A stretch of 64,000 nucleotides of DNA from Polytrichum commune (lineage: Eukaryota; Streptophyta; Polytrichopsida; Polytrichales; Polytrichaceae): assembly GCA_950295325.1 (NCBI GenBank), contig OX485807.1:19935666-19999665 (forward strand), in the 5' to 3' direction. Position numbers and translations under genes: made by a program. The notes beneath the pieces are model-generated. The model did not search any database. It was given only the letters and a program-made list of their open reading frames with translations, and was not told the origin of the DNA. This document shows, in pieces, positions 1-64,000 of the stretch; the first letter of the stretch is position 1, and each line of letters starts with the position of its first letter.

Positions 1-1287
1 TTTTTCACTTCTCCCATTATTTGAACCTAAAATGATTAAAGGAATTCGAGCACATAGTCGTATCTCATTACAACACATATTCCACTGACACAACCTTGAG
101 CGGATTCTTGAGAGATTCCTCAAGAAGGCGAGTCTTCTCTGAAGATAGATACGTAAGATGTGTGGCCCCCATGACGATTTGTGTGATTCATTGCAATTGC
201 TACCCGGATGAGACTATTGTAAGTTCACTTGTGTAACACAGTCGGTAGGGATAATGCTATCACTTAAAAGAGAAAAGCACAAAAAAGTAGTATCTTCACT
301 CTAATACTGAAACATCCTACATACTAATACTAGACATCCTATAACTTCGGCATCTTAGCTCCAATACCGAAATTTGACATGATAATTGGCGTGATTCATG
401 GAACCGCAATTGCTAATGCGTTGAGAGGATTCCTGATCCGATCCAAAGGCCAAGATTGTCTGTGGAGTTGGAAGTGCCTCAATAAAGAGAATATTACCTT
501 CAGGTGTTGTGGGAAACATGCATACTAAAAACTCTTGGCTTCTGGAATCTGTAACCACCAAGAACTTAGAACTTATTGGGATAAGCTTAGTACATCTCCA
601 GATGTTTGTTCAATCAATTTTCACTATACAGTACCTTGGTTTTAACCCCTAGAGGCCTCCGGGGTTGACATCTTAGGAAACATATGTATAGAGTACAAAG
701 ACCCAATTTGGAATTGGCTTCCTAAACGAGAGATTCGGAGAATGATATTCAGACTATATCTGTACGGTTGAAATAAGCGAAATTGTCATTTATCATCACC
801 ATATCATTTCAGAAACATTTTCTTTTGAAAAGTAACAAAAAAGTTCAATGAGCTGGATTCAAACCACTTAAACTTCGGTTTAATTGGCTAATACTTTTAA
901 CTACATATCATGGTAGTGGAAATCATCACCTCCACAACCTTATCACTTTTCCCATATAGTTATCTGGTAACAAAGAAAAGTTTACGAGTCATTGAGGGAC
1001 ATGGTATACATAAAAATGTGAAGCAGCTGCAAACATGAAATGACATCAGATTCTTGTATGTGCATGTTCTGAATGGAAGTATGAGTAAAAGTTTTGGGTT
1101 CGCCCACCTTACCGATATCCATGCACTCAATATCCATGCAGTGGCAGTCTGTGTATGACCCTAACAAATTCTTTTATTCGAAATGACGAGATAATTGAGT
1201 ATGTCATTTTCTGAAGGAAGTGGATGCAATAATAGGTTTAAATTCTTATGATTTCCTTGCGTTTTGTGGCTTATTATTTTGGTTCAG
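1..1287. other. No gene resolved; possibly upstream intron of the NPH3 gene
   Basis: No reading frame here resembles the missing N-terminal (BTB and early NPH3) part of the next gene. The stretch ends in a T-rich tract and AG acceptor at 1285-1287, so at least its right end is intron. Short frames on both strands carry no recognisable motif. Confidence 0.5.
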
Positions 1288-3873
1288 GATCAATCAAGTG
1301 CAACAAGCCCAACGCAAAGTATTAGACCTGAGTTGCAGCTGCAGGTGCTAGACCCTGGTTCCAGCAAACCACACCCCTTGCCACATATGTCGAAAAGTAA
1401 AGTTGCGAAGCTATTTGATGCCTACCTGGTCGAAGTCGCGAGGGATCCGAACCTCTCTCTCGCAAGGTTCCAAAGCCTGGCCTCGGCCTTACCGGAATTT
1501 TCTAGAGCGTCCGATGATGGCTTGTATAGAGCTGTTGATACATATCTCAAGGCATGCCCTTCTTCAACCCTTTTGTATTTCTATTTATGTACCATTGGAC
1601 CTTTTGGGGTTTATGAATGAGAACGTAATACCAACAGCAAGGCGCTAATTTCTACGTTACTATCACTCGTTTTCACTCAAAATACTTAACCATCCCTTAA
1701 CTGAACATGACTTCTGGTCGGGAGTTGGTTGTGTTGCATTCAATACCTTCCATGATCAGTAAGTTGTCGGAGCATGCTTGGAGGTAGTATGGAGGTTTGA
1801 AAGAAGAACATTCTCTATTAGTGGTTTATTAAAGAGATTCTAAATTAAGTTTGGCCCTCAACGAACCGAGATAGGTTTCCTTCCATTCAGTTTCAAACAT
1901 TACCTCCCAGCATGCGCCACAAGTGGAAAGAGGTTATTGTATGCAAACTAACCAATGGAAATTCACAGGGGACCAACTTCTGACGAAAAGTCCCATTGAG
2001 TTGAAGTATGAGTCTACTGTATCTGTCCTGCGTTGGTCTATATTCTTGGGTGACAAATATAAGGACAGTAGTACTTATTGTCAATTTTTCCTGGCTATAG
2101 TTCCACATGACTTCAAAATTGAGCAATATTCGTTTAGAAATCGTGACTTACGCATAACATGGGTGCAGGATGTAATTTATTGCTAACGCAATTTTGTGAC
2201 TTGGTTTCCAGACACATCCCACAATGACAGAACACGAGCGGAAGAAACTTTGTCGCATCATGGACTGTCAGCGGCTTTCCCTCGAAGCATGCCTACATGC
2301 TGCCCAAAACGAGCGCCTTCCTCTTCGTGTTGTTGTTCAGGTAATCTGAAAGACTCTTTATTGAATACTTGCAGCTACTACCTTGCTCCTTGCTTCAGCA
2401 TAAGGTGAATCATCATTCTTGAAATTTTGACCACAAGGTGGTTTTACATGATCGAGATCTCTTAAAATCCCACATCAGCGTTATTGGGTGGTTGCATTCC
2501 AGTGGATAATAGTTTAGCAGGAAGAAACTCCTTGAACCCCTAATGTTGGACTTGATAGGTTGATAATACTAGCTGGGGTAAGTCCAAAAGCATCAAAAAA
2601 CAAAGTGGGAATGTGGTGGCACTTTCTTGCTCTTCATGAAGTACCTGTTTACCTCAATTTTGACCTTTTGACCTGTTCAGTGGTCAAGTGAAGTGTAGGG
2701 TTTAAGGTTTTGGGTTTAGAATTTTGACATTTACAGTTGGTGAACTATGTAACAGGTGCTGTTCAGTGAACAAGTGAAGTTACGCAATGTAATTACAGGA
2801 AACACATTGGTGAAAAAGCCCCGTGATCACCGTCTGGGTAATAGTGCCTCGGCACGAGAACAATCGGAGTCGGAAGGCAACATGGTTATCCCCAGACTGG
2901 ACAATTCGATGGCCACCGGTTTATCTCTCCAAGAGAGCTTGCAAACTGCGTTTCACGAGATCAAGTCCCTCACTCAGGAAGTCGAAAGAATGAAGTCCAA
3001 GTTTGTGGATCTTGAACAGGACTACTCAGGCATGACGAATCAGGTAATATGATCGGAGCATAATCACATTCTTTTTCTTTGTTTAACCCTAAACCATTTT
3101 TTAAAAAAAATTCTGCCCTAAAAAGTACTATTTGTGCGGCACACTGTACGTTACGTCTCAAAATGCAAGGTACCAGCGTTTAGCGTTGAGTCAGTGTCGA
3201 CATGTACCCTGCAGGGTTTTATACCGCTTCAGTACTCACGAATTAGTAATCAACATTTACTCAACTCTTCATTCAACCTTTTCAGTTGTGCAATTATATT
3301 AGAATACAAAAGAGTGTTTTGGTAGGCATCGAACCGATCAATACCGTAGTTTAATACGATTGAATCAACGTGAAAATCAGTGTTAATAATAAACAAATTT
3401 AGAGATTTGCGATGATGGAAAGAGAGCTTATAGGTGTTTATAGGACGGATGTCAACCCATATGAATGTTATGACCTAATTTGTTATGCTTAGGTGGAGAT
3501 GTTCTTGAAATCAATGCTGATATATGAATTTGGAGGTTTGTGGCGTGTTATGATGACCTCGTTTTTTTGTTGAACGCAGGTGGAGAAGTTGTCAAAATCG
3601 AAGAGCCACTCAACATCCGGATGGACGTCTGGGTGGCGACGGCTTAGTAGTCACATGAAGCCACCCAGCATTAGTATTTTCAGTCATTCAAAGCAAGAGT
3701 TGAACTACCACCAAAGGGACGACGTATCTATTGCCACTGCCACTCCCATGTCCACACCCATGCATGACCAGTCCATGATTAATCCCAGTCATGCGGCCGC
3801 CGAAGCACGCCGAAGATCCCATTCTGTGACCTCCACGTCTTCCATCCAAAGATGGAGGAATTCCGTCTCATAG
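1288..3873 (+). CDS. NPH3/RPT2-family protein (BTB-NPH3 type), 3' part only
   Basis: Four exons can be joined: 1288-1551, 2212-2340, 2756-3043 and 3580-3873 (TAG stop), giving 324 residues of the C-terminal part. The first two exons carry the conserved end of the NPH3 domain: [35 protein letters not shown], then [20 protein letters not shown] and [15 protein letters not shown]. Exon 3 holds a heptad-type coiled coil (about [20 protein letters not shown] onwards), followed by a Ser-rich basic tail. In this family the protein is a plasma-membrane-associated adaptor in phototropin signalling or a CUL3 substrate adaptor; which member this is cannot be told. The BTB domain and start lie upstream of position 1288, probably outside the window. 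The first intron begins with GC rather than GT: only AAG|gcatgc keeps the family sequence YLK-THP in phase. Confidence 0.9.
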
Positions 3874-3922
3874 AACTCCATCTTCGTCTTCATAGTGCTC
3901 CAGAAAGCTGATCATGGAATAT

Positions 3923-3940
3923 CCTAAACCCTAAACCCTA
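3923..3940 (+). repeat. Short telomere-like repeat (telo-box)
   Basis: CCTAAACCCTAAACCCTA, about two and a half plant telomere units, lies 50 bases past the NPH3 stop. A run this short is common in plant DNA as a telo-box and does not imply a former chromosome end. Confidence 0.5.
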
Positions 3941-6900
3941 CCTACACTTTCATGGTAATTCAGATCGTTGAATTGGCACTGTTCAATTGTAAACTACATC
4001 ATCTTTGATAATGAAGATTGCTCCAATTTTTGTACAAGAGTGCTACTACTTCTGTTCCTACTTGCCTATTGTAACTGCAGCTTTTACATTAGAGAATCTT
4101 AGCACGAGAAGTTCCGAGAGGAATCGTTTTTATTTATTTTTGGACTCCGGGTTGAAAATTTTAGGTAGCTGCTACATGAGGACGTTGAATTGTAGTACCT
4201 TTGATTGTAAATTATTAATGTCCCAGATAGCCATTGTTGGGATTGAAAATCTCAGGCTGGGTCGCCCGGCACCGGCTACCTGAATTGGGAGTTCTTCTTT
4301 AGGGTTTCAGGTTCCGAGGTAAATGAGGAGTCTTTAGGGTTTTGAGAGCCCTAAAGGTAGTAAGCAGAAATTACACAACATGTTGAAATATGATGTTCAA
4401 ATATTGACCTCTCAGTTTGGTTACTTGGCAGTGTAAGATTTCAGTCTTTTTAGTAATGTACTATATGAAACTTGGAGTGTGATGTACAAGTGTTTACAAT
4501 GCCCGTAAGTGCTAAATTTTCATACTCCCTTGAAAAACACACTAGCAAGTGTAATCTATTACTCTATTACAAAACATTTACTCCTCTCTTTGTTAATTTA
4601 CAATGTATGATTGGTATTTGCACCAAAATCCATGAAACATACATTTCTTCACTTCCAAGATCCAAAGGTGAAATGAGACTTTCCAATACATTTTTTTATT
4701 TTTTTATCTTGATTTCTCACAATCATCATCCATGACAAAATTGGCACTATAGTCTGCAGGTAAAATCTTGGACATCCTCCAGTTGTATCATATGGTTTGG
4801 GGATTAATCCCCATATCTTACATTATAGCATGCCTTACATTAGGCATTATTTTTCTTGGTGAGTAGTAAAAAAATCAAACTAAGAGGATCCATTTCAAAA
4901 GCTTCTTCTTATACTAAACTTTGAATGAAGCAATATTCCCTTATCCAAGAGTTATACCACACTTGTAACATTAGGTAGTAAGAAAGCAATAGCAATATTG
5001 CTCAAATACAATGCTCACCGCATCCTTAAACCCTTCAACCTCCACCCAAACCCAAATTTAAGATTCAAAAGTGCAACATTTGTATTGGAACCAAGGCTTT
5101 AAGCAATTAACTTGAGTTAAGTGAAGTTAACGCACTGATGATTCATTCTACATTTGGAACAACTTTGCGATCACAAAGCAGATATGTGTGTGCGTCCCAT
5201 CAATTATGCACATTAACTACCTTCATTACATGACAATTTTGGCCTTAAAAATGTCATATTACAAACGTCATAGTTGTAACATCCAGGTACATTAGAACGA
5301 GAGAGTTTGGTCAATGGGAGATGCATCGAATAATCGAGGTGTTGTATTATCAAGTTGAGGTTGTATTCGAGATTTGGTGTTAGGTATGTGGTCACATGTC
5401 TTGAGTGGTACATGGCAAGCCTGGTACTTAAGATTAGACATCAATATGACACATGTTATAGTGAGGTTGGTTTGTGTGCTCCAAATATGTCATGGGTTCA
5501 ACATTTAACAGAATTTGGAGGGCCTATGTTATCACTCAATGGTAGAAAATATTCTTGTTGACAAAGACTATGTGTCATCCTCACATAGAAACTATAATTT
5601 GGCCTTTGGAACTATGACGGCACTCTATGGTGACATGACTTTGGTATAGCTCCAACCCTACTTAAAGGCCAGTCATCATTCATGCCACTGGAGTTTGTGG
5701 GCCGTGGTTAGTTTTGGCGTTATACAAGTTGTTTTACCCCAATGTAAAAAGTATGCCCATCACATGTTATGATAATAACGCTATTTCTTTAAAGCTTGGG
5801 ATCCATAAGGCTTCACCCGACATTCAAGGGACGGTGGCAATGTGAGAAGATTCATCCTGAAATAGAAAGGACCGACGTCCTTGAAAGCAAGAGCTTTGTG
5901 CTTGCATTTTTTTCATCCTACCAAAGTCATTACATGCCCATTACACTATATATATCAATTAGTGAGGGTGGTACTAATTTACATTACACACAATCTAGCC
6001 AAATCTCAAAGTTGTCAAAGGCTTATTTTTTACTGAGTGACACTAACTTCATGAATACATGCTCATCTACTGTATATTTCAAGAAAATTAGTGTATGCCA
6101 CATAATTGTCAATGAATAATGTCAAGTGCCGGTATTTTGATTGAAAAGTGTACAATGTTGGTACTTTCAAAAAATAACATCAAGTGCAAGGATAAACAGT
6201 GCTGCCCAAATCCTTTGGTGGCACCAATTTCATAGCATAAAGGAATTTAGTATCACCTGCACTAATTGGTATATTTAGTGTAGTGACAATGGCATGAAAG
6301 TTGGCCAACTTCTAGTGTGACCGGGGTTGAGGCAAAGTCCACGTAGCAAGATTGCCAAATTTGGGTTTTTCAACTTCACATGCCTTGTGCAAATTGACCT
6401 CCAATAATGTATTGACCTCCTAATATGCATTTTTTGGATGGTCTTACTTGGATGGTTGACCTCATTAGACTTGTAGGCTCGGAGTTAAGAATGGATACTA
6501 AATAGACATGTGTCATGATGAGATTTGCCTTTGTGCACAAAACATACGAACCATATTAAGGTAAAAAATGATTGTCTAAAAAAATATAGAATCTTCGCTT
6601 TGAGTTGTTATAACTTTTGCATCTCTCTTCGAGTCTATTGCTATACATGATAGTCTTTGTGATTTATAATTGTAAAAGAAATGAGATTTCTTTTGAACTA
6701 GTACAACTCCAAATAGGGTCTTCAATTCGTGTTTTATGACACATCTGTGATTCAAGTTGGAACCCCCACGCATTTAGGGGTTAAGTCCTTGTTATTAAAT
6801 TCCACACACACGGTGTTGGGAAGGGAACCAATTCATGCAAAATGTGTCATCTCACCTACCACGCCTTTTTTTTGTCATGTGTCACCTAGCACTCAACATC

Positions 6901-6991
6901 TTATCAATACAAATAGTGTCCTCAAAGTGGTTCAAAATTGAAATACATGAACTACCCATATTGTGGGCACTGCAACACATGAGATCACACG
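3941..6991. other. AT-rich spacer, no gene recognised
   Basis: Contains only short frames (up to about 107 codons) with no motifs, no splice-compatible chain and no clear repeat. The first few hundred bases are presumably the 3' end of the NPH3 transcript. Confidence 0.5.
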
Positions 6992-7770
6992 ATGCTTTCA
7001 AATCAAAGAAACATGGTCAGAATGCTCATTTGTGTCTTGTGTGTTCTGATGCTTATAATTTTCAGGCCTCTACAGGTAAGACTCATGCACTAGGAGAAGC
7101 TAGGGGTGTTGATATATACATCTTTAATTCGTTGGCGTTGTATCCTAACATGAACACACTTGGAATGTTTACATAATATTAGTGTCTGCGGAGCTTTTAG
7201 TGGGGCCAAGAGATCCCATGCACTTTATTCGTGAATTGACAAGTTGAATCCTGATCTATAATAAGGCTATGTCCAAAGATAGGTAGCAATAACTTGTCGA
7301 CTAATGAGAGCCCATGCCACTTGACTATACTTGGTATTCACATTGCATGTAACCCAAGGATGTTGAATCTTGGATTTATTCTTGAAGCCAGAATAGAAAG
7401 AGGATATCCTATACAGAATGCTTAAGAATGCCATGTTGTTAATTTTATGTCTGATATATGGAATTGGCAGGGAATTAATGCGGTTGGCGTGACCCTGCCA
7501 CCAAGTGTTGGGTGTTGTGATCAAGAGCAGAATCTTGTGTCGTGCTGCTTAGAAGATGCCTCCCGTAGATGTTGTGAAGCATTCCCACCCACATGTTGCG
7601 GACTCACGCCTCCCTACTACATGACTTGTTGTTCTATCCGATCGGCAAACAACCGAAGCGACCTATGTTGTCCATTCAGTAACCCGCTCGCATGTTGCGA
7701 TTTACTCCCACCGCTTCTTGAATCTTGTTGCGGCTCACAAACCGGCTTGGTGTGTTGTCCACGAGTATAG
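6992..7770 (+). CDS. Small secreted protein with nine Cys-Cys pairs
   Basis: Two exons fit: 6992-7075 (or from ATG 7013) and 7471-7770, joined in phase 0 across a 395-base intron with donor CAG|gtaaga and acceptor ttggcag. Exon 1 encodes a short start with an Arg (MVR), then a hydrophobic run (MLICVLCVLMLIIF) that looks like a signal peptide. Exon 2 encodes 99 residues with 18 cysteines, every one in an adjacent Cys-Cys pair. The nine pairs are spaced 10, 9, 8, 11, 13, 9, 11 and 9 residues apart, with Pro-rich spacers (LPP, FPP, TPP). I do not recognise the family. The regular spacing and lack of lone cysteines argue for a real disulfide-rich extracellular protein. Three in-frame ATGs (6992, 7013, 7022) leave the start open; 7013 gives the most typical signal peptide. 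Function unknown. Confidence 0.6.
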
Positions 7771-8218
7771 TTATTTGTTATTACATTCTTCAAAGATGTT
7801 TTGATAACATTCTTAAGTAGCCTATTCAGGTTCTAATCTAATTGGAACAATTCTTCAGTAATCCAGGTAATCTAGGAACGATTTTATTTCGGATGCACCT
7901 CTTCGATTGAATGTTGGTTAGTTTTTGGAAGGAGGATTTTATGTATGAAGATAGGCAACAATGAGGTGTCAACTTGTAAGAGTGTACCTCTTGACTATGC
8001 TCAGCATTCATGCATGTACTCAAGGACCTTCATTGTCGAAAATTTATTCTTGACACATGTTTGAGAATGCTATGGTGGGCAACCCTGAGAATCCAATTTT
8101 GCACATCAAATTTAAGTTTCTCAATGTACAGCTGTGCAAATTCAGTGGCCTACAATCCTAAATTGCTAAAGAATAGGGGGACCAATTACGATCAAAAAAT
8201 CTGAAGTTTCCTCAGGAA
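7771..8218. other. Spacer between convergent genes
   Basis: About 450 bases between the stop codons of the Cys-Cys gene (+) and the hydrolase gene (-); probably holds both 3' untranslated regions. No other structure was seen. Confidence 0.5.
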
Positions 8219-11200
8219 TCAAGCTATGACACCCACAACAATAGCAATGCAGATTATGGGAACTATTCTTCTCCATACAGCATTTTTCTCCGTATTGCTA
8301 CTTGACATGTTTTGTGACATGACCAATGAGGAAGTCATTGAGGCAAATGTAACTTGTGCCACTTGATTTGAAGTGACTGCAACTGATGTTTCAGATGAAG
8401 GTTCTACTGCCTCATGTACAGAAGATGTCCTCGAATGTTCAGGGAATCCAAAGACGAACGTGTCTTGGTCTGCAGAGAAAGTTACTGCATGGGTGTGCTT
8501 CAGAGCTAGAAATTTCTTCTCTTCTGATCTCAATACTGTACCAAGATGCCATGTTAAGGACTCCCGAGGTATAGCTTGCTCGCCTATTGTGTGCACAGCT
8601 GCATCAGCTATCAGAGGTCGAACTTCACGAACTCTAGCACCAAATCCACCCACCTGAAGCACACAATACATTAAAACAGGTGATCGCAGGGCACCTTCAC
8701 TAAACAACAGCCCCAATGCAGAGGTAAACAAGTGTTCCTTCATGTTACGATTTCAAGATGAGAAGAACGTGTAATTTCAGTCAGTCTAACAGATATCTCA
8801 GCATCAGAGGTTGCTCATAGCTCCATTAGCAGCAATAACTACAGATGTAATATGAGACATTGCATGTTATTCCCAGATAAATTTATAAACTTGGAAATAG
8901 ACTAGTTCAAAATAAGAAACTGAGTTAACTGCTAACATACTGCAGTTGGATGAACAGCATTTGTCAGGAGAGCTACAAAGAGATTTCGATCAGGATCAAG
9001 CCATAATGACGTGCCTGCAAAACCCAACAGCTCCCCTGGTCAAAACATGCGAGACATAAATCATGTATGACTATATAAACCCCTTCGGATATAAATTGCT
9101 TGAACAAAATTTTAATAGTCAGTATGTCTCTACAAACAAAACTGTTATATGTGGGAATGACATGAAATAGTTTCAAATAAAGTAGACATGCCTGTAAAGC
9201 CTGTATGCCCAAAAGTGCGTGGACCCAAATATTTTCCAGCAGATGTGTATCCATCAAAGCATCGCCGCACAGCTACATCCCACCTATAGCAACCAAAAAA
9301 GCTTTGTGTTGTTACAGCATCACAGATAAATAAGACTACCTGGATTCTCCACTGGAAAGGGGGGTATGAAGCTTTTTTCACAATCAATGCTTCGGTCTCT
9401 TAGGAGATTGATCCTAAAAATTATCACATTCACATCAAAATTTGAAGGGCAATGTAAGAATCTACTTGAATGGTATTTGGGCATCCTTCACTGAACTTCA
9501 TATTAACTTGTTTGTCCTGACATTTAAGGTGTGTTCTACGGGATGACATACTTAAGCTCAGAAATGCCAACTCAAAACTTTTGGGCGTATGAAAATGAAA
9601 GACAAAGATAAGTACAAGATAGGAAGGAACGTTCTGACCTAAAAAGAAGCGAAAATCAAATATGCAAGCTTACCCGAGGGCAAATGGACGAGGGTTATTT
9701 GCAGTTTTTAGACCTGGTGTTGTGAACAAGCGCACTGTGCTCTCTTTAAAGAGACGACAACTGGTCGCCTGATTTATTCCTCCAGCCAGCATTGTCTGTG
9801 CAAACTGGGCCCCACGTTGTAAAAGCCAGTGTTAGTAACATAGGAAAGCAGCTTGCATACTGTTTCTTCAACCAAAATAAACAAACCATTGTTATGCAAC
9901 AGCTTACATAGTAAGCTACTCATGTACATGGTATAGATGACCAGAAAAATATGAGCCACTTCAGCGTAATTTCTACTTGTGACGCAATTTAAAATGCAGA
10001 ACAGGTTACAGTCAAATTCAACTGCAAGAGGATGAACTAACAGAAACTAAGAGTGCTATAAAAGAAAGGCATATGGAAGTACCCGACAGACATCTGTTAT
10101 AGTGGAAAAGAGGCCCGCATGACCAGCCACACCACCAAGAACAAAAGCAGTTGGGTCATGCACTGCACTCATGAATTGCTATTTCAGTGAACAGAATTGC
10201 ATTATTCAAAAGGATATCTGTGCATAAAGGGAGCTGTAAGAAGAATGACTAATCCCTCCAACCTTATCAAAAGTAACCAGAATACACCCTGATATGACAG
10301 CTACTGCTTACTAGTCACGCTCTGAGCTTTTATTAGTGATGTCTTTGGCACGATCACTGCTCTCAAGAGTTATGGAGCTACCCACCTTCACCCCAAAGAA
10401 GACGATTACGATGCATCCGGTCCACCTCAGTAGGCACCACCATTGGATCAAATTCTGTTGTCCCAATTGGCCGATAACAAGTATGGCGCATTCCTAACTG
10501 TCCAGTAAGAGTCGCAAGAACATTCAACGGTCTCAAAAAAATGCATCTTTTGGATTCAAACTGCCACAATGATGAACATTACAAATAGTGCTATGAATGG
10601 AAATTTAGGTATACAAAAATATTTTTAACAACTACTTTGCATTGTGTTCCCACGCCTTCCTCAAACAACTTAAAATTGGAATATAACCAAGACATGATGT
10701 CATAGCTCCTAATTTTGAAGTCCACAGAAAGGTAGACTTGCCGGTTCAAATATCTCCTTGGCAGCAAAAACCTCGAGAGGGACATGTGTAATGTGCTCCA
10801 CAATCATGCCCAATATGATCATTGATAAGTCACTATATCTTGCCATGCCATTTGTGTACCACACCTTGTCCGCCAATATGTAATTTATCACCTAAAGCAT
10901 TCTCCCAAAATATGGAATGACGTTGTGACCATCTCAGAATTGTTGCAAACATACGAGATAGACAAGTTCCAAAACTCAGGAAGCAGGAAGAGTGCACTGT
11001 ATTTTATTCCAACATATTCATGTACTAATTAACATGAACCCTCAGCTTACTATCCTGAAAAGCATGGGTATTGACAAATCTTGGCAAATGCCTGGGTATA
11101 TTTCTGTTAAGTGCTTTGACCATAACATTGGACTATGTTTCTGCTGATCTCCATCTATGTAATCAACTGCTTAATTGAGACAAAAACATGTACAAGCATC

Positions 11201-12979
11201 AAGAAACTGTTACTTGATCTCGCGTTGTCAATCCCATGTCAAAAAAGGGATAAAACTCGCGCAGCCCAGCAGTGTGTGTCAGCAACTGACGAACTGTAAT
11301 GAACTCCTTTCCATTGTTTCCAAACTCAGGGAGATATTTACACACAACCTCCTCCAATGCTGCACCAACATATGAATCTCTAAACATCACAATCCATCAT
11401 ATTTAGGAACTTGGCATGCAACAACATTAACACGATATTATCACATATTTGGCATTAACAGTCAAAGCCTTCAATGGTGCTGACACACTGAACACATGCA
11501 TCGCAGAGTACATGTGAGACGGTAGTCCTTTAAGTGGGGCAAAAAGACATTGGAGAGATGCATGCAAACAGCAGTGAGAATAAGTGCTAAATACAAAAGA
11601 CCAAGTAGGTATGTTCAGAATTCTCCTTGCGATGTCCAATGTGTGAGGCATAATTTCGCCTAATTCCTATATTAAATACAAAAGCTCCTTGAGTTCTTTG
11701 AGTAGAATTTTTAATTAAAGAACATATAAAGAGGATTCCTTAATGAGATTCACACCATGAGCCCAAAGCTTCAAAGACAAACACAAGGAAAGCTGTTATG
11801 AGAGACTAGTAAAATGGTATACCAATTCTTCCTCGATCGTATAAAATCATTATAGATGGAACAGTTGCCATAATCTGCATACATTTACATACTGTCAGAA
11901 CAACCACAGGAAGATGATATTCATGGCAGTCATATAGAGTCTCTTCATTATTTTCAATGCATAGACCTCCCTGCTCTACTGTTCCAAAATCCCTCTAATG
12001 TGCAGATCAAGTGGTTGAGACTGAGTTCTTCTGAGTAATATGCATCACTCCTCACCTTTGTTAATGATGCCATATCCCATTGTGAATCAGGGGTGACTGC
12101 TACTGTAGACTCACTGCACAGAATAGAGTAATTAAAAACCCATCAGCCTTTACACCTGCAGAAATTGCAAACCAATCTCCACTTTGCACCAAAATGCACT
12201 GTTACAGCACAGCATCATAGAAATGTTCCAGATTAATCAGCAGTGTCATCACTTGTAAACCTTGGCCAAAGTAGATGATGACTTACAATGTGTATGTTCC
12301 ATAGGCTGAGCAGGGACACCGTACATGCAAGAGAAATTGGGAAACAACAATAAGAAAGAAACCTCCAAGATGATTAACAGTCAGTCATGAATCCTCTGTA
12401 GCTGCAAGGACCTATCTTTATCTATTTCTACATAGGTACCCAAGACCCTGAGTAACGATCGTCTTGAATAGGTAGAAGCCAACCTTGATAGTAGCACGGC
12501 ACAGTGCAAGAACCAAATGCCACAGCTCCACCTGGGAATGTGCGCTGAGCAATTTCCTGCAAAAATAGTGCAAGTGAATCCTCCAGTAGAACAGACAAGG
12601 TTTTTTTTCAAAAATAAAGCAAGTAATCAGAGACCTGATGCATTGGTGGAAGGTAGACCATTATGTAACAATTAGCACAAAGGCTGAGCACATTGAGCCC
12701 AACCCTTAAAAGCCACATTGTCAAATGCCAACCAGAAGAAGCTTCAAGTTCACAATGTGCCTCAGCATTGAATGTATTCCAATCAATTCTCCCACAAACA
12801 TGCTACCACAGATAATTCCAGTAGGAGAGACTTGCAATTGAATTTCCAATTTGTGCATTGATCAGTTGACTGCAGAACCTGATCAATCAAACACTTTCGC
12901 ATAATACCTCATGCATTATTCCACTGATGGTAGGTGGCTCATCCATTGATGACAAGAGGCCATTACAGAAACTCTCCAT
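8219..12979 (-). CDS. Class C beta-lactamase-like serine hydrolase with C-terminal membrane anchor
   Basis: Thirteen exons join in phase into 497 residues: 12908-12979, 12484-12556, 12287-12305, 12056-12113, 11823-11874, 11214-11359, 10742-10891, 10386-10497, 10083-10162, 9674-9804, 9192-9283, 8941-9014 and 8219-8653. Motifs of the S12/class C family appear in order: FPGGAVAFG (about 31-39), the nucleophile motif S71-L-T-K74, LLTHTAGL (117-124), Y159-S-D, LGGVAGHAGLFS (236-247) and HTGFTG (324-329). In this family Ser and Lys form the catalytic centre; plant and mitochondrial relatives are peptidase- or esterase-like, and the substrate here is unknown. The last 15 residues (IVPIICIAIVVGVIA) follow two Arg and look like a tail anchor. 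Exon 3 is only 19 nt. The introns after exons 7 and 11 start with GC (CCG|gcaagt, ACAG|gcatgt). The frame stays open upstream of the chosen ATG to about 13040, so a further 5' exon is possible. Confidence 0.88.
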
Positions 12980-14713
12980 CCTTCCTGGAGCTAATTTGTT
13001 TGAAAAGAAATTGCAGCCTCCAAAACCAAGGGCTGCAGTCCCACATCAGCAACACAACCTGACTAATAAGAGTAGCTTGGGGCTGGAATGATGCCCAGAA
13101 ATATGTACTGTCAAGGTAGGGATGTACAAGTAAACCCTTTCGGACCGTCTTTTTCGAAACGCTCCATTAGGTATAAAAACAGGATGTGTATACACCTGAG
13201 GAGGATGCCATGAAAGCACAAATTTTTCACTTTGGCTTCTCACAACATCTTGATGACCAAATCATATTTGTCACATGATCTCCTTCACCCAAATAGAGAG
13301 ACCATCTGTCCATTTACAGGTGCCGCTGCAAAATTCCAATGCAGCCCGATTGTTAGCTTTCCTTGGTCACATCCAAAGAGCCACTTGGTTACATCATGCT
13401 TCACAGTAGCATGACATAATCACATGGCAACCCCTACATCAACTGCTGCCTCGACAGAAAGAGGCTCTGTAGGGATGGGCAGACCATTCATCCATTTACA
13501 GGTGCCACTGCAAAGCACCAATTACAACCCAATTGTTAGCTCTCCTTGGTCACATCCAAAGAACCGCTTGGTCACACCTTGCTTCACAGTAGCATGTCAT
13601 CATCACATGTAGCAATTCATGTACAGGTTGCCATGTGATGTCATATTACTCTGTAGCAAGGTATGACCAAGCGACTCTTTGGATGTAACCAAGGAGAGCT
13701 ACCATGTAGATGTTGTTGTAGAGGTTGCCATGTATTGATGATGCTCTCTTTCCCTTGATGTAGCATTTGATGTCTCAATGGACAAAGAGCATCATCAACC
13801 CAGCAAATGAATCTCCCTAATCCGGATTCAAACAACAAAAACAACAACAAAATCCACTCCATTAGAAAAAAGAATCCAAATGGACTATTTCTCACGCATC
13901 ATGCTTCACACCACCACCAACGATCGCAGTCCCGAAGTGAAAAATAAATAAATAATTTAAATCACCAGCAACACAAAGGAAACATAAAGGAAAATTCATC
14001 TACTCCACATCACTCCACCTCGTAGGACTTCCTTTGCTCACTCCTGTTTCGCACTGCAACCGCTACACCAAAAATGTGGTTCCAAAGGGACCCAACATCG
14101 ACACCACATCCACTGATTATGAAAACTCGCTGATCCAAATCAAATAAGAAACGAGGCACAATGATGACAACACTCCACCCGAATGCACCCGCTCCAAGAA
14201 AAGGAACAATGATTCCAAGGAACTGTTTGCACACCCATCCCTAAGCCGAATAACGTCGTGCGAGCGCGAGAAGCGGTGGAATTGAGCGGGGATTGGATCG
14301 AATGGAATGGAAACGGAATGCTATGCGATGAGATGAGATGAGTGAGATGAGACGCGATGCGATGCGTGCATGTCGGAGAAAGGAGAAGAGTATTGAAGAG
14401 TGATGGACAAGGTGGACAGCATGAGAAAGGCGTGCACGCCATAGACACAAGCCTGTGTGTTGAATGTTCCCTCATTTTTCCGTCTTCGAGGTTCCTTGCC
14501 TCCGGAGTTTCGGAGTGGGACCCGGGATTTTCCTACCCGGCTGATCATACCCGTGTATACCTGGCGGGTACTTTACCGGCCATTCGTGTTTGAATGGAGC
14601 TTTAGATTCCCGGGGGGGGGATCAAGGTCGGATGATGATACTGTATCTGGATGAATGAGATTTTGGATGGAAGTCTGGGTCTGTCCGTTCCCTCCTTTCA
14701 CTGTGTACCCTCA
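12980..14713. other. 5' region of the hydrolase gene; repeats and simple sequence
   Basis: Holds the triplicate repeat listed separately, then a moderately GC-rich patch at about 14,000-14,660. That patch contains a GATGA-type simple repeat (14,327-14,365) and a pyrimidine-rich complement typical of plant 5' untranslated regions. It may be the promoter or leader of the hydrolase gene. No initiating upstream exon could be proven. Confidence 0.4.
13300..13712. repeat. Two direct copies and one inverted copy of a ~130-bp repeat
   Basis: A block running from CCATTTACAGGTGCC to CTTCACAGTAGCATG occurs at about 13300-13427 and again at 13482-13610. A shorter inverted copy, containing the complement of CTCCTTGG and CATCCAAAGA, lies at about 13635-13712. 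Copies 2 and 3 could fold into a hairpin. Confidence 0.75.
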
Positions 14714-15212
14714 TGTGGAGAGAGGGGAATTATCGCATACAAGCATACCTCTCATTCATCCCAATGAACGGGGAGAACCGGCTGCTAGTTACAGATAAAC
14801 TGGTGGAGTTTGAAAAATAACCGGTTGAAGTTCAATACTCCAGGAAAATTACCGATCAATTCAGAGGAATTTGTAGAATATATCTCGAATAATTCAGTAA
14901 AGAAAAATCGAAAGATGTCAATATGTAACCAATTGGACTTGGAACCTTTGGGATCTTGACCAGTCATGCCCAAAAAAAAGTCCTAGACCTTGATTCATCC
15001 AACCCGGAGAAAAAACCCCCAAAAAGTATGCAACCTGAAGTTTATTTTTTGGGGTTGATTTGACATTGGAATTAGTTCTAAAGACCTCGAAGAAGACTAG
15101 TGAAAGTCCATTGATGTGAATCGGCCACAAACCTATAGAGGGTCAAGTTTTGTGTTGGATGGATGAGAGATACACTTGTATGCAATGATTCTCTCTCTCT
15201 CCTCTTCATGCA
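14714..15212. mobile_element. Non-autonomous element with ~50-bp terminal inverted repeats (copy 1)
   Basis: The left end (about 14714-14765) reads GA-rich sequence, then TATCGCATACAAG, then CTCATTCATCC. The right end (about 15151-15210) is its inverted, diverged copy. The interior has no coding capacity. A related element with the same ends lies at 51.2-51.5 kb, which supports a repeat family. Exact borders and target-site duplication could not be fixed. Confidence 0.6.
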
Positions 15213-17089
15213 ACATATGTGAACTAGCCTAATTATGCAATTACTTATCCTCAATGATGTGTAGGGCATGTTTACACAAGTGACTAGTGACCATGACCAT
15301 CACTTTTCCAAAATCTATCATTGGTTGAGAAAGGTGTGGCGATCTCACTTTGTTTTACAAAAGGTCATCAAGAATCGAAATGACCATGGGTGAGCATTCT
15401 AGAAAACATATGAACAAGTGATATGGAATTCTACATGTTCAAAATTGGATGATGTTTGGTGATCACCCATATTTTGTGGAGAAAGGACCTAAATAGGTTG
15501 TGCCAAGTGATTATAATTTAGAGATGTTTTATTCAATTTAATACATGCTATTTTTGTTTCTTATTTTCTTCAAAACATTGCATCCCGGTCTAAGCATGAT
15601 TTGCATTGTGTCGCGTGACCAAGGCTTTTTAAAAGTGATGTGAATTTCACTTAGTCATGGTCTTCTCTAGTCCCTAAATGCTTGTGGTAAATTGGTCCCC
15701 ATCAGACTAATTTGGGGACCTTCAAAGGAAATGTTAATAACTACATTGATTATCCCATTGAGTGAGGGAGGGCTAACAGTGCGTGTGGGAGATTAATGAA
15801 ATTAGTGCCGCCAAAACATCCAACCCTAGCATTGTTCATCCTGGCACTATTCACTGAAAGTACTAGAAATACTCATCCTGGGACTATTCGTTTACAAGCA
15901 TGTATTTGCATATATTTTATTTTATTGCTCTACAAGCACTTTAGAGCACACACTAATATTCTTGAAATATATGGTAAATGAGCATGTATTCATGAATTTA
16001 GTATCACTTAGTGAAAAAACTAGCCCTCACTAATTCTAGACTTGGCAAAATAGTGCATGTTCTAGGAATTAGTACCACAAGCACTAATTAGGATAATTAA
16101 TGTAACTAAAATAATAGATTATGGATTGTCATTGGATCCAACTTTAAGTGTGCATATAGAGTGAACATGCAAAGCATGTGGACTTGCTACTATATTGCTC
16201 TAAACTAAAGTTGCCAATGGCAATCTCTTGCCATATATATATGCCCATAAGCAAAAAGATACAAGCCCAAATTTATAGCCGCTAATAGTGTGAGGCCGGT
16301 CAATTCATGAGCAACCATCAACATCACATTTCCTAACAAATAGATTGGTAGGAAAGATGAACTTGGACTTGTGGTTTGATGGATCGGTGTGTTCTATATA
16401 TCCATCTACTAACATGTGTCTTGATTTTCAATCATTGCGAGGGTTTTTAAGATTTGTAGATGAAGGTGAGAAGGTTCAGGGAGGTCACTCCCTCTTTAAT
16501 TAATGCATACATGTGCGCTCAGGACTTATTTATCGGGGGGCTATTTATCTTGCAGATCAGATTATAAGGTATGGTATTTTTCCAAAATAAAGGTAAATTC
16601 TTGTATTTTAATACACCCTATCAGTAATTATATTTTTTTTGGGGGGGGGATCATTTAAAAATACCTTATTTTACTTATATTGCCAAAGAAAATTGGAAAG
16701 AAAATTGCAATTCAAACAACGCGTTGGAGTTTTCCCTCCTGGCACCTAGGTAGAGAACATTAACTCCACATTGGATATGTTGGTTTAGTAATGTTCAAGC
16801 CGGCCAACCTATAAAGTCATCCATCCAAGTGTTTTCAACAGAAAATTACCTCTTTTCATCCACAAGCACAGACCCTACCCTAAACCCATTAGCCTTAGTA
16901 ATTGTGTTCCACGTTATTTTGCATGTACTGACTAAATAAAAGAGGCCATTATATGTGATGGTATTTTACATGTAAACATGTTTCATTATTTTTAAACCCC
17001 TTACATCATATGTACATTTTTTTACAAAATTTGTCTATAATGAATATATTAAAACTTATTTTTTATCGCACATTGTTTCTACGATTTTC
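15213..17089. other. AT-rich spacer, no gene recognised
   Basis: Only short frames without motifs. A homopolymer T8G9 run lies near 16,630. A stretch near 15,690-15,740 weakly resembles the interior of the inverted-repeat elements. Confidence 0.45.
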
Positions 17090-18276
17090 GCTAGTGACCT
17101 CCCCGAGTGAGAAGGTTTATGGGGGATACATCAAGATTTCAAAGTTCACAAGGGAACACAACAAAATTTGTGAGACAACAAGAGATTTACATTCTACACG
17201 GAGAAAATGTATAGATGAAGTCAAACAACCTTATGTCCAAGAACAAAATGCCTTTTAGAGTAGTAGATTGGAGGAATCGTCCTAGTTTCATAGAGATCTT
17301 GGTTGATTGCATAGTGGAGTTGTTCATCTTGACATGTTTTTGGAGGTGTCGTGTGCACAACATGCATATTAAGTGCAAAAAAATTGTTCATAGTTAGAGG
17401 TGAAGCGTCAACTTGAGGTTGATTTGTTTTATTTAAGAGAGAGAGAAATGCTCAAGAAAGCAAAGAGGATAAGAATTGCCGTGAAGTAAAATTGCTCGCT
17501 CTCCGTCACAGTCTAACACAAATCAAACGCAATGTAGATGAGCAACATGAAAAAAAAATGAATAGAATGATGAAGAACATCGTTTGGTTATAGAAGCCAA
17601 GTTAGAGCTTGTATATACTCACAAAGGAGAGGCAACATGTAGGTTAACCAAAAGTGTCGTTGCGTCTGCAACAACAAAGAAGCTACAACAACATAATATT
17701 GTTGCTTTAACTCGCATGAGGTTTTGTTGTAACAAAGAAGACCAAGCTCGGTCAGGCAAATCGTTTGCATCGTTGTTGTCAAAAACTGAGCTTGAATCTA
17801 TGGTCAACTCCCTGCAATAATTTCAAACGTGGGCTAGGATGGATTACATAAGATTGTTAGCAAATTGGCCATTGGATCGTATAAGATTTTGAGAATGTGC
17901 AATGAAATTGGAATGACCCAAAAGGGATATGGACTAAGAGTTCAAAAGTGGAGTGAAGAATGTCAGGATAGGATTAAGAAGGGGTTGCCTTGCAAACCCA
18001 CATACCGTGTTTAAATTGTGGCAAGAGATGAATTCTAAGATGAAGGATTTCATTGACGATTACTAAAGCATCAACAATACCTATGTGGTTCCTTACAAAC
18101 ACAAGTACAAAGAAACAAAGCAATTGGTGTTCAATGAGCTCAACACAATATTCACTAACATTGAAGCAATTCAACATACAATGGTGCAATTAAATTGGAT
18201 TACACATGCAAGTATAAATACACATGATTCTCCATATACTTCATGGTGGGTGGCATTGAGGTTGTGCAACAAGTGA
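17090..18276 (+). pseudogene. Frame-shifted, stop-interrupted coding relic (coiled-coil-like), family unknown
   Basis: Charged, helix-prone segments follow one another in changing frames: about 17100-17258 (ends VKQPYVQEQNAF), 17404-17490 (LREREMLKKAKRIRI), 17490-17597 (LTQIKRNVDEQHEKK), 17584-17820 (78 codons ending ELESMVNSLQ) and then blocks to 18276 (KLWQEMNSKMKDFIDDY, KETKQLVFNELNTIF). The segments are broken by stops and shifts. The composition looks like a decayed Lys/Glu-rich gene. I do not recognise the family, and part may come from a transposon. Confidence 0.35.
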
Positions 18277-20070
18277 GGTTGGGTAGGTATTGAGTTGGGG
18301 TGGGGTGTTCAAAGGTTGCGGTTGTGTGGCTATTTATGATGGAAAGGTTAGCATTGAGTTGTTGATTTGGTGCATGGGTTTACCATTGGGTGGCTTTAGG
18401 TGGCCATAAACACATAAAAAGGGTTTTGGAGCTAAATATGATAGAGGGTCTATAGGTGGAAGGTCTTATAACAATAATCTCAAGGGACCCACAAAATCAT
18501 ATCTCAAACTCTTGCCAACCTATGCTACCTCATGTAACTTAAAATGTAAGAGTTCAAGATTGACTTGATGTTCCAAATTGAGAGATAAGTGTGAACTAAA
18601 TGTGATAAAATCAACATCAAATTGTATTTATTTCTTATCAATTTACATTTCAAGAAGACAATATTTTCCTCTATTTCATGTTTTGAAGGGAAGGGGCATT
18701 ACTTGGAATTATTGGTACAATCTTATTGAGTTGCCCACCCTTGCTTTTGCATTGTAATCACAAATTTGTCAATTTTTTGCTACAATTCCTATACACACGT
18801 ACTAAGAACATTTGTTTGGTCCTTGAAAATGTGGTTGCTCCATAATTAAGGGATGCTACTAGGCCACGACTCCTTGAAACTTCTCCATTTTGATGATGCA
18901 TTTGGCACAGAAGTTGACATGCTTGATAAGGGCTCTACAACAAGGTTCCAATGTTTGCCCCTTCATGTCGATTTTGCAAAAGCCCACTCATTAATTGGCT
19001 TGAAACTAAGTTAATTTCATACCACTATACATATTTCTGCCTATATGTTCTCAAACTCTTAAAAGTAAATCTCTCATTGGTGGAAAATGCGAAGACCATC
19101 CCCTTCACTTTAGCCTAGAGACTGAGGGCCTAGAAGGGACCAAAGAAGTTTGAATGAATAGAAAACCTACATGGAGTCCTACATGGCATGCAATGGAAAA
19201 TATTTCATGGTCTACATGATTTTGCATCAAGCCCATCTCAATTAGGTGGGTCTAATATAAAATTGGGAGACCATGACACTTCAAAATTTCACAAAGCATG
19301 AATTAGTATAACTTATTGGCTGGAAGGTACTACATAAATATGATACAAATGAGGTAGCATTTGGTTGAGAGGTCTCGTGTGTCTTTACACTACATTTTAA
19401 GGCCCTTGACCACACATAATCAATTTTGATTTTAGTAATCTCATCACCCATGCCCAAAAAAAAGAGTCATTGTTAGAAAACTGAAGATTTTAATGATCAA
19501 TGTGGTTGGACTAGGGAACATGACAAGACCTTCAAGAGCATTTGAGCTTCAAGTCCATGAATTGCATTTAAATGTAGAAGTAGGAGGTATTTCTCTTGCT
19601 TATTGTGTCTAACGAGCCATACAAACAATTTCTCCAAAAACTCCCTCATAACATAATTTCAATGGATATAACATTTTGCTTCAAATTTGTAGCATTTTGT
19701 ACTTACCTATGAATAATTGTCCAACTGAGCCTAGCCCATCTTTTTTTACCCACCTTCAAACTAATCGATTGAGTTGAAATCAAGTTGTCATAGGTTACTT
19801 AATTAAAGGGAGATGAATAGTGACACATTGAAAAACTCTTCTTCATTTAAATCCATCTCCTACATTCGAAGATTCTACGGCACTCGAATCGATAATCCAA
19901 ACCTTTCTTGATCCTCCAAGGATTTGCCAATTGTGTTTTGTTTGTCAGATGTGTCCGTATACTCCTTACTTAGAGCTTCTAATTGTTTGTCATCCCAATA
20001 CCTACAAAACCCCAAGGCAAACTCAAATATGAACATTGCATCATTTCTCTAACTCAAATACTCTAGGAAT
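18277..20070. other. AT-rich spacer, no gene recognised
   Basis: No supported coding, RNA or repeat feature was seen. Confidence 0.45.
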
Positions 20071-20079
20071 GGCATCATC

Positions 20080-20230
20080 ATCATCATCATCATCAACTTT
20101 TAATTTTCATAAATTAAAAATGAATAAATGAATAAATGAATAAATGAATAAATGAATAAATGAATAAAAAAATAAAAAAATAAAAAAATAAAAAATCATA
20201 TATCTATATATATTTAAAAAGTGGTATTGG
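20080..20230. repeat. Compound microsatellite
   Basis: An (ATC)n run near 20,080 is followed by seven or so AATGAATA-type units and then AAAAAAT units up to about 20,200, ending in a TA-rich tail. Confidence 0.85.
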
Positions 20231-20439
20231 CTCCTTGTCAACACAAATAGCCATACTTGGATACAACTTGCATATTGCGCCTCTCAAGGAGCAGGATTTT
20301 TGGGTTGCATGCTCTTCTCTCAATGCTCTAGTAAAAAATGAACCAAAATAAGTAATAAAATAAAATAAAAAATAAAATCGTACAATAGTGAGGTAAGAAA
20401 CTTCATGATTCCAGCACCTTGGTGGGTCTGAAGGCATGT

Positions 20440-21303
20440 ACATCAAGCATGAAGATGCTCAAAACCTAATGGGTAGATTCCATTCCTTGGCTCTAAAGGA
20501 TGGAGATGCTCTAAGGGATGGAGGGCAGCGGCGGCGTGGTGAGGAACGTTAATTGGAGTTGATTTGAGGGTGTGGTATGGTGTGTCGTGGTGGTGTGACG
20601 CGATCGATCGCTTGCTCGCCCTGTCTGTCTGTCTGCCTCCCTGCCTTTGCTCACATCCCATCCCCCATTCATCGCCATCGCCCCGCCAGGCTGCTGCGAT
20701 CGGCACGACCGCGTCCTACCTCCGCCTCGCCGCCCGCATCGCATCACGCAGATCTGTTGCCCCTCGCATGGTGCGCGCTCTCTGCCGTCGCTACATTTTG
20801 AGCCTGGAGCTGTTCAGAATCCGCTCACGGGTGACCATTTGACGTTCGGATAGGTATAATCGATCGCACGGGGAGGCCGCGGGGGCGGAAGGGGTTGGTT
20901 GCACCAGGATGAGGTTTCGGATTTTGAGGTCGTAGGGGAAGGAAAGCAGCGGCGGTGTGGTGAGGAAGGTTGATTTGAGGGTGTGGTATGGTGTGTTGTG
21001 GTGGCGTGACGCGATCGCGAAGGGAGGGAGGGAGGAGTGAAGGTGGCGGTAGGGTTGAGTGGATCTGTGGATCGAGTGAAAGAGAGAGAGAGGGAGACAG
21101 AGAGAGAGAGTGTGAAAGTGGCGAGTGACGAGGTTGCGACGACTCTCTTCCGTCGTTCTGCGGATAGCGTGGCGATGCGAATGTTGATTTGATCGGAGGA
21201 GGCTGCCCCGGTCCCGTCCCGTCCTCCATGCTCCCGGTGGAGCTCAGGGCCGGTCCGCTGAGGTGCTCACGCAGGGGGTCTGTGAACAGAAGTTCTGTGA
21301 GGG
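20440..21303. other. GC-rich patch, possible promoter or leader
   Basis: Much richer in GC than its surroundings, with CCGCC/GGCGG words, a GA microsatellite (about 21,078-21,112) and a direct repeat. The 167-codon minus-strand frame at 20825-21328 is Pro/Ser-rich and low in complexity, so it is not called a gene. It may be the 5' region of an unidentified transcript. Confidence 0.4.
20525..21017 (+). repeat. Direct repeat of ~75 bp inside the GC-rich patch
   Basis: The block starting GCAGCGGCGG and ending GTGTGACGCGATCG at 20525-20605 recurs at 20945-21017 with small indels. Confidence 0.75.
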
Positions 21304-22005
21304 CAATATAGGGTAAGGAAAGAGACATAATGTGCCGGGATCTTGCACACCTCTAGAAGCCAGGGGTGTGTACCGAAAGGTTCGGTAGGGATTGCCAGGA
21401 TGCGAGGCTGGCCGTGCTCAAATGACTTGTGAGTAGTATTGTTTGAGAAATGTAAGCACGCTCACCGCATTTGTGCCCTGCTGCCATAGTTATTTATTGC
21501 TGCCGTGGTGCACTTCTTGTACGGATTTTTTTTCTTCTCCAAGAAACGCGGTTGAGGAGAATGTGTGAAATCGAATGACCTCATTGGGAGATGTGGTATA
21601 GTTCATGGGCCCAGGCATTATCTACTCTTTCTATGTCATCTCCCCATTCAAAATTCAGGATCTCAGTATATTAGGGCATGGCGAACAATCGTGATACAAT
21701 ATAATTAGTGGGAAATGGTTACCAGCGTATGTTAGGGCATGGATCCTGTCACACCGACATAGACTACTCGTTTCGGTGCATGTGGAACTGATGATTTGGA
21801 AAATTTGAGTTGCAGAGGTAGCATGCATCACGGTAGAATATGAGTGTGGGGTGAGATTTCTCAATTTTGAAAATGTAGGAGAATTGATAACTTTCCAGTG
21901 ACCTTTTATTTCGAATTTTTCCTACCATGAATTTTGTACCAGAGACCATACCTCCTTTAATCCCTTTAAAATGCTGTCCAAGCACTCGGATTTATGATGT
22001 CTTGG
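21304..22005 (+). repeat. 700-bp segmental duplication, copy A
   Basis: The sequence from CAATATAGGGTAAGG to AAGCACTCGGATTTATGATG is repeated in the same orientation at 22610-23318. The two copies differ by scattered substitutions and small indels. No coding content was recognised. Confidence 0.9.
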
Positions 22006-22446
22006 TCACTGTATGCCCTGGTTTGTCTGTACTAGTTTCATGTACCTAATTATATCTAATTAGGGCTACATTGAGATCCCAACGATCATTTTGCTGTAGA
22101 AGACGAGAGCTAGGTAGTTAATACCGTCAAAATATAAAGCTAGGATCGTTTGTAGTGGTTCTGAGTGGGCCACATCGTGTGTCAAAGTTTGTATTTTTCT
22201 GTTTTCCAGCCTACGTTTTGATGGCTGTAATTTGGTGTATCTTGCAGAAATATGCCATGAAGAATAAATTTATTATGATGGGCCGATTCTACTGAGTGCA
22301 ATTTCATAGGTTCTTCCTGGATTTGTGTAACTTGCATCAGGTGCAGCAAGGATGCAGACTATTTCTGTATTGTTCGGGCTCTGATTCTTTCGTACTTATT
22401 TCTTTAGTTCTGTAAAATTTTGTGTTTTTCTACAGTTGTGGTAACG

Positions 22447-22580
22447 GTTGAATGTATACAAACACCACAAAGCTCTAAGCGTTTCAAAACCCCCGTATGT
22501 ACAAGCAAACATGAACATGAAGTTGCCACTATAAGTAGTTAAAAACTCATTGAAGATTCATGGCCTTATTTTACTTAAAG
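22447..22580 (+). repeat. Dispersed repeat, copy 1 (partner near 51.8 kb)
   Basis: Shares CACCACAAAGCTCTAAG, ACTATAAGTAGTT and AGATTCATGGCCTTAT in the same order with 51774-51908, about 29 kb away. Confidence 0.8.
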
Positions 22581-22609
22581 TGTAAAATAATATACTTACA
22601 ATATACTTA

Positions 22610-23318
22610 CAATATAGGGTAAGGAAAGAGACATAATGTGCCGGGATCTTGCGCACCTCTAGAAGCTAGGGGTGTGTACGGGTGTGTACTGAAAGGTTCG
22701 GTAGGGATTGCCAGGATGCGAAGCTGGTCGTGCTCGAATGATTCGTGAGTAGTATCGTTTTGAACAATGTACGCACGCTCACCGCCTTTGTGCTCTGCTG
22801 CCATAGCTATTTATTGCTGCGGTGGTGCACTTCTTGTATGGATTTTTTTTTCTTCAAGAAACGCGGCTGAGTAGAACGTGTGACATCGAATGACCTCATT
22901 GGGAGATGTGGTACAGTTCATGAGCCCAGGCATTATCTATTCTTTCTATGGCATCTTCCCATTCGAGATTCAGGATCTCAGTATATTAGGGCATGGCGAA
23001 CAATCATGACACAATATAGTTAGTGGGAAATGGTTACACGTGTATGTTAGGGCATGGATCTTGTCACACCGACATAGACTACTCGTTTCGGTGCATGTGG
23101 AGCTGAGGATCTGGGAAATTACAGTTGCAGAGGTAGCATGCATCACAGTAGAATATGAGTGGGGTGAGATTTTTGAATTTTGAAAATGTAGGAGAATTGA
23201 TAACCTTCCAGCGACCTTTTATTTCAAAATTTTCTTACCATGAATTTTGTACCAGAGACCATACCTCCTTCAATCCCTTTCCAATGCTGTCCAAGCACTC
23301 GGATTTATGATGTGTTGG
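22610..23318 (+). repeat. 700-bp segmental duplication, copy B
   Basis: Second copy of 21304-22005, starting at the same CAATATAGGG word. It has a small internal duplication of GGGTGTGTAC near 22,670. Confidence 0.9.
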
Positions 23319-23612
23319 CATAGGTGATGAACTGCAGGGTGCCTGTTTAGTGAGCTTCACACCCGCTATGCATCATACCTTCGTCGCTTTATGTTGAATC
23401 AAGGCATATGGATGTCGAGGTTGGTGATGAGATGCACACCAATATCCAATTTGTTAGACACTGGACATAGGTGAGGAACTTGAGAGTCCCTTTTTATTGA
23501 CCCTCACAGCAGCTATGCATCGTACCTTGGTTGCTTAATGTTGATTCGGCGCATAGATGTTTTGAGTCAATACATATGGATGTAGAGGTTTGTGATGACA
23601 TGACCCAAATGG
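23318..23612 (+). repeat. Diverged tandem duplication (~135-150 bp units)
   Basis: Units at about 23318-23452 and 23462-23612 share CATAGGTGA, AGCTATGCATC-like, TTAATGTTGA-like and CATATGGATGT words in order. They begin where copy B of the 700-bp duplication ends. Confidence 0.65.
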
Positions 23613-26100
23613 GTCAGAGAGGCTCACCTTCTGTAGCTCCCTCTTAATTTATATTTGAGCAAGCCCTACTTCTGTTCACTTCCTGACATTAGCTCCCATC
23701 ATCTCATGCGCATCAAGGAAACTAGCCTTACAAGCTCTTCAATAATCTTGGAAGCAGATGAGTATTGTAGCGAAATGTTGTCAAGATGTGCAACCTTGAA
23801 GTGCTTAGTTGCCCATAAAGTTGCACTCCAACCAATTTCATTCTTTAAATCAATGTTGGATCAACATAAAACATTTGAAGTGATGTTGAATTAGCTGTTG
23901 GGCAAGTTTTGGAACACCCCTGTGAAGACATCGAGCCGTGAATGGTCTGTAATAAGATTGAGTCAACATTACATGTTGACCCCTGACGGATGTGTAGTTT
24001 GGACTCTAGACGAATTTTGCACTAGCTGTGAGGAACAAATATGGTAAATTTTAATCCTTTTGGAGGTAGGGAAGAGATTCTCAGAGTATTCAAACTTGGG
24101 ACAGCTGTAGACATCTAAGAATGTGTATACTTTGTGTGCAGTGTCTTGGATACATTTATTGCTTCAGCAAATTACCAAATTTTGTGCCACCCAGGCTTCT
24201 CCCACTTGTCTGGTGTTTTTCCACCATCTGTGGTTGAGGTATTTTTATACAGAATGAACACCTGAAGGATCCGTATCAATGGCTTGGTGCGTAATGCCTC
24301 ACTTGTGCAATGCGCATGAAAAATTGATTGCTTGCAATTATCTCTACCATCATGTAGAAGTAATTCAATAACTCTGTTTCTCTATTCAACTGCTTTTGAT
24401 GACTTTTTGCTCTATGATGGATGGAATATTAGAAAAAACAAAATGCCTTTTGGTAGAGATTCAACGTTGAAGTTCTGTTTAGTTCGTCTGAACATCAATA
24501 AGCCCATTGCATTATGTTTGGAGGAACGTTAGCTTTCATTTTAGACATGCATTTTCTTAGTTGTGGCAAAGTCTAGAGTTCTGGGTGGGGTAGCTCTTGG
24601 GCTTATTTTCATGTAAGCCCTTATCTGAGATCTGCAAGAATGTCAGCGGGTTGAATTTAAAATTGATCATGATGACAACTTGGGAATAATTCAAGAATTA
24701 ATCAGGATTGAAGATGAGGTGGTTATTGCATCTTTTGAATAGCACATCACTTATATTCCATAGTATTATGGCAGTTTGAAGTTTCAACACTTGCATTTCA
24801 AATTTGTGCCACACCAACATTTGAAGATCCTTAATTCCTCATTTTACATGGAACCTTGTTGGCCTCGTAACTTGCACTTCATTGACAATCTTGATTATAG
24901 TAGGGGCTTGTACTATGTGTTGATTAGAATTGGTGATCTTTAATGGCCTTTTAAAATCAAGTAATCTACATATTTATATGGCGGTAAAGAAAATAATGAT
25001 CGAATCTTTTACTACAGTATATGGATAATGTGAAGGTAATCTTTGCTTTTTATACTTTTTGAAGAACTTTTTTTGTGGCAATTTACTCTAGTTTCATGAG
25101 CATGAATGCAATATATGCAACTAAAAACCTTATCAACTTGATCGTGCATCTTTATTTAATCCAAAGAGTGTTGTAATCTTCAATTTTTAAAGACATTCTA
25201 GGTAATTTTATACCTCTCATCTTCATTGCATCCAAAGTCAATGTCAATTGAACTAAGCACAAGGATGACAATATTGGGTTGATAGCCAAGACAAAATAGG
25301 AGTATAATTATTAACTAAAATCATGAATTTGTACATTGAGAATTGTAACTTGCAAGATTTTGAAAGGGAGATTGAAAAGAGTGTTGATTCCTAGGACTTG
25401 ACGACTTGCATTTGGGTGACCATCCACTTTCAGCACCGAGTGGCTTATAAGTCAATGTGGAGAAGCCTATGGATTACACCGAGTTGATAACTTATTTTTC
25501 ATTAACTACAAATATTATAAAAGTAGAGTTTTTATTCTTGTATATAATCTAGAACTCCAATTCTTATCTCGGGGGAGCAAGGTGTAGTTACTAATGTTGT
25601 GCACTTGCTCATGTTATGAATGAAGCACTGAAGTATATACTATACTTACGTAGTTTTAAGTGTGTTGAATTTGTCTCTAGGAACGTTATTAAATGTTATA
25701 GTTTTGGGGTTTTGGAGTATGTTGGGAAAATCTTGAATTAAGCATAATAGCCCCTATCTAGATACTCAAAAAGTGCATGTACATACGAAATTAAAAAAAA
25801 AGGTGCTCTTGTCGTGTTTCACATGTTGCTAATAAGAAAGCACTTGGGGCCAAGGCTAATTAAATTTATATGTTTGCATCGATTATTGGCTACTTTAATG
25901 ACAATTTGTATGTACCTATTTCAATTTATATTTTCATTGTTAATTGTGGAGATTTTAGGTGGTTGTCAGTATGACTTTATGGTCCATGGATGTTTGCAGA
26001 TGGAGTGACCACTTTCATATGCTTGGACTACGTAGATTATCTCTTCTTTGGATATTTGCCGTTGATCGAGACAATTTAGGCTTCCCGCAAAAATTTCATC
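23613..26100. other. AT-rich spacer and promoter side of the PK-NBS-LRR gene
   Basis: Only short frames were found. The last few hundred bases must hold the promoter and leader of the kinase-NBS-LRR gene. No clear TATA element or other regulatory site could be assigned. Confidence 0.45.
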
Positions 26101-29100
26101 ATGGCGGAGCTTTTACAATTGGTTTTTGAGCAACTATCAAGAGTTTGGGAATTCATTGTCACTTGCTTTATGATGTTCTGGACATATCGGCAACGAGGAA
26201 CCATTTACAAATATGACATTGGAGGTGTATTGCAATGGCAGAAGGAAGAAATAAGTAGGCTTGAAGAGATTTCAAATGGGAATGAAGTATTGAATAAGAA
26301 GCAATGTAAACATCTTCTCACCAAGCTTAACCAAGTCGTAGAATGTGTTGGTAAGATGATCACATTGAGTAGTGAGGTCCAAGAGTTCGGTGTTGCACTT
26401 GAGGAGCTATGTTGCATTACACAAAAATTGGGAGTTGTGATCAGTGAATGCGGAAATCAAAATCGGAGTCAAGCAATTGTTTTGCAAATAAATAACAAGG
26501 AGGCTTTCCGAGAAATTGTGTCCGATTTGAGGTGTTGTTGGGATGTGATTTGTGAGATGCATTCAACAAGCCATCCAGGGTCGCATTTTGACATGTTTAT
26601 CATTGATATAGACATGCCCACCTTGAAAGAAATTGAGGATGACGAAAAAGTTCTTCAAGAAAGTCTCAAAGATGGTAGCAAGTGTGAATGGAACGAACAT
26701 TTACGGCAAAGATTGGGGGATTTGCAACTAGAAGGCGGAGAACTTGATGGTGTGGAGGTTCCAACTGTTATCGATTCATTGAAACCAAAACTTCTTAAAC
26801 AAGTTGGGAAAGGATCATATGGTGTTGTGTTTGAATCAATATGGTTGGGATTTAAATGTGCAACAAAGATTTTGCCAACCTCAGATGGAATTGAAAATCT
26901 CCGCAAAGAGGTTGGTATTTTGGCCGGCTTGAGCCATCCAAATCTCATCAAATTCATTTATTGTGGAGTTGGTCGGAGCATAGACGAGTTATGTTCTTGG
27001 ACTCTCAAAGTTTTACGGAAATGCAAAGGAGGAAATGGCAAAACTCTTGACAATTTGTATTTAGTGATGGAGTTCATGGACATGAGCTTGAGTGGCATGT
27101 TGGAGAAGCAACCTAAACCATTACCATATCTTCTTGCAATTGATATCATGCATCAAATTGCAAGTGGTGTGTGTTATCTTCATGACATGCATGTTGCCCA
27201 TCTTGATTTGAAGCCGGACAATGTGCTCATGAAACCCAATTCCATTACTGGAGGAAAATTGAATTCTAGGCGATATTCGGTCAAGTTGGTTGATTATGGT
27301 ACTTCCAACATTGAGGTTCCAAGCAAAGTTTCCAAGAACCAAACTTGCCATCGTGTTGGTACACCTAAGTATATGGCACCGGAGATTATTCAACAAAACC
27401 TTCAATCTCATGCAAGTCTATTTCAAGTTGATGTATGGTCCTTTGCTATGACATGTTCAGAGATCTTGTCACAAATTACTCCATTTGGGAGCAATTTTGT
27501 GCAAACCAAAGACATTTTGAAAAAAATAAAGGAATTTGAGAGGCCAGAGTTGCCAATGAATTGTGAAGAGCTTACGAGGTTGATTGAGGAATGTTGGGTG
27601 GAGGATCCTTCACAAAGGCCGACATTTTTTGAAATTTGTCAGAAATTGATCGATTTGAAGAAAATGTTCTTGAGAGGAACATATTCGGCAAGCCTACGTC
27701 CCAAGTTTGAAAAGGATGGAGCCTCACTCCAAAAGAAGTCAAGAATCGAGAAGGCAAAGGAGGTCAAGGAGAATCATGTTATAAAGGTATGAACCATTTT
27801 GGTGTTAAAATACTTAAGCAACTATATATATATGTATGTATGTAGCTTGTCACTTTTATTGATTAGATTAAATATAGGTCTTTGAGGGTGTAATTTTGAA
27901 TGAGAATTATGTACTTATTGCATGCGTTGTTTATGTAGGTGAATGAGACAACAATGCAAGTGAACAACATGGTGGTTGGTGTTGAACGAAACCTTACAAA
28001 AGTAAAAAATCGCCTCAAGGAAGTGAGGATTTTGGGTGTCATTGGCATGGGTGGAATTGGGAAAACTACATTGGCAAATGTCATATTTCATGAATTGAAG
28101 TCCACATATAATGCATCATATTTTGCCAAGGACTTGAAGAATGAAAGTGATTCACTTGGAATTCTATGTGACATGTTAACAAACTTTGGAGAAGATCATG
28201 AAAACTTGCCAACAAATTTAGTGGATGCACAAAACATGTTGAAGCAATTTATGGTTGATAAGAAGGTTCTCATAATATTGGATGATATAAAGCATCGAGA
28301 TCAAATAGATAATCTTCTCCATCCGGATATTTTGAGGGACAACACAGGCGTCACATTGATTATAACAACCCGCCATTGGGATAAGATTAAAGATCTCGTC
28401 GGGGAGAATGGCAAAATAGAGGTTGACAAATTGGATGAAAATGCAGCAAAAAAGCTTTTTATCCTTCATTCATGTGGGCCCGGAGGTTCTTTACCAATTG
28501 AATTTCGTGATATAGGAGGAAGAATTGTGGAAGCTTGCAATGGCTTGCCTTTAAGCCTAGGAGTATTGGGTGCATTTTTGCGGGATAAAAGGAGGTTGCG
28601 AAGTTGGGAGCGAGCATTACGAAGAATGAAAAGGGGAAGATGTTTGGATGGTAACAAAGAATATGAAGACACGAAGCTTTGGAGCACATTGAGGATAAGC
28701 TTTGACGGATTGGAAATGGTTGAAAGAAATATGTTTTTGGACATAGCGTGCTTCTTTTGCAAGGACGTGTGGCCTAAAGGCATGTCAATAGGTAGAGCCT
28801 TGTACGTGTGGACCATGAATGATATTCCCCCGATGAAATCATTCAATATATTGATAGAGCGGTCATTGGTAAATGTTGACATATATGGAAACATAGAGAT
28901 GCACGACCATCTTCGTGACATGGGACGGATGATCGTGCAAAGGGATGAAGAATACTTGGGCACTCGAGTTTGGGGCGTTGATTTCATTCCATCGACTCAA
29001 TCTACAAGCAAGGTGCGAATTGTAATGAACGATTTGTATGACAAAGTTTGTTCCATGTTGTCTTTGTAAAGTCTATATAAACAAAACGTGTAATTAGATT

Positions 29101-30744
29101 TGGATTATATTGGGCCGTTAGTTTCATGTTTATAACGGACAAGATATTAATAATCAATTCAGATTCTTGTATAGTCTTTGCAATGACTCATTTTATTCCA
29201 TCTCTCTGCAAAATAATATATGATACTATTGATACTCTATTTGTTTTTTGATATAATTTTTACAGCTTGCTAAGCAGGGCACGAAGAAAGTTGAAGGTAT
29301 ATTGTACAAAAGATCGCCGTGCCATTTACAAGGTCAGAGTTTTTGTTTAGACTTAGATCTAAGCAATCTTCGCCTACTGATAATTCATGATCATACCAAC
29401 AATAATTCAACCGACTTCCAACTATTCAAAGCTCTTCTTTCATACAATCAAGAACATTTATGTCAATTGCAAGCCATAATTATAAATGGTAACTTTCAAC
29501 AGTTACCAAACCAATTGTGGGAAATGCATTCATTGAAAAGCTTTGATATCAAAGGATTGAACATGCTCAAAGAATTGCATGAGGGACTTGGAAACCTCAC
29601 TTCATTGACGGCCCTTAATTTGTCGCAATGTTGGGAATTGACAACATTACCCGAGGGACTTGGAAACCTCACTTCTTTGACGGCCCTTAATTTATCGCAT
29701 TGCTGGGGATTGACAACATTACCCGAGGGACTTGGAAACCTCACTTCTTTGACAAAGCTTCAATTGGTGGGATGTTCAAGCTTGACAACATTACCCGAGG
29801 GACTTGGAAACCTCACTTCTTTGACAAAGCTTCAATTGGAGGGATGTTCAAGCTTGACAACATTACCCGAGGGACTTGGAAACCTCACTTCTTTGACAAA
29901 GCTTCAATTGGAGGGATGTTCAAGCTTGACAACATTACCTGAGGGACTTGGAAACCTCACTTCTTCGACAAACCTTACATTGGAGGGATGTTCAAGCTTG
30001 ACAACATTACCCGAGGGACTTGGAAACCTCACTTCTTTGACGGCCCTTAATTTGTCGAAATGTTGGGAATTGACAACATTACCCGAGGGACTTGGAAACC
30101 TCACTTCTTTGACGGCCCTTAATTTGTCGTATTGCTGGGAATTGACAACATTACCCGAGGGACTTGGAAACCTCACTTCTTTGACAAAGCTTAATTTGTC
30201 GTATTGCTGGGGATTGACAACATTACCCGAGGGACTTGGAAACCTCACTTCTTTGACAAAGCTTCATTTGGAGGGATGTTCAAGCTTGACAACATTATCC
30301 GAGGGACTTGGAAACCTCACTTCTTTGACGATGCTTAACTTGTGCAGTTGTTCAAGCTTGACAACATTACCAGAGGGACTTGGAAACCTCACTTCTTTGA
30401 CGGCCATTGATTTGTCGAGATGTCTGGAATTGACAACATTACCCGAGGGACTTGGAAACCTCACTTCTTTGACGGCCCTTAATTTGTCGCATTGCAGGGG
30501 ATTGACAACATTACCCGAGGGACTTGGAAACCTCACTTCTTTGACAAAGCTTCACTTGGAGGGATGTTCAAGCTTGACAACATTACCTGAGGGACTTGGA
30601 AACCGCACTTCTTTGACAGAGCTTCAATTGGAGAGATGTTCAAGGATGACAACATTACCCGAGGGACTTGAAAACCTCACTTCTTTGACGATGCTTAACG
30701 TGTGGTGTTGTTCATGCTTGACAACATTACCCGAGGGACTTTGA
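26101..30744 (+). CDS. Kinase-NBS-LRR (PK-NBS-LRR) resistance-like protein, LRR array cut by a stop
   Basis: Three exons join in phase 0: 26101-27786, 27939-29012 and 29266-30744, giving 1412 residues before TGA. Residues 1 to about 220 are helical with no named domain. A protein kinase follows: Gly loop G236-K-G-S-Y-G241, Lys256, H-L-D369-L-K-P-D-N374 and D398-Y-G, so the catalytic residues are kept although HRD is HLD and DFG is DYG. Exon 2 is an NB-ARC of TIR-NBS style: P-loop GMGGIGKTT (Lys about 604), kinase-2 VLIILDD, LIITTR, GLPLSLG, MFLDIACFF and MHDHLRDMGR. Exon 3 has a linker (KQGTKKVEGI) and 24-residue LRRs. This domain order is a known moss NLR class. In NLRs, NB-ARC is the nucleotide switch and LRRs aid recognition, so cytoplasmic immune sensing is likely. 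The TGA at 30742-30744 interrupts repeat 17. Confidence 0.9.
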
Positions 30745-31455
30745 AACCTCACTTCTTTGACGATGCTTAACTTGTGGTGTTGTTCATGCTTGACAACATT
30801 GCCCGAGGGACTTGGAAACGTCAATTCTCTGACAAACCTTACATTGGAGGGATGTTCAAGCTTGACAATATTACCAGAGGGACTTGGAAACCTCACTTTT
30901 TTGACGGAGCTTAATTTGACGAGATGTTCAAGATTGACAACATTATCCGAGGGATTTGGAAACCTCACTTCTTTCACAAACCTTACATTGGAGGGATGTT
31001 CAAGGTTGACAACATTACCCGAGGGACTTGGAAACCTCACTTCGTTGAGGACACTTAAATTGGGGACTTGTTCAAGCTTGACAACATTACCCGAGGGACT
31101 TGGGAACCGCACTTCTTTGACCAACCTTGCATTGGGGGGTTGTTCAAGCTTGACAACATTACCCGAGGGACTTGGAAACCTCACTTCTTTGAGAATTCTT
31201 TATTTAAGGTCTTGTTCAAGCTTGACAATATTACCCGAGGGACTTGGAAACCTCACTTCTTTGACGAACCTTACATTGGAGGGATGTTCAAGCTTGACAA
31301 CATTACCCGAGGGACTTGGAAACCTCACTTCTTTGACGAAGCTTAATTTGGAGGGTTGTTCAAGCTTGACAACATTACCAGAGGGCCTTGGAAACCTCAC
31401 TTCTTTGACAAACCTTACATCGGAGGGATGTTCAAGCTTGACAACATTACCCGAG
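29584..31455 (+). repeat. 26-unit, 72-bp perfect-phase tandem array encoding LRRs
   Basis: Twenty-six units of exactly 72 bases (24 codons, core LTTLPEGLGNLTSLT) run without any indel. Variable positions define two main unit types: ALNLSxCWE/CWG (units 1, 2, 7, 8, 9) and KLQLEGCSS/NLTLEGCSS types. Blocks of like units suggest expansion by unequal crossing-over or gene conversion. Confidence 0.95.
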
Positions 31456-31560
31456 GGACTTCGAATCCTCATTTCTTCTTACATTTCTTCTTACATAGTT
31501 CCAATTTTGTGGAATGCAAAAGTGCAAATGATTCATACTCCATATGCTAGAAGTTTGTAA
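30745..31560 (+). pseudogene. Downstream LRR half, in frame but past the premature stop
   Basis: After the TGA in unit 17, the same frame stays open for 271 codons through units 17-26 and a unique tail ending at a TAA at 31558-31560. The stop differs from the unit consensus GGA codon by one base (G to T at 30742). The intact downstream frame implies the break is recent, an assembly error, or tolerated because a shorter protein is made. Confidence 0.8.
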
Positions 31561-31793
31561 TTTTCTTAATGAGCACTTTGTATCTTCACTTTGATAATGA
31601 ATAAGATCTTCATTTGCTATCCGGAAATTATGAGGCAAATGGTTTGGGCACAATTAGAATTTGCGAATCATTTTGTATTAATTGCATGTCGCATATCCTA
31701 CAAGAAATGGGTATAGAGAGAAAATCAACCATCTTACTTACGTTCAATACCTGGTAATAGAGTTTTGTTCACGGTGGATGTTCATCTAACCAC

Positions 31794-32350
31794 AAGATTG
31801 TGACATGTGATCTATGTCGCTCTATCAACGACGTCCATTGTATTACTTTGTGTTTCTATATAGGTTCTCTACAAAATCTTGTTGATTTAGGTATATTGAA
31901 GCAAATGCAACAAACTTTGTTCTTGAAAAAATTCATATGAGTGGAAGAAATGGAAGTCATCGTTAAACGTGATCATCCTACATGTGAGTTTACTATGTGA
32001 AACGATTATGTCTCCGCGCCAATGATCCAAGTAAAATTAGAATCGCCTTACATAATATCTAGAGTTTCTTCATGGTGAAAGTATTTTGTAGTTGCCACTA
32101 ACAAGTGGATTGTGTCATGTGAGGTGACAATTTATGTCGATCAATTATAGACATATATGATAGTATTATTTACTACCATCTACATGAAATATCCACACAC
32201 TTATGCAAATTTAGCTATATGAAACAAAATGCTATAGGAACCTTGTTCTTGGAAATATTCATGTGAGTTTGATGGAAGGAATGGAAGTCATAGTTGAACA
32301 TCATCATCCTACATGTGTGTGACTCTACAATGCTAATGGTTATGTCACAG
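31794..32350 (+). repeat. Diverged tandem duplication (~240-bp units)
   Basis: Units at about 31794-32020 and 32110-32350 share GATTGTG-CATGTGA, TTGTTCTTG, GGAAGTCAT and ATCATCCTACATGTG words in the same order. Confidence 0.6.
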
Positions 32351-34438
32351 GGCTAGTGACACACACACAATTTGATCAAATTATAATTGCACAATGAATT
32401 ATAGAAGAGGGGCTAGTTGAATGCGGAGAGGGTGATGAAAAGAGATGGAAATGAACATGGCAGGAATTTAACTTCAAAATTCCAAAAACTTGTGTTTGGG
32501 CAAGGCCAAATGCACGTGTATCATCTAGCAGGCTCAAAGGAGTTGAAGGTTTCGGACAATAAGTAGGCTATATTAAGGGTGTCAGTTTTTAGTGAAGATT
32601 CTCTCAAATTGATGGTGCCTTCAGTGAAATTGCTTCAAAGTCACCCAACAACTCACGAGTCTTTGTAATGTTGGGTTTTCTTGAATTCCCCCATGCACCT
32701 TCTACAGTGGTTAATTTGCAAATGGCACAACATTCACCCATTTATCATAGGAATTTCCAAAATGGATAACGGACTTCCAGACCTTCACAATGAACAATAG
32801 CAATGAGTTACGAATGAAGAGTAGCTTCAAATTCAAAAACTATCTATGCGAGTGTATTTAGAAAATTTCACAAATAACTCTCATTCCTTCAATGTACACC
32901 ATCCAATACCCAGTACACAACAACAAGGATGAGTTGATGTGCAATAGCCAAAAGTTGATTTAGTTCCAGTAACTTTGTAGATAGCACATTGTTATAGGGT
33001 TGAGTGTGGTATCTTTCCAACAACATCCATGATTTGTTGTGATTTGTTGTAATTTATGGTTCACAAACCTCATACCAAGGAGAGATATCAAGGTTGAACT
33101 CAATATGTGGCGGAAGCGTAATAATAATCTCTACAAGCAACTTCAATCCAAACTTATCCCTCAAAGAATTGGAATTCTCTATACTTTAGCTTAGTCGCAT
33201 TTACACATAGGCTTTCACATCACATATGCATTATCTCAAGGGTGGTGTTCTAATTCAATCAACTCGATTTTCAGTGTACTCGGGCCTTACACTCCTTGGG
33301 CATCATAACCTTGCATCAATTCACAAATGCATTGTTAAGGTTTATTTTATTATTTCAATCAATAAAATAAACCATAAATCATCAAATATCATGCTATGAA
33401 AAATGGACCTCTTCCAAAGAGGTAAACAATTTTTAAAACTTCCCTATTTGAATCTAATATGGAATGCTTACATGTTGAAATGCGTTAAGCATGTAGATTT
33501 TACATGTTTACAAAACCTTGGTTTTCAAAACTATTGAAATTTAGATTCCAAGATCAAGTGAAGCTTAGTTTTGGAATCCATCAAAGCTATGCAAAATCCC
33601 TAAACCTTGGAATCTCCAACATGGAAATCATTAATAGGGAAGCTTTTATATACAAATTTGTATTGATAAGGTACAAGCATAATTTTCAAATTTTATGATG
33701 GAAGGCAATTCCAAATAATCTACTCAAAATGTCATATTCACTTAACATTCACATGACAATGCTTGAATACTTATTTGGCCTCTTCATTGCATGTTGGAGT
33801 TTCAACAAACATATTTATGATGTCTTCTTTCTTTATTTTTTGATAACATGCTCACATGCAGTGCAAGGTACCAAAAAATACATTATCTTCGTCAAATGAT
33901 GTGTCAAGTTGGATTCTATCCCAAGCTACTTCTTGCACGCTCGAATATGTTATCAAGCAAAATACATAACAACTTCTTGATATTTGAAGGTTCACATTGG
34001 GGTGCAAGCACAGTCAAGTACACAACTCCATTACTCTCCATAGGTTTAAGTGAAAATGATTTAGAACCATATACTCACTTTGAATTTTTTGTAGAAAAAA
34101 ATAAAAAACATTTGAAAAACACATTGATCTACAAAGCCAAACATTTTATTTTTATAAATATTTTTTTCAAGAAAAATCTACATATACTAAAAGACGGTGC
34201 AAGTAATGTGCAAGTAGGTACACTGAACATGTAAATAATATTTTTAAATATAAAATTAAATAAAATTTTCTACAAAATTTGTAATGATGCCCTTGAGTTT
34301 ATAATGAATTCAACAATTATGAAAGAAAATCTAGCTTCAAAATATTCAAGGTTGTGAAATCTACATCCAAATCTAGATTTAGTCATTACTTTCGGAGCAT
34401 TATTTTTAATGTGGGTTTAAAGATCTCATCTTGATAGT

Positions 34439-35125
34439 CTATATTTGAGCACCTAACACAACAATAAAGGGCTCCATAAATAGTGATGGCAGGGGCTCAT
34501 AAAAGTGCATCCCACGAGTAATGAACTCATGTCTCGAAGAAACAACGTAGGCACCGAATCGGGCGGGACTTGGCATCACCCCTGTATGATCGGGTTGTGA
34601 TTTGACAATAGAAATCCATCTTGGAGTTTGCAACAAAGACAACTTAGTGGAAGCGTTGAGGTCCAACCTAGTCAAAATGGTAGAATTAAGCTAGTGGAGA
34701 CTAACATGGGAGGCCCAAAAGAAAGGGTAGCCCAAGTGAGTCTCAAAGAAGGTGGGTCTAGTGTAGTTTAGGTCCTTGAAAGAGAACTCCAATGTCACTA
34801 ACGCACCTCCTAAGAACGACACCTTTGGGACTTGCCAAATTTGAAGATGCATTGTGAGGGTAGCGTCCCAAGGGAAATACAATGCCACGCCAAGAGAAGA
34901 TGACAACTTAAGAATTGGTGTGCCTACCACACGTATAATCAATGAGGTTATCAACTTCATTTGGTGTGGGTGAACATTGCACACCTCTCCATGTGGAGTG
35001 CCCTCAACACCATGGGTACAAGAATGACCTCGGAGTGACACTCGAGATTTGTGGCGCCATTTGTGAGAGGGCCCAAGTGATCCTAGTGTGGGCTGAGGGC
35101 CTCGGGTGTTGAGAATGCCTCCCAA
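34439..35125 (-). other. Long quasi-open frame with one internal stop, no homology recognised
   Basis: On the minus strand one frame runs about 229 codons with a single stop (near 34,691). That is far fewer stops than expected by chance in such DNA, and the region is richer in GC than its flanks. The translation is low in charged residues and has no motif I know. It may be a decayed gene or transposon fragment, or an antisense artefact. Confidence 0.25.
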
Positions 35126-37208
35126 CCTTGGAGACTAGTAGTCACAACGTTAAGGCCATGAGCATTGGGTAGCTTATGGCATCCAGTTCTAGAATGCTCA
35201 AAAACTCCCCAATCGGATGTGTGAGCTAGAAAATATCACAATTTAGGCAGGGTGTTGCCTAGTGACACTCGAAAGGGCGATGTAGTGGGACAACAGTGAT
35301 GCAAGAGTCGTACCCTAAACTGCCGAGGTTGGAACAGCCATAACTCCCGCAATACTAGCCCAAATGGGACAAGTGAGGAGCATATCAACATTTACGGAAA
35401 AAATTAAATCTCGATGGACTGGTCATTCAATAGAATCATAGATGGGACAACAAAATTATGGAGGTTTGAAGTTGTTGGAGGGCTCTGTTGTCGCGACCCT
35501 AGCTAGCTCAACCGTTTATAAATTCTAGCAAATATATGAAAAACTTAGTATTGTGGGCAAAGAGCGAAGAATTTAAACTATAGTGGTCAATTTTGATAGA
35601 AGGGGTGCCTATGACCGTAGAATCTGGAGATATTGTGAGATAGTTTTATTTAAAAAATACCGCAATTCCGTGAAGATGATAACTCTATCAGGAGCAAGTA
35701 AAATATGAAGGTGTGAGCCACTCAAACCGCTCGTAGTTTGAATTAAGGACCACGGTCTATAAAATCAAGGAAGTTAGTTATTAAAATTAATCAATGTATG
35801 TGTGATTATTAGATTTTAGAACATCCGTCTATGGATGCAAGTTATCTAAGAGAATGGTATTAGGTCTAGATCAACCCATGTTCAAATCGGATTGGTTACA
35901 TTGACTTGTGTTATCCTAAGATAAGCTAGTGTTAAAATAAGAATACTATATAGCGGATATAGAGAAAATTTACTCACATGTGTGCGTAAAATCTTCTTTA
36001 TTATTTTTTATGTTGTTAAAGATATTATATTATTTATCCGAATGAATCAATTCAACTTCTTGCGGTTGGATTCAAGTTTACAGTCTAAGTAGAAAAAGAA
36101 GTTAGTGATTAGAAATTAGATTAAGGTCACCTAATCAGTATGAAGAAATTTAGATAATGGATGAAGAACAGCGGAGGACAACTCGAATGAATGGAGGTCA
36201 ATGTAGGACAATACTGAATGATTAAAAAATAACGTAAGACAACGACAAATGGAGGACGACAATGAACGGAAAACGACATCAAATGGAAGAAGGCGTAAAT
36301 GTAGGATAGCAACAAATGGAGGATGGTGTTATGTGGATGAAGTCGAGGGGATGAGGACCGTTGGAACAAACAATTGCGAAACCAAGACCGTTGAATTCAA
36401 GGATTTAGAGAATGACAACTAGGGTAGTGGCGGCCGTAAATGCCATCTATTAGATGTATGTATGATTAGATCTACGGTTGATAAGACTTTGTAGTTCAAA
36501 GAGATAGTCCCGTGAAGCAAGCACAAGGGCTTACTTCTTATTCTCTCACTCTCACGGTTAGGATTATTTCCTCTTTCTCCTCTCGATGTAGTGAAGGATA
36601 CAAAATTCTTAGAACGGTACGAATAAGAATGTTGGTCAAAATGATTTATGAACCCTATGAATGTTGAATAATAAGGTTTTTGAACCCTATTTAAAAGTTA
36701 TGTTATTGCTTAATGTGAGGTTAAGTAAGCACCCCTTGGTTTCTAAGCCAAAGCATCCAAAGGCCCAAACTAGGCCTCTTCATGCATAAAAATGTGTAGT
36801 CAAAATTCCATTTTTAGCAATTTGTTTGAAAATAGCCTCATCTAGGATTAACTTAGTCTTCAAGTACAAATTTCCAAATGATTGAAATCATTGAATTTGT
36901 TGAAGATTGAAGTTGAAATACAAACTTGAATGCCCTTGGATATAAATACATATATTGTATTTTCATCATCAATGTAAAATATAATTATACATTTTTATTT
37001 CTTCCTTGACATAAGACAATCTAATAAATAAGGTTTCAAAAACCAAATTTTCCTTTAGATTATTATAAGACTTGGTGGGGCTCATAAAAATTGTGTATAC
37101 ATGTCCTACATTCAACCCCTACATCCTTTAAGGGTTAACAATTAAATTTCAGTTTGAGTGGCTTTAGTTAAGATAAAAAAATTACATTTAGTGAACCTCA
37201 TAACACTA

Positions 37209-37440
37209 CACAACTCCTTGGTTGTGTTTTGTGAGACCTTGTATTATATGAGCATAATCATCCTTTAAGTATGGGATTCCCCGTTTATGGGGAGCACATG
37301 GAGAGCAAACATGTTGTGTATTGTTGCAAGCAACTGCAAATGATCAAAGTGTTTTAAACAAAACCTCTTTCTTTGAACAAAGATCATCATGTATAAACTT
37401 AGTAATGTTATGTTGGTGTAGCGTCCAAACTTGATTATGT
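37209..37440 (+). repeat. Dispersed repeat, copy 1 (partner near 53.7 kb)
   Basis: Shares CAACTCCTTGGTTG, AAGCAACT, ACCTCTTTCTTTG, ATCATNA-type words and TGCAAACTTG/TCCAAACTTG in order with 53651-53860. Clearly diverged. Confidence 0.65.
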
Positions 37441-40001
37441 AGGTAATGACTCCCAAATTCAAGAATTGATGGGAGCAAAGCAATAGTACATTGGTTATCC
37501 CAATTATTGCGTGTTACTATTTGAAGTTACGCAATGCAATAATGTCTTATTCAAGGGTTCAATTTTTATTAACAAAAATTCTATAGATTGTTCGGAGATT
37601 ATGTAACATACACCATGTTGCTTTCATCTATGATTCATAAATAAGTTGTTGGAAAAGGGTGATCTTTTGGAATAATTGGTATAACTTAATGTTGACGTAG
37701 GTAGTGATATAACAACACGTAGAAGGTTTCATCCCACAAAACACATGCCATTTTTCCAAACAATGTGCCACATGTAAGCTAGATGTGCTTCACATCTTTC
37801 GGGCCAATTCATGGACCAAATTGAACTACACCATGTATGGTATTTAGTGTCACTTACTATTTGGAATTATATAAGGCTATAGCAGCTTATTATAGATTAC
37901 ATTTTCTACCAACAAATATGAGATATATTGTACATACAATCTGTGACATAAACGACTACACTTGGTTAAAAAAATTCTTAGGAAAAAGTTGTAGCCTTGT
38001 GTAACTCCGAATAATAAATGACACTAAATGCCATAACTGATGTAGCCCTCGTTAACCCTTGAAGCACGGTGGGGTCTAAATATGCGATCATATACACAAT
38101 TTATACGGGCCTCACCAAGTTCAAAAATAGGATTTGATGTACTTTTATGGGTTCATATATTATCTTATATCCAAGAAAAAATGAAAATACATTCATACTT
38201 GACAATGATGATCAAAACACAACACATGTATATGCATCCTAGGGCACCCAAGTTGTGTATTTGAACTTAAATCTTAAATAGCTTCAAGGTATTCAACCAA
38301 TTCAAAAATTGCTCTTGAATAAAATGTTATCTTTGGATAAAGTCACTTTTGACACATTTAACAAACCACATATATAGTTCGGGATTCCATGGACACAAAG
38401 GGTCATTCTAAGTTTCAATGTTAAGACTTTGTTCTCAAGTTTTGCAATTGTTTTTTTAAAATAAAAAATAGAATAAAAAACCCAACTACCCAAAAGCTAT
38501 ATTGTCATGATACAATCCATACATGTGCACAATTGCTCATTGACATCACTCCCAAACAATCACACTTGCTTGTGAACGAGAGCTCCTTACAACACAAGCC
38601 TCAATGTTTGTCACTACTCGGTGGGCAATTCTAGGACTTAACATCTAAGGTATGTGGCCCTATTGTGGATATTTTCAACTCCTCATATATCTATGGTAGA
38701 TGGTGTTGCAATCATCACATTAAGCACCGAGCATAATAGGTGTTATTATTAGATTCACAAGTTTTAATGGCCATCATTAGCAATTGATATGGGATTCCAA
38801 CCCACCAAAGTATGTTGTACTTGAATTTGTAAGCAAAAGTTATAGGGGTTTAAAGTTTTATTGGCAACTAATCCAAATCAACATGCGAGTTTGATGGATA
38901 GCCTCATGATCAAAATGTACTTATTGTGCAAAATTTATGGGTGTTGGTCACAGGTAGATCACGCCATTGTCAAGTTGAACACCACGTGCGACCAAAAAAA
39001 ATCTTCTTTTGGTAAGTTGCACCACCAAAATGGATCAAAATTTTATCAATTTTTTTTCATGAGTTGATATACACAGTACCTATGACATAGTCAAAAGTGG
39101 TAACTAAATTTGATGATTTGTTTTTTTTTATAAAACATACCGTTTCTAACTAGAATGACACAGAATTGAATTAAAAAAATTACTAAAAAAAATAAAGATG
39201 ACTAAAAATTTCAAAAAAATATGCAAAAGATATTATCAATGGTTATGTATATGTAGAAAAAATATCATAAATTTTAAAATTAAAGATGACATGTAATATA
39301 GGGGTAGCAAACTTTGTCCGCACGTGGTGTCAACTTGACAATGAAGTGACCTCCCCGTGGTGTTGGTTTTTAGCACCATCTACCTTATGACAGTTGCATC
39401 AACTTGAAAAGTTGTGTCATCCAACTAACAATTGCACATTGTGAATAGTATGATCTGAAGCTTCAAGAACAAAGTAGAAATGCAAAAGACATAAGAGTCC
39501 AAAGGGAAGATTTACTATTGTCTCCATATGATCATATAGGCTTTCCCAAACGTGTTGATTATTAATCATGGAGTGGTTTATATAGGTTGAGCACATAGTC
39601 CAATCTTATTGTAACATCTCAAATTTGCCTTCTATGAGTTGTTGTATTGTGACAATCTATTCACAATCAGCCATTGTAAAGGCATTGTAAATTTAAAAAA
39701 ACAATGACTAAATATGTAATGTTTCAATAGAGAATATCTCAATGTTGTTGCAATTGAAGTATGTCACAATGTTGATCCAAATTGAACATGTTCAATGCGA
39801 ATTTCGTACGTGATTGTAATACTATGGTTGGAAATTGGTCTTGAAACAATGTCTTGACAATGGTTTGTCAGTGGTTGTTGATTCTTTGCCTTTACAATGC
39901 TCGATTGTTTCAATGTTGGAAAGTTCTACTGTTATTCAATATAGATACAATATTGTGTGAATACAAAAGCAAATACTCAGTCAAAAAGTATGAATTTTGT
40001 A
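37441..40001. other. AT-rich spacer; CATTGT-rich block at 39.6-39.96 kb
   Basis: No gene recognised. An inverted repeat lies at 38965-39343. From about 39,600 to 39,960 the words CATTGT, ACAATG and CAATGTT recur at high density, as they do again at 45.05-45.44 kb. Confidence 0.45.
38965..39343. repeat. 28-bp inverted repeat with ~320-bp spacer
   Basis: CATTGTCAAGTTGAACACC and the following CACGTGCG bases (38965-38992) return inverted at 39316-39343 with one single-base gap on each side. It could be the ends of a small decayed element or a hairpin. Confidence 0.65.
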
Positions 40002-41105
40002 TCAAAATTTGTATTTATTGAGAAAGAAATGTCCTACCTTAGAAAAGTTGGGTACTACATGTATTGCACGTAATACATTAGCAACTTCAAAAACAACATA
40101 GGCTGTAGGCAAAGATTGCCACACAAGCTCAGGACAACCAACTAGTCTAGAAAGGGCTTAAGTTCAGATAAGCGATTCATGAAATCTGAAGACAATTTCA
40201 GGCGCCTGAGTTCCACTCGAGGTTGAGCACTCACCTCATTCGACAGCTTCTCAGGAAAGAGAAATTTACCTGAAGTCGGATGGGATATGGGAAAACCTCA
40301 TGCATCCAGATCAAACATAACAAATCTAGTCGCATGATTTGCAGGATATTCTATTGCACACATCTATGTATCTAAGAATGCATCAAGATCACAATGTAAT
40401 AAGGCGGTCCACCTTATTTCTAATAGAAAGTGTAAAATCGTTACAGTTGATTCTGAACAATTAGTATTTAGGAAACTGTGAAAAACTTCTACCCTCGAAA
40501 ATCTTCAGAATCTTTTCACAAAAAGATCTGGATGATGTGCAACCCTTGCTTCAAGATTTACAAAGCCGACAAATATTCTGAAGATATTAAGCCATAATCC
40601 TTTGAATTAGGTTTCCGATGAGGCCATCAAAATGGCCATTAAGGTGCGCTAGAAACCAACAGAAACAAAATGAAAATGGACTCGTATAGAACCAAGGCCT
40701 CAGTAGATCGGGTAAGTTCCTCAAAAATGCTAATCACAACATGTTTGGGTCAATCTAAAACGAATTCCCACAAGGAACAGGTCAAGGCATTATCTTATCA
40801 GATTGCAATTTGACTCTTGCAGCGATTTGACCGAAATTTGCAAGAAAAATATTCCTATTGCTTGATTGAGGATGCGGCTCATACGGATCTGGAGGCCAGA
40901 AGTGTGATGACAAGCTCATATCATCAAGTGAAATTCTACCTCTCTGAAAACATCAAAACCTCCGAAAAATGTAAATCCTTGGCTCCGTACGCAAACCACT
41001 ACAAAAACCTAATCAATGTCCAAAACTTATCACACAAAATCCATAAAACTGAAAACACCTCCGCTGCGAGCTTCTTGATGAAAGAAGAATCCACCTTCCA
41101 ATCAT
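40002..41105 (-). CDS. Unrecognised small gene, possible organelle-targeted 115-residue protein
   Basis: A four-exon chain joins in phase: 41059-41105, 40815-40935, 40235-40269 and 40002-40146, 348 nt including TGA. The N-terminus MIGRWILLSSRSSQRR is rich in Arg and Ser without acidic residues, as in mitochondrial or plastid transit peptides. The last intron (88 nt, GAG|gtgagt to tttctag) is convincing; the donor after exon 2 (AGA|gtcaaa) is weak. The C-terminal exon encodes ELVWQSLPTAYVVFEV and LRAIHVVPNF. I cannot name the family; the end could also be a fragment of a transposon protein. An alternative frame through the third exon exists, so the middle of the model is uncertain. An AATAAA word overlaps the final codons. 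Confidence 0.38.
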
Positions 41106-43319
41106 GATGCAAAAGAAAATCATCTCCAAGACGCAAAAATAAATAAATCCGTCACAAGGAGACAATAGCTACAGATAAGAAAATTTACCATTTTACTCAT
41201 TCCCTCCTTCTCGATTGGTACTAGCGACGACACGAGACTCCCGATCTTGCCAAGACCTAACCATTTCTTCTTCTTCTTCTTCTTCTTCCTATTCTCTGGT
41301 CGGTCTCTCTCTCTATCTCTCGTTTTACAATCGATCTTTACTACCACCTCTTCTGTCTGTCTGTCTGCTTCCCTGCGAGGAGTGCGTGAGAAGATGCAAA
41401 CAACGCGACGATTGAGGTACCAAAGAGGTCGCAGAGATTGAGCTAAGTTAAGCGCAGATTGAGGCGCCGGATTAGAGAAGGAAGGCGATCGCCAGCGCAG
41501 GAATGCAATGCTAGAAGCCTCGCCAGGCTAGCTCAGCCGGAGAGAGCGCGCGCAGGGACTCTCAAGAAGCACGGGGACGGGCAGAAAATGTAATGTTTTC
41601 ATTCCCCAGCCCTCCCCTGCCCGCCTCCACCTCCCCCTTATGGCCACCCTATGGGCAGGCCTATCTCTTGCGACTTTCTCCGGGCAGAGTAAATTTCCAT
41701 CCCATGGCCCTGCCCGAGTTTTTTTTCTTTGCGGGAGGGCACATGGCACCACCTCCCGATCACGATTCAACCATTTTTGCTCTTGTGGAGTCCCTGTCTC
41801 GCTTGCGTTGCTGTTGTAGAAATTGCAATCGCCATAGCTGCCACTACGAAGCTCCGTCCATCACCCGCCTGCTGTGCCTCACCACCGACGCCCAGTTAAC
41901 TCATCGTCCAGTTTCTTTCATGTGTGTTTCATTTGGTTTGGAGAATTTGCATAGTATTGGCGCTGTACTTTGAGAAATGAAATCGTTATGTTTGGTCTTA
42001 CATGACGAAATGAGGAGGCAAACGAAATGACACTTTGGAGGATTGCAAGAAGCTTTTGTAGGAGGCAAAGCGAATGTGCGTTGCATAAGGCGCGGTGAAA
42101 ATTTGAAGACTCGTTGTCTGTTCTTGCTCAAGGTGAGCTATCTTTTGTCACACATTGTGGTTTAATCTCTGTGGCTTCGACATGCTAATGAAGTGAGAAA
42201 GGCACTTCGAAATGAATTACGGAGTCTCCCTTCAGAACATGCCTCTTTCTCCACAATCCTGAACAATCTGAACAATCCGATTTTCTCTCGTGAAATTTGG
42301 GAGACGTCGCAGCATAAGTCGGAAGGGATAATTCAATTCGAATTTTCGCTGTGTGCGTGTGTTGTTGAGGTTGGATAATAAGTCAACTCTGATTTATTAG
42401 CCTCTTTCACGTGCCTTTCCTTCCTTTAAGAGTTTCAGGAACATTTTGTGGAGAGGAGCGAGTTCTCTCCGTTTAATTGAGGACAACATCATTACTGGAA
42501 GCCATCGCAGAAACGATTGTAGCTCAGCTGCTTACTTACCCGCTTCAAGCGGTAAGATTTCGTAGTCTCGAATGTTTTGAATTTCCTAAATTCTGCTGCT
42601 ATTCTTACATGAACAGATTCCCTCGGCGCAGGTTCTGCTCTGACATTTGTGGTAAGGCTTTAGGGTTTCGGCTATGGTGTCTGTCGTCCTAAACTTTCTG
42701 TCGTTTTAAACCTTCTGTCGTTTATACTTTAGAGTTCTGCAACCCTATCTATGGTCACGGGTGTCCGCTGTAGCTTGTGTCTAGGTTTCATAGATTGCAT
42801 ATAACCGTTTTGAATGAAAACTGTATCATGAGAGTCATGAGAGCCCAATCCTTGCGCGTATTTCTAATCAATTTTGCAACAATCCTTATAACGGAAAAGA
42901 TTAGATATCACACATATGTATGATCCACATATGTATGATCCACGTCATCAACTATAATGCAATCGCACTTGCATCAAAGCCAGGTAGTAAGATTATGAGT
43001 GGATATTTTAAAGATGAGATGATTTTGAAAGTAAGGTTGTGTGTACTATATCACAGGACACGCATTATCTTAGTGCTTCACGAATTGGAACCTCTAATGA
43101 GAGGTCTTCGGGTTACGTGCTGGAATCTGGATGAGCTTTTAGTGAGGATAATATAACACAATTTCTCAGATTGTCAACCACTTCCCGGCCGACCAAGTCA
43201 GTGTTTCTCTCAGACAGTTACAACTTTAAGCTGCTATGTGCTATATTCAATCTGCATCATCGATAAACCTTGGGCTAGTAAACTTGAAAGTGGAACACTG
43301 TCATCTATAAGTGGTTTGG
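41106..43319. other. Region between two divergent genes; promoter-like
   Basis: Contains a (TTC)n run at 41264-41289, a CT-rich tract (about 41,303-41,325) and a GC-rich segment to about 41,900, all typical of plant promoters and leaders. Exon-like pieces with good splice sites occur at 42439-42551 and 42617-42651. They may be 5' exons of the gene at 43.3 kb but could not be joined to it in frame. Confidence 0.4.
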
Positions 43320-44645
43320 ATGCCAAAATCTCCAGGTTATACAATTCTCAACATATTCTTACATGGAATAGCTTGTACTAACTTAGAAAGATGATGAGGT
43401 ACCTGTCGGTTTGAGTCAGGCCGGTCAACTTCCTCAGGTGTGGAGAAGATCACATTCTATTTCGATCAAGTACTTCAAAGTTTGTAATGAACCCCACCTG
43501 CAAGATCAAGAGGAGCCAGGCGCAGCTCGGACATTCAAGTCATCAAAGTTGCGCAATTGTGACCTGGGAAAAGCACAGCCCCTCACGAGTGTAGGTGGCG
43601 ACCAGGTTTGATGGAATTAGCAGTATAAGGGTTATATATGCAAACTCATCACATCATCATTAGTGACTCGGAGATAATTCTTCTCCCAGACTACACTACT
43701 GAGAACAATTAGTTCATGTTGATGAACCTCTTTTTCTGGAATTATATTGACGCAAGTTGCACATGATCTTCTTGAGTATCTTACACTTTAATGAGATTTT
43801 TGCACTAGGATTGGAGGTTGAAGGTTGGTTTGGAGAGGCAAGGTCATAACGTTACCCATTTGCAGACAACTATCGACAGGTCAGATTTGTGATTGCTACA
43901 TGTCATGAATCTCACCGAGCCTCATGCTCCAGGTAATATGCATCATGAGCCCTGTGTGATTCGACGATAGAGCAAAACACTGTAGCATTACTAACAAATC
44001 TCTTTACTACTCCAAGATACCACGTGACAATCTTAAGAGCTGACAGTGTAGATGCTACACCTCAAGATTTGCAAACATATGCAACACAATTACGAACACT
44101 GTGTGAAGGTATGTGGATTTGTTAATTTAGTTCATATGAATTTCCATGCATAACTTTGAAATACTTAAAATGTAGATGAGTATTGATAAAAAACTTTTAT
44201 TAAATCACTTATGACATGTACTGAATTGTGTGTATAGGAGATCGTTGGAGGTTTGGAAGTGGCTCAAATGGAGTGCCAGATCCTTATGGATCACAGGCTT
44301 TTTATGGTGCAATTGCTAAGGTTGTACTGGGTAGGAGGTATGATCGAAAGGGCACTGTTTGTGTGACTTTGGAGCAATGTGGTTTCTTTTACCACGTGGT
44401 GAGTCAAATTATTCTTAACATGGCATCCTCTATTTTTTTAATATTAAATGATGTAATTACCTCCAATTAATATAAATTGTCTATAATTCTTATTGCAGAT
44501 GAATTTGGCCATGCATGGAAAAATTTTGACAGAAGGCCATGCATCCATGCACATCTGTGCTATGAAGTGTGCTGAAGATGAAATCAAGAAAAATCTCTGG
44601 CGGATGTCGCGGGTTATCATAGTTGAAGCTAACGCTGATCGGTGA
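43320..44645 (+). CDS. Unrecognised conserved-looking protein, six exons, 214 residues
   Basis: Exons 43320-43335, 43391-43605, 43866-43879, 44017-44108, 44238-44398 and 44499-44645 join in phase into 215 codons including TGA. The third exon is only 14 nt. The first intron is just 55 nt but carries a textbook branch site TACTAAC. The C-terminal half is compact and well formed: YHVTILRADSVDATPQDLQ, GDRWRFGSGSNG, PDPYGSQAFYGAIAKVVLG, YDRKGTVCVTLEQCGFFYHV and a Cys/His-containing last exon (HASMHICAMKCAEDEIKK). I do not recognise the domain. The exon phases and absence of stops make a real gene likely. The ATG at 43320 is the first usable one in this frame; upstream exons may extend the protein. 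Confidence 0.6.
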
Positions 44646-46804
44646 AAATAGGCTATCTGCAAAAGATTGTAATAGAAATTCAAGTGTTTGTGCCATTGAT
44701 TTGATAAACTTACTTAGTGTGTACAGTTTGAAATTTTGTATGTAGTGTACAATGCAGATGATTGAACACAACCTTTAATCAAACATTTGTTGTGTTTTGT
44801 TGAAATTGCAAATTGCAGAAAATACTTTGTGTTTGTATGAAGAGTTACATTACGGTTTGCATCTTCATTTGGCTGAAGCTCTTAGTTTGTAGGTCATTGT
44901 TTCAATTTATAATTTGTTACTCCTATTTACTCCATGAACTACTTCAAAATAACTACCTGGAAGGTCAAGGGACGTGCCATTTGTAAGATGACAATCCTGC
45001 ATTTGATAATGTAATCAACATCACTTCAATTTAATATCAACATAGAAACCGTGATTCAAAAATGCAAAGTTGTTTTTATATTATTGCAATGTAAAACGTA
45101 ACAGTGATGTTTCAATAAGCAATTGACATAAAAAATCATCATGCTTACAATATTGTGTTTACTTTGTGACAATGAAGGTTGTTTAGGCATTGTGAATGCA
45201 TTGTTTCACAAAGCTTTGTTTCTCCATTGTTTCTACATTGGTACATTTTCTATTGTCTCCATATTGTTGACTTGATGTTATTATATTGTTCCCCGAAATA
45301 AATGGAACAATATTGTTTTGACAAAAAAATCTCAATGAAACAAGCATTTGCCGTCTTTGAGATGAACACGTGTTTGTACATTGTTTGTTTTTAATTAGAA
45401 TCAAGCTTGCCATTGATAACATTATTAAGACCATAGAGTTTGTTCTCTTTCCAATTGAGGATGCCTAGTTCAAGGAAGGCAGTGATTGGGAAGGTACTAA
45501 GCACGTTTTAATAAGGATTTGGCTAGTGTTGAAACTTACATAGTAAGTATCATGTCAAGATGAAGGAAAGACCAGATATGGAAGCAATGTTTATCTAACA
45601 CATGGTGAGAGTTGACTAGTAGTATTAGGAAAGGGACAAGACATGCTCTCAGGTTCAATTTGAGGCTTATCAAATATTCCGATCCCTCCACATTATTGTA
45701 GATTTTAGCCATGGTCCACATAAACACCATGAAGGCGCCGAGTTATATTATATACCACTCACCTATAAGCATCCGATCAAGAAGAGTAACCACACAAGGC
45801 CTACATAAACCAATCATGTGACACCCATTGATTGAGAGTCATGTCTCTACTTACACACACAATCATCACCTCTCAGCTCTCCTAAAGTTTTTGCAAAGCT
45901 TTGCAAAGTTTCCCCAAATGATGTATATTTCCGACTAGCTACCATCACTATGTTACATGTTGCATAATTCAGTAGACAACGCATGGCAGAATACTCCAAC
46001 ATGAACGCGAACAATGCGGTTGAAATGCATAGTGGGTTCGCTGCGTGAAAGCATGGCAAGAGCCAAATGCAATATGTAAACTACTCACGGGCCCAACATG
46101 GACCAGTATGTCACGAGAGATCAAATGGCATAAAGTGGCCGATAGAGGTGCATGTAGAAAATGAATGCCACCGCAAAACAAGATCATAGTTATCTCATGC
46201 AATTATTACCGGAGCGATGTAAAAACCATTCCTCCGTTCCTCATGAAGCAGAGAACCTCGGAGTGAACCACCTTTCACTCCACACTTGTCGCACATGTAT
46301 AAAGGTGTCAATGGCCACATGGACCTTAGGAAGAGGCCAACTCCACTTGAACACCAAATACACGTAGCAACAGTGGAGTGCCACTATAGCATATTGTCAC
46401 AGCTTTGCAGCACCCAAACCACAAAACTACGGAGTTTTTTTTTGTGAACACCTAAATCACCATATTCGTTAATTAGAGACTTTGGAAAGTCTCAAAATAA
46501 ATGCAAATGCTTTAATAGATAGTTCAATTTTTTATTGTGATGACATGTATTTGTGCCAAATTGGTTAGTGCCGCCCATGCAAATCACTTTATTAAGTCAC
46601 ATTGAATATATTTTTGGGTTTTTCATTTTCTCTTTTTGAAAAACTACATTCTTAAATAGTCTCAAAATCGTGAAAAAGTCTCCAATTACTTAATATAGTG
46701 ATCTAACCTAAACCTGATGTTTACGCCTCCTTTACTGTCATAAACGGGGACGCTAAAGGGGCCGCAATCCTCCCCGCTCATGGAAAGTGAATAGGCCGGG
46801 AGTG
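44646..46804. other. AT-rich spacer; CATTGT-rich block at 45.05-45.44 kb
   Basis: No gene recognised. From about 45,050 to 45,440 the words CATTGTT, ACAATG and ATATTGT are strikingly dense, like 39.6-39.96 kb. Confidence 0.45.
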
Positions 46805-46807
46805 TTA

Positions 46808-47336
46808 GGGCCGCTTTACACCTAGAGGCCAGGCCAATTTGTTGTGTAAGAGACTCGAAATCCTCACTTGTGATTGGCCAAAATGCTGAAATTGGTCCCA
46901 ACCCCTTTACACCTAGAGGCCGGGCCAATTCGGTGGTATGAATGTTTTGATCAAAAAAATGCAGGGTATGACACGGCCCGAGCTCATTGAATTGGGTGCA
47001 CCCAAAATGGAAGGCCAATTCTTGGCCTCGGAGCCAGTGTCGAATTTCAATAAAAAATAAAATAAAAATTAACAACATATGATTTTTTTAGCGAACCATA
47101 TCCATTGGATTATGTGAAAATATGAACGGAGGTATGCTAGATCTGTTGGATTATGCTAGATTTATTGAATCGGCCTAGCTTCTTGGCCCTAAGGTCTTTA
47201 CATATGGGAAAGTGGCCCCCCATCATAATCTTATTATAATGTGTAGTTGAGGCCGGCCTCCAACCCAAAAGGAGCTGAAATTTCATGTAATCGGCCTCAA
47301 GGGGAATTGGCTCAGCCTCTAGGTGTAAAGCGGCCC
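46808..47336. mobile_element. Tourist-like (PIF/Harbinger) MITE, 529 bp
   Basis: Terminal inverted repeats start GGGCCGCTTTACACCTAGAG; the first 22 bases match perfectly at both ends and the match continues to about 32 bases with three mismatches. The element is flanked by TTA on each side (46805-46807 and 47337-47339), the target duplication used by PIF/Harbinger elements. A further copy of the terminal motif lies inside, near 46,905. No transposase is encoded, so it is non-autonomous. Confidence 0.85.
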
Positions 47337-47339
47337 TTA

Positions 47340-49870
47340 CACACCTCTCTGATTACTCTGTAACTTTGACAATAATAAATTCTAAGCGGAAAGGAATGAA
47401 AGACCTCCCCCCCCCCAAACTGAGCCCTGCATGCTTCATCTGGACTATCCCTTCTTGAAATGAGCATCAGAATGTCCACAAAAGCGTCGTTATGGCATAA
47501 GGTATGTGGATGTTAATTGGTTCATTGTTCATGTTCACCAACTTCTACCGATTGGATTTACACAACAAATCATGTGTTGCATTAGCAAATTTGCGATGAA
47601 ACCTCCGCAGAAACCGGACTGAAAATCGGTCTTGGGTAGACTTTGTTATGGTTATCGGAAGTGCATGTTTGTTGATTTCTTAACTGGATACATAGGTCCT
47701 CCCAGTTGTATTCACTAACGAGTGTAGATTAGTTATTCATATTTGAAGACGCAGTCCAATCTCTTTTGAACATGTGTCTTTATGATGTTTGCTCTTTGAT
47801 CCTCGCCAAATCGTATACCATGACCCCAGTGAGCGATTAAATAGACATGGTCAACTATGGATACCTCGCCCTTCAGGTTAGTCAAGAGAGGGTTTGTATG
47901 GTAATAAACTTGACAATCTAATACCAAATACGACCATGTATGTACGTACATACATGTAGTATTAACAATTCCGGTGTCAAAGCGATGCCTTTAGTGAACA
48001 TTGAAGCCTATCAATTGACCCACCGTGGCCACATTGGATTGTTCGACAATCCCTCAAACCTACTTAGAAAAAGGAGAAAGAAATGCTTAAGTGTCATATG
48101 TAGTTATATCATGTTCCGATGTTGGATTCTTATGATATGTCTTGCTTGATCCTTACTCAATTAAAAGTAAACAAGAAGCCTATGTCATAGCCTTCCTTAA
48201 CATCTTTCCAACAAGCTATCATAAACAATGACCTCGTATTTAATCCAACAATGTGGCAACATGTGGTGACTCACATGGCTATGTATGAAAATTAAATGTG
48301 CATTAGGTTTAGAGTAGACATACCTACCTTCCCTTTTTAATACATAGAGTCTCTTAAAGTCATGAAGTTCCACACATATAACCGTCATATTCTAATGTGA
48401 TGGAATTAGTCATGAAGAACTACTCATGTATAGTAGAGGTGTCTATTCCCGGTCGGGACCCATCGGCAATTTATAGGGTAATGGAATTTTGATCATGCTG
48501 GGATTGAATTCCAATCAAGCCATAACAAATAGTGTCATGAGACATGTCATGGTTTTAAGTGCTAAAGTGAGGGGGAATGAACAATTAAATTGACCACTTA
48601 TAGTAAACTCTAGACGTTGGTAATATGTTCAAACCAACTTTTGGCTTCCAAAATTCACAGTAATTTTAATTTAAGGAATAAAGTTACCAATAATTTGCAG
48701 TCTTCCTAATTTATATCTTCCTACACAAGAGAAAGTTGCATCGCCTTATACTTCTCCATATTTGACACATAATTTCTTAAGTGATTGGTTATGGACGCCT
48801 CTACTCTAGCCATCTCATTCGGTGTGAGAAAGAAGTAAGTTAAAAGGGCACAAATTTGGGTTCATTAAAAAGAGCGCTAATTATACTCAAGTTTTTGTAC
48901 CTTACTTATTGGAAATAAGTCAACCTATGTTGTGAATATGGGGTGGGAGCGAATCCGGCCTTTGAATTTTATAATAATTTAAATACTTGAAATAAATTGT
49001 GATTTTTTTGTTAAATGTTGTGATATCAATTTCCATACATGTGAAAATTCACTCCAATATCACAACTTTATCACACTTCTGCAAAATTTGTCCACTCTAC
49101 CTACCTCCGCCAATGATGTGTCTCAAAGGGCACAAGTTCGGCAAGGGTGGGTAAAAATGGGAGAAGGTTCCCTAGTACCTAAGAACGCAAATATAGGAAG
49201 TGTGAGAATTTACGATTCATAAGAGTCTCAGTGAACAAGAGATCCTTGGAAATCCAAGATTTGCATTATTAAAATGCAGTCCTCCCATTTATTTGGGTGG
49301 TCATATATTTGGTGTTGGCATTGGTTTTGGTGTTGGGTCGAGTTGCCTTGGTCACAATTTTATTTTTTTGTCAACACATGCATTCCTATTATTTGAATTG
49401 TAGTACATATGGTGGGAACCACTATACTTTGTTGACAAAAGGTTGCACAAACTTCGAGCTAACATGTACCTAATATCTCAATTACTGCATGTTGCAATTG
49501 TCCATGGCAAATCGGACGGACCCAAATAACTCACAAACCTACACTTTGAGTTGAAATCATCCAAACCATTAAATTATCTCGCTTTCTGTGAGCCCAAAAT
49601 TGTGCTCACCGGTGTTCTTTATCCTCAAATCATTAAAAGGTTAGGCTTGGGTGTTGTCTTGAAAGCTCAGGAAAAGATAAAAAGAGTGAAGTGTTAGATT
49701 TGGGGTTTGAGTTGAGTTAGTGTTGATTTGTTTGGTTAGGTGGGGTTTGGATTATGAAACGGGAAAGAACTGGAAATAAGTAGGATTGAGTTTAAGAAGT
49801 CAAGTAATTAATACCAAGCCTAAGGGTTTATGGCTCGGCTCAGTGCTTAATTAGGCTTGGTTGCTGTCCA
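47340..49870. other. AT-rich spacer, no gene recognised
   Basis: Short frames only, plus a C10 run near 47,408. No repeat partner was identified. Confidence 0.45.
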
Positions 49871-50840
49871 TTTAGGGGTAGAAGCTCGTCAGAGCCGGGG
49901 ATAGGGACTTGGATCCTCGGATCTAGGTGTGTGGACTCTGAGTTCGGTGGAAGGAAGGGGGTGTGTGCACAGAAGGGGTGTGGGGCGACGGCGGCGGGGA
50001 AGGCCTCGGCCAGCAGAGAGAGGGGACTGCAAGAGGAGGATGGACGATCAGTTAGAGCTATGAGCCGCGGCTTCAGGAAGATTGGAGGAGGGCGCCTTAG
50101 GGGGTCGAGAATTACACCCTCAAGATGATGAGGGGTGGGTTCAGCTGGGAATGTGGCATTGGTGGCAGCTGGAGGCGCTGTGTGGATTGCAGCACCGGTT
50201 GAAGGTTCAGTTCATTCTCTTGTTTCTGCTTTTGCTGTTCTGAAAGAGAACAGATGTTAGAGTGAGGTGGTCGGCAATGCGGGGGAGTACTCACGACTGA
50301 GTGATGACCTGCCAAGCAAATGGGTGAGGCTCACAACCTGGAGTGATATAATGCGGACGCCACTGAGGCCGAGGTGATTGTTGGGGGGAATCTGGGCATC
50401 AATATGGTTTGGTATCGAGGAGGCGTGTGGGTTTTGAGGTTTGAGGTGTAGGTGGGAAGTCTGTCCCTGAAAATGATCGTTGCTCTGAGAATGTGATGCC
50501 GCGGTCACCGAATCTGGAACTCCCTCGGTCCTTTTTGCGGGTTAGGTGTCACATTATGCTGAAGGATCAGGAGGCTGGAGGCACCACGGGGGGGGGGGGG
50601 GCTCACACGGTGACATTGCTGGTTGAGGTTTCTGGGACGACTTGTGGCAGCTGGCACCGTGAGCCAGAGGGAATGTGAGCAACAACTGAATGCATCTCAG
50701 CTCGTTGAGGGAGGCTGGTGGACGCTCCTGCGCATGGCCAAAGGGGTGGCAGCCTCGCAAGGGGTCCAGCGAGGACAAGCAAGGGAGCTGCTGGGAACCC
50801 AGAAGCCGAGGCCTAGGTGTAAGGGGTTGAGCATCAGTTA
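49871..50840. other. GC-rich island without recognisable coding
   Basis: Sharply richer in G and C than its flanks, with a G-run of about 13 at 50,588-50,600. Frames on both strands are short and low in complexity (Pro/Gln- or Gly/Arg-rich). It could be a foreign or transposed piece, or a promoter of an unseen transcript. Confidence 0.4.
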
Positions 50841-51212
50841 GTTAGAAGTTAGTTTAGCGGAAATTAGGTGGGAAATTGGGATCTAGTAGCTTGGGACTTA
50901 GGTGATTAAGCGGGGTTGAACTTATGGGCATGGTCAATTCAACTGTGTGATTTGGTGTGGCTGAAATTCATTAGGATATAACAATGGGGATGCCCGGTGG
51001 ATGATTGTGTAGCTATAACTGCAAGGGAATTGAGTATTTCTAAATACTGGAACCCTTGTACGCTTTGAGTAAAATTGTGGGTTTGAGATTTACATTGGCG
51101 AACGCCGATTGCTGCGTGCAAATGGTTAAGCGTGGTCATTTTAAGTATGTGCAAGCTATAGGCCTTCACCCGGACTACGACGCATAAGGGTGAAGGTTTA
51201 GGGCTTACACTT
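50841..51212. other. Spacer, nothing recognised
   Basis: No motif, RNA gene or repeat partner was seen in these 372 bases. Confidence 0.4.
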
Positions 51213-51492
51213 TCTATTGGAGAGAGAGAGAGAATTATTGCATACAAGTGTAAATCTCATCCATCCAACATAAAACAATGACCCCCCCTCCCAAAAAATA
51301 TAAATAAATAAATAAGCATGCGGCCAATTCATCTTAAGTAACTTAAACTAGACTAATTCGGGGTCTTTAAAGCTAAATTCGATGTTACAACTCAAACTAG
51401 TATCCTCTAGGTTGCAAATCAATTCATGATTTCATCTATGTTGGATGAATGGAAGATACTTTTGTATGCGATAAGTCCCACTCTCCTTTTCA
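51213..51492. mobile_element. Element with ~50-bp terminal inverted repeats (copy 2)
   Basis: Left end at about 51217-51270 reads GAGAGAGAGAATTATTGCAT onward to CATCCATCCAACAT. The right end at about 51436-51490 is the inverted version (ATGTTGGATGAATGG ... TTGTATGCGATAAG). Ends and part of the interior match the element at 14.7-15.2 kb in inverted orientation. No coding capacity. Confidence 0.65.
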
Positions 51493-51773
51493 AGCGCCTT
51501 TCTATTCATCTCACGTATACAATCAAGGTTTGTAGTAGGTTAGTTGTACTAAGTAGAGAATACTTGAATTATCACAATAAGCCTCAAGCTTCATGGTGTC
51601 TACGTAAACTCATTCGTGGGGAAGGCAAAAACACAATGAACTATTCTATGACTTGGATTCTTTCTTTATAGATTTGGAGACTCATAAATAGTATAAGAAT
51701 CCCAAATTAGTTTAGTGGGACCCAATTGGAAATGATCAAGCGGGAGTATTTACTAAGCCCCTTCATTCATAAC

Positions 51774-51908
51774 AATTGAATTTATACAGACACCACAAAG
51801 CTCTAAGTGTTTCAAAACCCCTTTATGTATGAGCAAACGTAAACATGAGGTTGCAACTATAAGTAGTTCAAAGCTTGTTGAAGATTCATGGCCTTATCTT
51901 ACTTAAAA
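51774..51908 (+). repeat. Dispersed repeat, copy 2 (partner at 22.4 kb)
   Basis: Same word order as 22447-22580. This copy ends 27 bases before the Tourist-like element at 51.94 kb. Confidence 0.8.
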
Positions 51909-51935
51909 TTTACATCATGCTAGATCGGTCACTAA

Positions 51936-52418
51936 GGGCCACTTCACACATGAGCCAAGAGCCGTGACCATGAAACTCTGAGAACCCAAAAGAAAGTGAC
52001 CAAAGGCCATCCCAACACACCAATGGTCATGGATCTTCAAATATATTGTAAAGTCATATGTGACCGGGTCCTCAACCAAATGTTATTTCAATGAATTTCT
52101 ATTCATGCGGATTCTCATACATGATGAAATAGAACAAATTAACACTTGTGAACGTTTGGAGTGCCATGGTCTCCCGGTTTTGTGTCAGGCCTACCTCCAA
52201 GAGGTGGTTTTTGAAAACAGTCCAAGTGACCTGAAACAATATCCACTCAACGTTATGTAGGAATCCATGTAGACTTTACATCCATCTTGCATTCACATAC
52301 TCCGTGGGTCCCTCAAGCGTAGTGTGAAGCGAACTTGGACCGGCTCTGCCTATTCCACCAATGAGAGTGCTTGAAGTGTAAAAGTCATGGGCTCTCAGTC
52401 TCATGTGTGAAGTGGCCC
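51936..52418. mobile_element. Tourist-like (PIF/Harbinger) MITE, 483 bp
   Basis: Ends are inverted copies starting GGGCCACTTCACACATGAG (19 bases perfect, then diverging). TAA flanks both sides (51933-51935 and 52419-52421), as expected for this superfamily. The ends resemble those of the 46.8-kb element (GGGCC, then CTTyACAC), so the two are related families. No coding capacity. Confidence 0.85.
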
Positions 52419-52421
52419 TAA

Positions 52422-53650
52422 TCTTGATGGAACTTCAAACTCCACCTTGACAATGAATAACTTATTTAGCATTTGAGTCCCACTACACGATGGAATTAGG
52501 GTGGGATTACATTAAGGTAATTGTTCAAGAAACTTGGGGTCCAAAATATTCCTTAATTCTTCTTACTTGACCCGGGGGGGTTGACTCTTCATACCATGCA
52601 CAAACTAACGCGAGTCTAGAAAGGGGTAAATTTCAGGCATTAGTATCCATAGTACACATAAGGGAGAGGTATGGTTTACTCTAGTGTACATATAAAAAGG
52701 CTATTAATTTTTCAATGGTAAAGGTAGATGTACAAAAGAGGGCCCCAAGGTTTAGAGGAAAACATAACAACAAATGTGCTAGTTTCTTCCAATTTACATT
52801 TCCATCCATTGTTGCCAATTGGTAATAGTCCACAATGACTTGTATATGTAATAAAGACTCTTGAGGGGTGGACTCTTCATTGTATGGCTAAATGACATGT
52901 GTGGGTGACTATGAAGAAACCCCCCTATATATGATAGGTTTATAGAGAGAAAAAATGTATATGTACTAACTGTAGGCTAGAGAATGGACTCATGAATTTA
53001 TACTAATATTTTCAATTTATTATGATAAATGCCTCCACTACACACATAGGTTTTTTATATCATGAAATGAACATGCCTCTATTACATATCCAAGTCATCG
53101 GGAGATGTTACGATATGACAACAATGGATGAGAATGTAAATTGGATGAAACTAGCTCATTTATTGTCAATTTTTCTCTAAACCTTAGGGCCCCCTTTTGT
53201 GAATCTACATGTACTTCATAATTCTTAATAGTTTTTTTTGAATGTATACTACAAACAATAACGCCTCAAATAATACTCCTTATTATACTCATGTGTAGTT
53301 CGTATGTGATATGAAGAGTGCACCCCAGGGTAAAGACCTATATGTTTCATGATTTACATTTTGTGTTTAAATACATGAGTTCATTTTCTAGCCTATTTTT
53401 AGTATGTATACAAATTTTTTGTTATAAAATTCTCGTTTATAAGGGATTTTATTCCATAGTCACTCACACACATCATTTAGGTTTCCAATGAAGAGATCCA
53501 CTCCCCGTGTTACTTGAGGACTCAAGATCGAAGTTTGGTTTCTTGTCTTGGGTGCAATACTTTCTTGAGGGACCAACAAGATTTGGTAGGAAAGTGGTCA
53601 CATTAGCACCACCTCATTTCCTTGTACTTTGAACTTGGACCCTACTTACG
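52422..53650. other. AT-rich spacer, no gene recognised
   Basis: No supported feature was seen; frames are short. Confidence 0.45.
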
Positions 53651-53860
53651 ACTCAACTCCTTGGTTGCATTATGTGGGACCAAAATATCATGCGTATCAT
53701 AATGATTATCATTTGATTTTGTGTTGTTGTGTACAATAGATTTTCAGCAAGCAACTAAAATATAACTACATTTTTTAATCGCAACCTCTTTCTTTGGAAA
53801 AAGACCATCATATAATTGCTTATTAATATTATGTGTTGTAACGTGCAAACTTGGTTGACA
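53651..53860 (+). repeat. Dispersed repeat, copy 2 (partner at 37.2 kb)
   Basis: Diverged copy of 37209-37440 in the same orientation. Confidence 0.65.
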
Positions 53861-53898
53861 ACTCACAAAAGGAAAAGAAAGCCACACCACCGTTGGTC

Positions 53899-54348
53899 TT
53901 AATTTCGGCCAATAACAATCGGCCACCAGAACATAGTCACGCCAAGAAGCCTCATTGCCCAAACTAGTGAGACACTGGCAAGAAGAGCTTCGGAGTACCC
54001 TCTCTTCACTGGGAAAGTCAAATTCATGTCTTCAACACCCCTTCCCATCCCAAGCACTTGTCGCCACACCCCAACCTCTGAGCTTGTTGTAGCAGTTGGT
54101 GAGAAGGAGAAGTCTTGAGACACACTTTGCAAAATCATCATTGTAGCTTGTACTACAAAAGTAGGAAGTGCCCATTGTGCATAATGCTCCATAATGCTCC
54201 TCCCAACCTCTGTTAAGCAAAGCTTAAAGCAAACCATTGACATGCTTGTGAAGGTAAAGAGCTCCCACAACACGTGCATGAACTTCAAAAACCCACCCAT
54301 GAGAAACACAACACGAGAACATTCATCCAATGCCTTCCGAGTGGTCAC
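53899..54348 (-). other. 149-codon open frame, unrecognised
   Basis: A single uninterrupted frame with hydrophobic stretches (VVFLMGGFLKFMHVLWELF near the start, LVWAMRLLGVTMFWWPIVI near the end) and a Ser/Thr-rich middle. It is longer than other frames in this spacer and its base composition is richer in GC. No family motif is visible. It could be a small membrane protein, a gene fragment or chance. Confidence 0.25.
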
Positions 54349-57300
54349 CGAAGCGGTGATGGTTCCCCTTGCTAGGTGCTAGTGGTGTCAGTACACAAAA
54401 TTGGCACCCAACAGTGGAATTCATGGTGACAGTCAAAGTGACAATGAACTAAGAGGTAACCACCACCACATGGTAGGGTTCATTTGGAGACAATTCCCTT
54501 TTAGTGAGTGCATTAGAGAGCCTCATATCATACTCCATGGGATTGGTATAGACTCCAAACCAATGACATTCCTTCAAGATTGTCTTTGAATGACTTTGGC
54601 GGGTTATTTGTCAAACATTTCAACGAACATCAAACGACTCATTACACAGTGAGACATTACAATCCTCAAGATAATGCTCCATGTCATAATCAATTCAATT
54701 GAGTACCATGGCCTCGTTTGTGTACAAATCTAGTGCAATCTTGCTGCTCTCAAACACATGAATGTAAGTCTATCTACTGAACTTGTGCACACCACTCACA
54801 GCTCAAAGACAGATAGTGTGCAGAGGATTATGAGACCTAGATGGCCATTAGGTGAGTTGTTTCAAGCTGGCTCAAAGTGGACACCATGATTGAGACTGCT
54901 AAATATGATTGAGCCATCGTTTGACCATGCCAGTAGGCAGCCTTTTAGGTGGGCAGCGCTGAACTTTTAAGCGGACATTGGATGGGGGATTAATGTAAAA
55001 CTTGCAGCCCTCTTCAGGCCTTAGATCTACTGTACTGTTGTTCCTGGTTGAGGAGAACTGGGACAAAGCGCGCAAATGCTCTACTATTTTATGGCTCTCC
55101 ATCGTATCAGTACTCGGATGATCCCTTGTAGCTCGCTTGTGGAGTGAGTTGGGCCTCACGAGTCCACTCCTGCTCACGCCTTGACAGGAGGGAGTCTCAC
55201 CTCCTTGCACTGGTGTCCTATCTTCTCTATCCCCACATCTATCTACGTGTTATTCAGTGCGTGGTTGCTTGGGGATGGTGGCCGTAGTGTTGACCTAGGA
55301 AATTCCATATCTGGTGATTTTGTTGTCATCCCAGGACACGGTTGTGTGTTGGCTGTTTTTCTCATTGCTTGTTCATGTATGCAAACCCCATCACTAAATG
55401 TGAACGTAGTTGTTTGCTGGTCGCCGCCACCAATCCCTAATTATTGCTCCACCTTGCAAGGTTGTGAAATGAGAACTCCTCTCGATAGATGAAAACTCCT
55501 TTTGCAGCAACATGACATTGTTTCCTACCGATTACAACTTCAATCTAGCGAGGTTCCATTCTTCCTACAAAAACAGATCTCATTGCGTATTACATGGAGC
55601 TCCGCCTTCTAGCTATACCAACGGGCTATGGTCGGTTGGCCGATGTGACCTGTAATTCTATTTACACAAAAAAAGGATTAAGATGTTAACTATAGTTGGC
55701 ACATTTTTGATAGAAAAATAAATGACATACTCGGAACCTTGTCACACTCATGACTCCCGGGACCAAATAAGTTAACTAAGCGCCACTAATACACTAACAA
55801 GGGCCTGAACATGCTAACCTAGACCCTAACATTGCATAACCATGTTGGGGTTGGTTGGAACTTCACCAAATGCAGGGCCCCTTTCAAAAAGTTGTTTTGG
55901 AGCACATTTAGCTTTGGACTTGAATTCAACTGGATGACTTCAACCGTTTTGGATAGAAAATTGTCAGATGATGGTCAGTTGCTATGTAGTTTCTTGCTGC
56001 TGTCAGAATCGGAGCTCAAGTATTTGCAGTCCACAGTAACAACAAATGTAAAATTGTTGCCAAAAGCAGTTGGGCCGCTACTACTTCAAGCCCATAGGTA
56101 ATCACAACAATGCCTTACACCAAAGTTTAACAATGTACAAAGATCCTCGACTTTCATGCAATCCCATGTCACTCCTCTGCTTCCGTTCTGACAGGAAATT
56201 CGGTTCTAACATCAAAAATTCACAAACATGACATGCAGAAAAGACATAAAATAAAAATAAAAATCAGTGGTCATGAAGAAGATGATCCAGAGGGTTTGAA
56301 CAGCAGCCAAAGGAATTAGAGCTCGAGTATTTGTTGGGAAAAGCAGTAACTGCAAATCTGATAAATTCCCAATGCTCTAGTTTCATGAAGACTGGAAGCC
56401 CATTCCCAACACCAAAAGCTCATAAACATAGACTTGTTGTAATCTTCAAAATGTAGTCTGAGCAAATGCACAATGGCCACGCTCAAAGCAACTCGGGAAC
56501 AAAAAGGAACTGTCGACGGGCCAGTTATGGATATCAGGAACTAGTTTGTGGTCAAGTGAGACACTCAATGAAGTGTCATCCACATGTACACTTTGGTGTA
56601 TTGAAGAATATAAGAGGTTCAAACATTCTGGAACTTGTTGGAACACACATTTTAGGTTGAAAGGGATTCCAGAATCTAAACACCAAAAATCTAGAGATTG
56701 AGCATTCTTTCAAATAGCTCCAAGCATAAAAAGCTAGACTTGCCATTGGAAATCAATGAGCACCGACGAGATTGAGCAGGTTCTGCATCAGTCTGTTCGA
56801 AACTATCCTCGGAGTGATGAACTCCGGCTGCTCCACGCTAAAGAACATCCTTAACTAGAGGTGGAATGGGAAGAAAGCCTGTTGGTTGAGCAATCCCAAA
56901 CTAGAAACTCCCTTTTCCAGTATAACAAGCCCCCAATCATCAACAAAATTATGGAACATTCACCACATAAATGATTGCCAAAGAACAGACATACAAGTAC
57001 ACATTATTGATGATTGAGGTCCAGCAAAAATGAGACTACATACTGGCAATGCAACAGTCATCACATGGAGAGATGCAATACATGTACTGTTTCTGATGAA
57101 TGTTGCATTCAAGCACAAAAACAGCACATTACAATTGTAGAGTATGTACTCAGATGCAACATTCATCAGATGAAAGATAAAATCAGTATACCAATTGAAC
57201 AGATAAAATGAGATACACATTTGAGGATTGCTAGGTGGATGGCATAAGATGAGCAACACGGATTCTTTTATCTTTTATACAGTACAAATAGCACTCTCAT

Positions 57301-57596
57301 AAACGGCTCTACCCAATTACTAAACAACCCCAGAAAATTATACACATCCCATTCTACGGACAGTGTGCACGACAGCCAAACTGCGCAATGTCTCGTCGCG
57401 TCTACAAGACCCCTATGTAAATATAGGCAGAATAATCAACCAAACACCACAACGTAAACCCATCACAACACAAATTTGCAGTTTCTGTTTTAGTTAACTC
57501 ATCTTGCCAAGATGATCAAAGGCTGCGTCAGCAAGATACTGTCGTGTAAAGCTCTTGGAAATCCACAAACGCGTGTCCTTATTTGCTGAGATGATT
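54349..57596. other. Spacer and 3' side of the WRKY19-like gene, no gene recognised
   Basis: Frames of up to about 103 codons without motifs. The right end, from about 57,250, is probably the 3' untranslated region of the WRKY19-like gene. Confidence 0.45.
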
Positions 57597-60500
57597 TCAA
57601 TTTAAATCAACACCAGAAGCCAGGAACTGGCCCACATCAATACCAAGAGAGTTACTTCTCTCAAGGCTGAGCTCAGAGCGCAGCAGACCGTTGTCCACAG
57701 CACACGACCCAGAACCCGTATGACCATAACCTGGATACCACACACTCTGTGAAGATGTTCTATTGGCCTGTAACCCCAAATCAAAGGAGTCCTTACGCCC
57801 TGAAGTCCCTCCACTAGGCTCTTTGTTGAGAAGAGCCATAATGGCCCCTCCATGCACACGTCCCTCGGGTAGAGCTGACATAAGACCACCCCCGTGTACA
57901 CGACCTTCAGACAGGGAGGGCATATGGCCACCTCCATGAACTCTCCCCTCCGGCAGTGACAACGAACCTATGTTGAACACTCCTTCATCAGCATTTGAGA
58001 GCTGTGGCCGTGGCGGCCGCCCATTTTTGGGCTTATTGGCAGAGGCATTCATGTCTTTCTTTTGCATCGAGAGGGGAACCAACACCTGCAACCAGAATAC
58101 AGAAGTTACAACAAACTGAAGAAAGCATACATCAAGTAGTGAATCCAGAGAGCAATTACAGTACAGGAATGTGAAATTCTGTGGCAGGAGTATTGAACAT
58201 ACTGGTCACTGCACTACTTATAATATCACATTAGAGTACATCATCCAGGGAGTTCTCGTTTAACTGAAGAATAGATGGAAATACATAAGAATTATCTCGG
58301 GAATACACCGTGACAATTTCCAGCCTTGCTGAGAACAATGTCCCATCAAACCTCATAAAATTCAAAGGGACCCAGAATATAGTTACAACTCCATACCTAG
58401 ACACCCATCTTTATTCTCTCAAATACAATCATAAGCTGTGAGGCAAGTTGTGCTTGAATAGAGTAACAGAGCGTATTGCTGAATCAAGTATGTACGTTTC
58501 CTTGTTTGCAACATTCAGTAGGATTCAGATACTAATCCAACAACTAAAGAGAGGTTAGAAACATTGGATGTGAATCATGTTCCAGATAATTTAGTGAGGT
58601 GCTGAGAAGTGAAGATATTGACATTGCTGTTGCTAGGAATAACCAGGTCTATGAGGAGTGGCTGGACAGTCTGTAAGGTCTGGAGCTAACTCCCCTTAAA
58701 CTTAGAAACACACCCAGAAACGCACCTTGAACCCATTTGCAAATGTAGGAAACGTATAAATCTAACAAGGAAGAAAAAAAAGACAAAAAAACTCTTCAGC
58801 TTATTACTTCTTGCAGAAAGACTGCAAATAATGCTCACCTGTGGTGGAAGCAGCGGTTGATGATAAGGAAGTGTTGTAGATGGCAATTGTTGAGGTGAGG
58901 TCATTGTCACACTTGCACTTAGATCAAGTCCTGCTGTTGAAACTGCAATACCATCTACACCAGGAGCTTTGGAGAAATTGAAATTGTTTTTATCTCCATT
59001 GGCATTACCACCATGAGCAATGCCCAGAAGCCCCCCATGGTAAGGACCATGAACAGAACCACCATGCATAGAACCTGAGGCTCCACTATTCATTGAAGGG
59101 TTTGTACTCTCCATGCTTGGAGAGTACCCCTGTGAACTCATTGACATGGAACTCTCCGATAACCCACCCCTTCTTGACCATATTTCTATTGGTTCACGCA
59201 CAGCATTTAGAGGTCGATCAGGACCTGTCGAAACCCACAAAGCAATGAGGGCGACGTACATTAATACCTGGACCCCATTAAATCAATGTATAATAGATTT
59301 GTTATTGAAAATGCGAGTTGATAATGGAAATTGAAGACAAAAATCTGAAGTGAGCGGTACCTGACAAATCTTGGCCCTCAGGTGCCCCATTTCTCATTTG
59401 ATTTTCAGAACCACTGCCAGCAGGTCTGCTGCTGCCACTTGCTGCTGTTATTGCACCAACACTTGTAGCAGCAAGTCCACTTGGCCGGCTCTGTCCTGAG
59501 CCAGTCACCAATCCCCTAAAGAGCCCAGGAGCTAGGCCTGGGGTCACTGTGCTTCCCACAGTGCCACCTCCATGGACCCGTCGATCTGAAACAAGTGCAC
59601 TGTGGGCAGCACAAAGGCCAGTCTTACCTCTCGCAAATTTATCACAAGGAGTTCCTGGAACTCGGTCACCATTCTTGTCTCTAATAAGGTCCACAAAGTT
59701 GGAACCCTCGACTCCCCATTGGCACCGTTTTCCCCCTCCATGAGCTTTACAGAAGTCTGTACTACCCTGTGCACTTTTGCCACAACCCTCAACTTTACAA
59801 CGTTTACCACCACCATGTCGCACACAGAAATCTGTCCGGCCACGGGCACTTTTGCCACAGCCTTCAACAGCACAGCGTTTCCCACCTCCATGGGCAACAC
59901 AGTAGAGAGTGCCTCCATGGACACTTTTGGTGCAGATTCCACCACCATCAAAGGCACATCGTTTTCCACCTCCATGCCCTTTACAAAGCGGTGTGCTTCC
60001 CTCAGCACCTTTGTTGCAGTCTTGGATGATGCAGCGTTTGCCTCCTCCATGAGCTTTGCAAAACATTGTGCTACCTTGAGCACCTTTCGTGCAACCAGAA
60101 AACTGACATCTGGAAATCAAAGGACCAATGATCAATACCAATCCTTACTGTAGAGGAAACACCAGACTGACAGTTGCAAAACGACCAGTTGTACATGATG
60201 CTCCATGTAGCTAAAACATGTCTCCACTGAATAGACAATTGTTCTGCGCAATTCTCTGGAATGGCTCAAGCCAACAACAGGCTGCCTCCATAATATGCTT
60301 ACAAACAGGAGAATCACAAGAAATGGGTCTGTAAAAGCATAACGCACTGCATAGAGGACACTGACAATAATACAATCATATTTAGAGATCAAGGGAATTC
60401 AGGTTCATAACATGAAAATGTTCTGATAGAAATTAGACAAAATTCCAAATATACAATAAACTTCACAACTTCTTGAAGCACCAAGGAAAGTAATCATCAG

Positions 60501-62663
60501 TTTCAATAACAATATGAATAGTATTTATTAGAAACATACAGTACATCTCCGGTTTTTAAACAAAGGCGTTAATTTCAGTGTACCTACACCTTGCTCCTGT
60601 AGAATCGACAATGCCTATGTGCAATCATCAACAAAAACTAAGAAGTATACAGGAGAAATTCCTGACCTGCGGCCACCACCATGTGAGATACAGAGACCAG
60701 AATATCCTTCTGCACTTTTAGTACATCCCTCAACCTGGCAACGCTTCCCGCCTCCATGGCGAATACATAAGCCTGAACGGCCCCGAGCAGCCTTGTCACA
60801 GCCTTCGTGGCTGCACCGCCGCCCACCCCCATGACCTATACAATAGTCAGTTTTCCCTTCAGCACTTTTTGTGCATCCTAGATTCTGGCAACGTCTGCCA
60901 CCACCATGTGCTTTACAATAGACAGTACGCCCCTCGGCCCCTTTATTGCAGCCATGCTTTTGGCACCTGCACTTGAGGCAATCAGAGTGAAATTTAATTT
61001 CATTTATATTAGATTTCTGAGCTTGACAGCATGGCAACGGAGAATGCAGAAAATGTCTGAAGACTTGAAACTAGATATTCCATTCTCTAAAGATATCATA
61101 AGAAATTTGCAAACTATGACCTGTAAACAGGATCTTGTCACAGAGGCTATTTCACTACAGGAAGTAGCATGTACCCACCATGCGTATGCAGAGTGGTTGC
61201 TTAACCCTAACTAGTGACCAGACAGGTAGATTGAGACAGAGACATGCCAGAGATCAACACTGCCTGGTCATTTACATGATGCAAAAACATGGAAAATGGA
61301 TGTACTAAGCACACTCTACATCAAATGGAATTTATCTGTCCATTACACATGAACAGAGAAATTCCTATAATTTGTCCAAGCTAGAAAACCCTGAATGAAA
61401 AGAATGTCAACACTCAGTACTAATGACACAAACAAAGATGGACATCAAAATACCAGAAGAGTCAAAGTACTACTGAACTCTTAAAAATTGACTATAAGCA
61501 TTGAACGAGATCAGCGAGTAAGTTTCACTGTTAAGTGTATACACTGACCTCCTCCCTCCCCCATGTGCGATGCAAAGGCCCGATGCACCTCTTGGACCTT
61601 TTCCACATCCTCTGAATTTACAAACTTTCGGGGCTCGTTCAGAATTACCAGAAGCTCCACTGGTGGAAGTCGTTCCACCACTGGTAGATGCACGTAGGCC
61701 CATGAGGAGATCATGCTCGACAAGACCTTCTTCCATATGTTTTTTGCCATATGGATCTCTGTGGTGTCGATCAGAAGCCGCTGTGGGATAGATTTGGCTA
61801 CCCATCAACAGAGATGGCATGTAGCCACCACAAGATAATCGAGCTGTAGTGGACCCTTCATCCACTACAGGGACAAGTCCACCTTTTCCAGGAAAATCAT
61901 GTCTATCGACAGATTTATCCCCATGGCCTAATCCTGACAGCAGGCCACCACCCCTGTACTCCCGACCATTTGGGGACTCAAACACCTGAACATAGCCACT
62001 ATATGAAGGAGCTAATCCCAGATGCGAGCCTGCATGCTTTTCAATGTGGTTATTGAAGAGGCGATCATGTCCAGACCGGCCCTGTCCTCCACTACCCTCC
62101 CCTCGTGCAAGTGGATCTCCCGAACTACCCAAACGAAGAAGAACACCAGGTTCGGCTGCATTCCGGTCCAGACCATCTGCCATAAGCCGCTCTGCAGCAG
62201 TTTGACCGCTGTGAACTGTCTCATCCCCGCCATTGCTCCCACAAAGATTAGCACTTCCAGAGAGATTCCCTGAATAGTTTCCGGCCTCTGACTGGCCCAG
62301 ACCAAGAACCACATCAGAATCCTCGTCTACACTGCTTGCATCATCCCCGTGACCTAGCTCCAGCACAATTCTTGACTCCATGCCATCATAAGCATGACAG
62401 GTTGGAGGCACCCCGTGGTGATCAGGCCTCTTCCGTTTCAACCCCTTGCAGGAATTCTGACTCCGACTTCCATGCCCATTGGGTTCCATCATCCCCGGAA
62501 GATCAACGTCAGTTTGCATATTGTCAGTGTTGGCTGGCTCTGGATCCTGGTTCCAACTCTTCAATCTGAGGATTGTCTCGTAGTTTTGGTGCTCTCTTGC
62601 ACCAAAACCGCTATTTAGTAACACACCCCCAATCGAAAGAGTAGTCATCGGCGAATTAGCCAT
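57597..62663 (-). CDS. WRKY19-like zinc-finger repeat protein (no WRKY domain)
   Basis: Five exons join in phase into 1012 residues: 61549-62663, 60667-60966, 59361-60109, 58839-59224 and 57597-58085. Residues about 348-600 are ten fingers of about 25 residues, CX4C-X10-CX2H followed by GGG(R/K)R. Typical cores are GCTKSAEG and CKAHGGGKRC. Finger 8 is 3 residues longer, and a degenerate eleventh follows. The C-terminal exon has three EGRVHGG repeats. The N-terminal 340 residues are disordered-looking, with LxL-type hydrophobic patches (ILRLKSW, IVLELGHG, VLLRLGSS) and a basic KGLKRKRP motif that may be a nuclear signal. Plant proteins of this kind are often labelled 'probable WRKY transcription factor 19' because they share these fingers, but there is no WRKYGQK motif here. 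A nuclear regulatory role is inferred only. Exon junctions at the fingers share one phase. Confidence 0.9.
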
Positions 62664-64000
62664 GTGACGAATGTGTGGAGTGCTTCAAAAACTGGAACAA
62701 AAGCGGAGACGAATTCTGTGCAGTGTGCCCCACAATGAAACCGCAACCGGTAAAGACCATGGACGCTCTGCTCACATGCAAATGTAAGATCAGGAAGAAT
62801 TCTGGTCGAACGTTAACCAGATACAAGCCACAACAACCCCTCAGCTGTCCTTTTCTAATCTGAGATCATTTTAGAATGACTGCAAACAGAGTATCACCTA
62901 TTCCAGACAACACGTACACATTTTGCTTGTTCAAACTGTCTTCCTTGTGTTATCCCAATAAAGAATCTTCCATAAATTCCCCTCATGTATCTATATACAC
63001 TCCATCCAGACCGCATGGATCGAAGAAGAATACTGCCCCAAATGCCTACCTAAATGGATGTGATAAGGCTTACTCCTAAACTGCTTGAAATGCTAACTAA
63101 GATTGCAAGGCTAAATGTTCAAAAGCGAAACAAGAGGTTTCAGACCGCACAAAGGGTACCCAAAAGCAACTCAAAAGCGCTCAGCAACTCCGCTTTACAC
63201 GATCACAAAAAAGATCGATAAATCCTCTCTAACTCGACGTCGAGGTTAGATCTAAATTAGCCGAGTAATCACATGTTCCAAGTTACAAAATACATGTAGA
63301 AACAATACAAACAGGAGCCCCCTTGGAAAAGTTCAAATATTGACGTATTCAAAACTCCTAATCTTCTGAGGAGTTAGGATGGAGAAATGACATATCCCAT
63401 CTTCCCTCGTGCATGATCGTCCATCATAATCTTTGTCACTTCATCAACAAGGCTTAAAAACACACGAAAAGGCGCCACCAAATCTTGTTATGATTATGCT
63501 CACCTTAAAACACCCGGCTCGGTCTCAAAATGTCGCGAACGCCAACCGCAAATTAACCCCGATTAAGCACACCTGCTTCCATTGCAAAGATATATCACTA
63601 TATACAGGCCAGAGTTGATGATGATTCCCGTAGACTAACCGAGCGGCTACGGCTCTTCCATGGCTGTTTCCTTGTCTGTAGAGGAGATCCGCAGTCCTTC
63701 CCAGTTGTAACCAGCTAGCGACGCTTCAATGAAAGTTCAAACTTAGATTTCTAACTCCACAAACGTTTGCCTTGGTCGAAGCACCCGAAGATGTCCTGCC
63801 GCTGGTCATTACACAACCTGCCGCAAACTGCGCTAAGAAGGAAAATACCGAATCCCAACACACGAGATCCTCGAATTCGACGCAACAAAATACCAAAAAA
63901 CTTAAAGACACCTCATATGCTAGATCCGTCAAGGACAGACATCGACAGCTTTCGTAGAGGAAGGAAATACAAAGACACAAATAGAGGGATTCAGCCTAGG
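62664..64000. other. Upstream region of the WRKY19-like gene
   Basis: Presumably promoter and leader of the minus-strand gene. No start-site element can be assigned. Short frames on both strands have no motif; a leader intron is possible but not shown. Confidence 0.45.

What the first reader, a model, noticed from the sequence alone, without database searches (positions are those of the whole stretch)
6992..7770. Secreted protein built only of Cys-Cys pairs
All 18 cysteines of the mature region are in nine adjacent pairs at near-regular 8-13 residue spacing, preceded by a hydrophobic leader on a separate exon with matching phase and strong splice sites. I know no plant family with this pattern. 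Candidate roles include wall or surface protein, antimicrobial peptide-like protein or metal binding.
Basis: partly seen in the sequence, partly recalled or inferred. Interest (0 to 1): 0.75.

Follow-up and report, generated by a model that had tools for sequence, protein, structure and literature searches.

The report
Secreted all-paired-cysteine protein, probably moss
A small two-exon gene, probably from a moss, appears to make a secreted protein whose cysteines all stand in nine neighbouring pairs; it matched none of the protein families we could search, so it may be a new disulfide-built extracellular protein, but its use is unknown.

Summary
Exon 1 (6992-7075) and exon 2 (7471-7770) join in phase 0 into 127 aa: a hydrophobic leader, then 18 cysteines, all in nine isolated CC pairs (chance about 1e-8 given 18 Cys in 99 residues; spacing more even than random, 1.4e-4). 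The leader exon is the only one of its kind found on either strand of the window. Exon 2 has 51% GC against 36-38% around it. 7471 is the only in-frame acceptor in the stretch scanned. A real, probably secreted, protein is likely.

No convincing relative was found in its own genome, Pfam, NCBIfam, PHROGs, PDB sequences, or the prokaryote, viral, phage and plasmid collections. No plant collection and no RNA could be searched, so 'orphan' and expression are untested. Granulin, the nearest look-alike, fails. I read it as a disulfide-stapled apoplastic protein of three rough '[PP loop]-CC-strand pair-CC' units; the repetition is only suggestive and the models are low-confidence. Acidic pI (4.5) argues against a cationic antimicrobial, the leader against metal binding.

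The parts
6992..7075 (+). Exon 1: hydrophobic leader MLSNQRNMVRMLICVLCVLMLIIFRPLQ; in-frame TGA at 6980-6982 bounds it upstream; a second in-frame ATG at 7013 has the better start context (AAACATGG, recalled consensus)
7076..7470 (+). Intron, phase 0, donor CAG|GTAAGA, acceptor TTGGCAG|G; read through unspliced it stops at TAG 7091-7093; 7471 is the only in-frame acceptor in the stretch scanned (7101-7512)
7241..7435 (+). Interspersed repeat of about 195 bp occupying half of the intron; 43 matches listed in G000 (itself included) from 40 of 596 candidates scored
7471..7770 (+). Exon 2: signal-peptide end (GINA|VGV, read by eye) and mature domain with nine CC pairs, stop TAG
7489..7548 (+). Unit 1: VTLPPSVG-CC1-DQEQNLVS-CC2
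   Evidence: internal similarity is weak
7600..7671 (+). Unit 2: GLTPPYYMT-CC5-SIRSANNRSDL-CC6, with the only N-glycosylation sequon (NRS)
7699..7758 (+). Unit 3: DLLPPLLES-CC8-GSQTGLV-CC9
7926..8053 (+). Second, more diverged copy of the intron's repeat, same orientation, 155 nt beyond the stop codon, recognised through its matches to L007-L009; probably not part of the gene
   Evidence: a direct blastn of the intron copy against the window at E 0.01 listed only itself

Best explanation
It is a real two-exon gene for a small secreted protein (127 aa; about 95 aa, 10.1 kDa, pI 4.5 if cleaved at GINA|VGV). The leader sends it to the ER, where the 18 cysteines oxidise to as many as nine disulfides. 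The chain is three rough units, each a proline-proline loop followed by CC, a short strand pair and CC; the other CC pairs (3, 4 and 7) lie between units. In each pair the two adjacent cysteines would point to opposite faces of a strand, so that successive hairpins are stapled into a compact ladder, as in granulin but without single cysteines. Its most likely job is as a stable, protease- and drying-resistant protein of the apoplast or wall surface that exposes the PP loops for binding. SHOWN: reading frame, splice phase, Cys arrangement, no hit in the searched libraries. INFERRED: transcription, secretion, disulfides, ladder, role. My confidence is about 0.85 for a real secreted Cys-rich protein, 0.5 for the ladder and 0.35 for the wall/surface role; the figure below is for the statement without the precise role.
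For: Gene anatomy and phase. Leader exon unique in the window on both strands; resampled expectation 0.1 per 64 kb. Exon 2 GC 0.51 against 0.36-0.38 in intron and flanks. Both TGT and TGC are used in the pairs and the loops differ from each other in sequence, so it is not a TGT microsatellite. Pairing P about 1e-8, even spacing P 1.4e-4. PP stands exactly three residues after CC in 3 of 8 inter-pair loops, P 3.5e-4, or 0.02 after allowing for any dipeptide. AF2 models, though weak (best-model pLDDT 47.6 whole, 61.6 for the last 58 aa), both put strand pairs at CC5-CC6 and CC8-CC9 and a helix at CC7; the whole model adds a strand pair at CC1-CC2 and a helix at CC3.
Against: No transcript and no plant homologue could be tested. 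The models are low-confidence; for the 58-aa piece the other four models have pLDDT 43.8-51.0, and Foldseek gave no match at E <= 0.001 (0 of 29 and 0 of 5 listed). Internal repetition is not significant by overall loop similarity (period 3 P 0.089, period 4 P 0.24, others higher); MAFFT on my first segmentation chose another register; one of the three PP-offset loops (EAFPPT) lies outside my three units. PP loops being more hydrophobic is only a trend (P 0.06). Exon 1 has no GC step (0.369). A single copy without paralogues could also be a young or decaying ORF.
Confidence: 0.6

Rival explanations
1. Defence protein acting by its loops: a protease-inhibitor-like or toxin-like scaffold in which rigid Cys-bounded PP loops (CC-EAFPPT-CC, CC-GLTPPYYMT-CC, CC-DLLPPLLES-CC) are presented to a target, loosely as in Bowman-Birk loops.
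For: Three PP loops at a fixed offset between Cys pairs; small, probably secreted, Cys-rich.
Against: The Bowman-Birk loop motif (C-T-x-S-x-P-P-x-C, recalled) is not present; no Pfam hit to E 10. A survey placed Bowman-Birk inhibitors only in monocots and eudicots (PMC4189545, passages). Acidic pI argues against a membrane-lytic peptide.
Confidence: 0.25
2. A diverged granulin: an array of granulin half-modules that lost its single cysteines.
For: CC-x6..8-CC spacing and a CCP...CC[D/E] stretch look alike; the genome has two granulin domains over the curated cut-off.
Against: Best local alignments to those two domains score no better than the same CC scaffold with shuffled loops (P 0.69 and 0.35); no Pfam hit to E 10; no single Cys in exon 2. 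In plants the module is described as always linked to a cysteine protease (PMC4527844 passage), which this is not.
Confidence: 0.07
3. Cytosolic cysteine-rich or metal-binding protein: translation from the in-frame ATG at 7447 without exon 1 (MSDIWNWQ + exon 2), thiols free to bind metal.
For: An in-frame ATG exists 24 nt upstream of exon 2.
Against: It leaves the leader exon, unique in the window and in phase with the only in-frame acceptor, as coincidence; no CxC, CxxC or His; no Pfam hit.
Confidence: 0.07
4. A non-functional or very young ORF, untranscribed, with the CC pattern arising by chance from TGY-rich DNA.
For: No paralogue and no convincing relative found, and repeats on both sides of exon 2. 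TGY-rich composition alone can give many CC in 64 kb.
Against: All-paired Cys (1e-8), even spacing, GC step of exon 2, leader and splice phase all coincide.
Confidence: 0.1

Closest known systems
Granulin module (PF00396), including the C-terminal domain of RD21-like plant proteases
   Same: Several CC pairs 5-8 residues apart in a small secreted domain; stacked beta-hairpins stapled by disulfides is the fold I infer here
   Different: Granulins have 12 Cys, in plants two more, including single ones (PMC4527844 passages; single Cys also seen in the two domains of this genome). Here only pairs, nine in a row, and no profile or loop similarity
Bowman-Birk inhibitors
   Same: Small disulfide-rich protein with PP inside Cys-bounded loops (recalled)
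   Different: Reactive-loop motif absent, Cys pattern different, no profile hit; reported only from monocots and eudicots in one survey
Hydrophobins and nsLTPs (patterns recalled)
   Same: Secreted; contain CC pairs; surface role
   Different: Both have single Cys in a fixed eight-Cys pattern; none here. No Pfam hit
Keratin-associated proteins (recalled)
   Same: Cys-pair-rich, Pro-rich structural proteins
   Different: Animal, not secreted, CCxPxC-type tandem repeats; here variable 6-11 residue loops

Membership tests
Granulin (PF00396) | Match to the family profile | tested here: not met
   Pfam scan of the full protein lists 0 families to E 10 (HMMER's filters drop most matches above about 0.1)
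Granulin (PF00396) | 12 Cys (14 in plants), including single Cys beside the CC pairs | tested here: not met
   18 of 18 Cys of exon 2 from 7471 on are in pairs
Granulin (PF00396) | Loop sequence similarity beyond the Cys | tested here: not met
   Scores 62 and 68 against the two granulin domains of this genome; shuffled-loop means 65.6 and 65.2; P 0.69, 0.35 of 3000
Granulin (PF00396) | Stack of beta-hairpins | tested here: inconclusive
   Low-confidence models show strand pairs, but no granulin is named among the Foldseek matches listed
Bowman-Birk inhibitor | Reactive loop C-T-x-S-x-P-P-x-C (recalled) | tested here: not met
   Sequence read directly: PP loops are CC-x3-PP, without T-x-S
Metallothionein | CxC/CxxC clusters, cytosolic, reduced (recalled) | tested here: not met
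   No CxC or CxxC in exon 2; hydrophobic leader; redox state not testable
Hydrophobin / nsLTP | Eight-Cys pattern with single Cys (recalled) | tested here: not met
   No single Cys in exon 2; no Pfam hit
Secreted cysteine-rich protein (broad kind) | N-terminal hydrophobic leader | tested here: met
   12-residue Kyte-Doolittle maximum 3.67; no signal-peptide predictor was run
Secreted cysteine-rich protein (broad kind) | Disulfide-bonded and secreted in vivo | not testable with these tools
   Even number of Cys only

The most novel reading that the evidence does not exclude
A new protein class of bryophytes: an all-paired-cysteine ladder, built by repetition of a [PP loop]-CC-hairpin-CC unit without the single cysteines that granulins and other small disulfide-rich folds use, forming an extracellular, possibly surface-active coat or binding scaffold.
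Probability: 0.3. Interest if true: 0.65.

Novelty: new variant of a known kind. Interest (0 to 1): 0.42.

Why it matters
Secreted cysteine-rich proteins are usually sorted by their cysteine pattern. A pattern made only of adjacent pairs, nine in a row, matched none of the families searched here. If homologues keep it, it would be a new disulfide scaffold with a regular unit that could be extended or engineered, and its connectivity (up to nine disulfides among adjacent-Cys pairs) would be an informative oxidative-folding problem.

Tried and rejected
Homologues in the own genome by protein query: the locus itself plus weak matches. The best other match is L003, E 0.039 and 0.009: 13 of 22 residues identical around two CC pairs (SNPLVCCSFLSPILQSCC). 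In the 180-residue stretch of that frame it has only these two CC and many stops, so I judge it chance or at most a dead fragment; a real remote relation is not excluded. L002 (E 0.024) has one CC and three stops inside the match. L004, L005 and L014 (the same place as L004) were listed at E 1.3-8.2 and not pursued; L002-L005 hold no ORF with 3 or more CC. The one hit in prokaryote genomes, L012 (archaeal MAG; 81 stretches matched a pattern, 1 passed), rests on a GINAVGVT match, has a stop and no CC pairs in the aligned stretch, and was rejected. Viral contigs: 11 pattern stretches, 0 confirmed. Plasmids and phages: no match at E <= 1. Pfam, NCBIfam, PHROGs and PDB sequences: none to E 10; PADLOC not run.

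Internal duplication: a four-pair period was tried first and not supported (P 0.24); a three-pair period is only suggestive (0.089; PP offset 3.5e-4, corrected 0.02). Rfam: 0 families at gathering score in the window. Fold searches: nothing at E <= 0.001.

Seven looked for the protein or for like proteins (the last returned nothing); three were for context (46 Polytrichum genome, 48 PK-NBS-LRR, 49 Bowman-Birk). From titles and beginnings of abstracts I recognised no paper on an all-CC-pair plant protein. The library holds only open-licence papers and no preprints, and the lists were capped, so this does not show absence from print. Papers opened: PMC4527844 (passages), PMC4189545 (passages), PMC3352924 (abstract and section list).

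Full report
WHAT IS THERE. On the + strand, ATG 6992 opens a 28-codon exon (in-frame TGA at 6980-6982 just upstream) that ends CTACAG|GTAAGA at 7075. A 395-nt intron ends TTGGCAG| at 7470, and exon 2 runs from 7471 to the TAG at 7768-7770. The junction is phase 0. Read unspliced, the frame stops at 7091-7093. Among the AGs of the scanned stretch (7101-7512), 7471 is the only exon start that keeps exon 2 in frame without a stop. The 127-aa product is leader MLSNQRNMVRMLICVLCVLMLIIFRPLQ + GINA | VGVTLPPSVG-CC-DQEQNLVS-CC-LEDASRR-CC-EAFPPT-CC-GLTPPYYMT-CC-SIRSANNRSDL-CC-PFSNPLA-CC-DLLPPLLES-CC-GSQTGLV-CC-PRV. The cleavage point after GINA is my reading; no predictor was run.

IS IT MORE THAN CHANCE. 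18 of 18 Cys in exon 2 from 7471 on stand in nine isolated pairs; for 18 Cys in 99 residues that has probability 1.2e-8, and the spacing is more even than random placements (P 1.4e-4 of 200,000). With exon 2 masked the window's best ORF has 2 CC; 20 order-2 resamplings of the window reached at most 3. Resamplings of exon 2's own composition over 64 kb (20 of them) reached 4-9 CC per ORF, so TGY richness explains part of the count but not the all-paired, even arrangement. An exon of the type 'ATG, hydrophobic stretch, AGGTRAG' occurs at one donor on the + strand and none on the - strand of the window, also at the lenient hydropathy threshold of 2.0; 20 resampled forward strands gave a mean of 0.1 at threshold 2.8 and none in phase 0. 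Exon 2 GC is 0.51 against 0.36 (500 nt upstream), 0.38 (intron) and 0.36 (500 nt downstream); exon 1, at 0.37, shows no such step. I conclude that the gene model is very probably right, though no transcript was available.

RELATIVES. In its own genome (408 Mb, 64 contigs) protein queries returned the locus itself plus weak matches; the best, L003 at E 0.009, shares two CC pairs over 22 residues in a frame full of stops. The tool scored 5, 3 and 2 candidates and works exon by exon, so very diverged paralogues could be missed. Pfam, NCBIfam and PHROGs to E 10: 0 families each; HMMER's filters drop most matches above about 0.1. PDB sequences: 0, also with a profile of the three units. Prokaryote genomes: one hit, an artefact. 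Viral contigs: 0 of 11 pattern matches confirmed. Phages and plasmids: 0. Apart from Pfam and PDB none of these holds plants, so the decisive comparison, with other mosses, could not be made.

WHICH ORGANISM. Not named by the tools. The window carries a protein kinase ORF and an NB-ARC ORF, followed by ORFs that read as leucine-rich repeats by eye; PK-NBS-LRR is a class described from the moss Physcomitrella (PMC3352924 abstract).

INTERNAL ORDER. A three-pair period gives three units: VTLPPSVG-CC-x8-CC, GLTPPYYMT-CC-x11-CC, DLLPPLLES-CC-x7-CC (segments chosen by me, aligned). PP at exactly three residues after CC occurs in 3 of 8 inter-pair loops (P 3.5e-4; 0.02 when any dipeptide at any offset is allowed); one of these three loops, EAFPPT, lies outside my three units. 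Overall loop similarity at period 3 is not significant (P 0.089), nor at 4 (0.24), 1, 2 or 5, and MAFFT on my first segmentation chose another register. Two short DNA matches, 7569-7589/7692-7712 and 7584-7600/7683-7699, link parts of the exon. I call the repetition suggestive.

STRUCTURE. Single-sequence AF2 models are weak: best model 47.6 mean pLDDT for 99 aa and 61.6 for the last 58 aa, where the other four models lie at 43.8-51.0. Both best models place strand pairs at CC5-CC6 and CC8-CC9 and a helix at CC7; the full model adds a strand pair at CC1-CC2 and a helix at CC3. Foldseek: 0 of 29 and 0 of 5 listed matches at E <= 0.001. Hairpins with CC in their strands and disulfide staples between layers is therefore a hypothesis.

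HOW IT PROBABLY WORKS. Leader, ER oxidation, up to nine disulfides, export to the apoplast (one N-glycosylation sequon, NRS). Mature protein as I cut it: 95 aa, 10.1 kDa, pI 4.5, charge about -3.4 at pH 7, GRAVY +0.25, no Lys or His. Acidity argues against a cationic antimicrobial; the leader and the lack of His, CxC and CxxC argue against a metallothionein-like role. PP loops tend to be more hydrophobic than the other loops (means 0.22 and -0.70) but the permutation P is 0.06, so a surface-active role is only a lead. Most likely: a stable extracellular scaffold of wall or surface; second: a loop-presenting defence protein.

COMPARISON. Granulin is the nearest look-alike, and the genome has two granulin domains over the curated cut-off. 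Against them this protein aligns no better than its own CC scaffold with shuffled loops (P 0.69, 0.35), and it lacks the single Cys that they have. It may work like a granulin ladder; it is not shown to be one.

SURROUNDINGS. Half of the intron (7241-7435) is an interspersed repeat with 43 matches listed in the genome, itself included, from 40 of 596 candidates scored. A more diverged copy in the same orientation lies at 7926-8053, 155 nt beyond the stop; it shows through its matches to the same three loci and ungapped matches to the intron copy, while a direct blastn of the intron copy against the window at E 0.01 listed only itself. Neither covers an exon. None of the three fetched repeat copies (L007-L009) has an ORF like the CC array; the most CC seen in one is 3, in L008. 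Other copies were not fetched.

VERDICT. Real feature, probably a secreted disulfide-rich protein with a cysteine pattern not in the searched libraries; interest moderate because homologues and expression are untested.

Noticed in passing
window 7241-7435 and 7926-8053: Two same-orientation copies of a roughly 195-bp interspersed repeat flank exon 2, one inside the intron; 42 further matches of 74-83% identity to the intron copy were listed in the genome. Type not identified.
   Followed up: partly
window 26080-31560 (+): Protein kinase and NB-ARC ORFs (Pfam) followed by LRR-like ORFs (by eye), like the moss PK-NBS-LRR class; the LRR ORFs 29257-30744 and 30745-31560 are in one frame separated by a single in-frame TGA, so the gene may be truncated or a pseudogene.
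   Followed up: partly
window 58686-62684 (-): ORFs with repeated GGGKRC...GC.KSA zinc-finger-like units, resembling WRKY19-like proteins (name recalled, not searched).
   Followed up: no
L010, L011: Two granulin domains in the same genome, over the Pfam cut-off; L010's ORF begins with what reads by eye as a papain-like protease C-terminus, as in RD21-like proteases.
   Followed up: partly
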